Assembly (NCBI GenBank): GCA_012520845.1
Contig: JAAYNL010000015.1
Span: 1 to 64,000, forward strand
Reading direction: 5' to 3'
From: Thermoplasmatales archaeon
GTDB lineage: Archaea > Thermoplasmatota > Thermoplasmata > Methanomassiliicoccales > Methanomethylophilaceae
DNA: 64,000 bases
Within the stretch, counting starts at the first letter, position 1, and every line of letters starts with the position of its first letter. This document shows positions 1-64,000 of this stretch, one piece after another. The notes under the pieces are model-generated. The model was not told where the DNA came from. It did not search any database and worked only from the letters and a program-made list of their open reading frames with translations. The translations under genes were made by a program, and so were the position numbers.

Positions 1-61
1 ATACAAGAGGAAGCGGGCGGAGATCATGGGGGTCACCGGGAACGGCGTGGCGGTCGCCTGA
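1..61 (+). CDS. 3' end of an unidentified gene (partial)
   Basis: The first bases read in frame 2 as a short basic tail ending GVTGNGVAVA and a TGA at 59-61. The gene body lies outside the window, so the product cannot be named. The following 160 bases before the next start are GC-rich and noncoding. Calling this coding rests only on the open frame up to a stop, so confidence is low. Confidence 0.35.
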   Translation, partial: YKRKRAEIMGVTGNGVAVA

Positions 62-221
62 GCCCGGCGGCGGGGCCGCGGGGCGCGGGCGGGGTGCGTG
101 CCGTTTTTGAATTACCGAACAGAGTACACTTCGACGGGATTCGTGGCCGGCACGGCGGGGCGGGTCCCGCGTACACTTGTGTTAAGCGAGAAGATATTAA
201 CGACGCGGTCGATGGGCCGGC

Positions 222-455
222 ATGGAAATCATCCTGTTCACTAAAAACGACTGCGAGAAATGCGACTACGTCCTGGAAAGGATCCCCGCGGGGCTGGATG
301 TAAAAGTGCTCAACGCGGAGGGGGATGGTTTGGCGGAGGCCGCCTACTACGAGATACTGGAACTGGGTTTCCCGGTGCTGGTCGTCGACGACGAGATCGT
401 GGCGGAGGGCGGCGCCCCCGTCGTCAAAAAGTTGAAGGAATGCGCCGGTGAGTGA
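222..455 (+). CDS. glutaredoxin/thioredoxin-like small redox protein
   Basis: This 77-residue protein begins MEIILFTKNDCEKCDYV. It has the beta strand followed by a CxxC pair (Cys11 and Cys14) of the thioredoxin fold. A conserved-looking FPVLVVDDE segment near residue 50 corresponds to the cis-Pro region of glutaredoxins. The length fits a minimal glutaredoxin-like domain, probably a cytoplasmic thiol-disulfide protein; its partner is unknown. The last codons overlap the GTG start of the KEOPS gene kae1 by 8 bases, so the two are probably translationally coupled. Any functional link to tRNA modification is inference from position only. Confidence 0.75.
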   Translation: MEIILFTKNDCEKCDYVLERIPAGLDVKVLNAEGDGLAEAAYYEILELGFPVLVVDDEIVAEGGAPVVKKLKECAGE

Positions 456-1437
456 ACTAACCCTCGGCATAGAGGGCACGGCCCACACCTTCGGCGTCGG
501 CATCGTCGATTCCGACGGCAAAGTCCTCGCCAACGCCATCGACATGTTCCGCCCGGAGACGGGCGGCCTGCACCCGAGGGAGGCGGCGAACCACCACGGC
601 GAGGTCGCCGCGCCCACTATACGGAAGGCGGTCGCCGAGGCCGGCGTGACCCTGGGCGACATAGGACTGGTCTCCTTCTCGAGGGGCCCCGGCCTGGGCC
701 CGTGCCTGAGGATGGCCGCCACCGCCGCCAGGGCCCTGTCGTCCGCCCTGGGCGTGCCGATAATGGGGGTGAACCACTGCATCGCCCACATCGAGATAGG
801 CAGGGTCGCGACAGGGTGCGACGACCCCGTCCTGCTGTACGCCTCCGGGGGGAACACCCAGGTGATAGCTTATTCCGGGGGCAGGTACAGGATCTTCGGG
901 GAGACGCTGGACGTCGGCATCGGCAACATGTTCGACAAACTCGGCAGGGACCTGGGCCTCGGATACTACGCCGGGCCCAAGATAGAGAAGCTGGCGATGT
1001 CCGGCGGGGAACTTTTGGAACTGCCCTATTCGGTCAAGGGGATGGACGTGGCCTTCTCCGGCATAATGACCGCCGCCCTCGCCCTGCGCAGGAAGGGCCA
1101 CTCCCTGGAAGACATAGCGTTCTCCGTGCAGGAAACCTGCTTCGCGATGCTCGTCGAGGTCACGGAGAGGGCCATGGCCCACGTGGGCAAGGACGAGCTG
1201 CTGCTCGGAGGGGGCGTCGTGCAGAACATGAGACTGAGGGAGATGGCCGCGACCATGGCGTCGGAGAGGGGCGCGAGGATGTTCGTCCCCGACGCCAGGC
1301 TGTGCGTGGACAACGGCGCGATGATCGCGTGGCTCGGCCGGCTGATGTACGAATCCGGGGTCAGGATGCCGATTGGGGAAACCGTCGTGGAACAGAGGTT
1401 CAGGACCGACGAGGTCGACGTCACGTGGCGTGGGTGA
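448..1437 (+). CDS. kae1: Kae1, KEOPS tRNA N6-threonylcarbamoyltransferase subunit
   Basis: This 329-residue protein is a full-length Kae1/TsaD-family member. It is the KEOPS subunit that transfers threonylcarbamoyl to A37 of ANN-decoding tRNAs. The metal-binding histidines are in NHCIAHIEIG (His110 and His114). The ASGGNTQVI segment (about 132-140) and the C-terminal DNG (about 288-290) complete the ASKHA-type active site. The start is GTG at 448, which overlaps the upstream glutaredoxin-like gene. Many euryarchaea fuse Kae1 to the Bud32 kinase; here Kae1 stands alone and no bud32 is in the window. The 3' end overlaps the convergent DHH nuclease gene by 17 bases. Confidence 0.95.
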   Translation: MSELTLGIEGTAHTFGVGIVDSDGKVLANAIDMFRPETGGLHPREAANHHGEVAAPTIRKAVAEAGVTLGDIGLVSFSRGPGLGPCLRMAATAARALSSALGVPIMGVNHCIAHIEIGRVATGCDDPVLLYASGGNTQVIAYSGGRYRIFGETLDVGIGNMFDKLGRDLGLGYYAGPKIEKLAMSGGELLELPYSVKGMDVAFSGIMTAALALRRKGHSLEDIAFSVQETCFAMLVEVTERAMAHVGKDELLLGGGVVQNMRLREMAATMASERGARMFVPDARLCVDNGAMIAWLGRLMYESGVRMPIGETVVEQRFRTDEVDVTWRG

Positions 1438-2764
1438 CCTGGTCCCCGATCACGGCGTCCAGGTTTTCCAGGAAATCCATTTCCCTGCCCGCGGGGAACG
1501 ACGCGCCGCTGGCTATCCTGTGGCCGCCGCCCTCCCCGCCGACGGATTCCGCCGCCTTCCGGAGGGCTTCGGAGAGGTCGACCCCCCTTTCTAATTGGGG
1601 ATGCGTGCCCCTGGCGGACACCTTCACCGAATCCTCGGAGACGCTCAGGGCGACCGTGGGTTTGGAACGGTCCCCGATGTATTGCATGGCGATGCCGCAG
1701 ACGTTGCCCGTGAATCCGGAAGTCTCGGACAGGAAGTATTGGAAATTGGTCATCTGGGTCAACCCCTTCTCGTCGAGTTTCCTGGCCAGGTTGACCGTCT
1801 TTTCCCTCATGGCGTAATCGATTTCCATCGCCTCGGTCAGGGCGGCCTCGTCCCCGAGGCAGGCAAGTATCCCCGTGCCGCCCTGGTCGCTCTTCCCGCA
1901 GGCGTCTATGGCCCACGCCAGGCATTCCATGTCCATGTCGCCCGCCACGTACCTCGGCCGGGTGGTTTCCTTGAGCGATTCTAGGTCGACGCCCTGGGCC
2001 GCCAGCTTCAACGCCATCAGCGACGCGAGGCGGCGGGACGAGTCCCCGTCCAGGGACGAGCCCTTGGCCTCGCCGTCCACGCCCGCGTCCCTAAGGAGCT
2101 CGGACACCCCGGCGGGGTTGCCGCTGACGCCCCTGACGTAAGGGTCGGTGGACAGGTAAAGGGAGGTGGAAAGGGGCCCCGGCGGGACGAGGGACCCGCG
2201 CACCTCGGCGATGATGCCGCGGTTGCCGCCCTTCCTGAGCAGGGCCATGTTCGGCCCGGCTAGGCCGCGGGTGTGCTGCCTGTCCCCGGTGATGCCGGCG
2301 AAGGCCAGCGGCAGGAGGTCCCAGTTGGCGGGGTCCAGCGTGGCCGCGAAGGCGAAGGACATCGTCGCCCCGCAGGCGTCGCTCATGCCGTCTATGCCCG
2401 CCAGGTGGGGGTTCACGTAGTGTATTCTGTCGGAGTCTTCCCTGGCGACGTGGTGGTCCAACACGACCACGTCCTTGCCGAGGGCCTCCAGTTCCTTGAC
2501 GTAGGAGGCGCCGAGGTCCGCGACGATGACGCAGTCGGCCAGGGACGCCTCGATTTTTTTGAAGGATTCCGCGGACAGGGACTTCAGCAACGTGATCTGG
2601 TATTCCTTCCCGGCCCTGCCCAGGGCCTTGGCCAGGATCGCCGCGGAGGAAATGCCGTCGGCGTCCCTGTGGGAAAATATGTGGATGAAGCGGTGGCCGC
2701 GGACGGCGTCCGCGGCCTTTGATAGGCGTTTGAGAAGTTCGGCGGGAAGGACGCTCTCGTCCAT
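1421..2764 (-). CDS. DHH-family single-strand nuclease/phosphoesterase (archaeal RecJ-like)
   Basis: This 447-residue protein has the DHH phosphoesterase motifs in order: HRDADG at 32-37, the Asp in VIVADLG near 83, and DHH at 103-105. A glycine-rich GGGHRIASGA segment near 412 belongs to the C-terminal DHHA1 domain. Archaeal relatives are RecJ-like or GINS-associated nucleases that degrade single-stranded DNA or RNA. It sits 8 bases after the uS15 gene on the same strand, an arrangement seen in many archaea, so the two are probably co-transcribed. The family call is firm; the choice between DNA and RNA as substrate is not settled by sequence. Confidence 0.9.
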   Translation of the reverse strand: MDESVLPAELLKRLSKAADAVRGHRFIHIFSHRDADGISSAAILAKALGRAGKEYQITLLKSLSAESFKKIEASLADCVIVADLGASYVKELEALGKDVVVLDHHVAREDSDRIHYVNPHLAGIDGMSDACGATMSFAFAATLDPANWDLLPLAFAGITGDRQHTRGLAGPNMALLRKGGNRGIIAEVRGSLVPPGPLSTSLYLSTDPYVRGVSGNPAGVSELLRDAGVDGEAKGSSLDGDSSRRLASLMALKLAAQGVDLESLKETTRPRYVAGDMDMECLAWAIDACGKSDQGGTGILACLGDEAALTEAMEIDYAMREKTVNLARKLDEKGLTQMTNFQYFLSETSGFTGNVCGIAMQYIGDRSKPTVALSVSEDSVKVSARGTHPQLERGVDLSEALRKAAESVGGEGGGHRIASGASFPAGREMDFLENLDAVIGDQVTHAT

Positions 2765-2772
2765 TCTCCACC

Positions 2773-3228
2773 TTACTTCAGCATGAGCTCTGCGGCTTTC
2801 AGGGAGTATTTCCAGGTCGCGGGAAGGGTTCCGTTGCCCTTGTAGTAGCGCTCCAGCCTCCTGATCTTAGCCTCGGTCAGGGCAAGGCCCCTCCTGTTGG
2901 CTATGTCGCGCGGGTTGCTCTTGAGGTGCGCGTCGAGGGATATAGCCCTCCTCATCAGGTTGGACAGGTCCTCTGGCAGGGACGAGTAGACGTCCCTCTC
3001 CTTCATGATCTGGGAGACGGTCTTCCCGGTGGCCAGCTTGACGTCGGGCACACCGTACTGGTCCCTGAGCACCAGGCCTATCCTGGCGGATCCCGCGCCG
3101 TCTCTGGCCATCTTTTCCACGATTCCCTCGATGTCGGTGGCGCTGAGGGGGACCCACGAGGGGTTTTCCGTGATCAGGGGCCTGTCGGAGCCGGATTTTC
3201 CTTTCCTTCTCGAATGCATTTTTGCCAT
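2773..3228 (-). CDS. rps15: 30S ribosomal protein uS15 (archaeal S15/S13e type)
   Basis: This 151-residue protein begins MAKMHSRRKGKSGSDRP. It has the long archaeal/eukaryotic N-terminal extension before the S15 core (LSNLMRRAISLDAHLKSN and the RRLERYYK helix). It binds the central domain of 16S rRNA. The length is normal for archaeal uS15. A TATA-like ATATAAAAC reads on the minus strand around 3287-3295, giving a leader of roughly 30 bases. The DHH nuclease gene follows directly. Confidence 0.97.
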   Translation of the reverse strand: MAKMHSRRKGKSGSDRPLITENPSWVPLSATDIEGIVEKMARDGAGSARIGLVLRDQYGVPDVKLATGKTVSQIMKERDVYSSLPEDLSNLMRRAISLDAHLKSNPRDIANRRGLALTEAKIRRLERYYKGNGTLPATWKYSLKAAELMLK

Positions 3229-3318
3229 TGTTATTCCTCGAATAATTCGGGCGGCGAGGCTGGGATTCCCCTATTTGGTGCAACTATATAAAACGAATCC
3301 ACGGTCGCCCGCGCGTTT

Positions 3319-4311
3319 TTATTGTTTTAGGGAGGCGGCCCACTCGAGGACGCCCTCGTATTCCTCCACGGGGAACGAGAGTTCCCCCGGGAGCTCCCTG
3401 AAGAACCGGGGCTCCATCTCCCCCCCGCCGACGCGCCCCAGGACCCTGCAGGCGACGGCGTCGCAGTCGCCCATGTTCATCCTGGCGACCGGTTCCACGG
3501 CGTAGCCGGATTCCTCGAGGCACTCCCTGGCCGCGCCCTCCATGGCGGATTCGCCCCTCTCCAGTTTCCCGCCGGGCATCTCCCACCCGCCCCGGGCGGG
3601 GTTGCGGACCATCAGGAAACCCTCGTCGGACACGGCGACGCAGTAGGCCGTCCGGGGCATCTCCACGCAAATCATCGCGTGATCCCTCTCGTAACGACCC
3701 AGATCCACGACGTCCACGACGTCCATGCCCATTTCCGCAAGCTGCGACGCCGCGTCGGAGAACACGGTCCGGGGGTCGGCGGTAACGTCCTCGGACCTCG
3801 CCTTGAGGCACAGCATGCCGAACCTCGCCCCGAAACGGCGCATGTTCGCCGCGAGTATGCGGGCCTGCCCCTTCTGGGCCACGTCCGAGTACACCACGTC
3901 GACGTCCGGCACCATGAACGCGTACCCCTCGGGGGAGGCGGCGTCGCCCAGCACGGGGACCATGTTACCCCTGGTCTCGGCGACGGCGACCAGGTCCCTG
4001 AAGGGCCTCGCCGAGTACTCCACGCAGTAGACGGCGCCGTCGGGGACGATGTCGGAGACGTGGGAGGCGGTGGTGCCGCTGGCTGCCCCGAGGTACAGGA
4101 CCGAGTCGCCGCGCCTGAACGGGAAGAAGCCGCCGCCCAGCGCCAGGTACGCGGCCAGCTTGCTCCTCCTGGGGTTCCATTCCCTGTATTCCACGCCGCC
4201 CTTGGACACGAGCCGCTCGCCGTACACCCTCGTGCCCGGGGACGCCGAGGCGGTGTGGAGCCTCCCGCCGTCGGAGAGGACCGATCCGCGGGAATGGGGC
4301 AGTGGTTCCAT
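3319..4311 (-). CDS. flpA: fibrillarin-like 2'-O-methyltransferase fused to a Nudix hydrolase domain
   Basis: Residues 1 to about 215 match archaeal fibrillarin, the SAM-dependent methyltransferase of C/D-box RNPs. Visible landmarks are RVYGERLV, EYREWNPRRSKLAAY and the SAM loop VLYLGAASGTT at 71-82. Unlike normal fibrillarin, the protein continues for about 115 residues. This extension holds a near-canonical Nudix box at about 248-270: G, five residues, E, seven residues, then RECLEESGY. No stop or start separates the two parts. The usual partner nop5 is not beside it. A TATA box on the minus strand at 4335-4344 leaves essentially no leader. The fibrillarin role is well supported; the Nudix substrate is unknown. 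Confidence 0.88.
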   Translation of the reverse strand: MEPLPHSRGSVLSDGGRLHTASASPGTRVYGERLVSKGGVEYREWNPRRSKLAAYLALGGGFFPFRRGDSVLYLGAASGTTASHVSDIVPDGAVYCVEYSARPFRDLVAVAETRGNMVPVLGDAASPEGYAFMVPDVDVVYSDVAQKGQARILAANMRRFGARFGMLCLKARSEDVTADPRTVFSDAASQLAEMGMDVVDVVDLGRYERDHAMICVEMPRTAYCVAVSDEGFLMVRNPARGGWEMPGGKLERGESAMEGAARECLEESGYAVEPVARMNMGDCDAVACRVLGRVGGGEMEPRFFRELPGELSFPVEEYEGVLEWAASLKQ

Positions 4312-4334
4312 GCCGTTCGTATCGCGGGTTTCCC

Positions 4335-4373
4335 TATTTATACGGGGCGACGCGTGTCAAACAAAAAATATAG
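4335..4373. promoter_or_regulatory. back-to-back promoters of fibrillarin-Nudix and IMPase-NAD kinase genes
   Basis: The 82-base divergent gap holds one TATA-like element per direction. CTATTTATACGG at 4334-4345 serves the minus strand and AAAAAATATAGG at 4362-4373 the plus strand. Each lies about 20-28 bases from its start codon, so both transcripts should be leaderless or nearly so. No operator-like repeat is visible. Confidence 0.55.
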
Positions 4374-4393
4374 GTGCAAGGGGATTGGCGGGC

Positions 4394-6010
4394 ATGTTGC
4401 GCATCTTGGAAAGCATCGCCGACAGGGTCGAGGAGGCCCTGCGCACCATCCCCTCCGTCGGGGAGCGGGGCGTGGACATGGGCATGGGCGCCGACGGCAC
4501 CCCCACGTCCCAGATCGACAAGATCGCGGAGAACGCGGTGCTGATGCACCTCGAGGAGAACGACGTCCCGCTCAACGTCCTGAGCGAGGAGATCGGGTTC
4601 GTGGACAGGGGCGCCGAGGAAACCCTCGTGCTCGACCCCATAGACGGCACGACCAACTCGGCCATCGGGATCCCGCTGTACACCATATCCATGGCCGTCG
4701 GCAAGGGCACCATGAACGGCATGCGCGTCGCGTACCTCAGGAACCTGTCCACCGGCGAGACATACACCGCCGAGAAGGGCAAAGGGGCGTTCAAGGACGG
4801 GGAGCGGATCCGCGTCAAGGAAAGGTCCGACCCGAAGAACCTGCTCATGATGATTTATCTGGGCAACGGCGCGTCCACGGCCTCCTTCGAGTTGGCCAAG
4901 AGGGTGAAGTCCTCCAGGGCATACGGCTGCGCCTCCCTGGAGATGTCCCTGGTGGCCTCCGGGCAGGCGGACGGTTTCCTCATGGATTCCGTCAGCAGCT
5001 CCAGGGCGATCCGCGTCGTGGACATCGCCGCCTCGTCCCTGATACTGAGGGAGGCCGGGGGTGAGGTGTACACCCTCGACGGCAGGGTCCTGGACATGCC
5101 CCTCGACGTTTCCGCCCGCTCCGGCCTGGTGGCCGTCGGCGACCGCAGGGTGTACCGTTACGTGAGGCAGGGCCTGTGGGAGGACACCCACGCTGACGAG
5201 AGACCCAGATACGGGGTTTTCGTCAATACGTTCAAGGAGGGCAACGACGCCCTGGCGAAGGAGGTCCTGTCGGAACTGGAGGGTGAGGACGTGGTCGTCG
5301 ACGAGGGTTTCGCCGCCGCCGCGGGCATGCCCGGCATGCCCCTCGAGGATATGGACGTGGACATCCTGGTGACCGTGGGCGGGGACGGCACCATGCTCCG
5401 CGCCCTGCAGAAGGCCGACGCCGACATAGTCGGGGTGAACGCCGGCGCGGTCGGGTTCCTCACGGAGATAGACAGGGATTCCATCCCCGCCGCCGTGGGC
5501 AGGCTGAAGCGCGGGGAGTATTCCGTGGACCGCAGGCCCAAGATACGCGTGTTCTACGGCGGGGAGGCCGTCGGGGACGCCATGAACGAGGTCGTGATAC
5601 ACACGGACGCCGTGGCGAAGATCCGACAGTTCCGCGTCCACGTGGACGAGTCCCTGGCCATGGAGGTCCGGTCGGACGGCATAATGCTGTCCACGCCAAC
5701 GGGCTCCACGGGCTACGCCCTGAGCCTCGGTGCCTCGATAATGGACGCGAGGGTCAACGCCTGGACCCTGGTGCCGATGGCGGCGATCGAGTTCTCGTCC
5801 CGGCCCCTCGTCATCCCGGATTCGACGAGGGTCACGGTGGAGTGCGTCATGGACCGCGGCTGCAAGATAGTCATCGACGGGCAGAAGGAAATCGACATAC
5901 CCGGCGGGTCCACCGTCGTCCTGGCGAAGTCGCCGGTGTCCGGCAGGTTCATCCGGTTCGACAGGGACTTCTACAGCCACATAAGGGAGAAACTGGTGAG
6001 GCCGCCGTGA
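4394..6010 (+). CDS. bifunctional inositol-phosphatase/FBPase-type phosphatase and NAD kinase
   Basis: Residues 1 to about 265 form an IMPase-fold phosphatase with the metal motif DPIDGTTN at 81-88. Residues from about 272 to 538 form an NAD kinase with GGDGT (329-333), NAGAVGFLTE and the STPTGSTGY loop (433-441). This domain order is known from Methanocaldococcus MJ0917, a bifunctional NAD kinase/NADP phosphatase. The same enzyme could therefore make and remove NADP; that is inference from the homologue. The start is ATG 4394: it lies just downstream of the TATA box, whereas the longer open frame would run into the divergent fibrillarin gene. The stop overlaps the next gene's GTG by 4 bases. 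Confidence 0.92.
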   Translation: MLRILESIADRVEEALRTIPSVGERGVDMGMGADGTPTSQIDKIAENAVLMHLEENDVPLNVLSEEIGFVDRGAEETLVLDPIDGTTNSAIGIPLYTISMAVGKGTMNGMRVAYLRNLSTGETYTAEKGKGAFKDGERIRVKERSDPKNLLMMIYLGNGASTASFELAKRVKSSRAYGCASLEMSLVASGQADGFLMDSVSSSRAIRVVDIAASSLILREAGGEVYTLDGRVLDMPLDVSARSGLVAVGDRRVYRYVRQGLWEDTHADERPRYGVFVNTFKEGNDALAKEVLSELEGEDVVVDEGFAAAAGMPGMPLEDMDVDILVTVGGDGTMLRALQKADADIVGVNAGAVGFLTEIDRDSIPAAVGRLKRGEYSVDRRPKIRVFYGGEAVGDAMNEVVIHTDAVAKIRQFRVHVDESLAMEVRSDGIMLSTPTGSTGYALSLGASIMDARVNAWTLVPMAAIEFSSRPLVIPDSTRVTVECVMDRGCKIVIDGQKEIDIPGGSTVVLAKSPVSGRFIRFDRDFYSHIREKLVRPP

Positions 6011-6378
6011 GGGTTTGGGCGATCGACATCGGCCTGGTGGACGACATCAACGAGTCCGCCAGATCCGTGTTCCCGGACGAGTTCCTGTGCATGCTCAGCG
6101 CCGAGGACGGAGTCATCGTGGACATGGTCCTGCTGCCGGGCACCGTGTACGGGGACAGCCACAGTTTCCTCAACCAATGGATGGCCCCCGCCGGGATAAA
6201 CACGATCGGGACGGCCCATTCCCACCCGGGCTACGACAACCGCCCGTCCGACGACGACCTGTCGCTGTTCTCCAATATGGGCGGCATCCACATTATAACG
6301 TGCCAGCCCTACGACAGGGGCAGCTGGCGCGCCTACCTCTCCAACGGGGAGGAGGCGGACCTGGAAATCATCTACTGA
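6007..6378 (+). CDS. JAMM/MPN-domain metalloprotease-like protein
   Basis: This 123-residue protein carries the complete JAMM zinc motif: HSH at 71-73, Ser81 and Asp84 in HSHPGYDNRPSDDD, plus an upstream Glu25 in PDEFLCML. Archaeal stand-alone JAMM proteins cleave ubiquitin-like SAMP conjugates, so a desampylase role is possible. No SAMP or E1 gene lies in the window to support it. The GTG start at 6007 overlaps the NAD kinase stop as GTGA, giving tight coupling. The 3' end overlaps the convergent mutase gene by 11 bases. The fold call is strong; the substrate is unknown. Confidence 0.85.
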   Translation: MRVWAIDIGLVDDINESARSVFPDEFLCMLSAEDGVIVDMVLLPGTVYGDSHSFLNQWMAPAGINTIGTAHSHPGYDNRPSDDDLSLFSNMGGIHIITCQPYDRGSWRAYLSNGEEADLEIIY

Positions 6379-7672
6379 CCTTGGAGCTCGCGTCCAGCGC
6401 CCTCTTGGCCAGGTCAATCATGCCGGCGAGGTACATCTTGTCCTTGGCCTCGGCCACGATCTCCGCGCCCGCCTCCCCGGGGCGCACGTGGAACCAGCCT
6501 GACTCCATCCCGACGCGGAAGCCGTCCACGTCGCTGAAGGACACGCGGTCCATCGCCAGCAGGTTCTCGGAGAGGGCCTTGACGGCCTTGGCGTTGTCCC
6601 AGGGGAATTTAACGAAGTCGCCGCCCGTGACCGTTTCCGGGTAGGCGTCCAGCAGCTGCCTGAGGCTGGTCTCCGACGCGGCCTTGGCCAGGTAGGCGCC
6701 GGCCGCCATGCCGTCCAGGGCGTAGGAGACGTCGGCGAACACGAAGGAGCCGGCGCAGTCGGAACCCATCTTGAGCCCGGTGTCCCTGACGGCGGCGCCC
6801 AGGCCGGAAACGCCCCGGGGTATCCTGATGACGTTGTCCTGCCCCATCAGGTAGTCGATGATCATGGGCGCGTCGATGGGCGCGGCCACCTTGGGCGGCC
6901 TGAACACGTCGATTATCGTTGCGAATATGGCCGCCCCGTCCATGTAGCGCCCGGCCTCGTCGTACGCGGCGAGGCGGCTGCCGTCGCTGTTGAAGGCCAA
7001 CCCAAGGCTCCCCGGGTTGGCCTTGACGGTCTTGGCCAGGTAGCCGAGGTTCAGCTCGTCAGGGCTGGGGTGCCTCACGGGGGATTTGCCGCCGGGGTGG
7101 CTGTTCACGCTGACCACGTCGGCGCCCAGGTCGGTGAGCATCTGGGGCGCGACGTAGGACGGGCAGTCGGAGGCGCAGTCCATGATCACCTGGCAATTGG
7201 CGGAAAGCACGGCGGACATTACGCGGTCCTTGTATCGGTCGATGCCGCCGGTGACGGGTCTGACGCACCCCACCTTTTTGTAGTCGGGCAGCTCCACCCC
7301 CTTGTCGATGCGGTCGCGGATGGCGCCGCACGCCTCGGCGTCGACGAAGGTGCCGTCGGGGTTCCTGAGGTTGATGTGGCTCTGTCTGTCGATTTTCACC
7401 GGTGAGCCGATCATGATGGTGCATTTGGCGCTCTTGGAGGCGAACGGCAGCACCGGCGACGGCATGACGCCCCCGTCCCTCACCTCCGCGCCGACGGATG
7501 TGAGGCCCGCGATGACGGCCCCGGAAACCATCGGGCTCGTCGGGTGGAGGTCACGGGCGATGGTGGCGTTGCCGTACTTCTTCCCAATGGCCTCGCAGAC
7601 CTTCAGGACGTAATGCAGCGGGTCCATGCCCTCGGGCACGTCCCGGAAGTCCCCCTCGCTCCGTCTGGGCAT
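6368..7672 (-). CDS. phosphohexomutase-family protein with degenerate active site
   Basis: The fold and length (434 residues) match archaeal phosphomannomutase/phosphoglucosamine mutase. An example is IARDLHPTSPMVSGAVIAG near 38-56. The functional motifs are altered. The phosphoserine loop, usually TASHNP, reads IGSPVK near 88. The metal loop, usually DGDADR or DGDGDR, reads NSDGSR at 228-233. The sugar loop, usually ExSGH, reads SDCAGS at 304-309. The phosphate loop, usually RPSGTEP, reads RPGEAGAEI near 397. This suggests a non-catalytic or repurposed paralogue. ATG 7672 is preferred over the upstream TTG because the AAGGAGG at about 7686-7692 is too close to the TTG. Confidence 0.85.
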   Translation of the reverse strand: MPRRSEGDFRDVPEGMDPLHYVLKVCEAIGKKYGNATIARDLHPTSPMVSGAVIAGLTSVGAEVRDGGVMPSPVLPFASKSAKCTIMIGSPVKIDRQSHINLRNPDGTFVDAEACGAIRDRIDKGVELPDYKKVGCVRPVTGGIDRYKDRVMSAVLSANCQVIMDCASDCPSYVAPQMLTDLGADVVSVNSHPGGKSPVRHPSPDELNLGYLAKTVKANPGSLGLAFNSDGSRLAAYDEAGRYMDGAAIFATIIDVFRPPKVAAPIDAPMIIDYLMGQDNVIRIPRGVSGLGAAVRDTGLKMGSDCAGSFVFADVSYALDGMAAGAYLAKAASETSLRQLLDAYPETVTGGDFVKFPWDNAKAVKALSENLLAMDRVSFSDVDGFRVGMESGWFHVRPGEAGAEIVAEAKDKMYLAGMIDLAKRALDASSKVSR

Positions 7673-7780
7673 CCCTCGCAAATCCTCCTTTAACGTGATA
7701 AGGCTTTCTTAGCGACGGTATGGCCCGACGGGGTTCGCCTACATCCCCAAAAAAAGACGCTGGGTATGTGTCTTTCCTGG

Positions 7781-7839
7781 AAAAATTATATATATTGAAT
7801 ATAGAAATGACTATTTTGCCGAAAGGCAAGTCAGAGGGA
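7781..7839 (+). promoter_or_regulatory. strong promoter and ribosome-binding site of the small gene at 7845
   Basis: AAAAATTATATATATTG at 7781-7797 is one of the clearest TATA boxes in the window. It predicts a transcript start near 7820. An AGAGGGA stretch at 7833-7839 lies five bases before the ATG. The mutase gene departs in the opposite direction from the same 170-base gap. Confidence 0.6.
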
Positions 7840-7844
7840 TATTG

Positions 7845-8063
7845 ATGGCGATGGATAAAATCGACATAGGGACTGCGAAGAGGATAGCGATCAACAAGGG
7901 CCTGACCCCCGGCAGGGTCAAGGGCACCGAGGGCGTCCAGTTCACCAAGGGCGACAACCCGAGGCTCGAGGTCATCGGTTGGCCGCTGTTCGAGGAGATT
8001 CTCCACAAGCGCGGTCTCGCCATCTACCAGAGCGGTGGATGGATGAAGATCATGAACGCGTAA
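7845..8063 (+). CDS. small conserved-looking protein of unknown function
   Basis: This 72-residue soluble protein starts MAMDKIDIGTAKRIAINKG and ends SGGWMKIMNA. It has no membrane segment, cysteine pair or known motif that I recognise. The composition is balanced and codon use matches the neighbours. It has a strong TATA box and its own ribosome-binding site, so it looks like a real, probably well-expressed monocistronic gene. The TTG at 7842 is an alternative start. A perfect hairpin follows at 8117-8131. No function is proposed. Confidence 0.7.
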   Translation: MAMDKIDIGTAKRIAINKGLTPGRVKGTEGVQFTKGDNPRLEVIGWPLFEEILHKRGLAIYQSGGWMKIMNA

Positions 8064-8116
8064 GCCCGGCAATTGCGCAGGGAAAACGTTCAAACCCCTT
8101 CCACCTTTCTTGAATA

Positions 8117-8131
8117 CGGCACCCGGTGCCG
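8117..8131 (+). terminator. hairpin after the small gene
   Basis: CGGCACC and GGTGCCG form a perfect 7-base inverted repeat separated by one base, followed about 15 bases later by GTTTTTA. It may end the small-gene transcript. The tRNA-Leu promoter (TTTTTATATCA near 8145-8155) lies immediately beyond. Termination itself is inferred. Confidence 0.4.
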
Positions 8132-8178
8132 CGATACCAGTGTTGTTTTTATATCACGATACTTTACGTTGGCCAAGT

Positions 8179-8266
8179 GCGGGGGTTACCGAGCCTGGCC
8201 AAAGGTGATAGATTCAGGGTCTATTCGTTTAGACGTTCGAGGGTTCAAATCCCTTCCCCCGCACCA
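8179..8266 (+). tRNA. tRNA-Leu (anticodon CAG), CCA encoded
   Basis: GCGGGGG (8179-8185) pairs with CCCCCGC (8256-8262). The anticodon stem ATAGA/TCTAT encloses TTCAGGG, giving anticodon CAG. The variable region is extended, as in leucine tRNAs, and the T arm contains GGGTTCAAATCCC. The discriminator A and CCA are encoded at 8263-8266. A TATA-like element lies about 25 bases upstream. The 3' part lies antisense to the end of the copA frame. Confidence 0.93.
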
Positions 8267-10487
8267 TCCCCCCTTCTTCTTTGAAATCCATGGCGCCCAG
8301 CCTGAGGGCGTTCGAGACAACGGACAGCGAGGATAGGGACATCGCCGCCGCCGCGACCACGGGGCTCAGAAGCGGGCCGCCGAAGAGATGGAGGATGCCG
8401 GCAGCCAGCGGTATGCACACCGTGTTGTAGATCAGTGCGAGGAACAGGTTCTGCTTGATGTTGCCCAAGGTCGCCCTGCCGATGCGCAGCGCCCTCGGCA
8501 CGCCGCCCAGGTCGCCGCCCACGACGACCACGTCGGCGGATTCCATCGCTATGTCGGTGCCCGTCGCCATCGCGATGCCCAGGTCCCCGGCGATCAGCGC
8601 CGGGGCGTCGTTTATCCCGTCGCCGACCATGGCGACCCTTTCGCCCCCGGCCTTGAGTTTCTCCACGACGGCGACCTTGTCCCCGGGCAGCGCTCCCGAC
8701 ACGTACTCGTCTATGCCGGCGGCGGCGGCCACCCTCGAGGCGGTGGCTTCCCCGTCGCCGGTTACCATCACGGTGCCCACGCCCATGCGGCGCAGTTCCG
8801 AAACCGCGCCGGCGCTGGACGGACGCAAGGAATCGGCCATGGCGAGCAAGCCCTCGGCGACGCCGTCGACGGCGACGTACACCACGATTTTGCCGGTTTC
8901 GGAAAGGGCGTTCCCGCTTCCGTCGAAGGCCGAGACGTCCACACCGCGGTCCTCAAGAAGCCCTTTCCTGCCCACGAGGACCTCCTTTCCGTCGACGGTG
9001 CAGGACACGCCGCTGCCGACGAGCGCCTGGAACCCGGCGGCCCGTGGGACGCCCACCCCGCGTTCCGAGGCGTGGGCCACGATCGCCCTGGCGAGCGGAT
9101 GTTCCGACGGGTTTTCCGCCGCCGCGGCGACGGCCAAAAGGTCGTCGGGATTGCCACGGGCGACGACGTCGGTGACGACCGGGACCCCCTCGGTGACCGT
9201 GCCGGTCTTGTCGAGGGCGACAACGGTTACCTCCCCCGCGGTCTGGAGGGCGGCGGCGTCCTTGAAGAGTATGCCGTTGTCCGCGCCCTGGGAGGTCCCC
9301 ATTATTATTGATAAGGGCGTGGCCAGCCCGAGGGCGCACGGGCACGCGATTACCAACACGGAGATGAGGACGGTCACGGCGAACCTGGCGTCCTTCCCGG
9401 CAAGCAACCATGCCGCGGCGGCGGCGACAGCGATCGCCATCACGGCTGGGACGAAGTGGCGCACCACCCGGTCCGCCATCCTCGCGATGGGCGCCTTCGT
9501 GCTTTGGGCCTCGTCCACCATCCCGATGATCTGGGACAATACCGTTTCGTCCTGCGGGCAGCGCACTTCCGCCTCCACGGACCCGTCGAGGTTGACCGTT
9601 CCCCTGTAGACCATGGAACCCACGGACTTGTCCACGGGCGCGCTTTCCCCGGTCAGCATGGATTCGTCGGCGGAGGTGAACCCGGAGAGGACCTCGCCGT
9701 CCGCCGGGAACCTTTCCCCCGGCCTGACGACGACGACGTCGCCGACGAGCAGCCCGTCCGCCGGCACGACGCGTTCCCCGCCGTCGACGAGCAGGGATGC
9801 GTTTTCCGGCGCCAGTTCCATCAATTTGCCTATTGCGTCCCGCACCCTCCCCTTGGACTTGGACTCCAGGAAATTGCCCAGGAGCACCAGCGTTATGATC
9901 ATGGACGCCGACTCGAAGTAAAGCAGGTTTGACGCGGAACCGTCCCCGAACAGGATGGAACAGGTGGCGTACAGGCTCGACGCGAGGGCGGCGGAGGTGC
10001 CCAGCGCGATCAGGGAATTCATGTCCGGATTCCCTCTGAGCAGGGACGGGAACCCATTGGTGTAGAAACCCCTGCCCGCGTACACGGACGGGAGGCACAG
10101 CAGCAGCTGCGCCACGGCCATGTTGGCGTCGTTTTCCAGGAACCCGGGCAGGGGGGCGCCGAATTTGCCGCCCATCGCCACGTAGAACAGCGGCACGGCG
10201 AAGACGACGGACAGGATCAGGTTGTTGCGCATTTTTGCCGACTCGAGCCTCTCCCTTTCCGCCTCCCGGTTCTTGTCGTCTGGGACCACGTCGTATCCGG
10301 ACGAGACGACGGCGGCGAATATCTTCTCGGGCCCAACCCCTTCCGGGTCGTACTCCACGGAGACCCTCCCCGTGGCCAGGTTGACGCTGACCGTCGAGAC
10401 GCCGGGGAGGGCCCCTATCGCCCGTTCCACGGCCGCGGAGCAGGCGGCGCAGGACATCCCGCCAACGTTGAACCTTATCTTGTTCAT
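8229..10487 (-). CDS. copA: CopA-type copper-transporting P1B ATPase
   Basis: This 752-residue P-type ATPase has one N-terminal heavy-metal domain (GGMSCAACS, cysteines near 13 and 16). It has the intramembrane CPC motif in [13 protein letters not shown], the phosphorylation site DKTGTVTEG and the hinge GDGINDAP. These residues fit Cu(I) export across the cytoplasmic membrane. ATG 10487 overlaps the stop of the upstream chaperone gene. The frame does not close before the tRNA-Leu gene: the last 12-13 codons and the TAA lie antisense to the tRNA, and the tail GFEPSNV is the typical translation of a T arm. The true C-terminus could have been extended by loss of an earlier stop. Confidence 0.93.
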
Positions 10488-10681
10488 TCCGCCTCGTATC
10501 CGGCTTTCCGGATTGCCTCTTTGACGGCCTCGGGGTCCGCGTCCCCTCTGTAGGAGACCTCGCCCCTCTTGTGGTCGGCCTTCGCCGATTTGACGCCCGG
10601 GACGGCCTTCACGGCGTCCACGGCCCTCGCCTCGCAGTGCCCGCACATCATCCCCTTGACGGAAATTTTCTTACCGAACAT
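10484..10681 (-). CDS. CopZ-like copper chaperone (heavy-metal-associated domain)
   Basis: This 65-residue single HMA domain has the metal site MMCGHC near residues 9-14 and an alpha-beta pattern normal for CopZ/Atx1 proteins. It should deliver Cu(I) to the CopA encoded immediately downstream, with which it shares an ATGA overlap. An 11-residue longer open frame exists, but a TATA-like TAAATACTA falls inside that extension, so the ATG at 10681 is preferred. Confidence 0.85.
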
Positions 10682-10723
10682 GCGACGCTTATGCGCATGA
10701 TAGTATTTAGGCAATCCGTAATC

Positions 10724-11002
10724 TCAGGTAAGCCATGCCATGGCGGCGCCTGCGACGGTGATGGCGACGACAGCGATGGAGACGAGCGCCCATTTGTAGT
10801 CGCGGATCGAGAGCAGCTTTTCCGTGGCGGTGAGCAGCCCAACGAAGGGGGTGGCCATCACGACCGCGACGCCGGCCGCTATGACGGCCTCGTGCCAACC
10901 CGTCCCGAGAAACAGACCCAGCAAGCCCACGGCGATTATCGCCGCGCCGACGTATACGCCGTATTTCAGCACGATGCCGGTGGCTGCGAATTCGCCCCTC
11001 AT
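10724..11002 (-). CDS. DUF1634 membrane protein
   Basis: This 92-residue hydrophobic protein has three predicted membrane helices (roughly 12-32, 38-56 and 70-90). It matches the DUF1634 pattern as I know it. Family members are often found beside TauE/SafE transporters, and here the ATG overlaps the TauE/SafE stop by 4 bases. A role as a small partner subunit of that transporter is inference. Confidence 0.75.
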   Translation of the reverse strand: MRGEFAATGIVLKYGVYVGAAIIAVGLLGLFLGTGWHEAVIAAGVAVVMATPFVGLLTATEKLLSIRDYKWALVSIAVVAITVAGAAMAWLT

Positions 11003-11811
11003 AGGACCCCCACCACCTTGAGGACCATCGACGCGGCCACGAATAGGAGCAGCACGGAGAAGTACCTCTTCATGGAGGCGAAGTCCATGAGTTTGCTCAC
11101 CCTCGTGCCGACGAAGGCGCCGATCACGGCCCCTAAGACCACGAAGGCCGCGGCGACGTAGGGGACGGCGCCGGCCAGGAAATAGACGACGGAACCGGCG
11201 AAGGCGGTTATGCCGATCATGTAGCTGCTGGTGCCGGCGGCGGCCTTAATCGGGACTTTCATCCCCAGGTTCATGACGGGCATCTTGATCACGCCGCCGC
11301 CGACGCCGGTCATGCTGGAGACGGCGCCGGCGGCGACGCAGGCGGCGAAGCCCCCCTTCGGGTGCTCTATGTCGTACCTGACGTCCGTCCCCTCCTTGAA
11401 GTCGTGGTACGAATGCTTGCCGTCCGGGTTTCTGCCGTCTGTACCCCCGGCGGACGAGAACATGCGCAGGGCGCTGAAGACCATCACCGCGGCGAAGAGC
11501 AACATGAGGAACCAGTCGTCCAGGTACGCGGCGACGAGGGCGCCGGCGGCCGCGCCGATCGTCGTGCCCACCTCAAGGAAGAGACCCAGCCTGACATTGG
11601 CGATGCCGTTCCTCAGGTAGAAGGCGGTGCCGCCGGAGGATATGGCGATGATGCCGATGAGGCTGACCGCCGCGGCCTCCGTCGCGCCGAAGCCGTAGAT
11701 TATGGTGAGGCACGGGATTATGATTATGCCGCCGCCGAGGCCGAACAGCGTGCCGAGCACGCCGGCGATCAGGCCGACGAGAATCAAGCCTAGCAGCAGG
11801 ATGGGTTCCAC
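10999..11811 (-). CDS. TauE/SafE-family membrane transporter
   Basis: This 270-residue polytopic protein has two repeated halves typical of TauE/SafE (TSUP) permeases: LFGLGGGIIIIPCL near residue 25 and TGVGGGVIKMPVM in the second half. The family exports sulfite, sulfoacetate or other sulfur-containing anions; the substrate here is not determined. The start chosen is GTG 11811, because the longer frame would run into the divergent ThiI-like gene. A GGGGGATG stretch lies upstream as a possible ribosome-binding site. The DUF1634 gene follows with a 4-base overlap. Confidence 0.85.
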   Translation of the reverse strand: MEPILLLGLILVGLIAGVLGTLFGLGGGIIIIPCLTIIYGFGATEAAAVSLIGIIAISSGGTAFYLRNGIANVRLGLFLEVGTTIGAAAGALVAAYLDDWFLMLLFAAVMVFSALRMFSSAGGTDGRNPDGKHSYHDFKEGTDVRYDIEHPKGGFAACVAAGAVSSMTGVGGGVIKMPVMNLGMKVPIKAAAGTSSYMIGITAFAGSVVYFLAGAVPYVAAAFVVLGAVIGAFVGTRVSKLMDFASMKRYFSVLLLFVAASMVLKVVGVL

Positions 11812-11887
11812 GCCGCCCCATCCCCCATTGCCGATAATACGCTTTCGGGTGCGGAAACGGTTAAACGGGCGACGGCGATGGGGCGTC

Positions 11888-12730
11888 ATGGACGTGCTCC
11901 TGGTCCGGTACAGCGAGATAGGGCTCAAAAGCCCGCCCATACGCAGGGCCTTCGAGGACGCCCTGAGGGGCAACATCCTCGACATGCTCGCCGCGGACGG
12001 GGTCGAGGCCCTCATCCGATTCTCCGATTCCCGTTTTTACCTGGAATCCGACGACATGGCCCGGTGCGTCGCCGCGGTCACCCGCGTGTTCGGCGTCGCG
12101 TCGGTGTCGCCGGCGGTGGCGTGCGGTTCGGGGATGGACGAGATCCTGCAAGTCGCCGCGGAATACTCCAAAGGAAAAATCCCCAAATCTGGGTCGTTCG
12201 CCGTGAGGGCGCGCAGGGAAGGCACGCACCCATACAACAGCATGGAGCTCGCGAAGCTGGCGGGGTCGGCGATATTCGATGCCAACCCCGGCGTGTCCGT
12301 GGATCTGACGGACCCGGATGCGACGATCCACATCGAGGTCAGGGACAACCGTGCCTACGTCTTCCACGAACGCATCCCCGGTCCCGGGGGGCTGCCGATG
12401 GGCACACAGGGTCGAGTGGCCGCATTGCCCGGGGGCAGGGCCCCGGAGGTTGCGGCGTGGCTGATGATGAAACGTGGGTGCAGGGTCACCCTGGTCGGCG
12501 ACGGGTGGGGTGGCGTTTTGGAACGGTACGACCCCCGCCTGAGGAGGTCCGACGGGGTGCCCGGGAGTGCCCTAGGGGTGGTTTCCGGCGAATCCTTGGA
12601 CGGCGCGTCCGACGTCTTCAAGGAACACGGGACGCCGGTATACTTTCCGACGATTGGCATGGACGGCCCCGAATTGAAGAAATTGTCCGAGGCCATGTCC
12701 AAGGCGGACTTCGGCGGCACCTGGTATTGA
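11888..12730 (+). CDS. ThiI-like THUMP protein lacking the PP-loop
   Basis: This 280-residue protein has the ThiI N-terminal ferredoxin-like/THUMP region (MDVLLVRYSEIGLKS, then SFAVRARREGTHPYNSMEL near 100). It continues with GLPMGTQGRVAALPGG, where ThiI normally reads a PP-loop SGGIDSPVA. Here the loop is PGGRAPEVA, so the Ser and Asp that bind ATP are missing. The adenylation domain is also short: 280 residues against about 390 for the family. It is unlikely to perform normal 4-thiouridine synthesis. It may instead bind tRNA through THUMP. Convergent with L15e across a shared hairpin. Confidence 0.85.
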   Translation: MDVLLVRYSEIGLKSPPIRRAFEDALRGNILDMLAADGVEALIRFSDSRFYLESDDMARCVAAVTRVFGVASVSPAVACGSGMDEILQVAAEYSKGKIPKSGSFAVRARREGTHPYNSMELAKLAGSAIFDANPGVSVDLTDPDATIHIEVRDNRAYVFHERIPGPGGLPMGTQGRVAALPGGRAPEVAAWLMMKRGCRVTLVGDGWGGVLERYDPRLRRSDGVPGSALGVVSGESLDGASDVFKEHGTPVYFPTIGMDGPELKKLSEAMSKADFGGTWY

Positions 12731-12744
12731 GAAAGATGAAAGAA

Positions 12745-12762
12745 CGGGGGCCGAAGCCCCCG
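12745..12762. terminator. hairpin between convergent thiI-like and L15e genes
   Basis: CGGGGGC and GCCCCCG form a perfect 7-base stem with a CGAA loop, placed in the 50-base gap between two converging stops. A symmetrical hairpin here could serve both transcripts. There is no long T run on either side, so termination is inferred. Confidence 0.5.
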
Positions 12763-12780
12763 AAAGAGTTTACGAAGGGC

Positions 12781-13407
12781 TCACTTGCCCCTTCTTCCCT
12801 TGGCCCTGATGGACGGGCGGACCTTCTCGGCCCCCTTGCCCTTGTTCCTCTGGCCGCGACCCTTCTTGCCCGCGCCGGTCTTGCCGCGGTAGGCGCGGCC
12901 CTTGTGGTTCACGGTGCAGATCCAGTTGATTTTGGGGTCGTTCATTATCGAGGGGTGGTACGGGTCCACCATGATGATTTCGTACCACTCGTACTGGCCG
13001 TCGGCCCCGACCCAATAGGAGTTAAGGACTTCGAGGTTGGTGAACCTCTTCTGCGCCCTCTCCTCCGCGATTCTCTGCTGGCTCTTGCCGCCGGTGATCT
13101 TGTTGAAGCCGAGCCTCTTGGCCCTCCTGCCGGCGCGCACGGCCCTCTTGCCGAAGGATCCCTTCGGGACCCTGCCGCGTATGACGACGAAGCCCTGCTT
13201 CGCCTTGTAGCCGAGGGCCCTGGCCCTGTCGAGCCTGGTGGGCCTCTCGACCCTGCTGAAATTGATCTCGCGCCTCCAGCGGATCCTCCTCTGCCTGTTG
13301 AGGTCCCTGAGGTATCCCTTGTTCGGCGTCTTCCAAGCGTCCCTGATGTGGGAGTACATGTTCGTCCCGCGGGGTTTGCGGGTTTCGTTCTGGTCGTTCT
13401 CGGACAT
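12781..13407 (-). CDS. rpl15e: 50S ribosomal protein L15e
   Basis: The protein has the archaeal/eukaryotic L15e core: MYSHIRDAWKTP, WRREINFSRVERPTRLDRA, LGYKAKQGFVVIRGRV and a basic GRGQRNKGKG tail. The usual archaeal start would be the MYSHIRDAW methionine (13359). However, GGTGAT four bases before the ATG at 13407 is a near-perfect anti-16S match and supports a 16-residue N-terminal extension, giving 208 residues. A TATA-like TTTTAAATAAAG lies on the minus strand around 13480-13492. Confidence 0.95.
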   Translation of the reverse strand: MSENDQNETRKPRGTNMYSHIRDAWKTPNKGYLRDLNRQRRIRWRREINFSRVERPTRLDRARALGYKAKQGFVVIRGRVPKGSFGKRAVRAGRRAKRLGFNKITGGKSQQRIAEERAQKRFTNLEVLNSYWVGADGQYEWYEIIMVDPYHPSIMNDPKINWICTVNHKGRAYRGKTGAGKKGRGQRNKGKGAEKVRPSIRAKGRRGK

Positions 13408-13569
13408 TCGAATCACCTTCTCGGATTCACCCATACGGGCACATTTCCGGCGGAACTTTTCCGCAGGCACCCTATTGTTATCCTTTATTTAAAACGGGCG
13501 GATGGCGCGGTGTGGTTTCGTCTGCGCTCCCGCGGGTTGAAACCCATCCCGTTTGCCACAACCGGGTAA

Positions 13570-13594
13570 TACTCAATTGAGTAATATTAAAATG
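13570..13594 (+). promoter_or_regulatory. palindromic operator candidate on the chelatase operon promoter
   Basis: TACTCAATTGAGTA at 13570-13583 is a perfect 14-base palindrome. It abuts the TATA-like AATATTAAAATG at about 13583-13594, which lies about 25 bases before the ATG at 13615. A protein bound here would block TBP/TFB, so repression is plausible. The ligand and regulator are unknown; a metal- or corrinoid-responsive repressor is suggested only by the genes downstream. Confidence 0.5.
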
Positions 13595-13614
13595 ATATTC
13601 ATTGATACCCGTCC

Positions 13615-15507
13615 ATGGGCGAGATGAATAACGTGTTCCCCTTTTCCGCCATCGTCGGCCAGGAGCTCCTGAAAAAGGCCCTGCTCCTCAACGCTGTCAA
13701 CCCGGACATAGGGGGGGTGCTCATAAGGGGCGACAGGGGGACGGCGAAATCCACCGCCGTGAGGTCGTTGGCGCAGCTGTTGCCGGAAAGGCCGGTTTCC
13801 GTCGGGTGCCCCTTCGGGTGCGCCTCCGATTCCGAAAGGAAGGACTGCCCCCACTGCAGGGGGCGCGGGATGAAGACCGCGCCCGCCCGGATGCGCGTGG
13901 TGGACCTGCCGGTGTCGGCGACGGAGGACAAGGTGGTCGGGACGCTGGACATAAGCAAGGCCATCAAGGAGGGCGAGAAGAGTTTCGATCCCGGCGTGCT
14001 CGCCGAGGCCAACGGGAACATACTGTACGTGGACGAGGTGAACCTGCTGAACGACCACGTCGTGGACCTGCTGCTGGACGCCGCCGCCATGGGGGTGAAC
14101 ATCGTCGAGAGGGAGGGGATTTCCTATTCCCACCCCTCGAGGTTCGTGCTCGTCGGCACCATGAACCCGGAGGAGGGGGAGCTCAGGCCGCAGCTCCTGG
14201 ACAGGTTCGGCCTCTGCGTCGACGTGACGGGCATCATGGACGAGGACGCCAGGATGGAGATCGCCAGGAGGCGGATAGAGTTCAACGCCGACCCCGCGGG
14301 GTTCCTCGGGGGATGGGAGTCCGCCGACGGTGAAATCGCGGATCGCGTCGTCAGGGCGCGGGAAGCGCTCAGGGACGTCGAGCTGTCCGAGGACATGCTC
14401 AGACGGATCGTCAGGATATGCATAGAGAACAACGTGGACGGCCACCGCGCCGACATAACGATGATCAACGCGTCCACGGCGATAGCCGCCCTGGACGGCA
14501 GGGGCGAGGTGACCGAGCAGGACGTCTTGGACGCGGCCGAGCTCGTCCTGCCCCACCGTTCCAAGGCCCCGCCCAAGCCCAAGCCGCCGAGCAGGGAGAG
14601 GGACAGGGACCGCAAGGACGACAGGGACAGGGATAAGGAGGAAAAGCGGGACCAAAGGGAGAACCCCCCTCCGCCCAAGGAGGACGAGGACAAAGGTTCC
14701 GGCGGCGACGGCACGACGGACATGCGCGCCACCGAGGAATTCCGGGTGAGGCGGGACGTCCTCAACGCCGACGTGCGCCTCGACGACATGCTGAGGGAGT
14801 CCTCGGGCAGGCGGAGCGAGACCGTTTCCTCCACGGGGAGGTACACGGCCCACAGGATACCGCGGGGCAAACCGACCAGCGTCGCGCTCGACGCGACGAT
14901 CAGGGCCGCCGCCGCGAGGTCCGCCGGGACGGGGTTCTCCGTGGAACCGGGGGACGTGCGGGAAAAGGTACGCACCAGGAAGGTCGGCAACCTCATCGTG
15001 TTCGCCGTCGACGCCAGCGGGAGCATGGGCGCCGAGAACAGGATGACGTTGGTGAAAGGCACAATCATGTCCCTGCTGACGGACGCCTACCAGAAGAGGG
15101 ACAAGGTCTGCCTGATAACGTTCAGGGGCAGCGACGCGGAGATGGTCCTGCCCCCCACGAACAACACGGAGCTCGCGAAGAGGCGCCTGGACGACGTGCC
15201 GGTGGGCGGCAAGACCCCGCTTGGCCCGGGCCTGGCCCTTTCGTACGAGACGATCAAGAAGGAGATGCTCAAGGACAGGGAAATCCGACCCGTCCTGGTG
15301 GTCGTGTCCGACGGCAGGGCGAACAGCGGCGCCGCCGACGACATAAAGGGGGAATTGGAGGCGGTTACCCGGGCCATAACGGGTGACGGGATACAGTGCC
15401 TGGTGATCGACTCGGAGTCCGGGTTCGTGAAATTGGGCCTGGCCAAGAAGCTCGCCGAGGAACTCGGCGCCAGGTGCATCGATTTGGAGAGTGTGAGGAA
15501 TGTCTGA
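13615..15507 (+). CDS. ChlI-ChlD-type AAA+/VWA chelatase motor subunit
   Basis: This 630-residue protein joins a complete ChlI-like AAA+ module to a ChlD-like VWA domain. It has Walker [10 protein letters not shown] (39-47), a cysteine cluster CPFGC and CPHC (about 65-81), and Walker [10 protein letters not shown] (137-145). A highly charged Pro/Arg/Asp/Lys linker spans about 318-368. A VWA domain with the MIDAS motif DASGS lies near 466. It should form the ATP-driven motor of a class I cobaltochelatase with CobN, whose ATG overlaps this stop by 8 bases. A second, split ChlI plus ChlD pair lies at 55-58 kb. The gene is probably leaderless. Confidence 0.88.
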
Positions 15508-18500
15508 GAAGAAACCGGTGATGACCTTCGTCATGTGGGACTCCTACGAGACGAAGCTTAGGGCGGTTGCCGAGGAAGAGGGCCTGGACATAAGGGTCTT
15601 CACGAAGCACAAGTTCGAGAACATGCGCGTACCCATCGAGGACGCCGTCGAATCCATCAGGGAATCCGACGTGACCGTGCTGTACAAGACGGGACAACCC
15701 TATTGGAGCGACCTTGTCCCCCGGGTGGAGGAGTTGATGGACCGCACAAAAATCCTTTCGTTCGGGTCGGACCCGCTGGATTTCGCCATGACTTCCGTCG
15801 AGCCCCGTCTCGCCATCGAATGCTACAAATATCTAATCAACGGGGGCGAGGAAAACACCCGGCGCATGGTCAGGTTCCTGATGGCAGAATGCCTGGGGAT
15901 GGAAGTTGAGTATCTGCCCCCGGAGGAAGTGCCGTGGCATGGGATATTCCACCCGGACGCCGAGGGGATTTTCACCGACACCAAGGACTATCTCGAATGG
16001 TACGATGCACGTGAAGGGGCCCCTTGGGTGGGGATAGTGGGCTCGAGATCGTCTTGGGTCAATGATGGGCTGACGGTCGAAACCGAGGTCATAAGGCAGT
16101 TCGAGAATCTCGGCGCCAACGTCATAACCGTGTTCACGAATTCCGTCAGGAACGAGGAGCGGGGCTCAATCAACATAGCGGACGCCGTGGAAAAATACCT
16201 GTTGGACGAGGATGGGAACCTAAGGGTATCCGCGTTGGTGAAGACGATAATGTTCGTCGTGGGGCGCACCGAGGCCCGTGCGAACAGGAAAGGCGTCCCG
16301 CCCTCCGGGGCCCAATTCTTCAAATCCCTCAATGTGCCGGTATTCCAACCGGTGGTTGCGTCCAACATGTCCAGGGAGAGGTTCCAGGAGGTCCCCGGCC
16401 TCACCTCCGACGTGTCCTGGTGCATAGCCCTGCCCGAATTCGAGGGCGTGATAGAACCGACCATGCTCGGTTTCTCGAGGGAGCGCGAGGACAGCGAGGC
16501 CTCCAAGACGGTGGACCCCGGCCGGGCCAAGCGCTTGGCGGAGAGGGTCCTCAACAGAATCGAGCTCGGAAGGAAACCGAACTCCGAGAAGAAGATCGCG
16601 TTCATCCTCAACAATTTCCCATGCGCGGGGGTCGAGGCGAACGTGGGGGGCGCATCCAATTTGGACACGCACCAGAGCATGGCAAACATCCTCGGGGCGC
16701 TCAATGCGGAGGGGTACGACGTGAGGGTTCCGGAGGACGGCAAGGCAATAATCACCGAAATCCTGGAGAAGAAGGCCATATCGGAGTTCAGGTGGACCAC
16801 CGCCGAGGCCATAAGCGATGCCGGCGGCGTGTTCCACTACATGACCGTGGGCGAATACATGGAATTCTTCGATACCCTCAGCGACAAGGTAAAGGCGGAC
16901 GTGATCGGCATGTGGGGCGAACCCCCCGGGAAGGGCATGGTCCTGGACGGCGACATCCTGATCACGGGGGTGTCCTTCGGCAACGCCATGATAGCCGTGC
17001 AGCCGAAGCGCGGATGCTTCGGGGCCCGTTGCGACGGGGAGGTCTGCAAAATCCTGCACGATCCCCTCTGTCCCCCGACCCACCAGTACCTGGCGACGTA
17101 CTTTTTCTATGAGGAGAAGTGGGGCGCGGACGCGATAATGCACGTGGGTACCCACGGCAACCTGGAGTTCCTTCCCGGCAAAACCGCCGGCATGACGGGC
17201 GACTGTTACCCCGATATCGGGATCGGCAGGGCGCCGCACATCTACATCTACAACGCGGACAACCCGCCCGAGGGAACGATAGCGAAGAGGCGTTCCCTGG
17301 CCACGTTGGTCAGCCACATGCAGACCGTGATGGCGTCCAGCGGCCTGTACGCCGAGCTGGAGGCCCTGGACAAGTTGCTGGAACAATACGACGGCGCCAA
17401 GACGGACCCCTCAAGGGAGCATCAGTTCAGGCACCTCCTCGAGGACGCCATCGCGGAGGCAAACCTTTCCCACATCGACGCGGGCGAGGACACCCCGACG
17501 GAGGAGGTGGTCAGGCTGTGCCACGAGGAACTGTCCAAGGTGCGCAATTCCCAGACCAACATCGGGATGCACATCTTCGGGGAATACCCGGAGGGTGACG
17601 ACAAGGCCGACATGGTCTATTCCATAATGAGGTACGATTCCGGGTCCGGCACCATAAGGGACGCCGTCGCCGAATCCTACGGACTCACCCTGAAGGACCT
17701 GTACGCGTCCCAGGGCTCGGACAATGCCCGGTTCGGCATGCCCAACGGCAAGGTCATTGAGTTCATCGGGGAGAAATCCAGGGAAGTGATCGGACACGTC
17801 CTTGACGGGATGCCCATGGAAAGGGCGGCGGCGGAGGCCGGCCTGCCGCCGGCGGCCGTCGAGCCCCTGCTAGAGTACGAGGGGACAATCCTGGACATAG
17901 GCGACAGGATAAGCGGTTCCAGGGAGATCGAGGCCCTGCTGAACGCATTGAACGGCGGGTACACCGAACCCGGCCCCTCGGGGCTGATTACCAGGGGCCG
18001 CCACGACGTGTTGCCCACTGGAAAGAACTTCTACTCCCTGGATCCGCACAGGGTGCCCACGGAACCCTCCTGGAGGGTCGGCGCCGTGCTTGCGGAGGAA
18101 CTGATCAAGAAGCACGTCGAGGAAACCGGGGCGCCGCCCGACAACGTCGCCTTCTTCTGGATGTCCAACGACATAATGGCCGCCGACGGGGAGGTCATGG
18201 CCCAGATAATGCATCTGATAGGCGTGAAGCCGGTATGGTCCCCCAACGGGCAGGTGCATTCCTACGAGGTCATACCCCTCGGGGAACTTGGCCGCCCCCG
18301 CGTCGACGTCACGGTGCGCACGTCGGGCATACTCCGGGACAATTTCATGAACTGCATCGACCTCATCGACAAGGCCGTCCGGGAGGTGGCCGCCCTCGAC
18401 GAGCCGACGGAAATGAATTTCATCAGGAAGCACGTCCAGAGGGACATCGCCGACGGGGTCTCCGAAGAGGATTCCACGGCCCGCCTGTTCTGCGCCCCGC

Positions 18501-19312
18501 CCGGGTCCTACGTCTCGGCGGTCAACCTGGCGGTCTACGCCAGCTCCTGGAAGACCAAGGACGATTTGGCCAAGATGTACATCGCCGCCAACGGCTACGC
18601 CTACGGCGGCGAGCGCAACGGCGCGCCCATGCACGAGCAGTTCGCCAGGGACCTCTCCACCGTCTCGGTGACGTATAACAAGATAGCGTCGGACGAGCGC
18701 GACCTCCTCGGCTGCTGCTGCTATTTCAGCAACCATGGCGGCCTCACCGCCGCTTCGGAGTACATGTCGGGTAGGGAGGTCAAGACCTACTACGGCGACA
18801 CGAGGGAGCCCAACGACATCAACGTGCACGACCTTGCCGACGAAATCAGACGCGTCGTCAGGACCAAACTTCTCAATCCCAAGTGGATAGAGGGGATGAA
18901 GGAGCACGGCTACAAGGGCGCCGCGGACATGATGAAAAGAATCGTACGCGTCTACGGGTTCGACGCGACCACGGACCAGGTGGACGACTGGATATTCGAC
19001 GACATAGCGAACACCTTCGTCAACGACGAGGAGATGAAGGAATTCTACAAGGAGAACAACCCGTACGCCCTGGAGGAGATAGCCAGACGGCTCCTGGAGG
19101 CGGAACAGAGGGGCATCTGGGACGCCGACGAGGAGACGCTGGAGGAGTTGCGCTCCAATTACGTGGACATCGAGTCATGGATGGAGGAATTGGCCGGCGA
19201 CGGCGAATACCAGGGTGGGAGCGTCGATATCCTGACGCCGGACGACGTGGCCGAGTGGAAGGCCATTCTCGAGCCGGTGCTGGAAAAAATCGGGAGACCG
19301 CCTCAGGTCTGA
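15500..19312 (+). CDS. cobN: CobN/BchH-family cobaltochelatase large subunit
   Basis: This 1270-residue protein is a CobN/BchH-type chelatase catalytic subunit and normal in length. The [14 protein letters not shown] segment near residue 547 contains conserved family histidines. Partner binding and cobalt insertion into a corrin ring precursor fit its translation coupling to the upstream AAA+/VWA subunit and the chelate transporter downstream. BchH-like substrate choices (Mg or Ni tetrapyrroles) cannot be excluded by reading alone. The corrinoid-dependent methyltransferase in the same window makes cobalt most likely. Confidence 0.9.
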
Positions 19313-19369
19313 CGGGACAATCCAAATGCGTATGTCGTTGCTGAGGAAGCATATGTTTTTAGTAACAAA

Positions 19370-19379
19370 CAATATAAAC
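19370..19379 (+). promoter_or_regulatory. TATA box of the transporter operon
   Basis: CAATATAAAC lies 22-31 bases before the ATG at 19401. The binding-protein gene therefore starts its own short-leader transcript in addition to possible read-through from cobN. Confidence 0.5.
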
Positions 19380-19400
19380 TAAGTATTACCATTTGGCATT

Positions 19401-20429
19401 ATGGGGAAAAATGCCATTCTCGCATTGTTGGTGTGCGCGATGATGGTCGCCACCGGGGCGGCCGTCTATCTGGCGCAGGACCCGTCTGAGAGCGACGGGC
19501 CAGATTATCCTAAGGTGACCGTCACGCAGGCTGATGGCACCGAGAAGACCGTGAAATACAAACCCGAAAGAATCGTCTGCCTGAGCACGTACGCCTGTGA
19601 ACTGCTCATCCTGTACGGATATCACGACAAGGTCGTCGGGGTGACGAACTCGTCCTACACAAACGTGGACCAGGCGCCGTATTACGGGTCTGGGAAGTCC
19701 AAGGATGTCGGCAACTTCAACGAGCCGAACATAAGCGAGATCGTGAATCTGGAGCCCGATTTGGTGATAACGTGGAGCACGCAGCCGGGGGTGGCCGAAC
19801 AGCTCGAGGGGGTCGAGTTGCCCTACGTCTTCCTGCAGTGTTCCGCCATCGACACGATGGAGATGGAGGCCACGTCCCTCGGGAAAATCGTCGGCAAAAC
19901 CGAGAAGGCGGAGGAATACTGCACCTTCCTCAACAACGTGTTGGACGACATAGACGCCCGCGTGGCGACAAAGACCGTCAAGAAGACCGTGTACATGGAG
20001 TCGTTCAGCAGCTATTCCGCGGCCGGGAAGTCCTCGGCCTATTACAGGCTGTGCGTGCGCGCCGGCGCGGAAATGGTGTTCGACAACGAAAAATCCCAGA
20101 CCGTCAGCAAGGACGCGATAATCCTCAAGAACCCCAGCATCATAATAAAGACGCCAATGCTCTACAAGATGATAAACAACGGCTCGAAGACCATTTACGA
20201 CGAAATCATCGGAAGGGAAGGGTTCGGCATAATAGACGCGGTAAAGAACGAGCAGGTGTACATCCTCTGCAGCCAGTTGTTCGGGGGCCCCAGGTGCTTC
20301 GCGGGCATGGTCGCCTGCTACGACGCCATGTACCCGGACGAGGTGCCGAAGGGCATGAACACGCTGTTGCAGGAGTACAACACGACCTTCGGCGTGAACA
20401 TGTCCATCGACAGCCTCTCGTATCCCTGA
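19401..20429 (+). CDS. metal-chelate/corrinoid ABC transporter substrate-binding protein (FepB/BtuF type)
   Basis: This 342-residue protein has an N-terminal hydrophobic anchor (about 5-25) with no lipobox cysteine, followed by a type III periplasmic-binding fold. Landmarks are PERIVCLSTYACELL, DKVVGVTNS, EPDLVITWS and the closing Ala/Gly-rich lobe. It would be tethered outside the cell membrane and hand its ligand to the permease encoded 32 bases downstream. The family binds cobalamin, siderophores or heme. Its position behind cobN favours corrinoids or cobalt chelates, which is inference. A second such system lies at 39.5-42.9 kb. Confidence 0.88.
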   Translation: MGKNAILALLVCAMMVATGAAVYLAQDPSESDGPDYPKVTVTQADGTEKTVKYKPERIVCLSTYACELLILYGYHDKVVGVTNSSYTNVDQAPYYGSGKSKDVGNFNEPNISEIVNLEPDLVITWSTQPGVAEQLEGVELPYVFLQCSAIDTMEMEATSLGKIVGKTEKAEEYCTFLNNVLDDIDARVATKTVKKTVYMESFSSYSAAGKSSAYYRLCVRAGAEMVFDNEKSQTVSKDAIILKNPSIIIKTPMLYKMINNGSKTIYDEIIGREGFGIIDAVKNEQVYILCSQLFGGPRCFAGMVACYDAMYPDEVPKGMNTLLQEYNTTFGVNMSIDSLSYP

Positions 20430-20461
20430 AATGAAACCGGAAGCCGGCAAAGGGTGTCTCG

Positions 20462-21565
20462 ATGCAGGACGCGCAGTCGCTGTATAAATCGGAGAAGACC
20501 AAAAGAATCAGGTTAATCCAAATACTCTCGGTGTCCCTGGTCGCGGCGTTTTTGGGGTCCCTTTCATTGGGTTCCATCTACATCGCGCCCATAGACGTCC
20601 TGAAATCCATCGGGCACGGCCTGTTCCCCGCGTGGGTGGACTCGCCGTCACAGGTGACCTACACGATAATCAGCGTCGTGAGGATTCCTCGGTGTCTGCT
20701 GGCGATATTGGCGGGGTTCGCCCTGGGGGTGTCGGGCGCGGTCATGCAGAGCACCCTCAGGAACCCGCTGGTCAGCCCGTTCACCCTGGGGCTTTCGTCG
20801 GCAGCCAGCTTCGGCGCCGCCCTCATTATCGTCTCGGGGCCGATGATATTCGGGGCGTTCTTCAACAAGTCGATCAACTTCGGGATAGGGCCATTTTACG
20901 TTTCCAGCGTCCTCGTCGTGATTTCCGCCTTCGCCTTCGGGATCCTGAGCATGCTGATAGTCCTCGCCATCGGCAGGATCAACGACCAGTCCCGTTCCAT
21001 CGTGATATTGGGCGGCGTCATAATCGGATATCTGTTCCAGGCCGGGGTCACCGCCCTGAAATACATTTCCGAGGACGGGGCACTGAGGGAAATAACGATA
21101 TGGCTCATGGGCGGGATGTGGGGGGCGTCCTGGAAATCCGTGCTGCCGTTGATTCCCATCGTGCTTGTCTGCTGCGCCGTCCTGTACCGCAAGGCCGTTC
21201 TTTTCAACGCCCTTTCCGGCGGGGACGACGTCGCCAAGACGCTCGGTGTGGACGTGCCCAAATTCAGGAGGGACACGTTGCTGGTCGCCACCCTCTGCAC
21301 CTCGGCGTGCATCGCGTTCACCGGCATCATAGGCTTCATCGGGCTCATGTCGCCCCATATATGCAGGATGATGATCGGCAACGACCAAAGGTACCTCCTG
21401 CCGGCATCGACCCTGATGGGCGCGCTGATACTCCTGATATCCGACACGGCCGCCCGCATGATTTTGGCCCCCGTCGAACTGCCGGTGGGGGTGCTCATGT
21501 ACCTGATAGGCGGCGCGTTCTTCATCTACCTAATCACCTCGGGGCGCGGGAGGGGGATGGAGTGA
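20462..21565 (+). CDS. FecCD/BtuC-family ABC transporter permease
   Basis: This 367-residue polytopic protein shows FecCD hallmarks: RIPRCLLAILAGFALGVSG, MQSTLRNPLVSPFTLGLSS, and GFIGLMSPHICRMMIG near the C-terminal half. It should form a ten-helix dimeric channel for the ligand of the preceding binding protein. Its stop overlaps the GTG start of the ATPase gene. Confidence 0.93.
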   Translation: MQDAQSLYKSEKTKRIRLIQILSVSLVAAFLGSLSLGSIYIAPIDVLKSIGHGLFPAWVDSPSQVTYTIISVVRIPRCLLAILAGFALGVSGAVMQSTLRNPLVSPFTLGLSSAASFGAALIIVSGPMIFGAFFNKSINFGIGPFYVSSVLVVISAFAFGILSMLIVLAIGRINDQSRSIVILGGVIIGYLFQAGVTALKYISEDGALREITIWLMGGMWGASWKSVLPLIPIVLVCCAVLYRKAVLFNALSGGDDVAKTLGVDVPKFRRDTLLVATLCTSACIAFTGIIGFIGLMSPHICRMMIGNDQRYLLPASTLMGALILLISDTAARMILAPVELPVGVLMYLIGGAFFIYLITSGRGRGME

Positions 21566-22329
21566 AGCTGGAGATAACAGGCCTGAACCAGGGTTATGGG
21601 AAAAAGGAAATCCTGTTCGACATAAACGCGATTGCCGACGCAGGGAAGGTGACATCCATCCTGGGACCCAACGGGTCCGGGAAATCCACCCTTATCAAGA
21701 CAGTGACGGGCATCCTGCCGTACAGCGTCGGCAACGTCACGTTCGACGGCAGGGAACTGTCCGGCCTTGACTTGGGGGAGCGCGCCAAACTGATCAGCTA
21801 CGTCCCGCAGAGTTTTTCGTACATGTCATACACCAGCGTCATGGAGACCGTGATGACCGGGAGGACGCCCCACATGGGCTGGGAGCCCGGCGACAGGGAC
21901 CTGGAAGCGGTCCAGGAGTCGTTGGCGTTCATGGACATAGAGTCGCTGTCCGATCTCAACATCAACGAGCTTTCCGGGGGGCAGAGGCAACGCGTCTTCA
22001 TCGCCAGGGCGTTGGCCCAGGAGTCCAAATTCATGATGTTCGACGAGCCCACCAGCTCCCTCGACATAAAGTATCAGATAGAGACGATGAAGAAACTCCA
22101 CGCCCTTGCCCACAACAGGAACATCGGCCTGGTCGTGGCCATGCACGACCTCAACCTGGTCCTCAGGTATTCCGACGAGGTAATATTGCTGAAGGGAGGG
22201 AGGGTCCATTCAAGGGGGTCTCCCCGGGAAATAATCTCCGAGGAAAGCCTTCGGGACGTCTACGGAGTCGAATCGGAAATCGTGGAGGGCCGGGACGGGA
22301 GGACGTACATTCACATGATGGACGTTTGA
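21562..22329 (+). CDS. ABC transporter ATPase (FecE/BtuD family)
   Basis: This 255-residue nucleotide-binding subunit has Walker A GPNGSGKST, signature LSGGQRQRV, Walker B FMMFDEPTS and a switch histidine in AMHDLNL. It energises the preceding FecCD permease. The start is GTG 21562, overlapping the permease stop as GTGA. It converges on the DNA polymerase gene with a gap of 17 bases. Confidence 0.93.
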   Translation: MKLEITGLNQGYGKKEILFDINAIADAGKVTSILGPNGSGKSTLIKTVTGILPYSVGNVTFDGRELSGLDLGERAKLISYVPQSFSYMSYTSVMETVMTGRTPHMGWEPGDRDLEAVQESLAFMDIESLSDLNINELSGGQRQRVFIARALAQESKFMMFDEPTSSLDIKYQIETMKKLHALAHNRNIGLVVAMHDLNLVLRYSDEVILLKGGRVHSRGSPREIISEESLRDVYGVESEIVEGRDGRTYIHMMDV

Positions 22330-22346
22330 GCGCATTCCGAGATGTT

Positions 22347-24755
22347 TTAGAAATCGAAAAGGGTCTTCTTCTTCGGTTTTTCCTTGGGCTTCGCTTTCGG
22401 TTCCGCCGGCGGTCCCTCCGCCTTCTTCCTCGCCGCCGGCCTCGGTTGCCAGTCGAACAGCGTCGCCTGCTGGCTGCCCATCATCAGGTCCTTTTCGTCC
22501 CAGCCGAATACCTCGGTGACCCGGGCGAGGGTCTGGGCGATCCTGCCGGCGTAGTATTGGTAGTCGGGCTTCCCCTCGAAGGGGACGCCGCTGACGTACG
22601 GCTCCACGGTCTGGGGCGTGACCTTGGAGTCGGTGACGATCCAGGACACCTTCATGCCTGGGATGAACTCGTACCCGCGTTCCTTGATCTTGCGGGCGGC
22701 CTGCACGCTTGCCATGCTGTCCGGGTTCTTGTACTGGCTCTCGTCCCTGCTGGTCTGGGATATCACCAGCCTTGCGGGGTCGACCTTGCCGTTCAGGATG
22801 TCCGTGATGACGCCCCGGGCGTAGGCCACGGCGCCCTCGGTATCGCCGGCGAGGACCAGGGAGAACACCTCCATCAGCGAGTCGCCCTGTATGTCGAAGG
22901 AATCCGTCCTCCTGACCTCGTAGCCGCGGACGAACAGCTCGTCGTCCGGCTCCGGCCACACGATCTTCCCGACGTACCTCTTCTTCTTGCCGTGGGTGAA
23001 AAGCGGGTGCAGGATCTTCTCGAACTCCAGCGTCTCCCCCTCCTTGGAGAAGCGTTCCGCCAGGCCCCCGCCGAAGGCGACGGCGCCGTCCATGTCCCTG
23101 GCCGGTGACTGGATGAATATGGAGTCGGTGTCCGAGTACACCACCGATATCCCCTCGGACTCGACGGTCTTGATGATGTTTTTCACGCTGGCCCTGGCGA
23201 ACGCGGTTATCGAGGCGCCGATGTTCTTGTCGGTGAAACGGTAGAAGGAGGAGGCGAACACGCCGTAGAAGGTGTTCATCAGGATCTTCACCGCCGCCTG
23301 CAGGCCGTCCAGGTAGTGGCGTTCGTGGTCGTCCTCGGTCTCCTTCATCCGGGCCTTGATGGAGTCCCTCTGTTTCATCAGCCCGTCCAGGATCCTCGGG
23401 AGCAGCCCGACCTTCCTCTCCCTGGACACGTAGCGGGCCCCGGAGGGGCTCACGATCTCCCCGTCCGGGGACAGGGTGGTGAAGCAGATGTTCTTGGAGA
23501 TGATGAGCGACGGGTACATCGATTTGAAGTCGAGGACGCAGACCCAGTCGTACACGCCCGGCTTCACCTCGTGGACGTAGCCGCCCTCGATCTGGTCCTC
23601 CCTCCCCCGGTTGCCGGAGGGCGGGACGCCGATCCCCTCCCGGTCGGCCCTGCGTATCAGCAGGGAGTCGACCAGGGTGGACGTCCCGGAGGTGAGGACG
23701 TCCCCGACGGGGAGCATCGACACCGCCGCCAGGTCCATCCCCTTGCGCACCGTCTCTATCTCCAGCAGTATCCTCAGGGACAGGGAGGCGTCCATCGTGC
23801 AGTACTCGATGACCCTGTCCCTGTCCGCGGCCCATTCCTCGTCCATGCGCTTCGGGTCCACGTCCAGCTTCCGCTCGCCGAGGACGAGCATGGACACGGC
23901 GTTCAACGTTTCCTGCTTCGGCCTCAGTTCCCGGCGCACGGCCCACCAGGCGTCCACGACGAGGCGGCCCTTGACCCTCCAGAACCGGTTCGTGACGATC
24001 CTGGGGACGCCGCCGTCCCTGCCCCAGGCCAGGCGGTCCCGCATCTTGTGGTGCTCCGCCCGCTCCACGATTTTCTTGATGTCGTAGTTGTCGATGTTGT
24101 ACCCGGTGATCACGTCCGGGTCCTCCCTCCGGATGAGCTCGGTGAACCCGTCGATGATGTCCACCTCGGGGCCGGTGATGGGCTCGCATTCCCGGATCTC
24201 GTCGCCCTCGTGGACGACGGCGCATATGGTGTAGATGAAATCGTGCTTGATGCTGTTCTCCAGGTCGAAGGACAGCGTCTTCAGCGGCGGGTTGAACGGC
24301 TCTACGTTCTCGAAGGAGACCATCTCCACCACGAGGTCCGTGGTGTAGCTTCCCTCGACGGGGTCGCCCCGGACGCGGATGCAGGATCCCATGTCCATGT
24401 CGTACACGTAGCGGTAGTGGAAGGAAACGTCCCCGGAGAGGATCCGGAAGGACCTGCCGTACTTGGAGCGGTACTCGGACATAGACCACGGGTACTTCAG
24501 GGTGACCTTGGCCACGTCCCTGTCCTTGCCCATGTCGTACAGCGTCCCGGGCTCGACGGAGACGACCTCCGGGCTCTTCCTCAGGGATTCCAGCGCGTCC
24601 ATCGTGGGCTCGACGATGTGGAAGTACGGCTTGAAGCCCTTGTGGAGGACCGTTATGGATTCGCCCTCACGGGTCTTGCCGAATATCTCCATGACGACGT
24701 CGTCGTCGCCCTGGGAGTAGGAGACGCTTATGATCCTTACGTCCCACTCGCCCAT
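22347..24755 (-). CDS. polB: family B DNA polymerase (PolB)
   Basis: This 802-residue replicative polymerase has proofreading and synthesis motifs in order: FDLE (Asp164, Glu166), NIDNYD (221-226), DFKSMYPS (409-416) and YSDTDS (540-545). The C-terminus carries QATLFDW at 763-769, a good PCNA-interacting peptide. After a Lys/Pro-rich spacer the protein ends in a second PIP-like TLFDF at 798-802. The upstream YchF-type GTPase gene stops 4 bases before this start, so the two are likely co-transcribed. Confidence 0.96.
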   Translation of the reverse strand: MGEWDVRIISVSYSQGDDDVVMEIFGKTREGESITVLHKGFKPYFHIVEPTMDALESLRKSPEVVSVEPGTLYDMGKDRDVAKVTLKYPWSMSEYRSKYGRSFRILSGDVSFHYRYVYDMDMGSCIRVRGDPVEGSYTTDLVVEMVSFENVEPFNPPLKTLSFDLENSIKHDFIYTICAVVHEGDEIRECEPITGPEVDIIDGFTELIRREDPDVITGYNIDNYDIKKIVERAEHHKMRDRLAWGRDGGVPRIVTNRFWRVKGRLVVDAWWAVRRELRPKQETLNAVSMLVLGERKLDVDPKRMDEEWAADRDRVIEYCTMDASLSLRILLEIETVRKGMDLAAVSMLPVGDVLTSGTSTLVDSLLIRRADREGIGVPPSGNRGREDQIEGGYVHEVKPGVYDWVCVLDFKSMYPSLIISKNICFTTLSPDGEIVSPSGARYVSRERKVGLLPRILDGLMKQRDSIKARMKETEDDHERHYLDGLQAAVKILMNTFYGVFASSFYRFTDKNIGASITAFARASVKNIIKTVESEGISVVYSDTDSIFIQSPARDMDGAVAFGGGLAERFSKEGETLEFEKILHPLFTHGKKKRYVGKIVWPEPDDELFVRGYEVRRTDSFDIQGDSLMEVFSLVLAGDTEGAVAYARGVITDILNGKVDPARLVISQTSRDESQYKNPDSMASVQAARKIKERGYEFIPGMKVSWIVTDSKVTPQTVEPYVSGVPFEGKPDYQYYAGRIAQTLARVTEVFGWDEKDLMMGSQQATLFDWQPRPAARKKAEGPPAEPKAKPKEKPKKKTLFDF

Positions 24756-24759
24756 CCGA

Positions 24760-25947
24760 TCACCTGTCCGCCACGATGCGGATCACGTCGCCGTCCTCTA
24801 GGACGTGGTCGGCGCCGACGGTCCTTTTCGTCCGGGCGTTGACGGCGCGGATGAATTTGTCCCCGAGCTCGGTGTGCACCTTATATGCCAGGTCCTTCGC
24901 CGTGGACCCTCTGGGCACGAGGAAGGCGTCGGGCAAAACCCTGCCCTGGCCGTCGGTGTACTTGTTCTCGTCCTCCACCGGGAACACGGCGATGAGGTCG
25001 AGCAGGCCGAAGACGGCCCGCTCGAGGCAGCGCTGCACGCCGGTGCCGCCGTGTTTCTCCATGTTCTTCGCTATGTACCCGAGGGCGTTTTTCTGTCCCT
25101 GGGTCATTTTACTTTCGTCGATTATCTCGAAGGTCGCGTCCCCGGCCCTGTACCTGACGAGGCCCGCCTCCGCCGCCTTCTTCAGCGCCAACTCGGCCTC
25201 GGCCATGACGGGGAAGGCCATGTCGGCGACGGCCGAGACGCGCTCGAGGTTCCCCGGCGGCGCGACGTCCGCCTTGTTCATCGCCACGACCATCGGCTTG
25301 CCGTGCTCCCTGACTTTGATCGCGATCCTCATCAGGACGTCCGCGTCCCATTTCGTGGGGTCCGGCGGCGGGTCGGCAGCCGCTATGGATGCCTTGATGC
25401 GGGCGTCGTTAAGGTTCAGGCCGACGAGCCTGTCCCTGAGCACGTCCTCCGGTTTGGCGCCCGTCATTTTGGCGGTGCGGGCCATCTTCGGGAACCCGTT
25501 CGAGAGGATCTCGTTCACCCATTGGACGATTTCGTTGCGCAGGAACTCCACCTCCTGCACCGGGTCGTGGGTGCCCGGCTTGCCCGGCACGCCCTCCGGG
25601 TCGGTGCCGCCGCTGACGTCGATGACGTTGATCAGAGCGTCCGCCTGCCTCAGGTCGTCGAGGAAGCGGTTGCCCAGGCCCTTGCCCTGCCACGCGTCCG
25701 GCACGAGGCCGGCCACGTCCAGCATCTCGATCGGCACGAGCCTGACGCCGTCGACGCAGGGCGAGTTGTGCGGGTCGCACTTCACGCCGAGGGATTTGCA
25801 GGGGCATTCCGTGCGGACGTAGGCGACGCCCCGGTTCGGGGCGATGGTGGTGAACGGGTAATCCGCTATCTCGGCGGGGGCCATGGTGGCCGCGCTGAAG
25901 AACGTGGACTTGCCCACGTTGGGCTTGCCTACTATGCCTACCTGCAT
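24760..25947 (-). CDS. YchF/Obg-type GTPase with TGS domain
   Basis: This 395-residue protein starts MQVGIVGKPNVGKST, which holds the G1 loop. It continues with the G3 DVAGLV and G4 NKAD motifs and ends in a TGS domain (DAFLVPRGSTAKDLAYKVH...). It belongs to the archaeal YchF-like clade, ribosome-associated P-loop GTPases or ATPases. A Cys-containing insert (ECPCKSLGVKCDPHNSPC, about 40-57) could bind a metal. ATG 25947 is used because the longer frame lacks family similarity before MQVGIV. The polymerase gene follows after 4 bases. Confidence 0.9.
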   Translation of the reverse strand: MQVGIVGKPNVGKSTFFSAATMAPAEIADYPFTTIAPNRGVAYVRTECPCKSLGVKCDPHNSPCVDGVRLVPIEMLDVAGLVPDAWQGKGLGNRFLDDLRQADALINVIDVSGGTDPEGVPGKPGTHDPVQEVEFLRNEIVQWVNEILSNGFPKMARTAKMTGAKPEDVLRDRLVGLNLNDARIKASIAAADPPPDPTKWDADVLMRIAIKVREHGKPMVVAMNKADVAPPGNLERVSAVADMAFPVMAEAELALKKAAEAGLVRYRAGDATFEIIDESKMTQGQKNALGYIAKNMEKHGGTGVQRCLERAVFGLLDLIAVFPVEDENKYTDGQGRVLPDAFLVPRGSTAKDLAYKVHTELGDKFIRAVNARTKRTVGADHVLEDGDVIRIVADR

Positions 25948-26037
25948 CGCGACCCCATCGCATCGGGACGTTATATTATTCCCGTTCATTCGGCCGTCCC
26001 GAACAATCAATATGAATTGGGTACGTGATTTGAGAGT

Positions 26038-26427
26038 ATGACCCGCGGATCGAACGCCCCAGGCAGATTCATGTCGAAGATCCCCCAGTTGCCTTTGGAC
26101 GGCGGGTTCGACTATTCCAAGGCGGACGAGGTGTGCCAACGCATCGTGGAAACGTTCCGTCCGGAAAGGATAACCGTGTTCGGTTCGGTCGCAAAAGGGC
26201 TGGCGAATGAGGACAGCGATTTGGACATGGTCGTGGTGATGAGGACCGATCTCCCGTACATGGAACGTTCAGTGGCGATATATGGTTCCATAGACGAGCT
26301 CCGCATGGCGACGGACATTCTGGTTTTCACCCCGGAGGAATACGACGATGGCCTGAGGGATGGGAATACGTTCATCGGCAGAATCGATTCCGAAGGGGTT
26401 GAGGTTTATGCCTTACACACCAAATGA
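26038..26427 (+). CDS. MNT-type minimal nucleotidyltransferase
   Basis: This 129-residue protein has the nucleotidyltransferase motif GSVAKGLANEDSDLD (Gly49, Ser50, Asp61, Asp63) and a later Asp in MATDILVF. MNT proteins usually act as antitoxins that AMPylate a HEPN RNase encoded beside them. No intact HEPN gene follows: only a 39-codon frame overlaps the stop. It may be an orphan antitoxin or have an unlinked partner. M12 is an alternative start. It begins the 26-29 kb accessory stretch. Confidence 0.8.
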   Translation: MTRGSNAPGRFMSKIPQLPLDGGFDYSKADEVCQRIVETFRPERITVFGSVAKGLANEDSDLDMVVVMRTDLPYMERSVAIYGSIDELRMATDILVFTPEEYDDGLRDGNTFIGRIDSEGVEVYALHTK

Positions 26428-26626
26428 GGATTGCCCCGCCCTCCAGACGGCAATTAGAATCGTGTCTGTCATATCTTTTCAGGCTTCAGGTAGCGGCTGC
26501 AGACGCATTAGACGATTACTGTTTTAGCATATTATCCGTCCATTTCCACATTCGGTAAGATAGATACGGTTTTTTGACCAAAGTCCCAGATTGCTTTTTG
26601 AAGATTTTGCAACGATGAAGTCCGTG

Positions 26627-26637
26627 ACCATTATAAT
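26627..26637 (+). promoter_or_regulatory. TATA-like element of the AlbA_2 regulator gene
   Basis: CATTATAATCG lies 26-36 bases before ATG 26663 and supports that start over the ones at 26591 and 26615. The rest of the 235-base gap from 26428 shows no gene. Confidence 0.4.
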
Positions 26638-26662
26638 CGTGCCAACACATCCCAATCGCATC

Positions 26663-28024
26663 ATGAGGGAGGATTTGCACACCGAATTCAAGAGCGCGTG
26701 GAAGGACGGGTACCTACGCGACATCGCCGCCTTCGCAAACACCGAGGGCGGGATTCTATGCATCGGCGTGGACGACGGGGGCGAAGTCATAGGGGTATCG
26801 AACCCGGACCGCCTTCTCAAAAGCCTCCCCGACAAGATTCAGAACGCCCTGGGAATCGTTCCCGCCGTGGATTATCGCGAGAAGGACGGCGTCCCTTACG
26901 TGACGGTGAGGGTCGAACCCGGACCCGATCCGGTTTTCCTCGACGGTAAAATTTTCGTGAGATCCGGCAGCACCACCCGCGAACTCAAGGGCGGGGAATT
27001 GAGGAATTACATAGCATCGCATTCCGACGCGGCCTGGGCGGACAACCCGTCCGGCATCGATCCGGTCCTGCTCGACACGTACGCGTTCCGGGAGTTCAAG
27101 GAGACCGCCCGCAGGATGGGGCGCCTCACCGAGGAGGAGTGCGACCTCCCCATGATGGACCTCCTCGACAAACTTAACCTCGTCAGCAAGGGGAGGCCCA
27201 CCCGCGCGGCGGCCATCATGTTCTCGACGGACCCGACGGAAACCTCGCACGGCGCGATGATGAGGATCTGCAGGATATCCGATTCCGAGATCCTCTTTTC
27301 CGACGAACTGAAGGTGCCGATGTTCCTGGCGGTCGACATGATGGTCAACCTGATAATGACCAAATACGCCGTCGCGCCCGTCACGTACGAAGGGATAATC
27401 CGTGTGGAAAACCACCCGTACCCGAGGGACGCCGTCCGCGAGGCCCTCATCAACGCCGTGTCCAACACCGACTACGGCTCCGGCTACTCCATAAAAATCA
27501 ACGTGCTCGACGACAGGATGATAATCCAGAATTCCGGCGGGCTCCCATACGGCATGGATTTGGAATACATAATTTCAAAATTCGTTTCCAGGCCTCGGAA
27601 CAAGGGCATAGCCGCGGTATTCCGTGCCGCGGGCATGTCGGAAACGTTTGGCCGCGGTTTCGAGAAAATGAGGAAACCCTACAGGGAAAGCGGCGTCACC
27701 CTCCCCGAATTTGACGCGTTGCCCAACGATTTCATAGTCGTTTTCCGCAACATCGTGGCGGAGAAGGGCATCGTGCCGAGGGACATGAACGGTAAGGCGG
27801 TTGTCCCAGAACACGCCGATCCTGCATACACGGAAGGTCTGACGGAGAACGAAAAGAACGTCCTCCTCTTGATAGCAAACGGGGAATTCGATACTTCAAA
27901 AAACGTGGCTAACAAACTAAACATTTCCGACGTTACTGTCAGACGGGCTCTTGCCTCTTTATCAGAAAAAGGAAAAATTCATAGGGAAGGGTCTAAAAAG
28001 ACTGGGAAATGGATACTCATTTGA
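26663..28024 (+). CDS. AlbA_2 (Schlafen-type) ATP-binding transcriptional regulator
   Basis: This 453-residue protein has an N-terminal AlbA_2 domain (HTEFKSAW, IAAFANTEGGILCIGVDDGG, about 1-130). An HATPase_c_4-like region follows (REALINAVSNTDY and NSGGLPYG). A C-terminal winged helix occupies about 395-453 (NVANKLNISDVTVRRALASL, ending KTGKWILI). The architecture is that of putative ATP-dependent transcriptional regulators scattered in archaeal accessory DNA. ATG 26663 is chosen from the TATA position and the family start. A 12-bp tandem repeat begins 18 bases after the stop. Its target is unknown. Confidence 0.85.
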   Translation: MREDLHTEFKSAWKDGYLRDIAAFANTEGGILCIGVDDGGEVIGVSNPDRLLKSLPDKIQNALGIVPAVDYREKDGVPYVTVRVEPGPDPVFLDGKIFVRSGSTTRELKGGELRNYIASHSDAAWADNPSGIDPVLLDTYAFREFKETARRMGRLTEEECDLPMMDLLDKLNLVSKGRPTRAAAIMFSTDPTETSHGAMMRICRISDSEILFSDELKVPMFLAVDMMVNLIMTKYAVAPVTYEGIIRVENHPYPRDAVREALINAVSNTDYGSGYSIKINVLDDRMIIQNSGGLPYGMDLEYIISKFVSRPRNKGIAAVFRAAGMSETFGRGFEKMRKPYRESGVTLPEFDALPNDFIVVFRNIVAEKGIVPRDMNGKAVVPEHADPAYTEGLTENEKNVLLLIANGEFDTSKNVANKLNISDVTVRRALASLSEKGKIHREGSKKTGKWILI

Positions 28025-28042
28025 TAGAGTGCGCCTTAGTCT

Positions 28043-28138
28043 AATCGCTCATTTAATCGCTCATTTAATCGCTCATTTAATCGCTCATTTAATCGCTCAT
28101 TTAATCGCTCATTTAATCGCTCATTCAATCACTCAACC
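28043..28138 (+). repeat. 12-bp tandem repeat, eight units
   Basis: Six perfect copies of AATCGCTCATTT, then AATCGCTCATTC and a degenerate AATCACTCAACC, run head to tail without spacers. Because 12 is a multiple of 3, one frame reads repeated LIAH. That frame overlaps the end of the AlbA_2 gene but has no convincing start. The rest of the gap to 28360 has no gene that I can support; it contains GC-rich stretches near 28270-28310 of no recognised structure. Confidence 0.95.
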
Positions 28139-28360
28139 AAAGAATCGGGTTATTCCAAAATTCTTGGCAGTGTTTCAGAACACCAATCAGTAGTTCAATT
28201 CGCGCGGACAGATAAGTGAAAAAACGGTTTCGAGCGTAACAGTCGCATACGCATAATCCGCGTTAGGTCAGTTGGGGCAGGGTGGCCTAGGCGGTCGCGT
28301 ATGCGGTGGAAACAGAGAAATGGTCCAATGGAAGAGCGCGCTGTTTGTCGAGGGCGGTGT

Positions 28361-29137
28361 TCATCTCCTGCCCCCTTTCCTTTTCCCACCGGGCTTGTAC
28401 GCCTTGAGGTACTTTACCACGTCCGCGTCCCGGTCGGTCCACTCCGGGGTGCATCCCGTCTTGATGTAGTCGTCGTACCATTCTTTGCAATAGGCCATTT
28501 GTTCCTCCATGTCGAGTCTGTCTATGGCAATCAGAGCGACGTTATCGGGGGTTGGAATCCATTGTCTGGGTCTGTCGTAGTCGGCATCCTCGAGGAATCC
28601 GACGGCGAACAGGATTTTGTCCAGACCGGACAGGTGGGCGTATAGGGAGGCCTGGAGCATGTACGACTCAGGGATTACCGACACGTCGCCGTTCCCGTCC
28701 AGCCAGGATTCCCTGTCGGCGGACGTCTTGATCTCGAAAACGGCGACGCGCCTGCCGTCCTTCACGAGATAGCCGTCCACGAGGCCGCCGAAGAGGGAAT
28801 CGTCGTGGAAGTGGTCGTAGCCGCATCTGTCCGCCGGGACGGGCTCCTCGATCGACAGGGGACCCATGCCCAGGGCCTTCTCGGCAGCACCGACGTTGGA
28901 CGCCACGTATTCCCTGATGACCGGCTCCAGGATATTGCCGGCCTCCATGTATTTGTTCATCCTGTCCCCGGGGTAGATGCCCGCCATCTCGCAGGCGCAC
29001 TTGAAGGGCGTGGAGAAACCGCTGACGCCCAGGATGGCGCCGACCCTGGTGCCGGTTATCTTCTTGGTGTAGTACGGGTCGAAGTAGACGACGCGTTCGT
29101 CGTCGTCGATGTCTATTATGCCGCGTCTGCCGTCCAT
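28361..29137 (-). CDS. YqaJ-like PD-(D/E)xK nuclease
   Basis: This 258-residue protein resembles phage YqaJ/lambda-exonuclease family recombinases. It has GTRVGAILGVSGFSTPF near 29-45, a catalytic core GLVDGY...VFEIKT (Asp121, Glu135, Lys137) and a following Q-x3-Y helix (Gln162, Tyr166). Such enzymes resect DNA ends. No prophage genes adjoin it; it lies 20 bases after ksgA in the same direction, so it may be the tail of the aIF1A operon. ATG 29137 is used instead of TTG 29146. The basic GGKRKGGRR tail could aid DNA binding. Confidence 0.75.
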   Translation of the reverse strand: MDGRRGIIDIDDDERVVYFDPYYTKKITGTRVGAILGVSGFSTPFKCACEMAGIYPGDRMNKYMEAGNILEPVIREYVASNVGAAEKALGMGPLSIEEPVPADRCGYDHFHDDSLFGGLVDGYLVKDGRRVAVFEIKTSADRESWLDGNGDVSVIPESYMLQASLYAHLSGLDKILFAVGFLEDADYDRPRQWIPTPDNVALIAIDRLDMEEQMAYCKEWYDDYIKTGCTPEWTDRDADVVKYLKAYKPGGKRKGGRR

Positions 29138-29157
29138 GCACCCCAATCATCCGGGGG

Positions 29158-29934
29158 TTATAACCGATTGGCGACGGCATCCGCCAATTCGCCGATCTGC
29201 TCCGGCGACAGCCTCTCGATGCGCTCGTCCATGTACGGCAGCCCCTCGTCGTCGGAGACGATCCCGGCGTTCTTCAGGCAAGTCCTGATCTTCTTGCGCC
29301 GTTGGCCGAAGCAGGCATCGACGATTTTTTTGTAAAGGCCGGGGTTGGGTAAGGGGAACGGCGTTGGCCTGGGTCTTATGGAAACTATCGCGGAGTCCAC
29401 CTTGGGCTGGGGCTTGAACCTGGACGGCGGGACCGTCTCCAGTATCGCGCACTCGGCCTTGACGTAGCATCCCACGGTCAGCCTGGAGTAGTCGGGGGTG
29501 CCGACGTCCGCCACCATCCTCTCGGCGAACTCCTTCTGCACCATCACGACCGCGTGCCTGAAGTCGGCGTCGAGGAGTTTGAACAGTATCGGCGTGGACA
29601 CGCTGTAGGGCAGGTTGCTGACGAACACGTCGAACCCGGGCCAATCCACCTTCAGCGCGTCGCCCTCGATCAGGTTGGCGGACGGGTATTCCGAACGCAC
29701 GTGCCCGGCGAGCTTCCCGTCGATCTCGATGCACGTCACGTCCGCGCCCGTTTCCAAAAGCCGGGAGGTGAGTATGCCCAACCCGGGGCCGATCTCCAGG
29801 ACGCGGTCCCCTTGGGAGATGCCGGCGGCGGCCACCTGCCTGTCGGCCACCCTGCCGTCGATCAGGAAATTCTGCCCCTTGCCCTTGGTGGGCCTGACGC
29901 CGAGCCCCTCGATGACGCGGCCGACGCCCCTCAT
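29158..29934 (-). CDS. ksgA: 16S rRNA dimethyladenosine transferase KsgA/Dim1
   Basis: This 258-residue SAM-dependent methyltransferase starts with the KsgA pattern KGQNFLID. It has the SAM loop LEIGPGLGILT and the catalytic NLPYSVS motif. It dimethylates two adjacent adenosines at the 3' end of 16S rRNA during 30S maturation. ATG 29934 overlaps the DUF655 stop as ATGA. The gene order L21e, Rpb4, DUF655, KsgA is shared by many archaea, which supports the call. Confidence 0.95.
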   Translation of the reverse strand: MRGVGRVIEGLGVRPTKGKGQNFLIDGRVADRQVAAAGISQGDRVLEIGPGLGILTSRLLETGADVTCIEIDGKLAGHVRSEYPSANLIEGDALKVDWPGFDVFVSNLPYSVSTPILFKLLDADFRHAVVMVQKEFAERMVADVGTPDYSRLTVGCYVKAECAILETVPPSRFKPQPKVDSAIVSIRPRPTPFPLPNPGLYKKIVDACFGQRRKKIRTCLKNAGIVSDDEGLPYMDERIERLSPEQIGELADAVANRL

Positions 29935-30479
29935 TTCGCGACGAAGAGGTACCTGCGCCTGGTGGGGTCGGAAAGCTCCAGCATGACGCGGGCGATGATG
30001 AACTTCTCCGGGTCCTTCATCAGCGGCACCCTCTCGCCCAGGTCGGCGTAGCTCTCGAAGGCGCCGGCCTTCTTGGCCGCTATGAACTCGGTGACGGACT
30101 TCTTCCCCACGCCGGGGAGCTCCTCGAGGAGGTGCTTCTTCAGGTTGATGGAGCCGGCGTTGTTGTAGAACTCCATGAACTTCTTCTCGTCCCTCCTCAC
30201 GATGTCCTCGACGGCGTACTTCAGCTCGGACTGGGCAGTGTTCGTCAGGTCGTCGTAGCCGACCCTCCTCTTCACCCTCTCTATCTGGGTCCTGAGGTTC
30301 TTCTCCTTGCCGATGTAGACCCTGTCGCCGAGGGAGATCTGCGCCTTTTCCTTGGGCTCGAGCTCGAACAGTTTGAAGTTGTCCTCCCCTACGGCGTAGC
30401 ACACCGGGCCCTTGCGGCCCGGGCCCCCCGTGGGCAGACCCTGCGGCATGTAATCTAGAACGAAGGCGTATTCTTCCAT
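29931..30479 (-). CDS. DUF655 putative RNA-binding protein
   Basis: This 182-residue protein has an N-terminal S1/OB-like part (YAFVLDYMPQG, ISLGDRVYIGKE). A C-terminal helix-hairpin-helix follows (EELPGVGKKSVTEFIAAK near 120-137). The family is conserved in archaea between Rpb4 and KsgA, and a role in RNA binding or ribosome assembly is assumed rather than shown. The stop overlaps the ksgA start by 4 bases. Confidence 0.88.
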   Translation of the reverse strand: MEEYAFVLDYMPQGLPTGGPGRKGPVCYAVGEDNFKLFELEPKEKAQISLGDRVYIGKEKNLRTQIERVKRRVGYDDLTNTAQSELKYAVEDIVRRDEKKFMEFYNNAGSINLKKHLLEELPGVGKKSVTEFIAAKKAGAFESYADLGERVPLMKDPEKFIIARVMLELSDPTRRRYLFVAK

Positions 30480-30495
30480 AGGCGGACCCCCGGGA

Positions 30496-30816
30496 TTAGA
30501 GGTACTTTCCCACTATTTCAATGATGGCATCTATGTCCGATGCCTCGAGGTTCACCCTTTCCTTGTGGAAAATCGCCCTAACGTCCCGCGGGTGGCGCGG
30601 GAGCAGGTCGGAAATCTTGCAGGCGGAGTGCTTGGTCATGAACTCGAGCTCGAGGAGCTCCTTCCTCATCGCCCTGGCCGATTCCCCCGAAATCTCGCTG
30701 GTGGCCTGGGCCAGGGTGAGGGCGTACCTCTGGATCGGCGGGATTTCCTCCCTTCGCCCCTCCTCGTCCCGGAGCATCTCCCGGACCTCGGCGACGCTGA
30801 CGTACCTGTCGGCCAT
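30496..30816 (-). CDS. rpoF: DNA-directed RNA polymerase subunit Rpb4 (RpoF)
   Basis: This 106-residue protein matches archaeal Rpb4/RpoF, with helices around LTLAQATSEISG and the C-terminal HRDC-like region (CKISDLLPRHPRDVRAIF). With Rpb7 it forms the RNA polymerase stalk. It lies 10 bases after the L21e gene and 16 before DUF655 in the same transcript. Confidence 0.9.
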   Translation of the reverse strand: MADRYVSVAEVREMLRDEEGRREEIPPIQRYALTLAQATSEISGESARAMRKELLELEFMTKHSACKISDLLPRHPRDVRAIFHKERVNLEASDIDAIIEIVGKYL

Positions 30817-30826
30817 GGTCGGGACC

Positions 30827-31114
30827 TCAGTTCTTTACCAGGTGCTCGGGCCTGGCGACGACCGTCTTGGCCTTGTTGCCGTCCTTGACGCTGACCTCGA
30901 AGGCGGCTCCCCTCTTGCCGACGACGACGCCGGTGAGGCCCTGGAACCTGGGGAACGGCATGCCCTTGTGGACGCCCGGGTCGATGACGATGTTGACCCT
31001 CTCGCCCTCCTCGAATTCCTGCATGCCCTTGGTTATGGGGGACATGCCGCGGTCCCTGGGCTTCTTCCTCATTATTTTGCGCGTGTTAGACCTGGGGCCT
31101 TTCGATGCCTTCAT
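30827..31114 (-). CDS. rpl21e: 50S ribosomal protein L21e
   Basis: This 95-residue basic protein begins MKASKGPRSNTRKIMRKKPRDRG and contains GERVNIVIDPGVHKGMPFPRFQGLTG, characteristic of L21e. It is a large-subunit protein of archaea and eukaryotes. It sits in the usual block between pus10 and rpoF. Confidence 0.96.
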   Translation of the reverse strand: MKASKGPRSNTRKIMRKKPRDRGMSPITKGMQEFEEGERVNIVIDPGVHKGMPFPRFQGLTGVVVGKRGAAFEVSVKDGNKAKTVVARPEHLVKN

Positions 31115-31120
31115 TTTCCA

Positions 31121-32341
31121 TCACTCCCGATCGTTTATCGCCAGCACGTCCAGGGCCTCGACCCTGCACGGGACCCCGAGGGCGTCGGAGAGGTTCGGCC
31201 TGGTCCTGCCGCCGTCCCCGGACACGAATTCCTTGACGTAGGTGCCAGACTCCGTCTGGAGCGTCAGTTCGAACGTGTCCTCGCCCAACGGTTCCGCCCT
31301 GGCCCAGTGGATCTTCCTTTTCCTCACCAGGTCCGCGCGCCTGTGCTCCACGCGTCCCGGCGTCCTCTGGTCCAGGGTGACGTCCCTGAACGATATCGCC
31401 ACATCATTTACTCTTTCTTTATTAAGTTTGCCATCCGCGCGCACGAGGGCCCTATACGTCTTGGGGGGGTCGGCCGCCTTGACCTCCCTCACCCTGGCCC
31501 TGTCGCAGAACGCCAGGGAGTTGAACGACGCGAGGCCGCCGGAATTGGCCCTCGCGGCCAATTCGCCCAGGTCGATGCCGCGGGTCCTGGGCTGGGAGAT
31601 CTCGAGCACGAAGGGCCTGCCGTCGCCGAGCATGAGGGCGTCGATGTCCTCGCGGCCCATGCCGTGGAAGGCGTGGGCCGTGCCGCGGCACATCTCCAGG
31701 GCGACGTCGCCTATGATTTCCTGCACGGAGGTCCGGTACATCTTGCCGGTGCCGCCGCACCTGCCGCAGCCCTTGCCGCGGCAGGCCCTGCACGGCCATA
31801 TCGTCTGCGGTATCTCCCTGCTGAGCTTGCAGTAGCGGCCCTCTATGAACACGGGCGCCAGGTCCAGGGAGACCTCGCCGAATCGCGCGTCGACGAGGGC
31901 GACGGCCTGGGGCGTCTTGAAGTTCGCCGGGCGGCCGACCAGGGGGCCGGCGGCCTTGCCGATCTCCCTGTTCAGCTCCGTCTTTATTGATTCGTGGTCC
32001 TTCAGCTTGACGGAGGCGACGATTTCCTCCTCCTTTTCCAGCAGGACGGGGTCCATGCGGCAGCCGACGAGGAAATCGTCGGACTCCACGTCCCCCAGGG
32101 CCTCGGCGACCGCCTCCGCGAAGCGGCTCACGTAGTCGAAAACGCCTTCGCACAGGGGGCACGGCTCGATGATCTGGGTCTTGCCCCCGTAGGCCTCGAG
32201 GGCGTCCCTTATCGCCTTCCCGCGCTCCGCGTTGGAGAAGCCGGTGCCGACCTTGCCGAACATGCGGCCGAGGCACCTGTCGCAGACGCCCCTGGCGGCC
32301 ACCTGGGACGCCTTCCCCTTGTCGACGGCGGAGACGTCCAT
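31121..32341 (-). CDS. pus10: tRNA pseudouridine synthase Pus10
   Basis: This 406-residue enzyme makes pseudouridine 54 and/or 55 in archaeal tRNA. The N-terminal THUMP-like part has zinc-binding pairs (CDRCLGRMFG, EPCPLCEG). A further glycine/cysteine-rich knuckle (CRACRGKGCGRCGGTGK, about 180-196) precedes the catalytic region GREDIDALMLGDGRPF. The protein ends in the RPNLSDALG and L.V.AINDRE tail of the family. It is separated by 4 bases from the KH-domain gene and by 6 from L21e. Confidence 0.92.
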   Translation of the reverse strand: MDVSAVDKGKASQVAARGVCDRCLGRMFGKVGTGFSNAERGKAIRDALEAYGGKTQIIEPCPLCEGVFDYVSRFAEAVAEALGDVESDDFLVGCRMDPVLLEKEEEIVASVKLKDHESIKTELNREIGKAAGPLVGRPANFKTPQAVALVDARFGEVSLDLAPVFIEGRYCKLSREIPQTIWPCRACRGKGCGRCGGTGKMYRTSVQEIIGDVALEMCRGTAHAFHGMGREDIDALMLGDGRPFVLEISQPRTRGIDLGELAARANSGGLASFNSLAFCDRARVREVKAADPPKTYRALVRADGKLNKERVNDVAISFRDVTLDQRTPGRVEHRRADLVRKRKIHWARAEPLGEDTFELTLQTESGTYVKEFVSGDGGRTRPNLSDALGVPCRVEALDVLAINDRE

Positions 32342-32345
32342 GGTA

Positions 32346-32885
32346 TCATATGTCGAAGCCCAGCTCCATGATGCGGAGCCTGGGCCTCTGCCCCTCCAGG
32401 TAACCGTAGACGGAGGAGTGCTCGCTGCCGTTGAGCAACATCTCCACCGCGTGCCTCGCTATCGGCAGGCTGACCGAGTTCCCGATCAGGGAGACGGTGT
32501 TGCCGTGGACGTTCATGTACACGCCCGTGAGGTCCTCGATGATGCGGCGGGTCTTGCCCTGGGCGCCGATGAGGCGCCCCCGCACCCTGTTCAGCTGTCT
32601 GTCGTTGCAGTAGTCCTTGAGGTCGAACACCTCCAGGTACTCGTCGTCCTCCAGCAGGCGCAGCGCCCTCTCGGGGGAGAACCCGCGGCCTACCGCTTTG
32701 ATGACGTCGGCCGTCTTCAGCACCATGAGCGGGTCCGGGGACCTCGTCTCGTCGTCGATCAGTACCTGGCCCTCGGCGTCCACGGAGAAACGGACGCCGG
32801 AACGTTTCTGGAGCATCCTCTTCGTGACGCCCTTGGCGCCGATGAGCACGGCGACCCTGTCCTGGGGTATCCTGACCTCCCTCAT
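32346..32885 (-). CDS. KH-domain ribosome-biogenesis protein (Dim2/Pno1 type)
   Basis: This 179-residue protein has two KH modules with VAVLIGAKG near 11 and a degenerate GRLIGAQGKTRRIIEDLTG near 103. It matches archaeal Dim2/Pno1, which binds the 3' end of 16S rRNA during 30S maturation. It overlaps the RIO kinase gene by 4 bases, the kinase that acts on the same pre-30S particles. KsgA further down the operon also belongs to this pathway. Confidence 0.92.
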   Translation of the reverse strand: MREVRIPQDRVAVLIGAKGVTKRMLQKRSGVRFSVDAEGQVLIDDETRSPDPLMVLKTADVIKAVGRGFSPERALRLLEDDEYLEVFDLKDYCNDRQLNRVRGRLIGAQGKTRRIIEDLTGVYMNVHGNTVSLIGNSVSLPIARHAVEMLLNGSEHSSVYGYLEGQRPRLRIMELGFDI

Positions 32886-33658
32886 GCCTTCTCTCCTAGG
32901 GCTTCATTTATGATAATTGCATCGTCCGTGACCGCGACGCCCCTGGATTTGAAGAACCGGTTGACGTTGGCCACGTCCCTCGCCAGCAGGTCCCGGGCGT
33001 TGAAGTGCTTCGTGAGCATGGACTGGCCGCAGTCTATCAGCACGGGCTCGTCGCCGTCCATCAGGATGTTGAACTCGCTGAGGTCGCCGTGGACCAGGCC
33101 GGCGTCCCTGGCGCCGTCGACGATCCATGAGACGACCTCCTCGTAGACGGCGTCCGGATCCTCCATCGCCACATCCTTGAGGAGCGGGGCGGGCCCCTCC
33201 TCGTCCCCGATGAACTCCATGACGATGCAGTTGCCGTGGAACGTTATCGGAGCGGGCACCCGTATGCCGGCCTCGGCATACAGGCGGAGGTTGCTGAACT
33301 CCTTCTTGGCCCACACCTGCACCATCTTCCTGCGGTTGCCGCTGACGCCCTTGAACCTGGGGTCGCCCTCGATGTACGACGATATCCGCTTGAAGGTGGA
33401 CGTGGACGTCCTGAATATCTTAAGCGCCACCAGCCCGCCGTCCGGGTCGTGGGCCTGGAAGACGTTGCCCTCCTTCCCGGTGGAGACGGGGTAGCCGACG
33501 GTGTCGATGTGGCCGGAGGTCATGAAACGGTAGATCGTCATGAGGGTCTGGCGGTCGAACACCTCCGCCGCCGTGACGCGCTCGTCGCCCGTTTTGTCGG
33601 TCTTGAGGGCATCGACCCTCCTTTCCAAATGGGAATAGATTTCGTCGTAGGACGGCAT
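32882..33658 (-). CDS. rio1: RIO1-type serine/threonine protein kinase
   Basis: This 258-residue atypical kinase has the RIO glycine loop STGKEGNVFQA, ATP-binding Lys in LVALKIFR, catalytic loop HGDLSEFN and metal loop IDCGQSM. RIO1 proteins act as ATPase/kinase switches in small-subunit assembly. It is placed between the aIF1A and KH-domain genes in one operon, an arrangement common in archaea. Confidence 0.95.
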   Translation of the reverse strand: MPSYDEIYSHLERRVDALKTDKTGDERVTAAEVFDRQTLMTIYRFMTSGHIDTVGYPVSTGKEGNVFQAHDPDGGLVALKIFRTSTSTFKRISSYIEGDPRFKGVSGNRRKMVQVWAKKEFSNLRLYAEAGIRVPAPITFHGNCIVMEFIGDEEGPAPLLKDVAMEDPDAVYEEVVSWIVDGARDAGLVHGDLSEFNILMDGDEPVLIDCGQSMLTKHFNARDLLARDVANVNRFFKSRGVAVTDDAIIINEALGEKA

Positions 33659-33668
33659 GGGGACCGCC

Positions 33669-33995
33669 TCAGAATATGTCCAGGTCGGCCGGTATCTTGC
33701 CGCGCTTGCTGAGGTTCATGGACTGGGTGCGGGTGTACCTGAAGCGGATGTCGCACTTGTCTGGCTGGAAGTCCCAGATCGCCACGATCACCAGGTCGCC
33801 CTCGCGGATCCACATCCTCTTTTTGATCTTGCCGGGGATGCGGCCCATGCGGGACACACCGTCCTCGCACATGACGCGGATCTTCGAGGCGCCGAGGAGC
33901 TGGTCGGCTATGCCGAACATCTCCCCCTCCTTCACGTTGGGCATGCGCACCCTCGTGAAGTCTTCCTGCTGATCCTCCGTCTCCATGTTGGGCAT
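33669..33995 (-). CDS. eif1A: translation initiation factor aIF1A
   Basis: This 108-residue OB-fold protein contains RVRMPNVKEGEMFGIADQLLGASKIRV and RGRIPGKIKKRMWIREGD-like segments of eIF1A, which occupies the ribosomal A site during initiation. ATG 33995 is used, with ATG 33986 three codons later as an alternative. The TATA at 34015-34026 leaves almost no leader. It is the first gene of an eight-gene (perhaps nine-gene) minus-strand operon. Confidence 0.95.
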   Translation of the reverse strand: MPNMETEDQQEDFTRVRMPNVKEGEMFGIADQLLGASKIRVMCEDGVSRMGRIPGKIKKRMWIREGDLVIVAIWDFQPDKCDIRFRYTRTQSMNLSKRGKIPADLDIF

Positions 33996-34014
33996 CGCCT
34001 TGCGATTGGGAACA

Positions 34015-34069
34015 TGTATAATAAGGGTTGCGCCGAGATAGTTATTGGCATATGCCGAAAAGTATAAGG
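34015..34069. promoter_or_regulatory. divergent promoters of the aIF1A operon and the DUF134-NifX operon
   Basis: On the minus strand CCTTATTATACA (34015-34026) serves aIF1A. On the plus strand AAAGTATAAGG (34059-34069) serves the DUF134-NifX gene. Both predict very short leaders. A TTGGCATATGCCGAA dyad around 34045-34059 lies directly before the plus TATA and could bind the HTH protein encoded downstream. Confidence 0.45.
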
Positions 34070-34098
34070 CGGATGACGGCGTAGGCATGGGCGATAGC

Positions 34099-34878
34099 AT
34101 GGCGAGACCAATCAAACGCAGGAGAGTGTGCCGCATGCCCGGGAGCGGGAGGTTCGGCCCCCTCGACGCGCCCGAGGGCGGGTGGGGGAGGCTGGCCATG
34201 GCCGTTGACGAGTACGAGGCCATCAGGCTCATCGACCTCGAGGGCATGACCCAGGAGGAGTGCGGCGAGCAGATGGGCGTGGCGCGGAGCACGGTGCAGG
34301 GCATCTACGCCGAGGCCCGCAGGAAGCTCGCGGATTCCTTGGTGAACGGCAAGACCCTTGTCATCGAGGGAGGCGAGTACAGGGTGTGCGGCGGCGGTCG
34401 CGGCCACGGCCGCGGCTGCGGCAGGAAGGGCCGCGGCAGGTGCTTCGCCGAAAGCATGGAGGCGGCGGCGAGGGCCGCCGGCAGAGAAGGAGAACCAAAG
34501 GAGGAAAAAGGAATGAAAATAGCGATGCCAGTCGATGGGAACACCCCGGATTCCGCGGTGAGCGCGTCCTTCGGGCGTGCCCCGTACTTCATGGTGCACG
34601 ACACCAAGACCGGGGAGAACGTGTTTTTGGACAACGCGGCGGCCGCCAGCTCCGGCGGCGCCGGCATAAAGGCGGCCCAGGCCGTGGTGGACAGCGGGGC
34701 GAAGGCCCTGCTGACGCCGAGGGTCGGGGAGAACGCCGCCGAGGTGCTGGCGGCGGCGGGCGTGGAACTGTACAGGTCGCGCCCCGGCACGGCGGGCGAG
34801 AATGTGTACTGCTTCAACAACAATGAGCTGCCCAGGCTGAAGGAGATCAGCCCCGGGTTGCACAGGCACGGCAACTGA
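34099..34878 (+). CDS. DUF134 helix-turn-helix fused to a NifX/NafY-type cofactor domain
   Basis: Residues 1 to about 95 are a DUF134 regulator (MARPIKRRRVC, then a sigma-70-region-4-like helix-turn-helix around MTQEECGEQMGVARSTVQGIY). A Gly/His/Cys/Arg-rich linker (98-115) could bind metal. Residues 139-259 form a dinitrogenase FeMo-cofactor family domain (MKIAMPVDG, AVSASFGRAPYF). No nif genes are present, so the domain probably binds another Fe-S or metal cluster. AAAGGAGG at 34497-34504 lies 8 bases before the in-frame ATG 34513, so a separate C-terminal product is possible. The start follows the TATA; ATGs at 34045 and 34087 are alternatives. Confidence 0.85.
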   Translation: MARPIKRRRVCRMPGSGRFGPLDAPEGGWGRLAMAVDEYEAIRLIDLEGMTQEECGEQMGVARSTVQGIYAEARRKLADSLVNGKTLVIEGGEYRVCGGGRGHGRGCGRKGRGRCFAESMEAAARAAGREGEPKEEKGMKIAMPVDGNTPDSAVSASFGRAPYFMVHDTKTGENVFLDNAAAASSGGAGIKAAQAVVDSGAKALLTPRVGENAAEVLAAAGVELYRSRPGTAGENVYCFNNNELPRLKEISPGLHRHGN

Positions 34879-34879
34879 G

Positions 34880-35713
34880 ATGAGGATCGCGGTCCTTAGC
34901 GGCAAGGGCGGGGCGGGGAAAACCCTGGTCTCCGTGAACCTGGCCGCGCTGTCGCCCGGCTCCACCTACGTGGACTGTGATGTGGAGGGGCCCAACGGCC
35001 ACCTTTTCTTCAAACCGGAAGACTCGGTGGAGGAGGGGGTGGCCGTCGGCGTACCGGTCGTCGACCCGGACAGGTGCGACGGATGCCGCAAATGCGTGGA
35101 GTTCTGCAGGTTCAACGCCCTCGCCCACGTGGGCGGGAAGCTGAGGGTGTTCGAGGAGGTCTGCCATTCGTGCGGCGGGTGCATGATGGTATGTCCCAGG
35201 AAGGCCATTTCCGAGGGGGAGAAGGCAATCGGGACCATACGGAAGGGCACCTCCGGGGACGTCGCCGTGTGGTCCGGGTTCCTGAATCCCGGCGAGCCTT
35301 CGGGCGTGCCGATAATCGACGCGCTGCTCGGCGGCCTCGAAGGGGACGGCACGGTCTTCGTGGACAGCCCGCCCGGGAGCGCCTGCGTCGTGATGGAGAG
35401 CATCAAGGACGCTGACTACTGCGTCCTCGTGGCGGAGCCGACGCTGTTCGGGACGCACAACCTGGCGATGGTGCACGAGCTCGTGGAAACGTTCGGGAAG
35501 CCCTTTGGTGTTGTTTTGAACAAGGACCAGGGCGGGAGGAACCCCGCCGAGGAATACTGCGCGGAGAACGGCCTGACGATCCTGGGCAGGATACCCTTCG
35601 ACGCCGAGCTGGCGAGGATCACGTCGGACGCCGGCATAGCCGTGAACGAGGGCGGCAGGTTCCGGGAAATGTTCTCGGGCCTGTTGGAAAACGTCATGGG
35701 GGCGGTCCAGTGA
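34880..35713 (+). CDS. MinD/ParA-family P-loop ATPase with ferredoxin insert (first copy)
   Basis: This 277-residue protein has the deviant Walker A GKGGAGKT (8-15) of the MinD/NifH superfamily. Two [4Fe-4S] motifs are inserted after it: cysteines 66, 69, 72, 76 and 95, 98, 101, 105. The partner gene next door encodes a paralogue, and the two are coupled by a 4-base overlap. They resemble archaeal paired ATPases sometimes annotated as Mrp-like cluster-binding proteins. A role in Fe-S or metal cluster transfer is inferred from the flanking NifX-like proteins. It is coupled to the preceding gene by a 1-base gap. Confidence 0.85.
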   Translation: MRIAVLSGKGGAGKTLVSVNLAALSPGSTYVDCDVEGPNGHLFFKPEDSVEEGVAVGVPVVDPDRCDGCRKCVEFCRFNALAHVGGKLRVFEEVCHSCGGCMMVCPRKAISEGEKAIGTIRKGTSGDVAVWSGFLNPGEPSGVPIIDALLGGLEGDGTVFVDSPPGSACVVMESIKDADYCVLVAEPTLFGTHNLAMVHELVETFGKPFGVVLNKDQGGRNPAEEYCAENGLTILGRIPFDAELARITSDAGIAVNEGGRFREMFSGLLENVMGAVQ

Positions 35714-36621
35714 AACGTTTGCTGATATTGAGCGGCAAGGGCGGCACCGGGAAGACCACCGTCGCCGGGGCATTCATCAGGCTGTCCGGGGCCGAGGCCT
35801 ACGCCGACTGCGACGTCGACGCCCCGAACCTGCACCTGACCATGGGCTGGGACGTAGAGCCCGACAGGGCATATCATTACGGTTTGGACAAGGCCGTCAT
35901 CGATTCGGGGAAATGCATCGGTTGCGGCCTATGCATGGAGAAATGCAGGTTCGGCGCCATAGTCCGCAAGGCCGGCGGGTACGCCGTGGATCCCCTGTCC
36001 TGCGAGGGCTGCGCCGTGTGCGAACTCGTATGCCCCAACAAGGCGGTCAGAATGGAGCCGGCCGTGGCCGGCGACCTGATGCTGTACGCGGACGGGCGCA
36101 GGGCGTTCTCCACCGCCCGCCTGAGGATGGGCAGCGGCACCTCGGGCAAACTGGTGACCGAGGTCAAGAAAAGGATGGACGGGGCGGCGCCCGACGCGCC
36201 GCTGGCGATCATAGACGGCTCCCCTGGGATCGGCTGTCCGGTGATAGCGTCGCTGAGCGGCGTGGACCTGGCGCTGATCGTGGCGGAGCCCTCCGTGTCC
36301 GGGATAAGCGACATGGGCCGCATAGTGGAGACGGCGGGGAAGTCCGGCGTGCCCGTGGCGGTATGCGTAAATAAACACGACACCAATCCTGGCAATACGG
36401 CGAAAATCGAGGATTACTGCAAGGAAAGGGGCCTGCCCTTCGTCGGCAGGATACCATTCGACCCGGCCGCGGTGGTGGCGACGAACGACGGCATGACCGT
36501 CGTGGACGTCGACTGCCCGGCGGGGACGGCGGTCCGGGAGGTCTACCGCGGGACCCTGGGCGTGCTTTCCGGCGCGGGTGGAAGCGCCGGATACCGCGGG
36601 AAGATAGTGGAGATAGAGTGA
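35710..36621 (+). CDS. MinD/ParA-family P-loop ATPase with ferredoxin insert (second copy)
   Basis: This 303-residue paralogue of the preceding protein has Walker A GKGGTGKTT (9-17) and two [4Fe-4S] sets: cysteines 69, 72, 75, 79 and 98, 101, 104, 108. The signature Asp in YADCDVDAPNLHL follows the NifH/MinD pattern. The two copies probably form a heterodimer, as in related tandem pairs; that is inference. The NifX-like gene follows after about 14 bases with its own ribosome-binding site. Confidence 0.85.
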   Translation: MKRLLILSGKGGTGKTTVAGAFIRLSGAEAYADCDVDAPNLHLTMGWDVEPDRAYHYGLDKAVIDSGKCIGCGLCMEKCRFGAIVRKAGGYAVDPLSCEGCAVCELVCPNKAVRMEPAVAGDLMLYADGRRAFSTARLRMGSGTSGKLVTEVKKRMDGAAPDAPLAIIDGSPGIGCPVIASLSGVDLALIVAEPSVSGISDMGRIVETAGKSGVPVAVCVNKHDTNPGNTAKIEDYCKERGLPFVGRIPFDPAAVVATNDGMTVVDVDCPAGTAVREVYRGTLGVLSGAGGSAGYRGKIVEIE

Positions 36622-36635
36622 AAGGAGAAACGAGA

Positions 36636-36998
36636 ATGTTGAAAATAGCTGTAGCGAACGACAACGGGAATGTGACCCAGCACTTCGGTCACTGCGAGGG
36701 GTTCCTCACATTCGACGCGAAGGACGGGAAGATAGTCGCCGAGGGCAACATAGTGAGCCCGGGCCACAAGCCGGGCTTTTTGCCGAATTTCCTGGCGGAC
36801 AAGGGCGTGGAAGTCATCATCAGCGGCGGCATGGGAGGCGGCGCGGTGGACATATTCAATGAGAGGGGCATCGAGGTCATCCTCGGCGCCTCCGGGCCGG
36901 CGAAGGCTGCGGCGGAGGCCTACCTGCGCGGCGAGCTGAGATCCTCGGGGTCGATCTGCCGCGAGCACAAGCACCACGACAGCTGCGGCAACCACTGA
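36636..36998 (+). CDS. NifX/NafY-type cluster-binding protein
   Basis: This 120-residue protein of the dinitrogenase iron-molybdenum cofactor family begins MLKIAVANDNGNVTQHFGHCEGF. It has GGMGGGAVDIFNERGIEVILG as core and a His/Cys-rich tail CREHKHHDSCGNH that could bind metal. ATG 36636 is preferred: AAAGGAGA at 36621-36628 lies 7 bases upstream, whereas GTG 36618 has none. It closes the four-gene operon and is followed by a hairpin terminator. Confidence 0.85.
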   Translation: MLKIAVANDNGNVTQHFGHCEGFLTFDAKDGKIVAEGNIVSPGHKPGFLPNFLADKGVEVIISGGMGGGAVDIFNERGIEVILGASGPAKAAAEAYLRGELRSSGSICREHKHHDSCGNH

Positions 36999-37008
36999 GC
37001 GCGACGCG

Positions 37009-37043
37009 GGGCGCGTCCACCCGCGCCCTGATCAACCTTTTTT
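37009..37043 (+). terminator. terminator of the NifX/MinD operon
   Basis: GGGCGCG (37009-37015) pairs with CGCGCCC (37022-37028), with a 6-base loop. A run of T residues follows at about 37038-37043. This is the strongest intrinsic-style terminator on the plus strand here. Confidence 0.65.
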
Positions 37044-37123
37044 AATTGTAAGGAACAACCTCTTTTGCATCGTAGAATGAAAAATAGGTAAACATTAAAC
37101 GCAACAGGATGAATGTCTGAAGT

Positions 37124-38998
37124 GTGATTATTTACAAGAATTCCATGGACGGCTTCATGGAATCGTATTACAACGACGCCCTGTCCAACGAGGTCGAGGA
37201 ATATTTCATAGGGGCGATGGGCTGGAAGCCCGGTTCCGGCGAGAAAAGCTCCTGGGCCAACTCCCTCGACAAAATCGCCAAGGTTTTCGGCAAAGCCGGG
37301 TTGCCGGGGGATTGCGGCGTGCTCGTCGAATTCTGTCTATCGAGGTCCTCCAACCCCAAGAGAATCGACGTGATTGTCCTGGGGAAGGATGGTTCGGGCA
37401 ACGACAATTTCGTCATCATCGAACTGAAACAGTGGGAAACCGTCGAGAGGCCGTTCCCAGGGATGCTAAGGGTGACGTTCGCCCACGGCCCCAAAAACGT
37501 GTTGCACCCCTCCGAGCAGGCGATGGACTACAAGAACTACATGAGGTATCTGTTCGAGGTAGTCTACGCGGGCAGCCTGAACCCCCATTCTTGTTCCTAT
37601 TGCCACAATTACGTTGTCAAAGACCCAGACCCCATGTTCTCGCACGAATTCCTCGAGATAATGGAGGACACCCCTACCTTCGCCAACAGGGACATGGACA
37701 GGCTGGGGGAGTTCCTGAGGAAATACGTCGGGCGGGGGGACGGCCTCCGCGCCATGTACGAATTGGAAAACAGCAGGATAAGGCCGTCGAAGAAACTCGT
37801 CGACAGCGTGGCGTCCATCCTGAAAGGCAACAGGGAATACGTCCTCTTGGACGAGCAGAGGGTCGCGTTCAGGACCATCCTCCACGCCGCCCTGGGCGGC
37901 GAGGGGAAGCGGACCGTGCTCGTGAACGGGGACCCCGGAACGGGAAAGTCGGTCGTGGCAGTGAACGCCATGGCGGAACTCCTTAATCGCGGGGCGAACG
38001 TCAGGTTTGTCGCCCCCAACCAGGCGTTCAGGTCCGCGGTCACCGATTCCCTGGCGAAAGGGGATTACAAAAACAAAAAGACCATTGGCATGCTGTTTTC
38101 CGGTTCCTCCTCGTTTTTCGATTCAAGGGAGAACGAGTTCGACGTCATTGTCGTGGACGAGGCTCACCGCCTGAAGAAAAGGGGCGCCTTCATGTACAAG
38201 GGTGAAAGCCAGGTGCGCGACATCGTCAGGGCCGCCCGCGCCTCGGTCTTCTTTGTGGACGACACGCAGAAAATCAGGCCTACGGACGAAGGCTCCATGG
38301 ACAGGATCAGGGAGGTCGCGGCGGAGGAGGGGTCGGAACTGTTCGAGGTCAGCCTGAGTACCCAGTTCAGGTGTTTAGGCACCGAGGATTACGTGGAGTG
38401 GGTAACCGATGCGTTGGAGATTCCTGGCTCAAAGGAATATTCCGATTGGACCGACTCTGGCTATGATTTTAGGATTTTCGACGACCCCGCGAGAATGAGG
38501 GACGTAATTTTCGCCTTGCAGGAAGAGGGTTACAGGGCAAGATTGCTGGCAGGATACGCGTGGCCATGGACTTCGGCCAGGGACGGGAACCCGGATGCCG
38601 AGGTGGACGACATAGTTCTGCCCGGCGGCCTCGCGTTGCCGTGGAACAGCCGGGACAAACAGGCGGCGTGGTCCTACGACCCGTTCTGCGCGGGGCAGGT
38701 TGGCTGCATACACACGTCCCAGGGCCTGGAATTCGATTACGTGGGCGTCATCGTGGGGAAGGATTTGGCCATCGACGCGGACGGGAAACTTGTCGCGGAC
38801 TTCTCGAATTATTACGATTCAGAGGGCAAGAAAGGCCTCAGGGGCGACCGGGAAGCGTTGACCCGATATGTGAAGAACATCTACAGGGTTTTGATGACGA
38901 GGGGCATGCTCGGTTGTTACGTCTATTTCGTGGATCCAGAGATGACTCGGTTATTCAAAGGAAAACTGGAAGGCCTTTCGCAATTTCGGTCTGTCTGA
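37124..38998 (+). CDS. DUF2075 superfamily-1-like helicase with N-terminal nuclease-like domain
   Basis: This 624-residue protein has a PD-(D/E)xK-like N-terminal core: RIDVIVLG, then FVIIELKQW near residue 96. A DUF2075 helicase follows (Walker A GDPGTGKS near 270, Walker B VVVDEAHRLK near 344, STQFRC and a late HTSQGLEFDYVGV motif VI region). Similar proteins belong to Schlafen group 3-like or defence-associated helicase-nucleases. The start is GTG 37124; ATG 37145 is possible. It stands alone between an operon terminator and a degenerate-looking gap. Nucleic-acid processing in defence is an inference. Confidence 0.82.
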   Translation: MIIYKNSMDGFMESYYNDALSNEVEEYFIGAMGWKPGSGEKSSWANSLDKIAKVFGKAGLPGDCGVLVEFCLSRSSNPKRIDVIVLGKDGSGNDNFVIIELKQWETVERPFPGMLRVTFAHGPKNVLHPSEQAMDYKNYMRYLFEVVYAGSLNPHSCSYCHNYVVKDPDPMFSHEFLEIMEDTPTFANRDMDRLGEFLRKYVGRGDGLRAMYELENSRIRPSKKLVDSVASILKGNREYVLLDEQRVAFRTILHAALGGEGKRTVLVNGDPGTGKSVVAVNAMAELLNRGANVRFVAPNQAFRSAVTDSLAKGDYKNKKTIGMLFSGSSSFFDSRENEFDVIVVDEAHRLKKRGAFMYKGESQVRDIVRAARASVFFVDDTQKIRPTDEGSMDRIREVAAEEGSELFEVSLSTQFRCLGTEDYVEWVTDALEIPGSKEYSDWTDSGYDFRIFDDPARMRDVIFALQEEGYRARLLAGYAWPWTSARDGNPDAEVDDIVLPGGLALPWNSRDKQAAWSYDPFCAGQVGCIHTSQGLEFDYVGVIVGKDLAIDADGKLVADFSNYYDSEGKKGLRGDREALTRYVKNIYRVLMTRGMLGCYVYFVDPEMTRLFKGKLEGLSQFRSV

Positions 38999-39449
38999 AA
39001 GGACGATGGACGGCAATCGTGAAACAGCAACGATTCCTTGCCGTGGCAATAGTTATTGATGGGCTTGTAATTCATTGCCCCCAGTTGCCGAAACACGGGG
39101 CGATTTAGAAATCTGGATTTTCTGACAGCTCCGACGCATCTAACTCGCTACAGGCGCGTTCCTTGATTGCTTACGATTGTTGACCCTCCTCAGTGGCGTC
39201 AGGTTGTGAGAGCTATTAGCAGCCCTTTCCCACGGCTCCTGTGGAGCACGTTGTTAATCATGGACGTCAGGAGGGGGCAGGCCGAACATGGAAGCCGACT
39301 CGTCCAGCGGCAAATACCTGGAATCGTTTGCCACGGTGCGCAGATCCGCTCATTTTTTGGAATCGTCGTCGCAGCACATGTGCGGGCGTCTGTCCAATAT
39401 CGGTAGGTAAATGTCCATTTTTCTGAATTGCGGCTTTCATTTCTTAACA
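38999..39449. other. 450-base stretch without a supportable gene
   Basis: Several short open frames cross this stretch on both strands. None has a recognisable domain, a promoter and a ribosome-binding site together. One plus-strand frame starting at ATG 39288 encodes about 40 residues (MEADSSSGKYLESF...). It looks protein-like and may be a decayed gene fragment. The stretch separates the DUF2075 gene from an AT-rich transporter block and may be an old insertion junction. Confidence 0.5.
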
Positions 39450-39493
39450 CGAATTTATAAAATTCGCCTGGTAATTGATAAAACATATAAATA
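39450..39493 (+). promoter_or_regulatory. palindrome overlapping TATA elements before the second transporter
   Basis: CGAATTT and AAATTCG (39450-39466) form a 17-base palindrome with an ATA centre, and the palindrome contains a TATA-like core. A second TATA-like ACATATAAATAA follows at 39483-39494. The arrangement suggests a repressor site on the promoter, for example for a metal-responsive regulator; the regulator is unknown. Confidence 0.5.
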
Positions 39494-39521
39494 ATTGGAT
39501 TATATGTCCAACCAGATTAAC

Positions 39522-40967
39522 ATGGACAGAAAAACAATCATTGCAATAACTGTCGTGGCCATCTTGCTGTCCGCGGGGGTTGCGGGAGCGTTCTTCTTCC
39601 TAAAGGAGAAGGAAGACAACAGGCTCACGATCAAGGATCTTGCGGCTACGGGCAATTACCTCAAAATATTTGGGAATGCCAATGGAGACTACCTTCTCGA
39701 TGAGGACGACGTACAGATCATTCAGGATTATGTTGATGGGAAAATAACGGAGGAGGATCTCATTGTGGTGGAGGAGACGGAAAACAAAAATAGGTTCTAT
39801 CTCGCCGATGCAAATTGTGATGGGGAGGTGAATGAGGCCGATATCGCCGTTTTAAGAGGTATTATAGACCGTACTGGTTCGCACATGTACATTATTGACA
39901 CGTTTGGGTATCACCTTAAGGTCCCGCTTAATATAGAGAGGATTGTTTGTGATTATTTTGCCGCGGCCGAGCTCCTCAATATGTGTGGTGTGCAAGACAA
40001 GATTGTGGCGGCCTCCAAGGCGCTACTGGTCCTCAAGGATTATTACCTAATGAATGTTCCAGACACTTCAAAGGTCGTGAATTTCAATCCTGGCACGGGT
40101 TCGAGTGTAGACTATGAAGCAGTTGCCGAGGCGGACCCGCAGGTTTGGGTTATTTCCGCCGCATACAAACTCGTACACAGGGGAAACACATCGGCTGTTG
40201 TCCTAGGCCTTGATTCTCTGGTTTTTGATTTCGACAACGTTCTCGCTAGCGGGCCCATCATGTCCGCGCTTTTGGCTGGATATATTTTCAACGCGCCTGA
40301 AAAAGGAATAGCGTATGTTGAATGGTACCTTGAAACATGGAACAGGCTTAACAGCAAGACAGAAAACCTTACTAAGGAACAAAGACCGACGGTATAATAT
40401 ACGGGATATGCCAGGCACATAGCGATGGATCCGGACGGGACGACCAAGGAGACCGCTACGAAGGAATTGCGCTGCTTCCTTAGTAACACCGTATGCTGGC
40501 AGGCGGTTAAACTTGCGGGAGGGTACAACATTATAGACGACCACCCGTCTGGAATGAAGCCGACAACGAGTTCGACCTACACTGATCTCGAGTGGATTTC
40601 CCAACAGACGTACGACTATGTGTTTTTACACTGCACGAAGTACACGGGAGGCGGGTTGATGTCGCCGATCGTTCCAGATCACGGGTACCTTTGCGATGAC
40701 CCTGCCGAATACAGAAAAGCGCAGGACACGCTTTCAAATGTGACCGTTCTCAGAAATGGGTGCGAACCAGAGAATATGTATCTCACGCCCGGCGACTTTA
40801 TGAATGGTGCGTCCGGCGGCCTTATGTCAGCCATTATGGTTGCTACGGTCATCAATGCCGATTTGTTCCCCGATCTCGATTTGATGGTCGAATTCCAGAA
40901 GTACATTAATCTGATGGGTTTCGATTATGATTTGAGTAAACACGGCACCTTTTTCCTCGCCAATTGA
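39522..40967 (+). pseudogene. dockerin-containing ABC transporter substrate-binding protein interrupted by in-frame TAA
   Basis: One frame runs from ATG 39522 to TGA 40967, except for a TAA at 40395-40397. Both sides belong to one FepB/BtuF-type protein: before it NIERIVCDYFAAAELLNMCG and PQVWVISAAYKL, after it YTGYARHIAMDPDG, LAGGYNII and YDYVFLHC. The N-terminus has a membrane anchor (about 5-27). Two dockerin-like calcium loops follow (GNANGDYLLDEDDV and ADANCDGEVNEADI), rare for this family. TAA is not the pyrrolysine codon, so this is probably a nonsense mutation, perhaps of a Tyr codon. ATG 39504 is an alternative start. Intact permease and ATPase genes follow. Confidence 0.8.
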
Positions 40968-40978
40968 AAACGTTTTTA

Positions 40979-41006
40979 ATGGGGGCGTCAACGCCCCCAT
41001 GTTTTT
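40979..41006 (+). terminator. hairpin between binding-protein and permease genes
   Basis: ATGGGGGCGT (40979-40988) and ACGCCCCCAT (40991-41000) form a perfect 10-base inverted repeat with a minimal loop, followed by GTTTTT. It could terminate most transcripts after the binding-protein gene. This would lower expression of the downstream permease and ATPase, a common stoichiometry control in ABC operons. Confidence 0.65.
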
Positions 41007-41018
41007 CACAGTGATACC

Positions 41019-42095
41019 ATGGAAAACGATAAAACACTCCTCGTAGAGGAAGAGCGCGACAAAATTATCAAGATTAAATCGCGCAGAATACTTTTTCTGG
41101 TGGCGATGGTAGTTGTTATTTTTGTTACGATGGGGTATTCATTTACGGTTGGCACTGCCAATTTGACGCCAAGGGAGTCGTATGAGGTGCTTCTTGGGCA
41201 GCTATTTCCCGACCATTTTCCGGAATATCCCCCAAATTACATATTCATCATGATGAATCTGCGTGCGCCTCGCGTTTTGGTCGGAGCGTTGGTAGGGGCA
41301 ATATTGGGCATCGGCGGGTGTATCATGCAATCGATTCTCAAGAATCCGCTTGCAACGCCTTATACGCTGGGCGTATCATCTGGCGCGGCGGTGGGTGCCT
41401 CGATTTATTTCATTTTCGGCATTTCGATATTTGGGGGGCATGCGGGTTTGATATCCAATGCCTTTTTCTTCTCACTCTTGCCGGTTTGTGCAATGATGTT
41501 TGTTCTTTTGCGTAGGACCGTCAGTGCAGTGACGCTGGTGCTCAGCGGCGTGGCGTTCTCCTACGTGTTCAGTTCCGCCAATTCGATTATGCAGTATTTC
41601 GGTGACGATTCTGCTGTTGCACAGGTGGTTTTCTGGACGATTGGAGACCTCACTTCTTCGGATATGTGGATGGTTCCCGTGCTTTTTGTAGGGCTCGTCG
41701 CATATCTGGCAATCACCTGGTATTTGGGGAAGGACATGGATATAATGCGGATGGGTGATGACACCGCCGCCTCGCTCGGAATAAACGTCAATTTGGTTAG
41801 GGGTCTGGCACTTGTCGTTGCGTGTTTTATGACAGCATTGGCTGTCGCCTGCGCTGGGCCAATAGGGTTTGTTTGCTTGTTGGCGCCTCACATATGTAGG
41901 AGGCTCGTCGGTTCCGAACTCAGATGGTTGGTTCCGACCGCCGCATGTTTCGGTTCTATATTACTTCTTGTTTCCGACATGATTGCCAAAACGGTCTTAG
42001 CCCCACAGATGTTGCCCGTCGGCGCCGTCACCGCCCTCATAGGAGCGCCGATTATGGTATACATGCTTTATTCGAAACGGGGGATGCGATCTTGA
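41019..42095 (+). CDS. FecCD/BtuC-family ABC transporter permease (second system)
   Basis: This 358-residue polytopic protein has LRAPRVLVGALVGAILGIGG, MQSILKNPLATPYTLGVSSG and GPIGFVCLLAPHICRR, all FecCD hallmarks. It is the membrane channel of the second chelate uptake system. Codons are visibly richer in A/T at third positions than in surrounding genes, suggesting acquisition from another lineage. The frame is intact although the upstream binding protein is interrupted. The ATPase frame begins at or just after its stop. Confidence 0.92.
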   Translation: MENDKTLLVEEERDKIIKIKSRRILFLVAMVVVIFVTMGYSFTVGTANLTPRESYEVLLGQLFPDHFPEYPPNYIFIMMNLRAPRVLVGALVGAILGIGGCIMQSILKNPLATPYTLGVSSGAAVGASIYFIFGISIFGGHAGLISNAFFFSLLPVCAMMFVLLRRTVSAVTLVLSGVAFSYVFSSANSIMQYFGDDSAVAQVVFWTIGDLTSSDMWMVPVLFVGLVAYLAITWYLGKDMDIMRMGDDTAASLGINVNLVRGLALVVACFMTALAVACAGPIGFVCLLAPHICRRLVGSELRWLVPTAACFGSILLLVSDMIAKTVLAPQMLPVGAVTALIGAPIMVYMLYSKRGMRS

Positions 42096-42103
42096 AAGAA
42101 GAG

Positions 42104-42865
42104 ATGGTGACGGCCTCCGATGTGAAATTTAGCTACAGAGGGGGTGAACTCGTTCTCGATGGCGTTGGTCTCCGGGTGCGCAGGGGGGAAATATTGGGCA
42201 TATTGGGGCCAAACGGCTCGGGAAAAACAACCTTTATAAAATGCCTCAATCGAATCTTGAAACCGCATCAAGGCGAAATTCTGCTTCAAGAAAGGAATTT
42301 GGAGGATTATTCGAGGAAGGAGGTTGCGGCCAAGGTGGGCTTCGTTCCCCAGCGTTCGGACAGCGGGGTATCGTCGCCGATGGTATTCGACATAGTTATG
42401 ATGGGTCGCAGGCCGCACATGACATGGCAATCTGGAAAGGAGGACGAGAGTATCGTTTGGGCAATTATGGAGGAGTTGGACGTTGCTCACTTGGCAACGC
42501 GGCACTTCAATGAATTAAGCAGCGGACAGTCCCAAAGGGTATTGATTGCCCGCGCCATAGCGCAAGATGCCGACGTTCTTTTATTAGATGAACCCACCTC
42601 GAATCTGGATGTAAGATTCCAGATGGAGGTAATGGGTTTGATAAGGAAAATTGTTGATGAGAAAAATGTTTGCTCGTGCGCCATCGTGCACGACTTGGAT
42701 CTTGCCATGAAATACTGCGACAAGGTCATCCTTCTCAACGACGGAAAAATTAGGTCAGCCGGCACGCCGCTTGAAGCTTTGACTTGTGAAACAATCAGGG
42801 AAGTATACGGTGTGCGTGCCTACATCGAGGAATTGCACGGAAGATATCGTGTTCTGGTGGAGTGA
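42104..42865 (+). CDS. ABC transporter ATPase (second chelate system)
   Basis: This 253-residue ATPase has Walker A GPNGSGKTT, a signature written SSGQSQRV (LSSGQ in place of LSGGQ), Walker B VLLLDEPTS and a switch His in IVHDLDL. It pairs with the preceding permease. ATG 42104 is used; a TTG at 42092 overlapping the permease stop is an equally possible start. Base composition is AT-richer than the flanking rpoL and truD genes, marking the end of the presumed transferred block. Confidence 0.9.
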   Translation: MVTASDVKFSYRGGELVLDGVGLRVRRGEILGILGPNGSGKTTFIKCLNRILKPHQGEILLQERNLEDYSRKEVAAKVGFVPQRSDSGVSSPMVFDIVMMGRRPHMTWQSGKEDESIVWAIMEELDVAHLATRHFNELSSGQSQRVLIARAIAQDADVLLLDEPTSNLDVRFQMEVMGLIRKIVDEKNVCSCAIVHDLDLAMKYCDKVILLNDGKIRSAGTPLEALTCETIREVYGVRAYIEELHGRYRVLVE

Positions 42866-42928
42866 GGCCCTTTATCGCACTGTTAAAGATTAGCGAAACC
42901 TTTAAACGACCTACCATATACCAGTCGC

Positions 42929-43186
42929 ATGGAGCTCCAACTCATCGAGAAGACCGACAGGTCCGTCACCATCCGCGTCGGCGACCCGGACACCACCTAC
43001 GTCATGCCCATCCTGGACGCCCTTGACAGGGACAAGGACGTCAAGGTCGTCCGCTACATCGACACCCACCCGGACCTCGAGGACCCGGCCATAATGGTCG
43101 AGACCTACAAAGGCGACCCGATCGCGGCGGTCAAGAGGGCCGCCGATTACGTCTCCGGGTACTTCGCCTCAGTGAAAATCGCATGA
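42929..43186 (+). CDS. rpoL: DNA-directed RNA polymerase subunit L (Rpb11-like)
   Basis: This 85-residue protein begins MELQLIEKTDRSVTIRVGD and ends with the helix AVKRAADYVSGYF. It matches archaeal RpoL, which dimerises with RpoD in the polymerase assembly platform. CCTTTAAACG at 42899-42908 is a TATA box about 25 bases before the ATG, so the mRNA is nearly leaderless. The stop overlaps the truD start as ATGA. Confidence 0.93.
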   Translation: MELQLIEKTDRSVTIRVGDPDTTYVMPILDALDRDKDVKVVRYIDTHPDLEDPAIMVETYKGDPIAAVKRAADYVSGYFASVKIA

Positions 43187-44475
43187 GGCCCTGCCGCACG
43201 GCGGAGGCCGACGTGGGCCTCAGGTACTTTTTCACCGACGCTGACGGCACCGGCGGGCGGCTCAAACTGACGCCGGACGACTTCGTCGTCGACGAAATCC
43301 AGGACGGGCCGCCGGAGGTCCCCGGCGGCAAATACGTCGTGGCCACCGTCACCGTCAGGAATTGGGAGACCAACCGCCTCATCAGGGTCATGTCCCGCGT
43401 CCTGGGCATTTCCAGGGACGTCATAGGCTTCGCCGGCACCAAGGACAAGAGGGCTGTGACCAGCCAGCTGATGTCCTTCAGGACCTCCCGGGAGAGGCTC
43501 GCCAAACTGGACCTGAACGACGTCGCCCTTTCCGACGCGTACGTCGCCAACAGGCCGATCACCATCGGCGACCTGGTCGGCAACTCCTTCAAAATAACCG
43601 TGAGGGAACCCGACGTCCCGGACGTGGCGCCCGCCGTCGACGAAATCGGTTGCATGCTCAGGGAGGCCGGCGGCTTCCCCAACTACTTCGGCGTGCAGCG
43701 CTTCGGCTCCGCCCGGCCGATCACCCACAGGATCGGCGAGGCGATCGTCCGCGGCGACTTCGAGGGCGCCGTGAACCTGTACCTGACGGACCCGTCGGAG
43801 TTCGAGGCCGACGAGGTCAGCGAGGCGAGGGAGGCGCTGTCCGCCATGGGCGGCGACTTCTCGGACGCGCCGGAGATGCCGAAGACGATGGGCTTCGAGA
43901 GCGCCATGGTCAACCACCTCCGCGCCAACCCCGGGGACTGGGCCGGCGCCATCGGGTCGCTGCCGAACAACCTGCAGATGATGTTCGTCCACGCCTACCA
44001 GTCGAAGATCTTCAACGAGATCCTGTCGAAAAGGATGGAGCTGGGTCTTCCCCTGAAAACCCCCGTAGAAGGCGACACCGTGATCCCGTCGGACGCCAGG
44101 GGCGTGCCCTCGCACGTCGAACCCGTGACCGTGACCAAACGCAACCGCGACCTGGTGATGCGGCAGTTCCGCCTGGGCAGGGCGCACGTCGCCGCGCCGC
44201 TGTTCGGCTCCGAGAGCGAGTTCTCCGGGGGCGAGATGGGCGAGATCGAGCGCTCGGTGATCGGGGCGGAGGGCCTCGAAAGGAGGGACTTCCTCGTGCC
44301 CGCGCTGCCCCGATGCAGCTCCAGGGGCAGCTTCCGCGAGATATTCTCCCCCGTCAAGGGCCTCTCCTGGGAATCCCGCGGCGACTCCTACGTGGTTTCC
44401 TTCTCGCTGCCCAAGGGCAACTACGCCACGTGCCTCATGCGGGAGTTCATGAAGTCAGATATGCATCTCTACTGA
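43183..44475 (+). CDS. truD: tRNA pseudouridine(13) synthase TruD
   Basis: This 430-residue enzyme has the TruD active-site motif FAGTKDKRAVTSQL with the catalytic Asp, preceded by NWETNRLIRVMSRVLGISRD. PNYFGVQRFGSARPITHRIG and a C-terminal TRUD insertion domain follow. It makes pseudouridine 13 in tRNA. Translation is coupled to rpoL by a 4-base overlap. The last 21 bases overlap the convergent TPR gene. Confidence 0.95.
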   Translation: MRPCRTAEADVGLRYFFTDADGTGGRLKLTPDDFVVDEIQDGPPEVPGGKYVVATVTVRNWETNRLIRVMSRVLGISRDVIGFAGTKDKRAVTSQLMSFRTSRERLAKLDLNDVALSDAYVANRPITIGDLVGNSFKITVREPDVPDVAPAVDEIGCMLREAGGFPNYFGVQRFGSARPITHRIGEAIVRGDFEGAVNLYLTDPSEFEADEVSEAREALSAMGGDFSDAPEMPKTMGFESAMVNHLRANPGDWAGAIGSLPNNLQMMFVHAYQSKIFNEILSKRMELGLPLKTPVEGDTVIPSDARGVPSHVEPVTVTKRNRDLVMRQFRLGRAHVAAPLFGSESEFSGGEMGEIERSVIGAEGLERRDFLVPALPRCSSRGSFREIFSPVKGLSWESRGDSYVVSFSLPKGNYATCLMREFMKSDMHLY

Positions 44476-47400
44476 CGCCGACGTGGCCAGCATCTTCACC
44501 ACGCGGGCGGAGTAGACGCCAAGGCCGTAGGACGTGATTATGCCGAAGAGGCTGATGTCCCCGGACTTGTGCAGCAGGTCGTCGACGGCCCCGCCGACCC
44601 CGTCGGAGAACCTCTCCGGGACGATCTCCTGGGTCATCGCCCTGTGGATGTACGCGACGAGGTTCTTCGCCTCCTCGACCGTGGCGGCCCCGGAGGCGGA
44701 GAACGCCGCCTGGACCGTGATCAGGCTGTCGACCTCCAGGTTCTCGAGGCGTTCCCTGGTGACGACGTTCCTGGAGAGTTCCTCCATGCGGGCGAAGTCC
44801 GGGTCTTCGGGGGAGATGTCCTTCCTTTCCCTGATGTCCGCTATGTACCCGAGGACCTGCTCCCGCATCTCCTCGGGCACGTGGGCCGCCTCCAGCGCGT
44901 CCCCGTCCACGGGCGGTATGCCCTTCTCGTGGGACACCCTCAGCAGGTTGGCCGCCAGGCCCACCACGCCCCTGGCGGAGGGCCCGACGTCGCCGGAGAG
45001 TATCCCGGCGAACTCCACCGACTGCCTGGCGTCCGGGTCCGCCTCTATGAACCTGAGGCGCATCCTCTCCACGCCGGCCGCGTCGCCGTTCCTCTCGTAG
45101 ACCTTGGAGCGCTCCAGTATCGACGGCACGTGGAACGGGTCGTTCCTCAGCGCCTCCTCCAGGTACTTCACCCCCTGGGACTCCCTGCCCATCCTGACGT
45201 AGAGGGCGCCGAGGGCCTGCAGCGCGTCCGGGTTGCGCGGGTCCTTCGCCGCGGCCATCCCGTAGCTGTTCAGGGCCCGGTCCATGGCCCCGGTGGCCTC
45301 CTGGGCCCTCCCCCTGTCTATGTACGCGCCCGGCGACTCGTCGCCGAGCTTGATTGCGGTGTCGTAGGATATGGTGGCGACGCCCGCGTCGCCGCTTTCC
45401 TCCTGTATCGAGCCGAGCATGCGCCAGACCGCGGGGTCGGCGGAGGACCGCCCGGATATGGCCGCCTGCAGCGCGTCCGCCGCGCCGCGGGAGTCGCCCA
45501 TCGCCCTCAGGGCGTCGGCCTTCGCCAGGTAGCCCCTCACGTTGCCGGGCTCCAGCGCGATCGCCCTCTCGGCGTTTCCGACGGCGTCCGCGAACCTGCC
45601 CGCGGAGGCCAGGGACTTGGACATGCCGATCAGCAGGGGCACGTTGTCCGGGTCCTTCTCCAGCGCCTTCCCCAGCACCCCGGTGGTGTCCCCCTCCGCG
45701 GCGACGGAGACGGCGATGGCCTTCCTCGCGGCGACCTCCCTGTCCTTGGGGTCCTCCGCCTCCAGCTCGGCGTACAGCGCCTCGGCGGAATCCCTCGAGC
45801 CGAGCCCGGTGTACAGCTCGGCGAGCCTGAGCTTGACGGCCCTGTCGTCCCCGTCCAGCATGAGGTACGATTCCAGCGCCGCCGCCTCCGAGACGCCGTC
45901 CCCGGAGTCCCGGAGGGCGTCCGCCTTCGCCAGCACCAGCGAGGGCTCGGAGGCGTTCCTCCGTATCCCCCTGTCTATCGTGTCCAGGGCCGCTCGGTGC
46001 TCGCCCATGGCGGTCTGCGCCCTGGACATCGCGATGTACGATTCCAGGTCGTCCCTGTCCAGGGACAGTATGGCCCTGGCCGCGGCTACGGCGCCCCCGT
46101 GGTCGCCCAGCCTCATGGAGATGTCCCTCTTCATGGCCAGTATGCCCGGGTCCTTGGGCGAGACCTTCAGCGCCAGGTCCAGGAAATGCGACGCGTCGCC
46201 GCACTCCCCGGCCTTGGCCATGATGCACGCCTTCCTGACCAGGGCGTAGAGGTTGTCCGGGGAATCGGAGATCACCCTGTTCAGGGAGTCCACCGCCCCG
46301 GACAGGTTGCCCCGTTTCTCCTGCGCCGAGGCCTTGGATATCCAGTACAGGGGGTTGTCCAGGTCCAGCAGGACCGCCCTGTCGTAGCAGGTCTCCGCCC
46401 TGTCCATGTAGCCGCCGGCCTCCTCGGCCATCCCCTGGGAGTGCCAGATCGTCGGGTCGGAGGGCGCCAGGGCCGAGGCCTTGGAATAGGAGTCGGCCGC
46501 GTCCGCGTACTCGCCCATGGCGTATTCCGCGTTGCCCCTGATCGCCCAGACGTCCGGGTATTGGCCGTAGGTGTCGTCGTGGTCCCTCACCAGCTCGACG
46601 ACCCCCTCGTACCGGCCGCCGCGCATCAGCTGGTCCATGACCCTCATGAAGAGGGCCCTGTCCTCCCTGAGGTCCAGGGCGTCCTTGTACATCCGGTAGG
46701 CCTCGTCCGGGCGGCCGAGGTCGTCCAGCATCTGGGCCGCGTCCCTCATGACGTTGGCGTTCCTCGGGTCCAGCGCCAGTATGGCGTTCGCCGCGTCCAG
46801 GGCCTGGGTCGTGCTGCCGGATTTCTGCAGGATCTCCATCTTCAGCGTCAGCAGCCCGACGTCGTCCCGGTTCCCGGCCAGGGACGCGTTCACGTCCGCG
46901 AGGGCCTTCCTGTAGCGGCCCATCCTCAGGTGGACGTAGGCCCTCTGCCTCTTCGCCGCCAGGTCGTCCGGGTCCATGCGCACCGCCTTTGACGCGTTGG
47001 AGAGGGCGGAGGCGAGCCTGTTGGCCTTGAGGTCGCCGACGGACATCATGACGTACTTCCCGGCGCAGTCCGGGCACCTGTCCCCGAGGCGGTCTATCAG
47101 CATGCGGGCGTCCGGGTCCATCCCCGCCGCGAACAGGAGGTCGACGCACATGGCGTAGGAGTCCAGGTCCGCGTACTCCTCCTCCAGGTAATCCCCCATG
47201 AGGCGCCTGAACTCGCCCATCCTGCCGCCCGCCGCGTACGCCCTGAGCCTCGTCTCCACGAGGCGTCGGTCCCTGGCGTCGGAGGGGCGGGCCTCGGCGC
47301 AGGCCTCCGCCGCCTTCCCGGGAAGCCCGGCGTCGAGGCACGCCCGGGCGAGGCCTACCCTCGCCCTGAGGGACTCGCCCTTCTCGAGGATCCTTTCGAA

Positions 47401-48159
47401 ATGGGAGATGGCGGCGGTGTATTCGCCGTTGGCCGCGGCCATCCTGGCCGCGGACATGACGTATTCGGGGTGGCCCTCCAGGTACCAGCCGGTGTGTTCC
47501 AGGTGGGCCCTGGCCTTCGAAACGCCCCCGCCGAGGGATTCCCACCATATCTCGTAAAGCTCAACGGCCGGGGAAAGGGCCGGCCCGGAATCGACGGGCC
47601 GGGGGGGTAAGCCCACGATCACGCGGGCCACGCCCCTCAGGGATTCCCAGTCGCCCTCCGGCTCCAGGTCGGCCAGCAGGTCGTACGCCGGCATGAAGAA
47701 ATCGTCCGCCTCCCTGGATTCCTTCAGGTGGGCGACGGCCTCCTCCACGGCCCCCGACGCCATGGCGATCCTGGCCATGGCGTGGCGGTACGCCGCCGGG
47801 TCGGAATAGGACTCCAGGCGGTCCAGCATGGATTTCGCCGCCACGGGTTCCCCGGCGTCGACGAGCAGCCCCGCGGCCACGATTGCAGGGAGGCTGTCCC
47901 TCAGCCCCATGTTCTCGGAAAGGGCGGACACGGTCTCGGCGACGGCGTCCGGCGTCTCCCTGGCGACGATCCCCAGGAGCTTGGCCATGGTGGCCGGGTG
48001 CAGCCTCTGCTGGGTCCTCGCCACCTCCGCCACGTATCCGGAAAGGGACGCCATGGCCGCCTGCCTCTTGCGGGTCGACAGGTCCCTCTCCACGGAGGCG
48101 AGCCTGTTCCATAGTTCGAGGGAACGCCTGTCCGGGAAGACCGGGGGGGATGGCTGCAT
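44455..48159 (-). CDS. large tetratricopeptide-repeat protein
   Basis: This 1234-residue protein consists almost entirely of TPR-type helix pairs from about residue 60 to 1060. Typical units read like WAIRGNAEYAMGEYADAADS followed by Y.KA..L.P. It has no signal peptide or membrane segment, so it is cytoplasmic. The last 150 or so residues (from about 1085) are not TPR. They include ISPEDPDFARMEELSRNVV and a mixed hydrophobic end GIITSYGLGVYSARVVKML that I do not recognise. It is probably a scaffold or chaperone for protein assemblies. The gene stands alone between truD (convergent) and tRNA-Gly (divergent). Confidence 0.85.
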   Translation of the reverse strand: MQPSPPVFPDRRSLELWNRLASVERDLSTRKRQAAMASLSGYVAEVARTQQRLHPATMAKLLGIVARETPDAVAETVSALSENMGLRDSLPAIVAAGLLVDAGEPVAAKSMLDRLESYSDPAAYRHAMARIAMASGAVEEAVAHLKESREADDFFMPAYDLLADLEPEGDWESLRGVARVIVGLPPRPVDSGPALSPAVELYEIWWESLGGGVSKARAHLEHTGWYLEGHPEYVMSAARMAAANGEYTAAISHFERILEKGESLRARVGLARACLDAGLPGKAAEACAEARPSDARDRRLVETRLRAYAAGGRMGEFRRLMGDYLEEEYADLDSYAMCVDLLFAAGMDPDARMLIDRLGDRCPDCAGKYVMMSVGDLKANRLASALSNASKAVRMDPDDLAAKRQRAYVHLRMGRYRKALADVNASLAGNRDDVGLLTLKMEILQKSGSTTQALDAANAILALDPRNANVMRDAAQMLDDLGRPDEAYRMYKDALDLREDRALFMRVMDQLMRGGRYEGVVELVRDHDDTYGQYPDVWAIRGNAEYAMGEYADAADSYSKASALAPSDPTIWHSQGMAEEAGGYMDRAETCYDRAVLLDLDNPLYWISKASAQEKRGNLSGAVDSLNRVISDSPDNLYALVRKACIMAKAGECGDASHFLDLALKVSPKDPGILAMKRDISMRLGDHGGAVAAARAILSLDRDDLESYIAMSRAQTAMGEHRAALDTIDRGIRRNASEPSLVLAKADALRDSGDGVSEAAALESYLMLDGDDRAVKLRLAELYTGLGSRDSAEALYAELEAEDPKDREVAARKAIAVSVAAEGDTTGVLGKALEKDPDNVPLLIGMSKSLASAGRFADAVGNAERAIALEPGNVRGYLAKADALRAMGDSRGAADALQAAISGRSSADPAVWRMLGSIQEESGDAGVATISYDTAIKLGDESPGAYIDRGRAQEATGAMDRALNSYGMAAAKDPRNPDALQALGALYVRMGRESQGVKYLEEALRNDPFHVPSILERSKVYERNGDAAGVERMRLRFIEADPDARQSVEFAGILSGDVGPSARGVVGLAANLLRVSHEKGIPPVDGDALEAAHVPEEMREQVLGYIADIRERKDISPEDPDFARMEELSRNVVTRERLENLEVDSLITVQAAFSASGAATVEEAKNLVAYIHRAMTQEIVPERFSDGVGGAVDDLLHKSGDISLFGIITSYGLGVYSARVVKMLATSASVEMHI

Positions 48160-48252
48160 GCGACGTGATTGAAAGGGACGTATTTATCTTAGGCCACCCG
48201 CGCGGGCGGGACCGCATCAACGTTAAATATCCCGAACAGATGGAGTGCCCCG

Positions 48253-48325
48253 GCAGCCGTGATCTAGCTGGTCATGATCGTAGCCTTCCAAGCTACTTAC
48301 CCGGGTTCGAATCCCGGCGGCTGCA
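48253..48325 (+). tRNA. tRNA-Gly (anticodon TCC)
   Basis: GCAGCCG (48253-48259) pairs with CGGCTGC (48318-48324). The anticodon stem GTAGC/GCTAC encloses CTTCCAA, giving TCC. The T arm is CCGGGTTCGAATCCCGG and the discriminator is A. CCA is not encoded (CCT follows). A TATA-like GTTAAATATCC lies about 25-35 bases upstream. Confidence 0.94.
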
Positions 48326-48354
48326 CCTCATCCTCAATCGCGCGCCTTCTGGTC

Positions 48355-49206
48355 TTACGCGTGTCCCCCGTTCAGCAGGGACTTGCACTCGGCGTACAGG
48401 TCCGCGGTGGGCTTCAGGGTGACCCACCCCTCGTCCGCCTCCTTGATTTTCAGCCCCGTCCTCCTGGACAGGTCCAGCAAATCGTCCTCGAAACGCTCCT
48501 CCCCGATGCCGGTGTCCAGCTTGAGGAGGTATTCGTAGTCCCCCAGCTCCAGGAGCCAGCGTATGTAACCGTCCCGCCCCGGCCCTATGCCGAGGGCCTC
48601 CCTGGCCTCGTCGGTCAGGCTCTCCTCCGCGGCGGCGTTCCCGCCCGCGCTCAGGAAGTCGTCGTAGTTGGTGGCCATCGCCGGGAACACGTAGAAGTGG
48701 CCGGTGTACGCCCTTTGAAGGTCCAGGTACCTCGGCCCGCCGGATATGTTGACGCCGACGCAGTCGTCGCACGGGTTGCCCTTTTCGTCGCGGAACATGG
48801 CCGCCGGCTTGAGGCCGTTCTCGGCACACCACGCCGGGATGTCCCACCCGTAGTTGCCGCAGATGCCCAGGTAGTAGCCGAAGGCATCGGCGTGGGGCTG
48901 GAGGTCCTTGGTCAGTTTCTCGACGGTGGATTTAAGGACCTCGGGCTCGGAGTGCAGGCCCAGGTCTATCATGACGATCAGCACGTTGAACGCCCCGGGG
49001 TCCGGGGCGCAAGAACCGGAGAGGACGTCCTCCAGCGAGGCGGTCTCGTACGGCACCGAGTCCCTCTCCAGCTTCCGGCGGATCGAGCCGTCGTTCCCGT
49101 TCTCCACGACCGTGACGGTCTTCCTGTCCCCGTCCCTAGCCAGCTCATGGACGAGGTTGTCGTCCAGCATCGGGCAGGCTATGATGCAGAGGTTGCCGCT
49201 GGTCAT
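48355..49206 (-). CDS. DUF1638-like protein
   Basis: This 283-residue cytoplasmic protein opens with a strand NLCIIACPMLDDNLVHELA. It has a YYLGICGNYGWDIPAWC region and VGVNISGGPRYLDLQ with several cysteines. This resembles DUF1638 proteins often seen near corrinoid methyltransferase genes in methanogens, but I am not certain. ATG 49206 is chosen because a minus-strand TATA (GGTATAAACG on plus at 49230-49239) lies about 25 bases before it, giving a leaderless mRNA. TTG 49218 would precede the transcript start. Confidence 0.6.
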   Translation of the reverse strand: MTSGNLCIIACPMLDDNLVHELARDGDRKTVTVVENGNDGSIRRKLERDSVPYETASLEDVLSGSCAPDPGAFNVLIVMIDLGLHSEPEVLKSTVEKLTKDLQPHADAFGYYLGICGNYGWDIPAWCAENGLKPAAMFRDEKGNPCDDCVGVNISGGPRYLDLQRAYTGHFYVFPAMATNYDDFLSAGGNAAAEESLTDEAREALGIGPGRDGYIRWLLELGDYEYLLKLDTGIGEERFEDDLLDLSRRTGLKIKEADEGWVTLKPTADLYAECKSLLNGGHA

Positions 49207-49266
49207 GGGCGTTGCCAAGGGCCGGGTCGGTATAAACGTGTCGGGAAAAGCCCCGCCTCCGCCGGC

Positions 49267-50244
49267 TCAGTTCTCGCGCCTGGCGGAAATCGAGGCGTTC
49301 ATCGTGTGCTCCGAGATGTCGCCGCAGTATTCGCATATGCGGACCATGCTGTTGACCAGGGCGTTCATCCCCGGGCTGCCGACCGGCAGCAGCGAGTGGC
49401 ACCGGTCCGCCAGCACGGCGGAGGCCTCTATGCAGGCGTTCGCCTCGGGGAGGGAGCCGGCCTTCCAGGAATCCATGGATCTGTTGAACAGGGCCAGGAT
49501 CTCTCCCCCCAGCTCCTCGGCCCTGTCCCTTATGCCCGCCTTCTCCCTCTCGGTCATGTAGGACAGGATCCTGTGGATCTTGCAGGTGTGGTCCCCTATC
49601 CTCTCTATGGACCTGCTCACGGCGTAGATCTCCTGGGCCAACTGCGGCTCGGAAGCCATCAGGGCGGGGTGGGACGGGTTGATCATGGTCATGCAGGTCT
49701 GCCTGGCGATCAGCCAGTTCAGCCTGTCTATCTCGTCGTCCCTGTCTATGAACTGGCCCTTGCCGTCGGCGGCGAGGAGGGCGTTCGACAGCATGTTGCC
49801 GGCGATGACCTTCATTCTCCCCAAGGTCTTCTGCAGCTGCATCTCCGTCGGGTCGATGAAGTCCTTGATCAGTATGCGGCCCTCGCTCTCCTCGTAGATT
49901 TCGACGCCGATGGCGGCGTCGGTGAACCTGTTCGCCGTGGCGGAGTGCTCCCAGGACAGCTTGCCCTTGGACGCCATCTCTATGGTCTCGTAGCCGGATA
50001 TGTAGCATCCCAGGAGGACGCGGAAAAGCATCTCCGGGTCGTCGATTCCGTCGCAGTCAATCACCTTGCGGTCGCCCGCCCTGGTGCCGGCGAGGTCCAT
50101 CGGCGTCAGCAGTATGCTGCCGTCGGGCCTTTGGTCGACCACTACCCTGTCGTTCTTCTTCAGGCCGACCTTCTCCGCCCACGGTTTCGGGAGGGTGACC
50201 ATGAAGGAGGAACCGCCGGTGATCTGCACCCTCCTTACGTCCAT
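49267..50244 (-). CDS. AbrB-PhoU phosphate uptake regulator
   Basis: This 325-residue protein has an N-terminal SpoVT/AbrB DNA-binding fold: RRVQITGGSSFMVTLPKPWAEKVGL near 4-28, then NDRVVVDQRPDGSILLTP. Two PhoU helical repeats follow, with metal-binding patterns such as IERIGDHTCKIHRIL. The archaeal AbrB-PhoU fusion is a candidate transcriptional regulator of phosphate uptake. It is divergent from pstS across an AT-rich gap with palindromes, which fits control of the pst operon. That control is inference. Confidence 0.88.
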   Translation of the reverse strand: MDVRRVQITGGSSFMVTLPKPWAEKVGLKKNDRVVVDQRPDGSILLTPMDLAGTRAGDRKVIDCDGIDDPEMLFRVLLGCYISGYETIEMASKGKLSWEHSATANRFTDAAIGVEIYEESEGRILIKDFIDPTEMQLQKTLGRMKVIAGNMLSNALLAADGKGQFIDRDDEIDRLNWLIARQTCMTMINPSHPALMASEPQLAQEIYAVSRSIERIGDHTCKIHRILSYMTEREKAGIRDRAEELGGEILALFNRSMDSWKAGSLPEANACIEASAVLADRCHSLLPVGSPGMNALVNSMVRICEYCGDISEHTMNASISARREN

Positions 50245-50280
50245 ATTTACTGTATTATTTGTTATATATTAATCTATTTT

Positions 50281-50369
50281 GAATATATATTTTATATATA
50301 ATATATTTAGGGATATATTCTATATCGACAAGGTATATAGGCTGTATCGGAGAATTATCCCCGAGGTGA
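50281..50369. promoter_or_regulatory. pst promoter region with palindrome
   Basis: The 132-base gap between the AbrB-PhoU gene and pstS is extremely AT-rich. GATATATTCTATATC at 50312-50326 is a 15-base palindrome directly before a TATA-like GGTATATAGG (50332-50341). GAGGTGAA at 50363-50370 is a strong ribosome-binding site that supports the TTG start of pstS. Several TATA-like stretches (50255-50310) can serve the opposite gene. Confidence 0.55.
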
Positions 50370-50376
50370 ATTAACC

Positions 50377-51234
50377 TTGGAAAACAACACGAAAATGATA
50401 CTCGCGGTGCTCGTCACTGCCATCGTATGCGTTGCCGGCACCTACGTGGCCGTCGGCGGCGGAGACGACTCCGACGGGGTTACGATTTCCATCTCCGGCT
50501 CGACCACCGTGCAGCCTCTGATGGGTATATACAAGGAGAATTATGAGAAATACACGGGCGTGACCCTCGAGATCGCCGGCGGTGGTTCCGGCGTCGGCGC
50601 GACCAACGCCATAAACGGCGTGTCCGACATAGGCATGCTCTCCAGAGACCTTAAGGCGACCGAGGCGACGGAACTCAAGGCCACCATCATAGCCGTAGAC
50701 GGCGTCGCTGTCATAGTGAGTGCCGGCACCGGTGTGACAGACCTCACCTCCGTGCAGATTGCCAAGATTTTCTCAAAGGAAATCACCAACTGGAGTGAAG
50801 TCGGAGGCGCCTCCAAGGCAATCGCCCCCATCTCCAGGCAGGACGGTTCCGGGACGAGGAGCTGCTTCGACGATGCCATGAAGGCGGCCTATCCCACCTA
50901 CAAGGTGAAGGACAACGTCGATATCAAGCCCAGCACCACCGAGGTCATCGGTGCCGTTGAGAAAAGCGACAAAGCCATAGGCTACGTCAGCTTCGGCTAC
51001 CTGGACAATCTGGATCCCACCAAGTCTTCCGCGATAAAAGTCGATGGCATAGAGGCAACCGTTGAAAACGTTCTCAAGGACGTGGACCCGTACCCCCTCA
51101 GCAGGAACCTGATCCTTGCAACGAAGGGCGCCCCCAAAGGCGCGGCGCTGGTGTTCATATCGTGGATACTCAGCCCCGAGGGCCAGAAGCTCGCTGAGGA
51201 CGAAGGGTTCATCCCCGTCAAACCGACGGCCTAA
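50377..51234 (+). CDS. pstS: phosphate ABC transporter substrate-binding protein PstS
   Basis: This 285-residue protein has an N-terminal membrane anchor (about 7-26). It then shows the PstS pattern ISISGSTTVQPLM, IAGGGSGVGATNAINGVSDIGMLSRDLK, SRQDGSGTRSCFDD and GYVSFGYL. It binds phosphate outside the cell for the PstCA-B transporter. The start is TTG 50377, supported by GAGGTGAA six bases upstream; ATG 50395 is the alternative. It is first in the operon pstS, pstCA, pstB, phoU. Confidence 0.93.
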   Translation: MENNTKMILAVLVTAIVCVAGTYVAVGGGDDSDGVTISISGSTTVQPLMGIYKENYEKYTGVTLEIAGGGSGVGATNAINGVSDIGMLSRDLKATEATELKATIIAVDGVAVIVSAGTGVTDLTSVQIAKIFSKEITNWSEVGGASKAIAPISRQDGSGTRSCFDDAMKAAYPTYKVKDNVDIKPSTTEVIGAVEKSDKAIGYVSFGYLDNLDPTKSSAIKVDGIEATVENVLKDVDPYPLSRNLILATKGAPKGAALVFISWILSPEGQKLAEDEGFIPVKPTA

Positions 51235-51261
51235 TAAACGCAACGAGGCATAGCCTACATC

Positions 51262-53475
51262 GTGTCGGGTGTGGACTTGACGGAAACTGAAAGCATTCGG
51301 ATGGAAGGTAGGTTCCACACCGACACGGTGACAAAATATTTCCTGATGGGTATCGCGTCGATCGCGATATCCATCGTCTTTTTCATCATCCTCTTTATTT
51401 TCGCAAACAGCACCGATGCCATACGGGACGTAGGCATCGTGAAACTTTTCACGACCCCGAGGTGGGCTCCGGGGGAGGAGCTTTTCGGCACCGTGCCGAT
51501 CATCTCCGGCACTCTGGCGGTGACGGCGGGCGCGATGATCATAGCCGTCCCGATCGGGGTCAGCGCCGCCATATTCATATCGGAGGTGGCGCCCGGCCGT
51601 TTCAAGACGATACTCAAATCCGTGTCCGAGGTGTTCGCCGGCATACCCTCGGTCGTCTATGGTTTCTTCGGGCTGATGTATCTCGTGCCCGTGCTTAGGG
51701 ACCTTTTCCCGGACAAACTGTTGCTGGGAAGCTCCTGGCTCGCCGGCTCGATATTGCTGGGGATCATGGCGTTGCCGACCATCATCTCCGTTTCCGAAGA
51801 CGCGTTGAACGCCGTCCCGAGGTCATACAGGGAGGCGTCCCTGGCAATGGGTGCCACGAAGTGGGAGACCACCCGCAAGGTCGTTACGCCCGCCGCCGTA
51901 TCCGGCATATCCACGGCCATCATCCTGGGGATGGGCAGGGCAATCGGCGAGACCATGGCGGTGATGATGGTCTGCGGCAACACCCCGATAGTCCCTGACC
52001 CATTTTACAACGTGTTCAGCGGCATCAGGCCGATCACGGCGTCGCTGGCCTTCGAGATGTCGTACGTCGTCGTGGGCAGCACGTACTATTCGGCGCTGTT
52101 CTTCCTCGCCCTGGTCCTGATGGGCATGGTCCTCCTGGTCAGCCTGGTGTCCAAGATGATGGTAAGCAGGACCAGGAAGAGGTTCGGCGAGGTCAAGGAA
52201 GGGGAGACCGTCCTGCACAAGCTGGCGTCCAAACTCCCCGTTTCGGTCGTGAACGGAATAAAGAACGGCGTCTGGGCGCTCGTTCTGTTCACGGTGGTGC
52301 TCATAGCCTCCAAACCCTGGTTGAACGTCCTCGGTGCGGCCGTCCTCGGCGCGGCGGTCACCGCCTTTTCGATATCCGTGGCCCTGCTGTGGATCAACAA
52401 ACTGGAAAAGGAGGGCCGTTTGGGGGCCGACGGCAGACCGCTCAACGCCTCCGAGTTTTTCGAAATGCTTTCCACGAAAACCAAGGCGCGCATACGTAGG
52501 GCATTGGGCCTGTTGGCGATAGTAGTCCTCATCTACATGCCCGTGTCGCTGTTCTACGACGACGTCACCTCGGTGCTCTCCGGCATCGCGGTCGCGGCGC
52601 TTTTCGTGGTTTGGAAACGCCTCTATAGAAAAGTCGACTCCATGAGGGCGCAGAAGGTGGCCCACACGGGCCTGATGCTGGTGATGGCCGTCACGATAGG
52701 CATCCTGCTCGTGATAATCGTCAGGATTTTCGTGGAGGGTTTGCCCACCGTGACGTGGGAGTTCCTGACGGGATTCCCGGAGGACGCCGGCCGCGCGGGA
52801 GGCATATACCCCGCCATAGTGGGTACCCTCAAGCTCGTGGCGGGGGCGATGATTATTGCGTTGCCGCTGGGCATAATCTCGGGGATATACCTTGCCGAAT
52901 ACTCGAAGGACACGCCCCTCACCAGGACCATCAGGAACTGCATAGACATCCTGAGCGGCACCCCCTCCATAGTGTTCGGCCTTTTCGGCATGACGGTGTT
53001 CGTCATCCTTTTCGGGTGGGGCTACTCCCTGATTGGCGGGTGCATCACCCTCGGGTTCATGATCCTCCCGGTCATCATCAGGACGACGGAGGAGGCGCTG
53101 AAGGCGGTCCCCCAGGAATTGCGCGAGGGGTCCCTGGCGATGGGCGCCACCAAATGGCAGACCACGGTCAAGGTCGTGCTCCCCGCCGCATTCGGCTCTG
53201 TGATCACGGGCATAATCCTGGCGATAGGCAGGGCGGCCGGTGAGACGGCGCCCATCATGTTCACGGCCGTCGTGGCGTTCCAGAGCAAGATACCGAAATC
53301 CATATTCGACCCAGTGATGGCGCTGCCCTACCAGCTCTACTACCTGTCCACGGAGGGCATAGCTCCACCCGGTATGAGGAGCGGGGTCGCCGTCGTCCTG
53401 CTGTCGTTGGTTCTGTCGATGTTCGTCCTGGCGTCCATCGTCAGATACCATTATAATAAGAAATTCAAGTGGTGA
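51262..53475 (+). CDS. pstCA: fused PstC-PstA phosphate permease
   Basis: This 737-residue protein joins two permease domains that are normally separate. The PstC-like half covers about 20-300 ([46 protein letters not shown]). The PstA-like half covers about 465-737 ([48 protein letters not shown]). The joint contains about four extra membrane helices (about 335-455) with a charged loop, keeping both halves in the membrane. One polypeptide should thus form the whole channel. GTG 51262 is used; ATG 51301 is an alternative. Confidence 0.92.
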
Positions 53476-53480
53476 TAGCC

Positions 53481-54236
53481 GTGACAAACGTAATAGAAAT
53501 CGAGAACCTGAACCTATGGTACGGGGACCACCAAGCCCTCAAGGACATCACCATACCCATCAAGGGGAACAAGGTGACCGCCCTCATAGGCCCGTCCGGG
53601 TGCGGGAAGTCCACATTGATCAGGTGCATAAACAGGATGAACGACCTGGTCGACAGCTGCAGGGTCGAGGGCAGCATGATGTTCCACGGCGAGAACATCT
53701 ACGGCCCCGACACGGACGTCATCAAGGTCCGCAAGAAGATCGGCATGATCTTCCAGAAGCCGAACCCGTTCCCCATGTCCATCCGCGACAACATCACCTA
53801 CGGCCCCAAGATCCACGGCGTCGAGGACGAGGACGAGCTCGAGAGGATAGTCGTGGACTCCCTGAAGAAGGCCGCCCTCTGGGAGGAGGTCGAGGACAGG
53901 TTGGATTCCTCGGCGATGGCCCTATCCGGCGGGCAGCAGCAGAGGCTTTGCATCGCCAGGACCCTTTCCGTCTCCCCGGAGATCATCCTGATGGACGAGC
54001 CGACCTCCGCCCTGGATCCGATTGCCACGGCCAAGATAGAGGAATTGATAGATACGCTTGTAAAGGAGTTCACCGTTGTTATAGTGACCCACAACATGCA
54101 GCAGGCGTCCAGGATCAGCGACTACACCGGCTTCATGTACCTGGGCGAGATGATCGAGTTCAGCAAGACGGAAAAGCTGTTCACGAGGCCGTCGGAACAA
54201 CTGACGGAAAGGTACATCACGGGGAGATTCGGATGA
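53481..54236 (+). CDS. pstB: phosphate transporter ATPase PstB
   Basis: This 251-residue ATPase has Walker [10 protein letters not shown], the PstB motif [14 protein letters not shown], signature LSGGQQQRL, Walker [13 protein letters not shown] and switch His in VTHNMQQ. GTG 53481 is chosen because GGTGAT (53471-53476) lies four bases upstream, the same strong pattern seen before L15e. Earlier GTG codons at 53469 and 53472 overlap the permease stop. The phoU start overlaps its stop by 4 bases. Confidence 0.95.
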
Positions 54237-54865
54237 CAAGCAGATACGCGGAGGATTTGGACGCGCTCGTCGAGAGCACGTTGGAGATGGGGCATCTGGC
54301 GGTGGACCTCGCCAGGGACGGCGAGAAGGTCCTGCTGGGCACCGGCACCAGGGAAGGCGTCGCCGAGAAGTACGAGAGGCTCAGGAGGATGGACGAGGAC
54401 ATCGAGTCCGACGCCCTGCGCATACTGATCCTGTATCAGCCGATGTCCAAGGACATGAGGCTCGTCGCCTCCATACTGAAGATGCTCACCTATTTCGAGA
54501 GGATCGGCAACTACGGCAACAAGCTGGCCATGCTTGCGTCCACGGACTGCGGCAACTGCGCCGCCGACCTCAGGGAGATGGCGAACATCTCCGTCTCCAT
54601 GGTGATAGACGCGATAAAGGCGTTCGACGCGAGGGATTCCTCCAAGATGCGCGAGTTCAGGAAGAGGGACGACAGGGTCGACGAGCTGCAGGCCAGCATC
54701 TCCAAGAAAATCACCAACGCCCTGCCCAAGTCCGTCCAGGAATCGGCGACGATGATGGACTGCCTGATGGGCGCCAGGTTCCTCGAGAGGATGGGGGACC
54801 ACGCCTGCAAGGTGGCCGAGAAAGTGATATACGCCGTGGAAGGCAAGAAGGTCAGGATCGACTGA
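54233..54865 (+). CDS. phoU: phosphate signalling protein PhoU
   Basis: This 210-residue all-helical protein has two PhoU repeats with the patterns [15 protein letters not shown] and [18 protein letters not shown]. It probably links PstB activity to regulation of phosphate uptake, as in bacteria. It differs from the AbrB-PhoU protein of the same locus in lacking a DNA-binding domain. Its stop abuts that of a small convergent gene. Confidence 0.93.
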
Positions 54866-55054
54866 TCACAGCCTCACGTTGGGCCCGCCGGTCCTGGCCC
54901 TCACGACCCTCATGACCGTCTGGAGCGGCAAATCCATTTCCCGGGCGATCAGGACGCATCCCTTCCCCGCCCGGTATTCCCCGTAAATGGAATCCAGGGT
55001 TTCGGGGCCCAGTTTCACGACGTCGAAGTTGTGGTATTCCCTTCTGGCGTACAT
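54866..55054 (-). CDS. small protein with possible helix-turn-helix
   Basis: This 62-residue protein begins MYARREYHNFDVVKLG. A pattern consistent with a helix-turn-helix follows (YRAGKGCVLIAREMDLPLQT, about 27-46, then VMRVVRA). A TATA-like CATTTATAC lies on top of the start, on the opposite reading TATAAATG. It is convergent with phoU with no gap, so it may be a small regulator of this locus; that is speculative. No family is recognised. Confidence 0.6.
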   Translation of the reverse strand: MYARREYHNFDVVKLGPETLDSIYGEYRAGKGCVLIAREMDLPLQTVMRVVRARTGGPNVRL

Positions 55055-55140
55055 TTATACCTCCGAATGGATTTATAATCCAATATAGCGGACGTCGTAT
55101 ATCTGTTTTGGACCCACGCAACAAGACCCAGGGCCCATAA

Positions 55141-56985
55141 TCACGGGGTTTGGGTGGAGCGGAGTTCGTCCAACAGGTAGTACGGGGCGCGGAGCGCCTC
55201 GGCCAGGTCCATGGCGAGGTTGCGGGAGTCGCCGTGCCTTACCGCCGTGTCGACGACTATCCAGCTGACTTCGCCGGCGGACACGCGTCTGGCTATCCCC
55301 ATCGATTCCTCGATGGGGTCGTCGCCCTCCACAATTGGCACGTTGCCGCCGCCGTCCGTCATGATTATCGCGAAAATCTTTTCGGAGGGGTGCTTCCTGG
55401 CGTAGTTGGAAAGGAATTCCCCCGTGTCCCGCAACGCCTCCGACAGCGGCGTCTGGCTCCCGACGGGTATGTCGTCCATCACCCCCTTGACCCTGCCCAC
55501 CGAGCGGGTGGGCGGCAAAACCATGGTCACGCCGTCCTTCCCGAAGGTGGTCACGGCGACCCTGTCCCTCCTGACGTAATGGTCGGCGACCATGGAGAGG
55601 ATGGCGGCCTTCACCGCCCTGATCCTGCTCCTGATGACCAACGACCCGCTGGTGTCCACCACGAACATGAACAGGCACGAGACCCGCCGGTCCCTCACCT
55701 TTTCCCGGACGTCCCTCATCTCGAGTATGATGCCGTCGTGGTCGCGGCCGCGGCGCCTCGCCCTTTGGTATGGGGCGGCGGCCCGGAACGTCGCGTCGAA
55801 GGCTATGTCCCTGGCGCCTTTCTTGGCGGGCCTGGACGATATGTAGCGACCGTCCCGGCCCACCTCGGCCATCGAACGCCTCCTGGCCCGGTTGTCGGGA
55901 ATCAGGCCGCGGAGGATGCTGTCCTCAACGAGGTCGACGGATTCGAACCTTTCCCCCACCTCCAGGACAAGGTCCTCTATCTCGACGCCGTCGTCCCCGG
56001 CCTCAGTGAACGCGGCGTCGCCGGGCGGCATCCCCGCGGCGGGACCCAACTCTTCCGCCGAGGCGGCCTTCTCCTCCCTGATGGTGCCGCTCATCGCCCT
56101 TTTTATGTGGGAATCGTGGTAGAAGTTGACCGTCTCCCTGTCTTCCTTGGTGGGGCGCCAGGGTCTTCTCGCCCTTCTGTGCCCCAGGCACAGGAACAGG
56201 GCCTCGGAGACGTCTTCGTCGGAAACCTCGTTCCTGCCGTCTAAGGCGGCTAGGGCCATGGCGGCGTTGATGGTGGAGAGCTCCCCCCGGTGTCCCTCGA
56301 CGCCGAAGGAGAGACAGGCTTCGACGACGGTATCGATCACCCGGTCCGGAACGGTTACCGAAGGGAGGATTCCCTTGGCGGCCTCGATGGTCCGGCGGAT
56401 GCCCGGGTCGTCCCCGACCCATGCGTCCGGGTCGAGATTGGCCTTGGCGACGTCCGCCCTGAAAGCGGGGTCCCGGGACCCCGCGACGACGACGGACATG
56501 TCGAAGAAGTCCGCCATGCCGGGGCCCAACGGGGTGCCGCCGAGGCTCATCGTCGCCACCACGGACGTGTCCACGGGGTACTCGGCGGAAACGCCGCCCC
56601 GTTCCACCCTGGCGACGCCGGAGGAGACGGCGGACATGAGGGCGTGGGCGAACTTCCTGTCCAGGAGGTTCACGTCGTCGACGCAGAGCAGCGTGCCGTT
56701 CGCCCTCGCCAGCAGGCCCTCCTCCAGTCTCGTCTCCCCGGTGAGGATCGCGTGTTCCAGGTCCACGCCGCCCATGACCTGGTCGTGGGACGCCCCCAGC
56801 GGGAGTATGGCCGGCGGGGCGGTCCCCGCGGCTGATGCCATGGACCTTGCCAAGGCGGTCTTCCCCACCCCCGGGGGGCCCCTTATCAGGACGCCCTTCA
56901 GGCGCGGGTTGACGAAAAGGCACGTCAGCGCCTTCTTGGCGGCGTCCAGGCCGATGATCGGCGGCCTCACAGGCCCGCCAGGCAT
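55141..56985 (-). CDS. ChlD-type AAA+/VWA protein (second set)
   Basis: This 614-residue protein has Walker A GPPGVGKT (36-43). Its Walker B CVDD (101-104) has the usual catalytic Glu replaced by Asp. An arginine-rich linker and a C-terminal VWA domain with MIDAS DTSGS near 443 follow. It pairs with the ChlI-type ATPase encoded just upstream (19-base overlap). Chelatase D subunits carry such a weakened AAA+ part, so the pair looks like a ChlI/ChlD motor. No CobN/BchH-type large subunit is beside it. It may share CobN with the 13.6 kb set, or act as a metalloenzyme activase (see findings). Confidence 0.85.
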   Translation of the reverse strand: MPGGPVRPPIIGLDAAKKALTCLFVNPRLKGVLIRGPPGVGKTALARSMASAAGTAPPAILPLGASHDQVMGGVDLEHAILTGETRLEEGLLARANGTLLCVDDVNLLDRKFAHALMSAVSSGVARVERGGVSAEYPVDTSVVATMSLGGTPLGPGMADFFDMSVVVAGSRDPAFRADVAKANLDPDAWVGDDPGIRRTIEAAKGILPSVTVPDRVIDTVVEACLSFGVEGHRGELSTINAAMALAALDGRNEVSDEDVSEALFLCLGHRRARRPWRPTKEDRETVNFYHDSHIKRAMSGTIREEKAASAEELGPAAGMPPGDAAFTEAGDDGVEIEDLVLEVGERFESVDLVEDSILRGLIPDNRARRRSMAEVGRDGRYISSRPAKKGARDIAFDATFRAAAPYQRARRRGRDHDGIILEMRDVREKVRDRRVSCLFMFVVDTSGSLVIRSRIRAVKAAILSMVADHYVRRDRVAVTTFGKDGVTMVLPPTRSVGRVKGVMDDIPVGSQTPLSEALRDTGEFLSNYARKHPSEKIFAIIMTDGGGNVPIVEGDDPIEESMGIARRVSAGEVSWIVVDTAVRHGDSRNLAMDLAEALRAPYYLLDELRSTQTP

Positions 56986-57989
56986 ACGTGGAGGTCCTCC
57001 TCCCTGTAGGTGGATTCCTCGAAGGGGCCCTTGGCGAGGCGGTGGGCGAGGACAAGGCCCGCTGTGGCGAGCAGGTCGTCCTTCGTGATTTCCGTCCTGC
57101 CCTCCAGGGCGGCGTTCGCCCTGGCAGCCCGTATCATCGCGAGGTCGGCCCTGTGGCCCTCTATCTTGAACCCGATCGCGGCCACGGCGGCCATGTGCAC
57201 GATTTTATCGTCCGGGACGATCGACGGCAGCAGCCCCCTGGCGGCGGCGACCCTTTCCCTGAGCCCGTCCGTTTCCACGGCCGCGTCCGCGATGTACCCC
57301 TCGGGATCGGCGTCGAAGGCCAGCCTCCTGCGTATGACCTCCGCCCGGACCCTCGGGTCCAGGTCGCCGGAGATGTCGACGGACAGGCCGAAACGGTCCA
57401 GCAGTTGGGGCCTGAGGGAACCCTCCTCCGGGTTCATCGTCCCCACGAGTATGAAACGGGACGGGTGCGAGAACGACACGCCCTCCCTTTCGACGTGGTT
57501 GACGCCCATCGCCGCGGAATCCAGGAGCAGATCGACGATGTGGTCGTCAAGCAGGTTCACCTCGTCGACGTAGAGCAGGTTGCCGTTGGCCTGCGCCAGG
57601 ATCCCGTTCTCGAACCTGCGTTCCCCGGATTTCAGAACGTGCTCTATGTCCAGGCTGCCGGAGATCCTGTCCTCGGTGGCGTTCAGCGGCAGCTCGACCA
57701 CCCTCACCCGCCTGGGCACGGGTACGATTTCCTTCGGGTCCCTTTCCCTGCATTCGGCGCACATCGACCTCCTGTCGCGGGGGTCGCATTGGAACGGGCA
57801 ACCCTTTACGGCCAAGGTTTCCGGCAGAATCTGCGCCAACGCCCTCACGGCGGTGGATTTGGCAGTGCCCTTCTCGCCCCTGACCAGGACGCCCCCTATC
57901 TTGGGGTCGACGACGTTCAGCAACAGGGCCCTCTTCATCGGTTCCTGCCCAACGATCCTAACGAAAGGAAACACCGTGTCGCCGCCCAT
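56967..57989 (-). CDS. ChlI-type AAA+ ATPase (second set)
   Basis: This 340-residue protein matches chelatase I subunits: Walker A GEKGTAKST (38-46), cysteines in CPFQC and CAEC (about 64-80), Walker [10 protein letters not shown], and sensor [13 protein letters not shown] with the arginine finger region LLDRFGL. ATG 57989 is preferred over GTG 58016: the TATA-like element at 58036-58050 places the transcript start at about the GTG, and a perfect hairpin occupies 58002-58017. The gene diverges from mttB and overlaps the ChlD-type gene. Confidence 0.88.
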   Translation of the reverse strand: MGGDTVFPFVRIVGQEPMKRALLLNVVDPKIGGVLVRGEKGTAKSTAVRALAQILPETLAVKGCPFQCDPRDRRSMCAECRERDPKEIVPVPRRVRVVELPLNATEDRISGSLDIEHVLKSGERRFENGILAQANGNLLYVDEVNLLDDHIVDLLLDSAAMGVNHVEREGVSFSHPSRFILVGTMNPEEGSLRPQLLDRFGLSVDISGDLDPRVRAEVIRRRLAFDADPEGYIADAAVETDGLRERVAAARGLLPSIVPDDKIVHMAAVAAIGFKIEGHRADLAMIRAARANAALEGRTEITKDDLLATAGLVLAHRLAKGPFEESTYREEDLHVCLAGL

Positions 57990-58001
57990 GAAAACGCCTT
58001 C

Positions 58002-58017
58002 CGTGCCGTCAGGCACG
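58002..58017 (-). promoter_or_regulatory. leader hairpin of the second ChlI gene
   Basis: CGTGCC and GGCACG form a perfect 6-base stem with a GTCA loop at the predicted 5' end of the chlI transcript. It may influence transcript stability or translation. It could also be a dyad bound by a protein. Confidence 0.4.
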
Positions 58018-58035
58018 TTTTTCGCATGGCGGGCG

Positions 58036-58138
58036 CGTTATTTAATGTTGATGAAACAATATTTTACAATGTTGTAACAATATAAATCGTGTTTACTTCA
58101 TCATTTATGTTGAGCAATCAATAAACCTAATATATTAC
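58036..58138. promoter_or_regulatory. divergent chlI/mttB promoter region with repeats
   Basis: The minus-strand TATA (read AACATTAAATAAC) is at 58036-58050. The mttB TATA-like CTAATATATTAC is at 58127-58138, predicting a start near 58160. Between them TTACAATGTTGTAA at 58064-58077 is a dyad with 6-base arms, and ACAAT occurs three times at 58056-58081. This layout suits a regulator that controls both genes; the regulator and ligand are unknown. The MarR protein encoded downstream is one candidate. Confidence 0.5.
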
Positions 58139-58160
58139 ATGAAGTTTCAACCGTTTAGCA

Positions 58161-58241
58161 ATGCCAAGCGCGTCCCCGTTTTCGTCGGAGGCCTTCTGCG
58201 CTCTGCCGCCGGCGCACGCGGGGCCGGGCTCGGCATGCTGA
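58161..58241 (+). CDS. possible leader peptide before mttB
   Basis: A 26-codon frame starts at ATG 58161, almost exactly where the mttB transcript should begin, and ends in TGA at 58239-58241. That is 13 bases before the mttB ATG. Its stop overlaps the AGAGAGGGA ribosome-binding stretch of mttB. As a leaderless upstream ORF it could couple or tune mttB translation. The peptide is Pro/Ala/Ser-rich with two cysteines and no known match. Confidence 0.35.
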
Positions 58242-58254
58242 GAGAGGGAACAGA

Positions 58255-59757
58255 ATGAGAAAGAACATGTACCCGGGAAGGGTAAAGATGAGCGGCGTCA
58301 AGCTCGAGTTGTTCACCATGGACGACCTCCGCGAGATTGACTACGCGACCAGGGACATCCTCGGCAACTACGGGGTCCAGGTCTCCTGCAAGGAGGGCCT
58401 CCAGCTGTTCGCCGACAACGGTTGCGACGTCAACTTCGAGACCCAGATGGTCAAGATTCCCAGCAAGGTGATCAACCAGGCTCTGGCGAACGCCCCCAAG
58501 AAGTTCTACCTTTACGGTAGGGACGAGAAACACACCATCGAGCAGATGCACAACGGCAGGGTCCACTTCACGTGCTTCGGCACCGGCATCCAGATGTGCG
58601 ACTACCTCGGCAACGGCAAGTACCACACCAGGGACTCCACCGGGAAGGATCTGGCCAACTGCGCCAAGATCGTCGACTGGGCCGAGAACATCAGCTACTT
58701 CTCCCTGGCGGTCTCCGCGAGGGAATACGCCGGCGTGGGCGCCACCGACGTGCACGAGATGGTCATCTCGATGAACAACACGACCAAGCACTTCAACCAC
58801 ATCGACCCGGTGGCCGAGAACGTAGACTACTACTTCGAGATCCTGAAGGCGTGCTACGGCGGCGACGAGGAACTGGCCCGCAACAGGCCCCTCATGTCCA
58901 TGCTGGTGTGCCCCACCAGCCCGCTGGAGATAGGCTACAACGCGTCCCAGGTCATCATGAAGGGCGCCAGGTACGGCATACCCGTCAACATCCTCAGCAT
59001 GGCCATGGCCGGCGGTTCCTCGCCTGTCCACCTGGCCGGCACGCTGGTCACCCACAACGCGGAAATCCTGGCGGGCCTCGTGCTCGCCCAGCTCGCCAAC
59101 CCCGGCGCGAAGGTCTTCTACGGAAGCTCCACCACCGCGTTCGACCTCATGAAGGGCACCGCCCCCGTCGGGTCCCCCGAACTGGCGCTCATCAGCGCCT
59201 CCGTTGTCAAACTCGGGCAGTACTACGGTCTGCCCGTTTACGTCGCCGGCATGTAGACCGACGCCAAGATACCCGACGCCCAGGCAGCGCACGAGAAGAC
59301 GCTCACGTCCCTTCTCCCCGCGATGTCCGGCGCGAACACCATCTACGGTGCGGGTATGGTTGAGCTTGGACAAACGTTCTCGATGGAACAACTGGTGATA
59401 GACAACGAGATAATCGGGATGAACTTCAAGGTGATGGAGGGGGTCCCCGTAACCGACGAGACCCTCGGCGTCGAGGCCATCAAGGAAATCGGCGTGGGCC
59501 GCGACTTCATCGGCCACCCGTCCACGATGGCGAACTTCGAGAACGCCTCGAACCCCACCCTGCTCGACCGCTCGATGCTCGGTGAGTGGATTGCGGCCGG
59601 CAGCACGAGCGCGACCGAGAGGGCCCACGAGGTCGTCAAGGACGTGCTCGCCAACCACAAGGTCGAGCCGCTGCCCGAAGACGTGATGAAGAACATCAAG
59701 AAGATCCTCAAGAAGGCCGACGCGGACTTCGTCAAGAGGAGAGAAGGAGGAGAATGA
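58255..59757 (+). CDS. mttB: trimethylamine:corrinoid methyltransferase MttB, pyrrolysine-containing
   Basis: The full product is 500 residues, read through an in-frame TAG at 59254-59256. Pyrrolysine would be residue 334, the position known in Methanosarcina MttB, in the context YVAG, M, then the amber codon. Recognisable segments include [41 protein letters not shown] and [10 protein letters not shown]. The enzyme moves a methyl group from trimethylamine to the corrinoid of MttC, encoded with a 4-base overlap. The real stop is TGA at 59755-59757. Pyrrolysine synthesis and tRNA genes (pyl) are not in this window. Confidence 0.96.
59254..59256 (+). other. in-frame amber codon read as pyrrolysine
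   Basis: TAG at codon 334 of mttB is followed by a further 166 codons that match the C-terminal part of the family (for example [15 protein letters not shown] and [15 protein letters not shown]). This is established behaviour for MttB in pyrrolysine-using archaea. Confidence 0.95.
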
Positions 59758-59759
59758 AA

Positions 59760-60425
59760 ATGGGAAAGCAGAATGAACTGAACGAGAGGGCCAAGAAGGC
59801 CGTTCTCGCGTACAACATAAACGACGCCAAGGCCATAGCCGCCGAGGCCATAGCCGACAAGGACGTCGACCTGATCGAACTGATCAACGAGGGGTTCACC
59901 GCCGGCATCAACGAGGTGGGGGTGCTCTTCGAGCAGAAGAAGCTCTTCCTGCCCCACATCATGGCCGCGGCCGGCGCCCTTTCCGCCGGGATGGATCCCC
60001 TTGTCCCGGAGATCGAGAAGCGCGGCGGCGGCATGGGCGAGGGCCTGGGCAACGTCGTCATCTGCACGATCCAGGATGACATCCACTCGATCGGCAAGGA
60101 CATCGTGGCCATCATGCTGAAGGTCGCGGGCTTCAACGTCTTCAACATAGGCAGGGACGTGCCCCTCAAGGACATCGTCGAGGCCTGCAAGAAGCACAAG
60201 GCGAGGTTTGTCGGCACTTCTGCCCTGATGACCTCCACGATGGTCCACCAGAAGACGTTCGAGGAGATGATGGCGAAGGAAGGCCTCAAGGGCAAGGTCC
60301 TCACCAACGTCGGCGGCGCGCCGGTCACCCAGCAGTGGTCCGACGAAATCGGCGCCGACATCTACTCCGAGTCCGCCGGCGACGCGGTTGCCAAGTTCAC
60401 CGCCATCGTCAAGGACTCCGTCTGA
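59760..60425 (+). CDS. mttC: trimethylamine corrinoid protein MttC
   Basis: This 221-residue protein has an N-terminal helical cap (NELNERAKKAVLAYN, FEQKKLFLPHIMAAAGALSAG). A Rossmann B12-binding domain with the base-off motif DxHxxG follows (Asp107, His109, Gly112 in DDIHSIGKD). It accepts the methyl group from MttB and passes it on to a methylcobamide:CoM methyltransferase, not encoded here. AAGGAGG at 59744-59750 lies 9 bases before ATG 59760 and only 3 before ATG 59754, so 59760 is preferred. A strong terminator follows. Confidence 0.93.
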   Translation: MGKQNELNERAKKAVLAYNINDAKAIAAEAIADKDVDLIELINEGFTAGINEVGVLFEQKKLFLPHIMAAAGALSAGMDPLVPEIEKRGGGMGEGLGNVVICTIQDDIHSIGKDIVAIMLKVAGFNVFNIGRDVPLKDIVEACKKHKARFVGTSALMTSTMVHQKTFEEMMAKEGLKGKVLTNVGGAPVTQQWSDEIGADIYSESAGDAVAKFTAIVKDSV

Positions 60426-60438
60426 AACAAACCCTTAA

Positions 60439-60477
60439 GGCGCCGGGCCCCAGTAGCCCGGCCCGGCGCCGATTTTT
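60439..60477 (+). terminator. terminator of the mttB-mttC operon
   Basis: GGCGCCGGGC (60439-60448) pairs perfectly with GCCCGGCGCC (60461-60470) around a 12-base loop. GATTTTT follows. The stem is the strongest hairpin of this type in the window. Confidence 0.75.
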
Positions 60478-60530
60478 CACAAACCGGTGACCAAAGGTTA
60501 TTTTACCCTTCCGCGGCTTGCGGGGACGTG

Positions 60531-61088
60531 ATGGAAGAGGAAGACACGTACTGGAACTCGTTCCTCCCCGCCTTCTTCGACAGGATGAGTTTCCAGATGC
60601 GGAAGAACATGACGGAGTTCATTTCCCCGTACGGACTGACAAGTTCCCACGCGGTCTACCTCATCGCCCTTCACCTGGAGGACGGGCAGACGATGGTGAG
60701 CCTGTCCAACTTCCTGGACCTGGACACCGCCAACACCAACAGGGTAATCAAGGTACTCCGGGAGAAAGGCTTCGTCCGGGACGACAGGGAGACGCCCAGG
60801 AGCAAGAAGTTCTCCATATTCCTCACCGAGGAGGGGCGGGGGCTCGCAGCCTCCCTCATGGAGCACGTCACCGCCCTGAACAACAGCTATTTCGAGGGGA
60901 TCCCCAGGGAGGACATCCTCCACATGAGGAACACCCTGCTGCGCGTGGTGAGGAACATGGACCTGGACATCGACAGGTACATGGGATCCAAGCACGAGGA
61001 CCCGTTCTACACCCACCTGCACATCGTCCCCCTAGACGGGGACTATCCGACGGAGCCGAGGCGCCTCAAAAACGGGGAAAGGGACTGA
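60531..61088 (+). CDS. MarR-family transcriptional regulator
   Basis: This 185-residue protein has a MarR winged helix: TMVSLSNFLDLDTANTNRVIKVLREKGFVRDD, with wing residues ETPRSKKFSIFLTEEGR, flanked by dimerisation helices. It follows mttBC in the same direction but after a strong terminator, with a TATA-like GTTATTTTACC near 60496-60506. It may regulate mttBC or the chlI/chlD pair across the operon; that is a guess from position. ATG 60531 is used instead of GTG 60528. Confidence 0.88.
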   Translation: MEEEDTYWNSFLPAFFDRMSFQMRKNMTEFISPYGLTSSHAVYLIALHLEDGQTMVSLSNFLDLDTANTNRVIKVLREKGFVRDDRETPRSKKFSIFLTEEGRGLAASLMEHVTALNNSYFEGIPREDILHMRNTLLRVVRNMDLDIDRYMGSKHEDPFYTHLHIVPLDGDYPTEPRRLKNGERD

Positions 61089-61168
61089 CCCGGGCCCCGG
61101 CGCCGGTTTCCGTAATATTGCCGTCAGTTGCGATATTATAATAAATTGAGTAGTCATCATTGCCCGAT

Positions 61169-61723
61169 ATGAGCAGGGTAGTCGCCATTTTGTCAAGCCC
61201 GAGGCGCGACGGCAATTCCAACGCGATAGCCAGGGCGGTGATGGACGGGGCCATGGGGCTTTCCACCAACGTCATAGGGCTGTACCGGCTTGGCACGTTT
61301 CGAAACATCCGCGGATGCACCGCCTGCGAGGAATGTCGGGAAACCGGTGTCTGCCACCTGGACGACGACATAGCCCCCCTGCTCTCGGACATAAAGGAGT
61401 CGAGTGCCGTCATAGTCGCCACCCCGCTCTACTTCAGCGGCCCCTCCGCGCAGTACAAGGCGCTAGAGGACAGGATGCGCTCGTTCTACGGCCCGGACGG
61501 GAAACCGAACATCCCGCCCGGGAAAAAGGCAGTAATCCTGGTCACCTGCATGGACGACACGGACGGGGCGGGGCAGCTGGCCTCGAACCTCGCGCGGTTC
61601 TATTCCAACCTCGGTTTCGAGATCCTCGGGAAAATCGTTTACGCATCCGGCGGACGGGAAACCGTGGATGCCGAAACGTTGGCGGAGGCGAAACGCCTGG
61701 GTTCGCTGTTGCGGAACAACTGA
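61169..61723 (+). CDS. iron-sulfur flavoprotein-like NAD(P)H:FMN reductase
   Basis: This 184-residue flavodoxin-fold protein has the FMN phosphate loop SSPRRDGNSNAI near 9-20, and PLYFSGPSAQYKALEDR. A compact cysteine motif C-x2-C-x2-C-x5-C (Cys50, 53, 56, 62) fits a [4Fe-4S] cluster as in Isf proteins of methanogens. It may serve electron transfer or oxygen protection, for example in reductive activation of corrinoid proteins, but no partner is shown. ATG 61169 is chosen over TTG 61160, given the TATA-like ATTATAATAAA at 61134-61144. Confidence 0.8.
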   Translation: MSRVVAILSSPRRDGNSNAIARAVMDGAMGLSTNVIGLYRLGTFRNIRGCTACEECRETGVCHLDDDIAPLLSDIKESSAVIVATPLYFSGPSAQYKALEDRMRSFYGPDGKPNIPPGKKAVILVTCMDDTDGAGQLASNLARFYSNLGFEILGKIVYASGGRETVDAETLAEAKRLGSLLRNN

Positions 61724-61726
61724 CCC

Positions 61727-63398
61727 TCAGTAGGGGCAGCGGCCCCTGACGAGCGGTATGCTCGGGTTGGGGGGCAGCATCGGGAGCACGTCCTCCTCCG
61801 GGTCGACGATGACCTCGATGAGGTGGGTCCTGTCGCTTTCCCTGGCCACCTTGAGCGCGTCGGCTATCTCGCCCGGCCTCTCGACCCTGGTGCCACCCGC
61901 CCCCAGGGATTCCGCCAGTTTCACGAAGTCCGTGCGCTGGGCGGAGGCGAGGTTCGTGGCGGAATACCTCTTGTCCCAGAACAGCTTCTGCCACTGCTTG
62001 ACCATGCCCAGCCAACCGTTGTTGAGCAGGAATATCGTGACGGGCAGGTCCTCCGCCACGGATGTGGCGATCTCCTGGGCGACCATCATCAGGCCCCCGT
62101 CGCCGGTGATGGCGATGACGTCGCATTCCGGGCAGGCGGCCTTGGCGCCTATGGCGGCTGGAAGGCCGAAGCCCATGGTGCCGAAACCGCCGGACGAGAT
62201 CAATTGCCTGGGTCTGTTGATTTTGAGGCAGTGCATGGCCCACATCTGGTTCTGCCCCACGTCCGTGGTGACTATCGTGGAATCCTTCAGCACCGCGTTG
62301 ATTTCCCTCATTGCTCTTTGGGGCAGGATCGGGACGTCGTCGAAGGCGAAATCGCAGGAGCACCTGCCGCCGAAGGACGCGACCTTCTTCTCCCAGATGG
62401 CCCTGTCGTGTTTCGGCGGGAGCGCGTCGAGGAACATCCTGAGGGCGTCGCCGACGTAGCCCTGTATGTCCACGGAGGGCTTGCCGTGCTTGCCGAACTC
62501 GTTCCTGTCGATGTCGACGTGGATTATGCCGCAGCCGCGCATTGGCTCCGTGTGGGAGCTGAACGTCCTGTCGGACAGTTTGCTCCCGAGGGCGATGACC
62601 AGGTCCGTCTGCTTGATGGCCTGGTAGGCGGACATCCTGCCGTGCATCCCCAGGGGACCGAGGTTGAGCGGGTGGTTCGCGGGGATGCTGCCTATGCCCA
62701 TCAAGGGCGTCACGACGCCGGCGCCGATCCTCTCGGCGAATTCCACCATCAGCCCGGAGGTGTCGGAGCCGACGACCCCGCCGCCCGCGACGATGACCGG
62801 CCTCTTCGCCTTGGCGATGAGGGCCAGGGCCTCCGGCACCCTGGAGTAGTCGGTGTGCTGCTCCCTGGCGTGGATCTCCACGTCCAGCAGGGATTGGTCG
62901 ATGTCGGAGTTCATCGCGTCTACGGGCAGGTCGATGTGGACCGGGCCCGGGCGTCCCGTCCTGGCCAGTTCCCAGCCCTCGCCGATGGCCCTGGGCAGAT
63001 GGTCCAGGTCCAGCACGCGGTAGTTGTGCTTGGTGACCGGCATCATCAGGCTGAACGCGTCGACCTCCTGGAACGCCCCGAGGCCGAGGGAGCCCGAGGC
63101 GACCTGGCCCGTCAGGACGAGCATGGGGACGGAGTCGGCGTAGGCGGTGCCGATGCCTGTGATGAGGTTCGTGGCGCCGGGGCCGCTGGTGGCCAAACAG
63201 ACGCCGGTCTTCCCGGACGCCCTGGCGTAGCCGTCGGCCATGTGGGCGGCGCATTGCTCGTGGCGCACGAGTACGTGCCTGATGCTGGAGTCAAGGATTT
63301 CGTCGTAAATCGGTATGACGCTACCGCCGGGGTAGCCGAACATGGTCTCGATGCCACGGTCCTCCATCAGTTTGAGCAACGCCCTCGAACCTTTCATG
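61727..63398 (-). CDS. ilvB: acetolactate synthase large subunit
   Basis: This 556-residue ThDP enzyme starts MKGSRALLKLMEDRGIETMFGYPGG. It has the catalytic Glu in VRHEQCAAHMADGYARASG (Glu47), the FAD-binding middle domain, and the ThDP motif GDGGLMMVAQE...LLNN near 430-460. It condenses pyruvate to acetolactate for branched-chain amino-acid synthesis. No small regulatory subunit gene adjoins it, unlike the common ilvB-ilvN pairing; it may lie elsewhere. The ATG is at 63397. It converges on the flavoprotein gene with a 3-base gap. Confidence 0.93.
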
Positions 63399-63530
63399 GG
63401 ATTTCCTCAGCCCTTGATTGCCGTGGCGTTAATAAACTATGGTGCCCCGCGGGGGCCCGTATCGGTGCCGAATGGACCGGAAATCTCAGGAAAAGTTAAA
63501 TCGGACCCATGTGGATTCGCCGGGGGACGC

Positions 63531-64000
63531 ATGACTATCGTTTACAGCGAGAGGCTGCTTGAGCATTCGCAGTGGCCCGACCACCCGGAGTCCCCCCTCA
63601 GGCTGAGGACCCTGAGGAAGAAACTCGAGAAGGAGGGTCTTTGGGACGGGATAGTGGAGCCGGTCCCGATCGACGACGAGAAGGTTTTGGCCGTCCATGC
63701 CCCGGAGCACCTGGAGAAACTCAGGAAAGGCGGCAACTACCCCGTGGACCCGGACACGTTCCTCCGCGACGAGACGTACGAGCTGGCGATGCTCTCCGCC
63801 GCCGTCGCGGTCACGGCGGTGAAGGAGGCCCTCAAGGGCAACCCCTCCGTCGGCCTCACGAGGCCGCCGGGCCACCACGCCAAGTCCAACCACATGGGCG
63901 GCTTCTGCTACCTCAACAACGCCGCCATAGCCGCCGCCTCCGCCGGCGTCAGGACGGTCATCATCGACCTCGACGCGCACCATTGCAACGGAACCGAGGA
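63531..64000 (+). CDS. histone deacetylase/AcuC-family amidohydrolase (5' part)
   Basis: The frame runs off the window end after about 156 residues. It begins MTIVYSERLLEHSQWPDHPESPLR. It has the catalytic RPPGHHA near 111-117 and the zinc-binding DLDAHHCNGT near 145-154, as in class I/II HDAC-like archaeal deacetylases. Such enzymes remove acetyl groups from lysines or polyamines; the substrate here is unknown. It diverges from ilvB. Confidence 0.9.
   Translation, partial: MTIVYSERLLEHSQWPDHPESPLRLRTLRKKLEKEGLWDGIVEPVPIDDEKVLAVHAPEHLEKLRKGGNYPVDPDTFLRDETYELAMLSAAVAVTAVKEALKGNPSVGLTRPPGHHAKSNHMGGFCYLNNAAIAAASAGVRTVIIDLDAHHCNGTE

Follow-up and report, generated by a model that had tools for sequence, protein, structure and literature searches.

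What does a chelatase-type motor do when it lies beside a methyltransferase gene? ChlI/ChlD-type proteins form two-part ATP motors that usually aid the entry of metal into the precursors of vitamin B12 and chlorophyll. In the stretch of DNA analysed here (64,000 nucleotides, called the window), such a pair is found at 55-58 kb, facing the gene for a trimethylamine (TMA) methyltransferase. The window lies on contig C7 of the 1.38-Mb genome (94% complete) of a Methanomethylophilaceae gut methanogen. The closest named relatives of its ChlD are found in Methanomethylophilaceae and in related archaeal bins; two bear the label roe deer rumen or omasum.

The pair and the chelatase sets of its genome

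The ChlD-type AAA+/VWA protein (614 aa) is encoded at 55141-56985 on the minus strand and contains the domains AAA_5, AAA_lid_2, and VWA_2. The ChlI-type AAA+ ATPase (349 aa; AAA_5, Mg_chelatase, and AAA_lid_2) is encoded at 56967-58016 on the same strand. The chlI reading frame overlaps the start of chlD by 19 bases, which makes a two-gene operon likely.

On the plus strand, mttB (58255-59757) encodes the pyrrolysine trimethylamine:corrinoid methyltransferase, matching TIGR02369 with 700 bits against a cut-off of 525. Its single in-frame TAG, codon 334 (59254-59256), is read as pyrrolysine. It is followed by an mttC-like gene for a corrinoid (B12-binding) protein at about 59802-60425 (+), whose start was placed approximately by homology in a frame open from 59586, by a MarR-family regulator at 60528-61088 (+), and by an ORF at 61160-61723 (+) that is NADPH/FMN-reductase-like by resemblance only. 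The reading frames, domains, and orientation thus agree with a first-pass annotation of this DNA, which had described the pair as divergent from the trimethylamine methyltransferase genes.

Together, the two proteins carry the hallmarks of the ChlI/ChlD chelatase motor: AAA+ and AAA+/VWA domains, the Walker A/B motifs, an arginine finger, and a MIDAS. In ChlD these include Walker A GPPGVGKT, Walker B DD (103-104), and MIDAS DxSxS (444-448), T512, and D544. ChlI has invariant Walker A and Walker B motifs, Arg208/Arg289, and four conserved cysteines (73, 77, 86, 89). The top NCBIfam models for the pair are chelatase models (TIGR02442, TIGR02030, TIGR02031), all scoring under their curated cut-offs. 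The closest solved structures are ChlI/BchI (6L8D, 8OSF, 1G8P) and the BchD VWA domain (2X31), not MoxR proteins. An AlphaFold model of ChlD (mean pLDDT 73) shows separate AAA and VWA domains joined by a low-confidence linker, and does not inform on the target.

The same window also holds a complete cobaltochelatase set at 13.6 kb, as had been claimed. A fused ChlI-ChlD with a Pro/acidic-rich linker (13615-15507, +) adjoins a CobN gene (15500-19312, +; PF02514, 1203 bits), and the tree described below places its ChlI part among the CobN-linked ChlI proteins. This CobN is one of four in the genome, the other three lying outside the window, and each has a ChlI/ChlD set close by. The 55-58 kb pair is the only ChlI/ChlD set of the genome with no CobN nearby. 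The reported lack of a chelatase large subunit at the pair is genuine; each of the four CobN genes has another set of its own.

The CobN sets are located at C7:15.8k, C8:50k, C11:50k, and C11:108k (L009-L015), all within the 1.38-Mb genome. FecCD/BtuD-type ABC transporter genes adjoin the C8 set and the first C11 set, and also lie downstream of the window's CobN set. This arrangement hints that metallo-tetrapyrroles may be taken up or de-chelated, perhaps as by HmuS.

One explanation is that the pair supplies CobN with an additional ATPase motor and belongs to the TMA regulon since growth on TMA needs more cobamide. The nearest described models are indeed chelatase subunits and the host has four CobN genes, but each of these is already supplied with a ChlI/ChlD set. 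The phylogeny also speaks against an extra CobN motor. When ChlI+ChlD of 66 loci are placed in one tree, the 20 pairs that have a CobN no more than 10 kb away all fall into a single clade (SH-aLRT 100), and the window pair is grouped with mttB-divergent loci with a support of 100; single-gene trees agree with the split. These trees, which the first-pass annotation had suggested for both AAA+/VWA sets, were quick ones built without bootstrap, and a few rows are long-branched; they place the CobN-linked and the window pairs in separate clades. As far as the contigs reach, none of the 46 pairs outside the CobN-linked clade has a CobN within 10 kb.

The two classes differ in their linkers as well. 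The linker of CobN-linked ChlD proteins is acidic and rich in proline (median 12.6%, range 7.2-20.8), whereas the non-CobN class has a median of 3.8% (1.8-8.6; P=4e-10). The window ChlD, with 5.7%, lacks the Pro-rich acidic linker, a further point against service to CobN. The classes are also set apart by a few residues close to the MIDAS along the sequence (S436/G, F439/I, and T480/A). The linker motif SHxKRxIH was tried as a clade marker and dropped, being patchy within classes. Since the Walker A/B, arginine finger, and MIDAS residues are kept in all 46 non-CobN pairs, these are motors and not relics.

Neighbourhoods of related pairs and the shared spacer

Neighbourhoods of ChlI were collected from 100 family genomes as well as from further families within the order, and annotated by reference proteins named via Pfam and NCBIfam. 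Same-clade pairs are divergent from mttB in five other genomes. In four of them (L054, L068, L075, L079) chlD-chlI is divergent from mttB-mttC, with marR and the reductase-like gene following where the contig is long enough; in the fifth, L106 (= L072), the arrangement is the same and mttB is cut at the contig end. The arrangement recurs in another genus (L101-L104). The MarR gene is syntenic with mttBC in L054, L075, L079, and L101-L104, and the reductase-like ORF follows mttB-mttC-marR in L054, L075, L079, and L101-L103. L101, L102, and L103 have chlD in two tandem copies after chlI, next to mttB.

Sister clades are found in mtb/mtt/ramA or pyl clusters. Other CobN-less pairs lie in clusters with some or all of mtbB, mttB, mttC, ramA, EamA/SMR transporters, and amine-type permeases (L046, L048, L050, L051, L055, L057, L064, L071). 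The L047 pair is directly downstream of pylSBCD-ramA, L049 is similar, and in genus g12 pairs stand at the end of pyl islands (L125, L126, L127, L129). Altogether, methylamine or pyl contexts, which also include L090 and L096, occur in five genera besides the window's, and ramA neighbours the pair in L047, L048, L050, and L051. Homologues are thus not consistently placed beside CobN and away from methylamine genes, an outcome that would have contradicted the first-pass annotation; the CobN-adjacent pairs are a clade of their own.

The linkage can be put into numbers. Of the 46 non-CobN pairs, 24 have MttB, MtbB, RamA, or Pyl genes no more than 10 kb away; none of the 20 CobN-linked pairs does (Fisher P=1.5e-5, relatedness ignored). 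Several of the 22 non-CobN loci that have neither neighbour are truncated by the ends of their contigs. Conversely, a ChlI is found within 10 kb of 16 of the 52 strong MttB loci, against about 2 expected from a gene-location null that assumes three pairs per 1.5 Mb. Positional linkage of the pair to methylamine genes is not universal. A single-protein scan of named genomes found no relatives; an alignment scan returned 13 loci, six of Methanomethylophilaceae type and seven bacterial, and all seven bacterial ones adjoin CobN.

Some related pairs have other surroundings. At L058 and L059 the synteny of the window clade is retained (HMGR downstream, and marR beside L058) and the pair is kept, with mttB gone from the site. 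The non-CobN-clade pairs L067, L077, and L085 lie near genes that resemble components of CbiM/CbiQ-type cobalt transporters. Another sister group, in genera g4, g8, and g11, stands alone. The stand-alone pairs L086, L087, L089, and L094 have a conserved small membrane protein (about 190 aa) in their vicinity, in genomes without CobN (G003, G016, G026, G057). Given the stand-alone pairs and those by cobalt-transporter-like genes, the wider clade does not serve TMA only.

These pairs bear on two explanations. The transporter-like genes beside L067, L077, and L085 lend something to an extra CobN motor. They also suggest that the pair could act on another tetrapyrrole or metal step, for instance with cobalt or nickel, using a large subunit unrelated to CobN, the link to mttB being one of co-regulation only. 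The stand-alone pairs in CobN-less genomes fit such a step, but the strong co-occurrence with MttB documented in the next section does not.

A third alternative is that the pair aids an amine transporter or pyrrolysine synthesis, not the methyltransferase. A permease adjoins the pair in L054, L068, L075, L079, and L048, the pylSBCD-ramA operon is upstream in L047, and the pair is absent from every PylB-negative genome in the sample below. However, the neighbourhood of the window pair contains no permease, and the pyl genes of its genome are on contig C16, none of them beside the pair. The pair is also missing from six Pyl-positive genomes, and four of these have no MttB. A transporter or Pyl role is thus judged very improbable.

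The 238-bp spacer shared by chlI and mttB (58017-58254) is AT-rich for the genome (46% GC). It contains three imperfect 20-nt repeats, which carry a conserved operator-like motif. The motif is an inverted repeat, ATGTTGAGCAATCAAT (58107-58122; pattern ATGWTGANNNNTCAAT), that is conserved in same-clade spacers. A second copy, ATGTTGATGAAACAAT (58045-58060), has one mismatch, and a further exact copy on the minus strand, ATGATGACTACTCAAT (61145-61160), lies in front of the reductase-like gene. The spacer also holds a perfect inverted repeat, TTACAA-TG-TTGTAA (58064-58077), which is unique in the genome.

The pattern ATGWTGANNNNTCAAT is common to all six same-clade chlI-mttB spacers (window, L054, L068, L075, L079, L106), five of them confirmed by whole-genome search. 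With at most one mismatch, nine such sites occur in ten spacers against about 0.15 expected, a count that is descriptive because the motif was picked after viewing these spacers. The independent part is its rarity elsewhere, with 0-3 occurrences per genome and none of a reversed control pattern in seven genomes. No site of this type is present in the spacers of the other genus (L101, L102, L104) or at L058, where mttB is missing. The MarR protein is a candidate reader of the repeat. The shared operator supports joint regulation of chlID and mttB, as the first-pass annotation had supposed from the repeat-rich promoter region.

Occurrence of the pair across genomes

The phyletic profile covers 45 genomes of the family with a completeness of 90% or more and a contamination of 5% or less. 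Pairs were assigned to the non-CobN type by the ChlI+ChlD tree or by best ChlD match, and G025 was classed via its near-identical relative G042. The non-CobN pair is present in 28 of 30 genomes with pyrrolysine-type MttB and in 1 of 15 without (P=1e-8, relatedness ignored), three of the 30 (G039, G054, G089) being counted on weaker or partial MttB matches. Genus g3 alone shows the same pattern, with 11/12 against 0/5. The P values of profile and linkage overstate independence because the genomes are related.

Presence of CobN shows no such association: the pair occurs in 24 of 36 genomes with CobN and in 5 of 9 without (P=0.70). Five of the 45 genomes have the pair and no CobN at all (G003, G016, G021, G026, G031). 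In G031, which is 98% complete in 5 contigs, one pair adjoins an amine-type permease and mtbB. Taken with the separate clades and the missing linker, this makes an extra CobN motor unlikely.

The profile can also be compared with other partners. The pair is found in 29 of 35 genomes with PylB and in none of the 10 without. In G067 and G088, MtbB is present without a strong MttB, and the pair is missing; the window genome (G000) has MttB but no MtbB. The profile thus points to TMA and not to methylamines in general. As the tracked trait, general use of pyrrolysine or dimethylamine fitted more poorly than MttB. RamA was rejected, as it is present in all 45 genomes, with or without the pair. With the corrinoid activase RamA in every genome, tracking of MttB is not what one would expect of a general role in cobalt or nickel handling, and action on another metal step is unlikely.

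Three other genomes with pyrrolysine MttB, G070, G049, and G093, resemble the window genome in lacking MtbB, and all four are possibly trimethylamine specialists, to judge from gene content.

There are exceptions to the profile. G003 has the pair, Pyl, and RamA without MttB, and G036 has MttB without the non-CobN pair. The complete genome G015 has MttB and no ChlI/ChlD pair, so the pair is not strictly needed. Near its mttB are two long ORFs with DTGGTYTD motifs, L184:4083-6083(-) and 7977-10085(-); these ORFs, with the motif DTGGTYTDAVIMDLD, possibly belong to another type of ATPase.

A proposed role and its relation to known systems

Because this branch of pairs comes and goes with MttB and not with the CobN chelatase across the 45 genomes, it probably services TMA methanogenesis instead. 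We consider it probable that a ChlI/ChlD motor has been re-targeted from CobN to the TMA methyltransferase/corrinoid system, acting as an activase of the TMA system independently of CobN. Slightly favoured is the narrower reading of a dedicated AAA+/VWA activase for pyrrolysine-dependent MttB, with the VWA subunit re-targeted from CobN to MttB/MttC. The first-pass annotation had proposed service to the corrinoid methyltransferase system in place of a chelatase. The tree, the linkage, the co-occurrence with MttB, and the CobN-less genomes largely support that proposal, the target itself being presumptive.

In the mechanism envisaged, ChlI would form the ATPase ring and ChlD would dock on it. 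The VWA/MIDAS site of ChlD would grip MttB or MttC in the place that CobN takes in a chelatase. Remodelling driven by ATP could then open the MttB-MttC complex, or an apo or inactive corrinoid protein, and let corrinoid be loaded, exchanged, or reactivated jointly with the separate activase RamA. The grip and the remodelling are suggested because the NorQD ring twists a MIDAS-bearing partner that acts on a metalloenzyme. The pair may be an activase, a corrinoid loader, or a metal-insertion chaperone; by analogy, corrinoid loading or reactivation is tentatively put forward as its most likely step. RamA activates and reduces MttC in vitro without such a motor (PMC9842639) and is universal in the sample; in the TMA system the motor would therefore supplement RamA, not replace it.

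If this role is correct, gut methanogens that make methane from TMA employ an ATP-driven helper in addition to RamA, and ChlI/ChlD without a large subunit gains its first concrete partner. The whole clade of CobN-less ChlI/ChlD pairs would likewise gain a predicted, testable partner system. No report of a linkage between chlI/chlD and TMA genes was found in the open-licence literature.

Chelatase motors. The window pair shares domain architecture and catalytic residues with ChlI/ChlD (BchI/BchD) and with the archaeal CobN-associated motor. Unlike the latter, it has no CobN or ChlH neighbour and hence no large-subunit partner of the CobN-type cobaltochelatase, belongs to a separate clade, has a low-Pro linker, and tracks MttB.

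MoxR-type motors. NorQ/NorD and CbbQ/CbbO, MoxR AAA+ proteins with a VWA partner, likewise set an AAA+ ring and a VWA/MIDAS adaptor beside a specific metalloenzyme, and NorQD inserts metal by ATP-driven twisting of its VWA protein (PMC13036017). The pair has the corresponding features, with the MIDAS intact in 46/46, mttB as neighbour, and co-occurrence with MttB, the presumed target. However, no MoxR (AAA_3) Pfam match was found in the pair; its AAA protein matches Mg_chelatase/ChlI, and its ChlD has an AAA domain of its own. The parallel drawn earlier with CbbQ/CbbO, NorQ/NorD, and MoxR/VWA therefore stands as a functional comparison and fails as a family assignment, the pair being of ChlI/ChlD type.

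Corrinoid activases. RamA/RACo activases of the ASKHA type are also ATP-dependent partners of corrinoid methyltransferases, and ramA neighbours some of the pairs. The pair differs in having another fold, no Fe-S cluster, and no RACo/ASKHA domain.

ChlI/ChlD without a large subunit. Genomes with chlI/chlD and without chlH/cobN have been reported, with the function unexplored (PMC9227772). To these, the present locus adds a concrete linkage and a phyletic partner, MttB.
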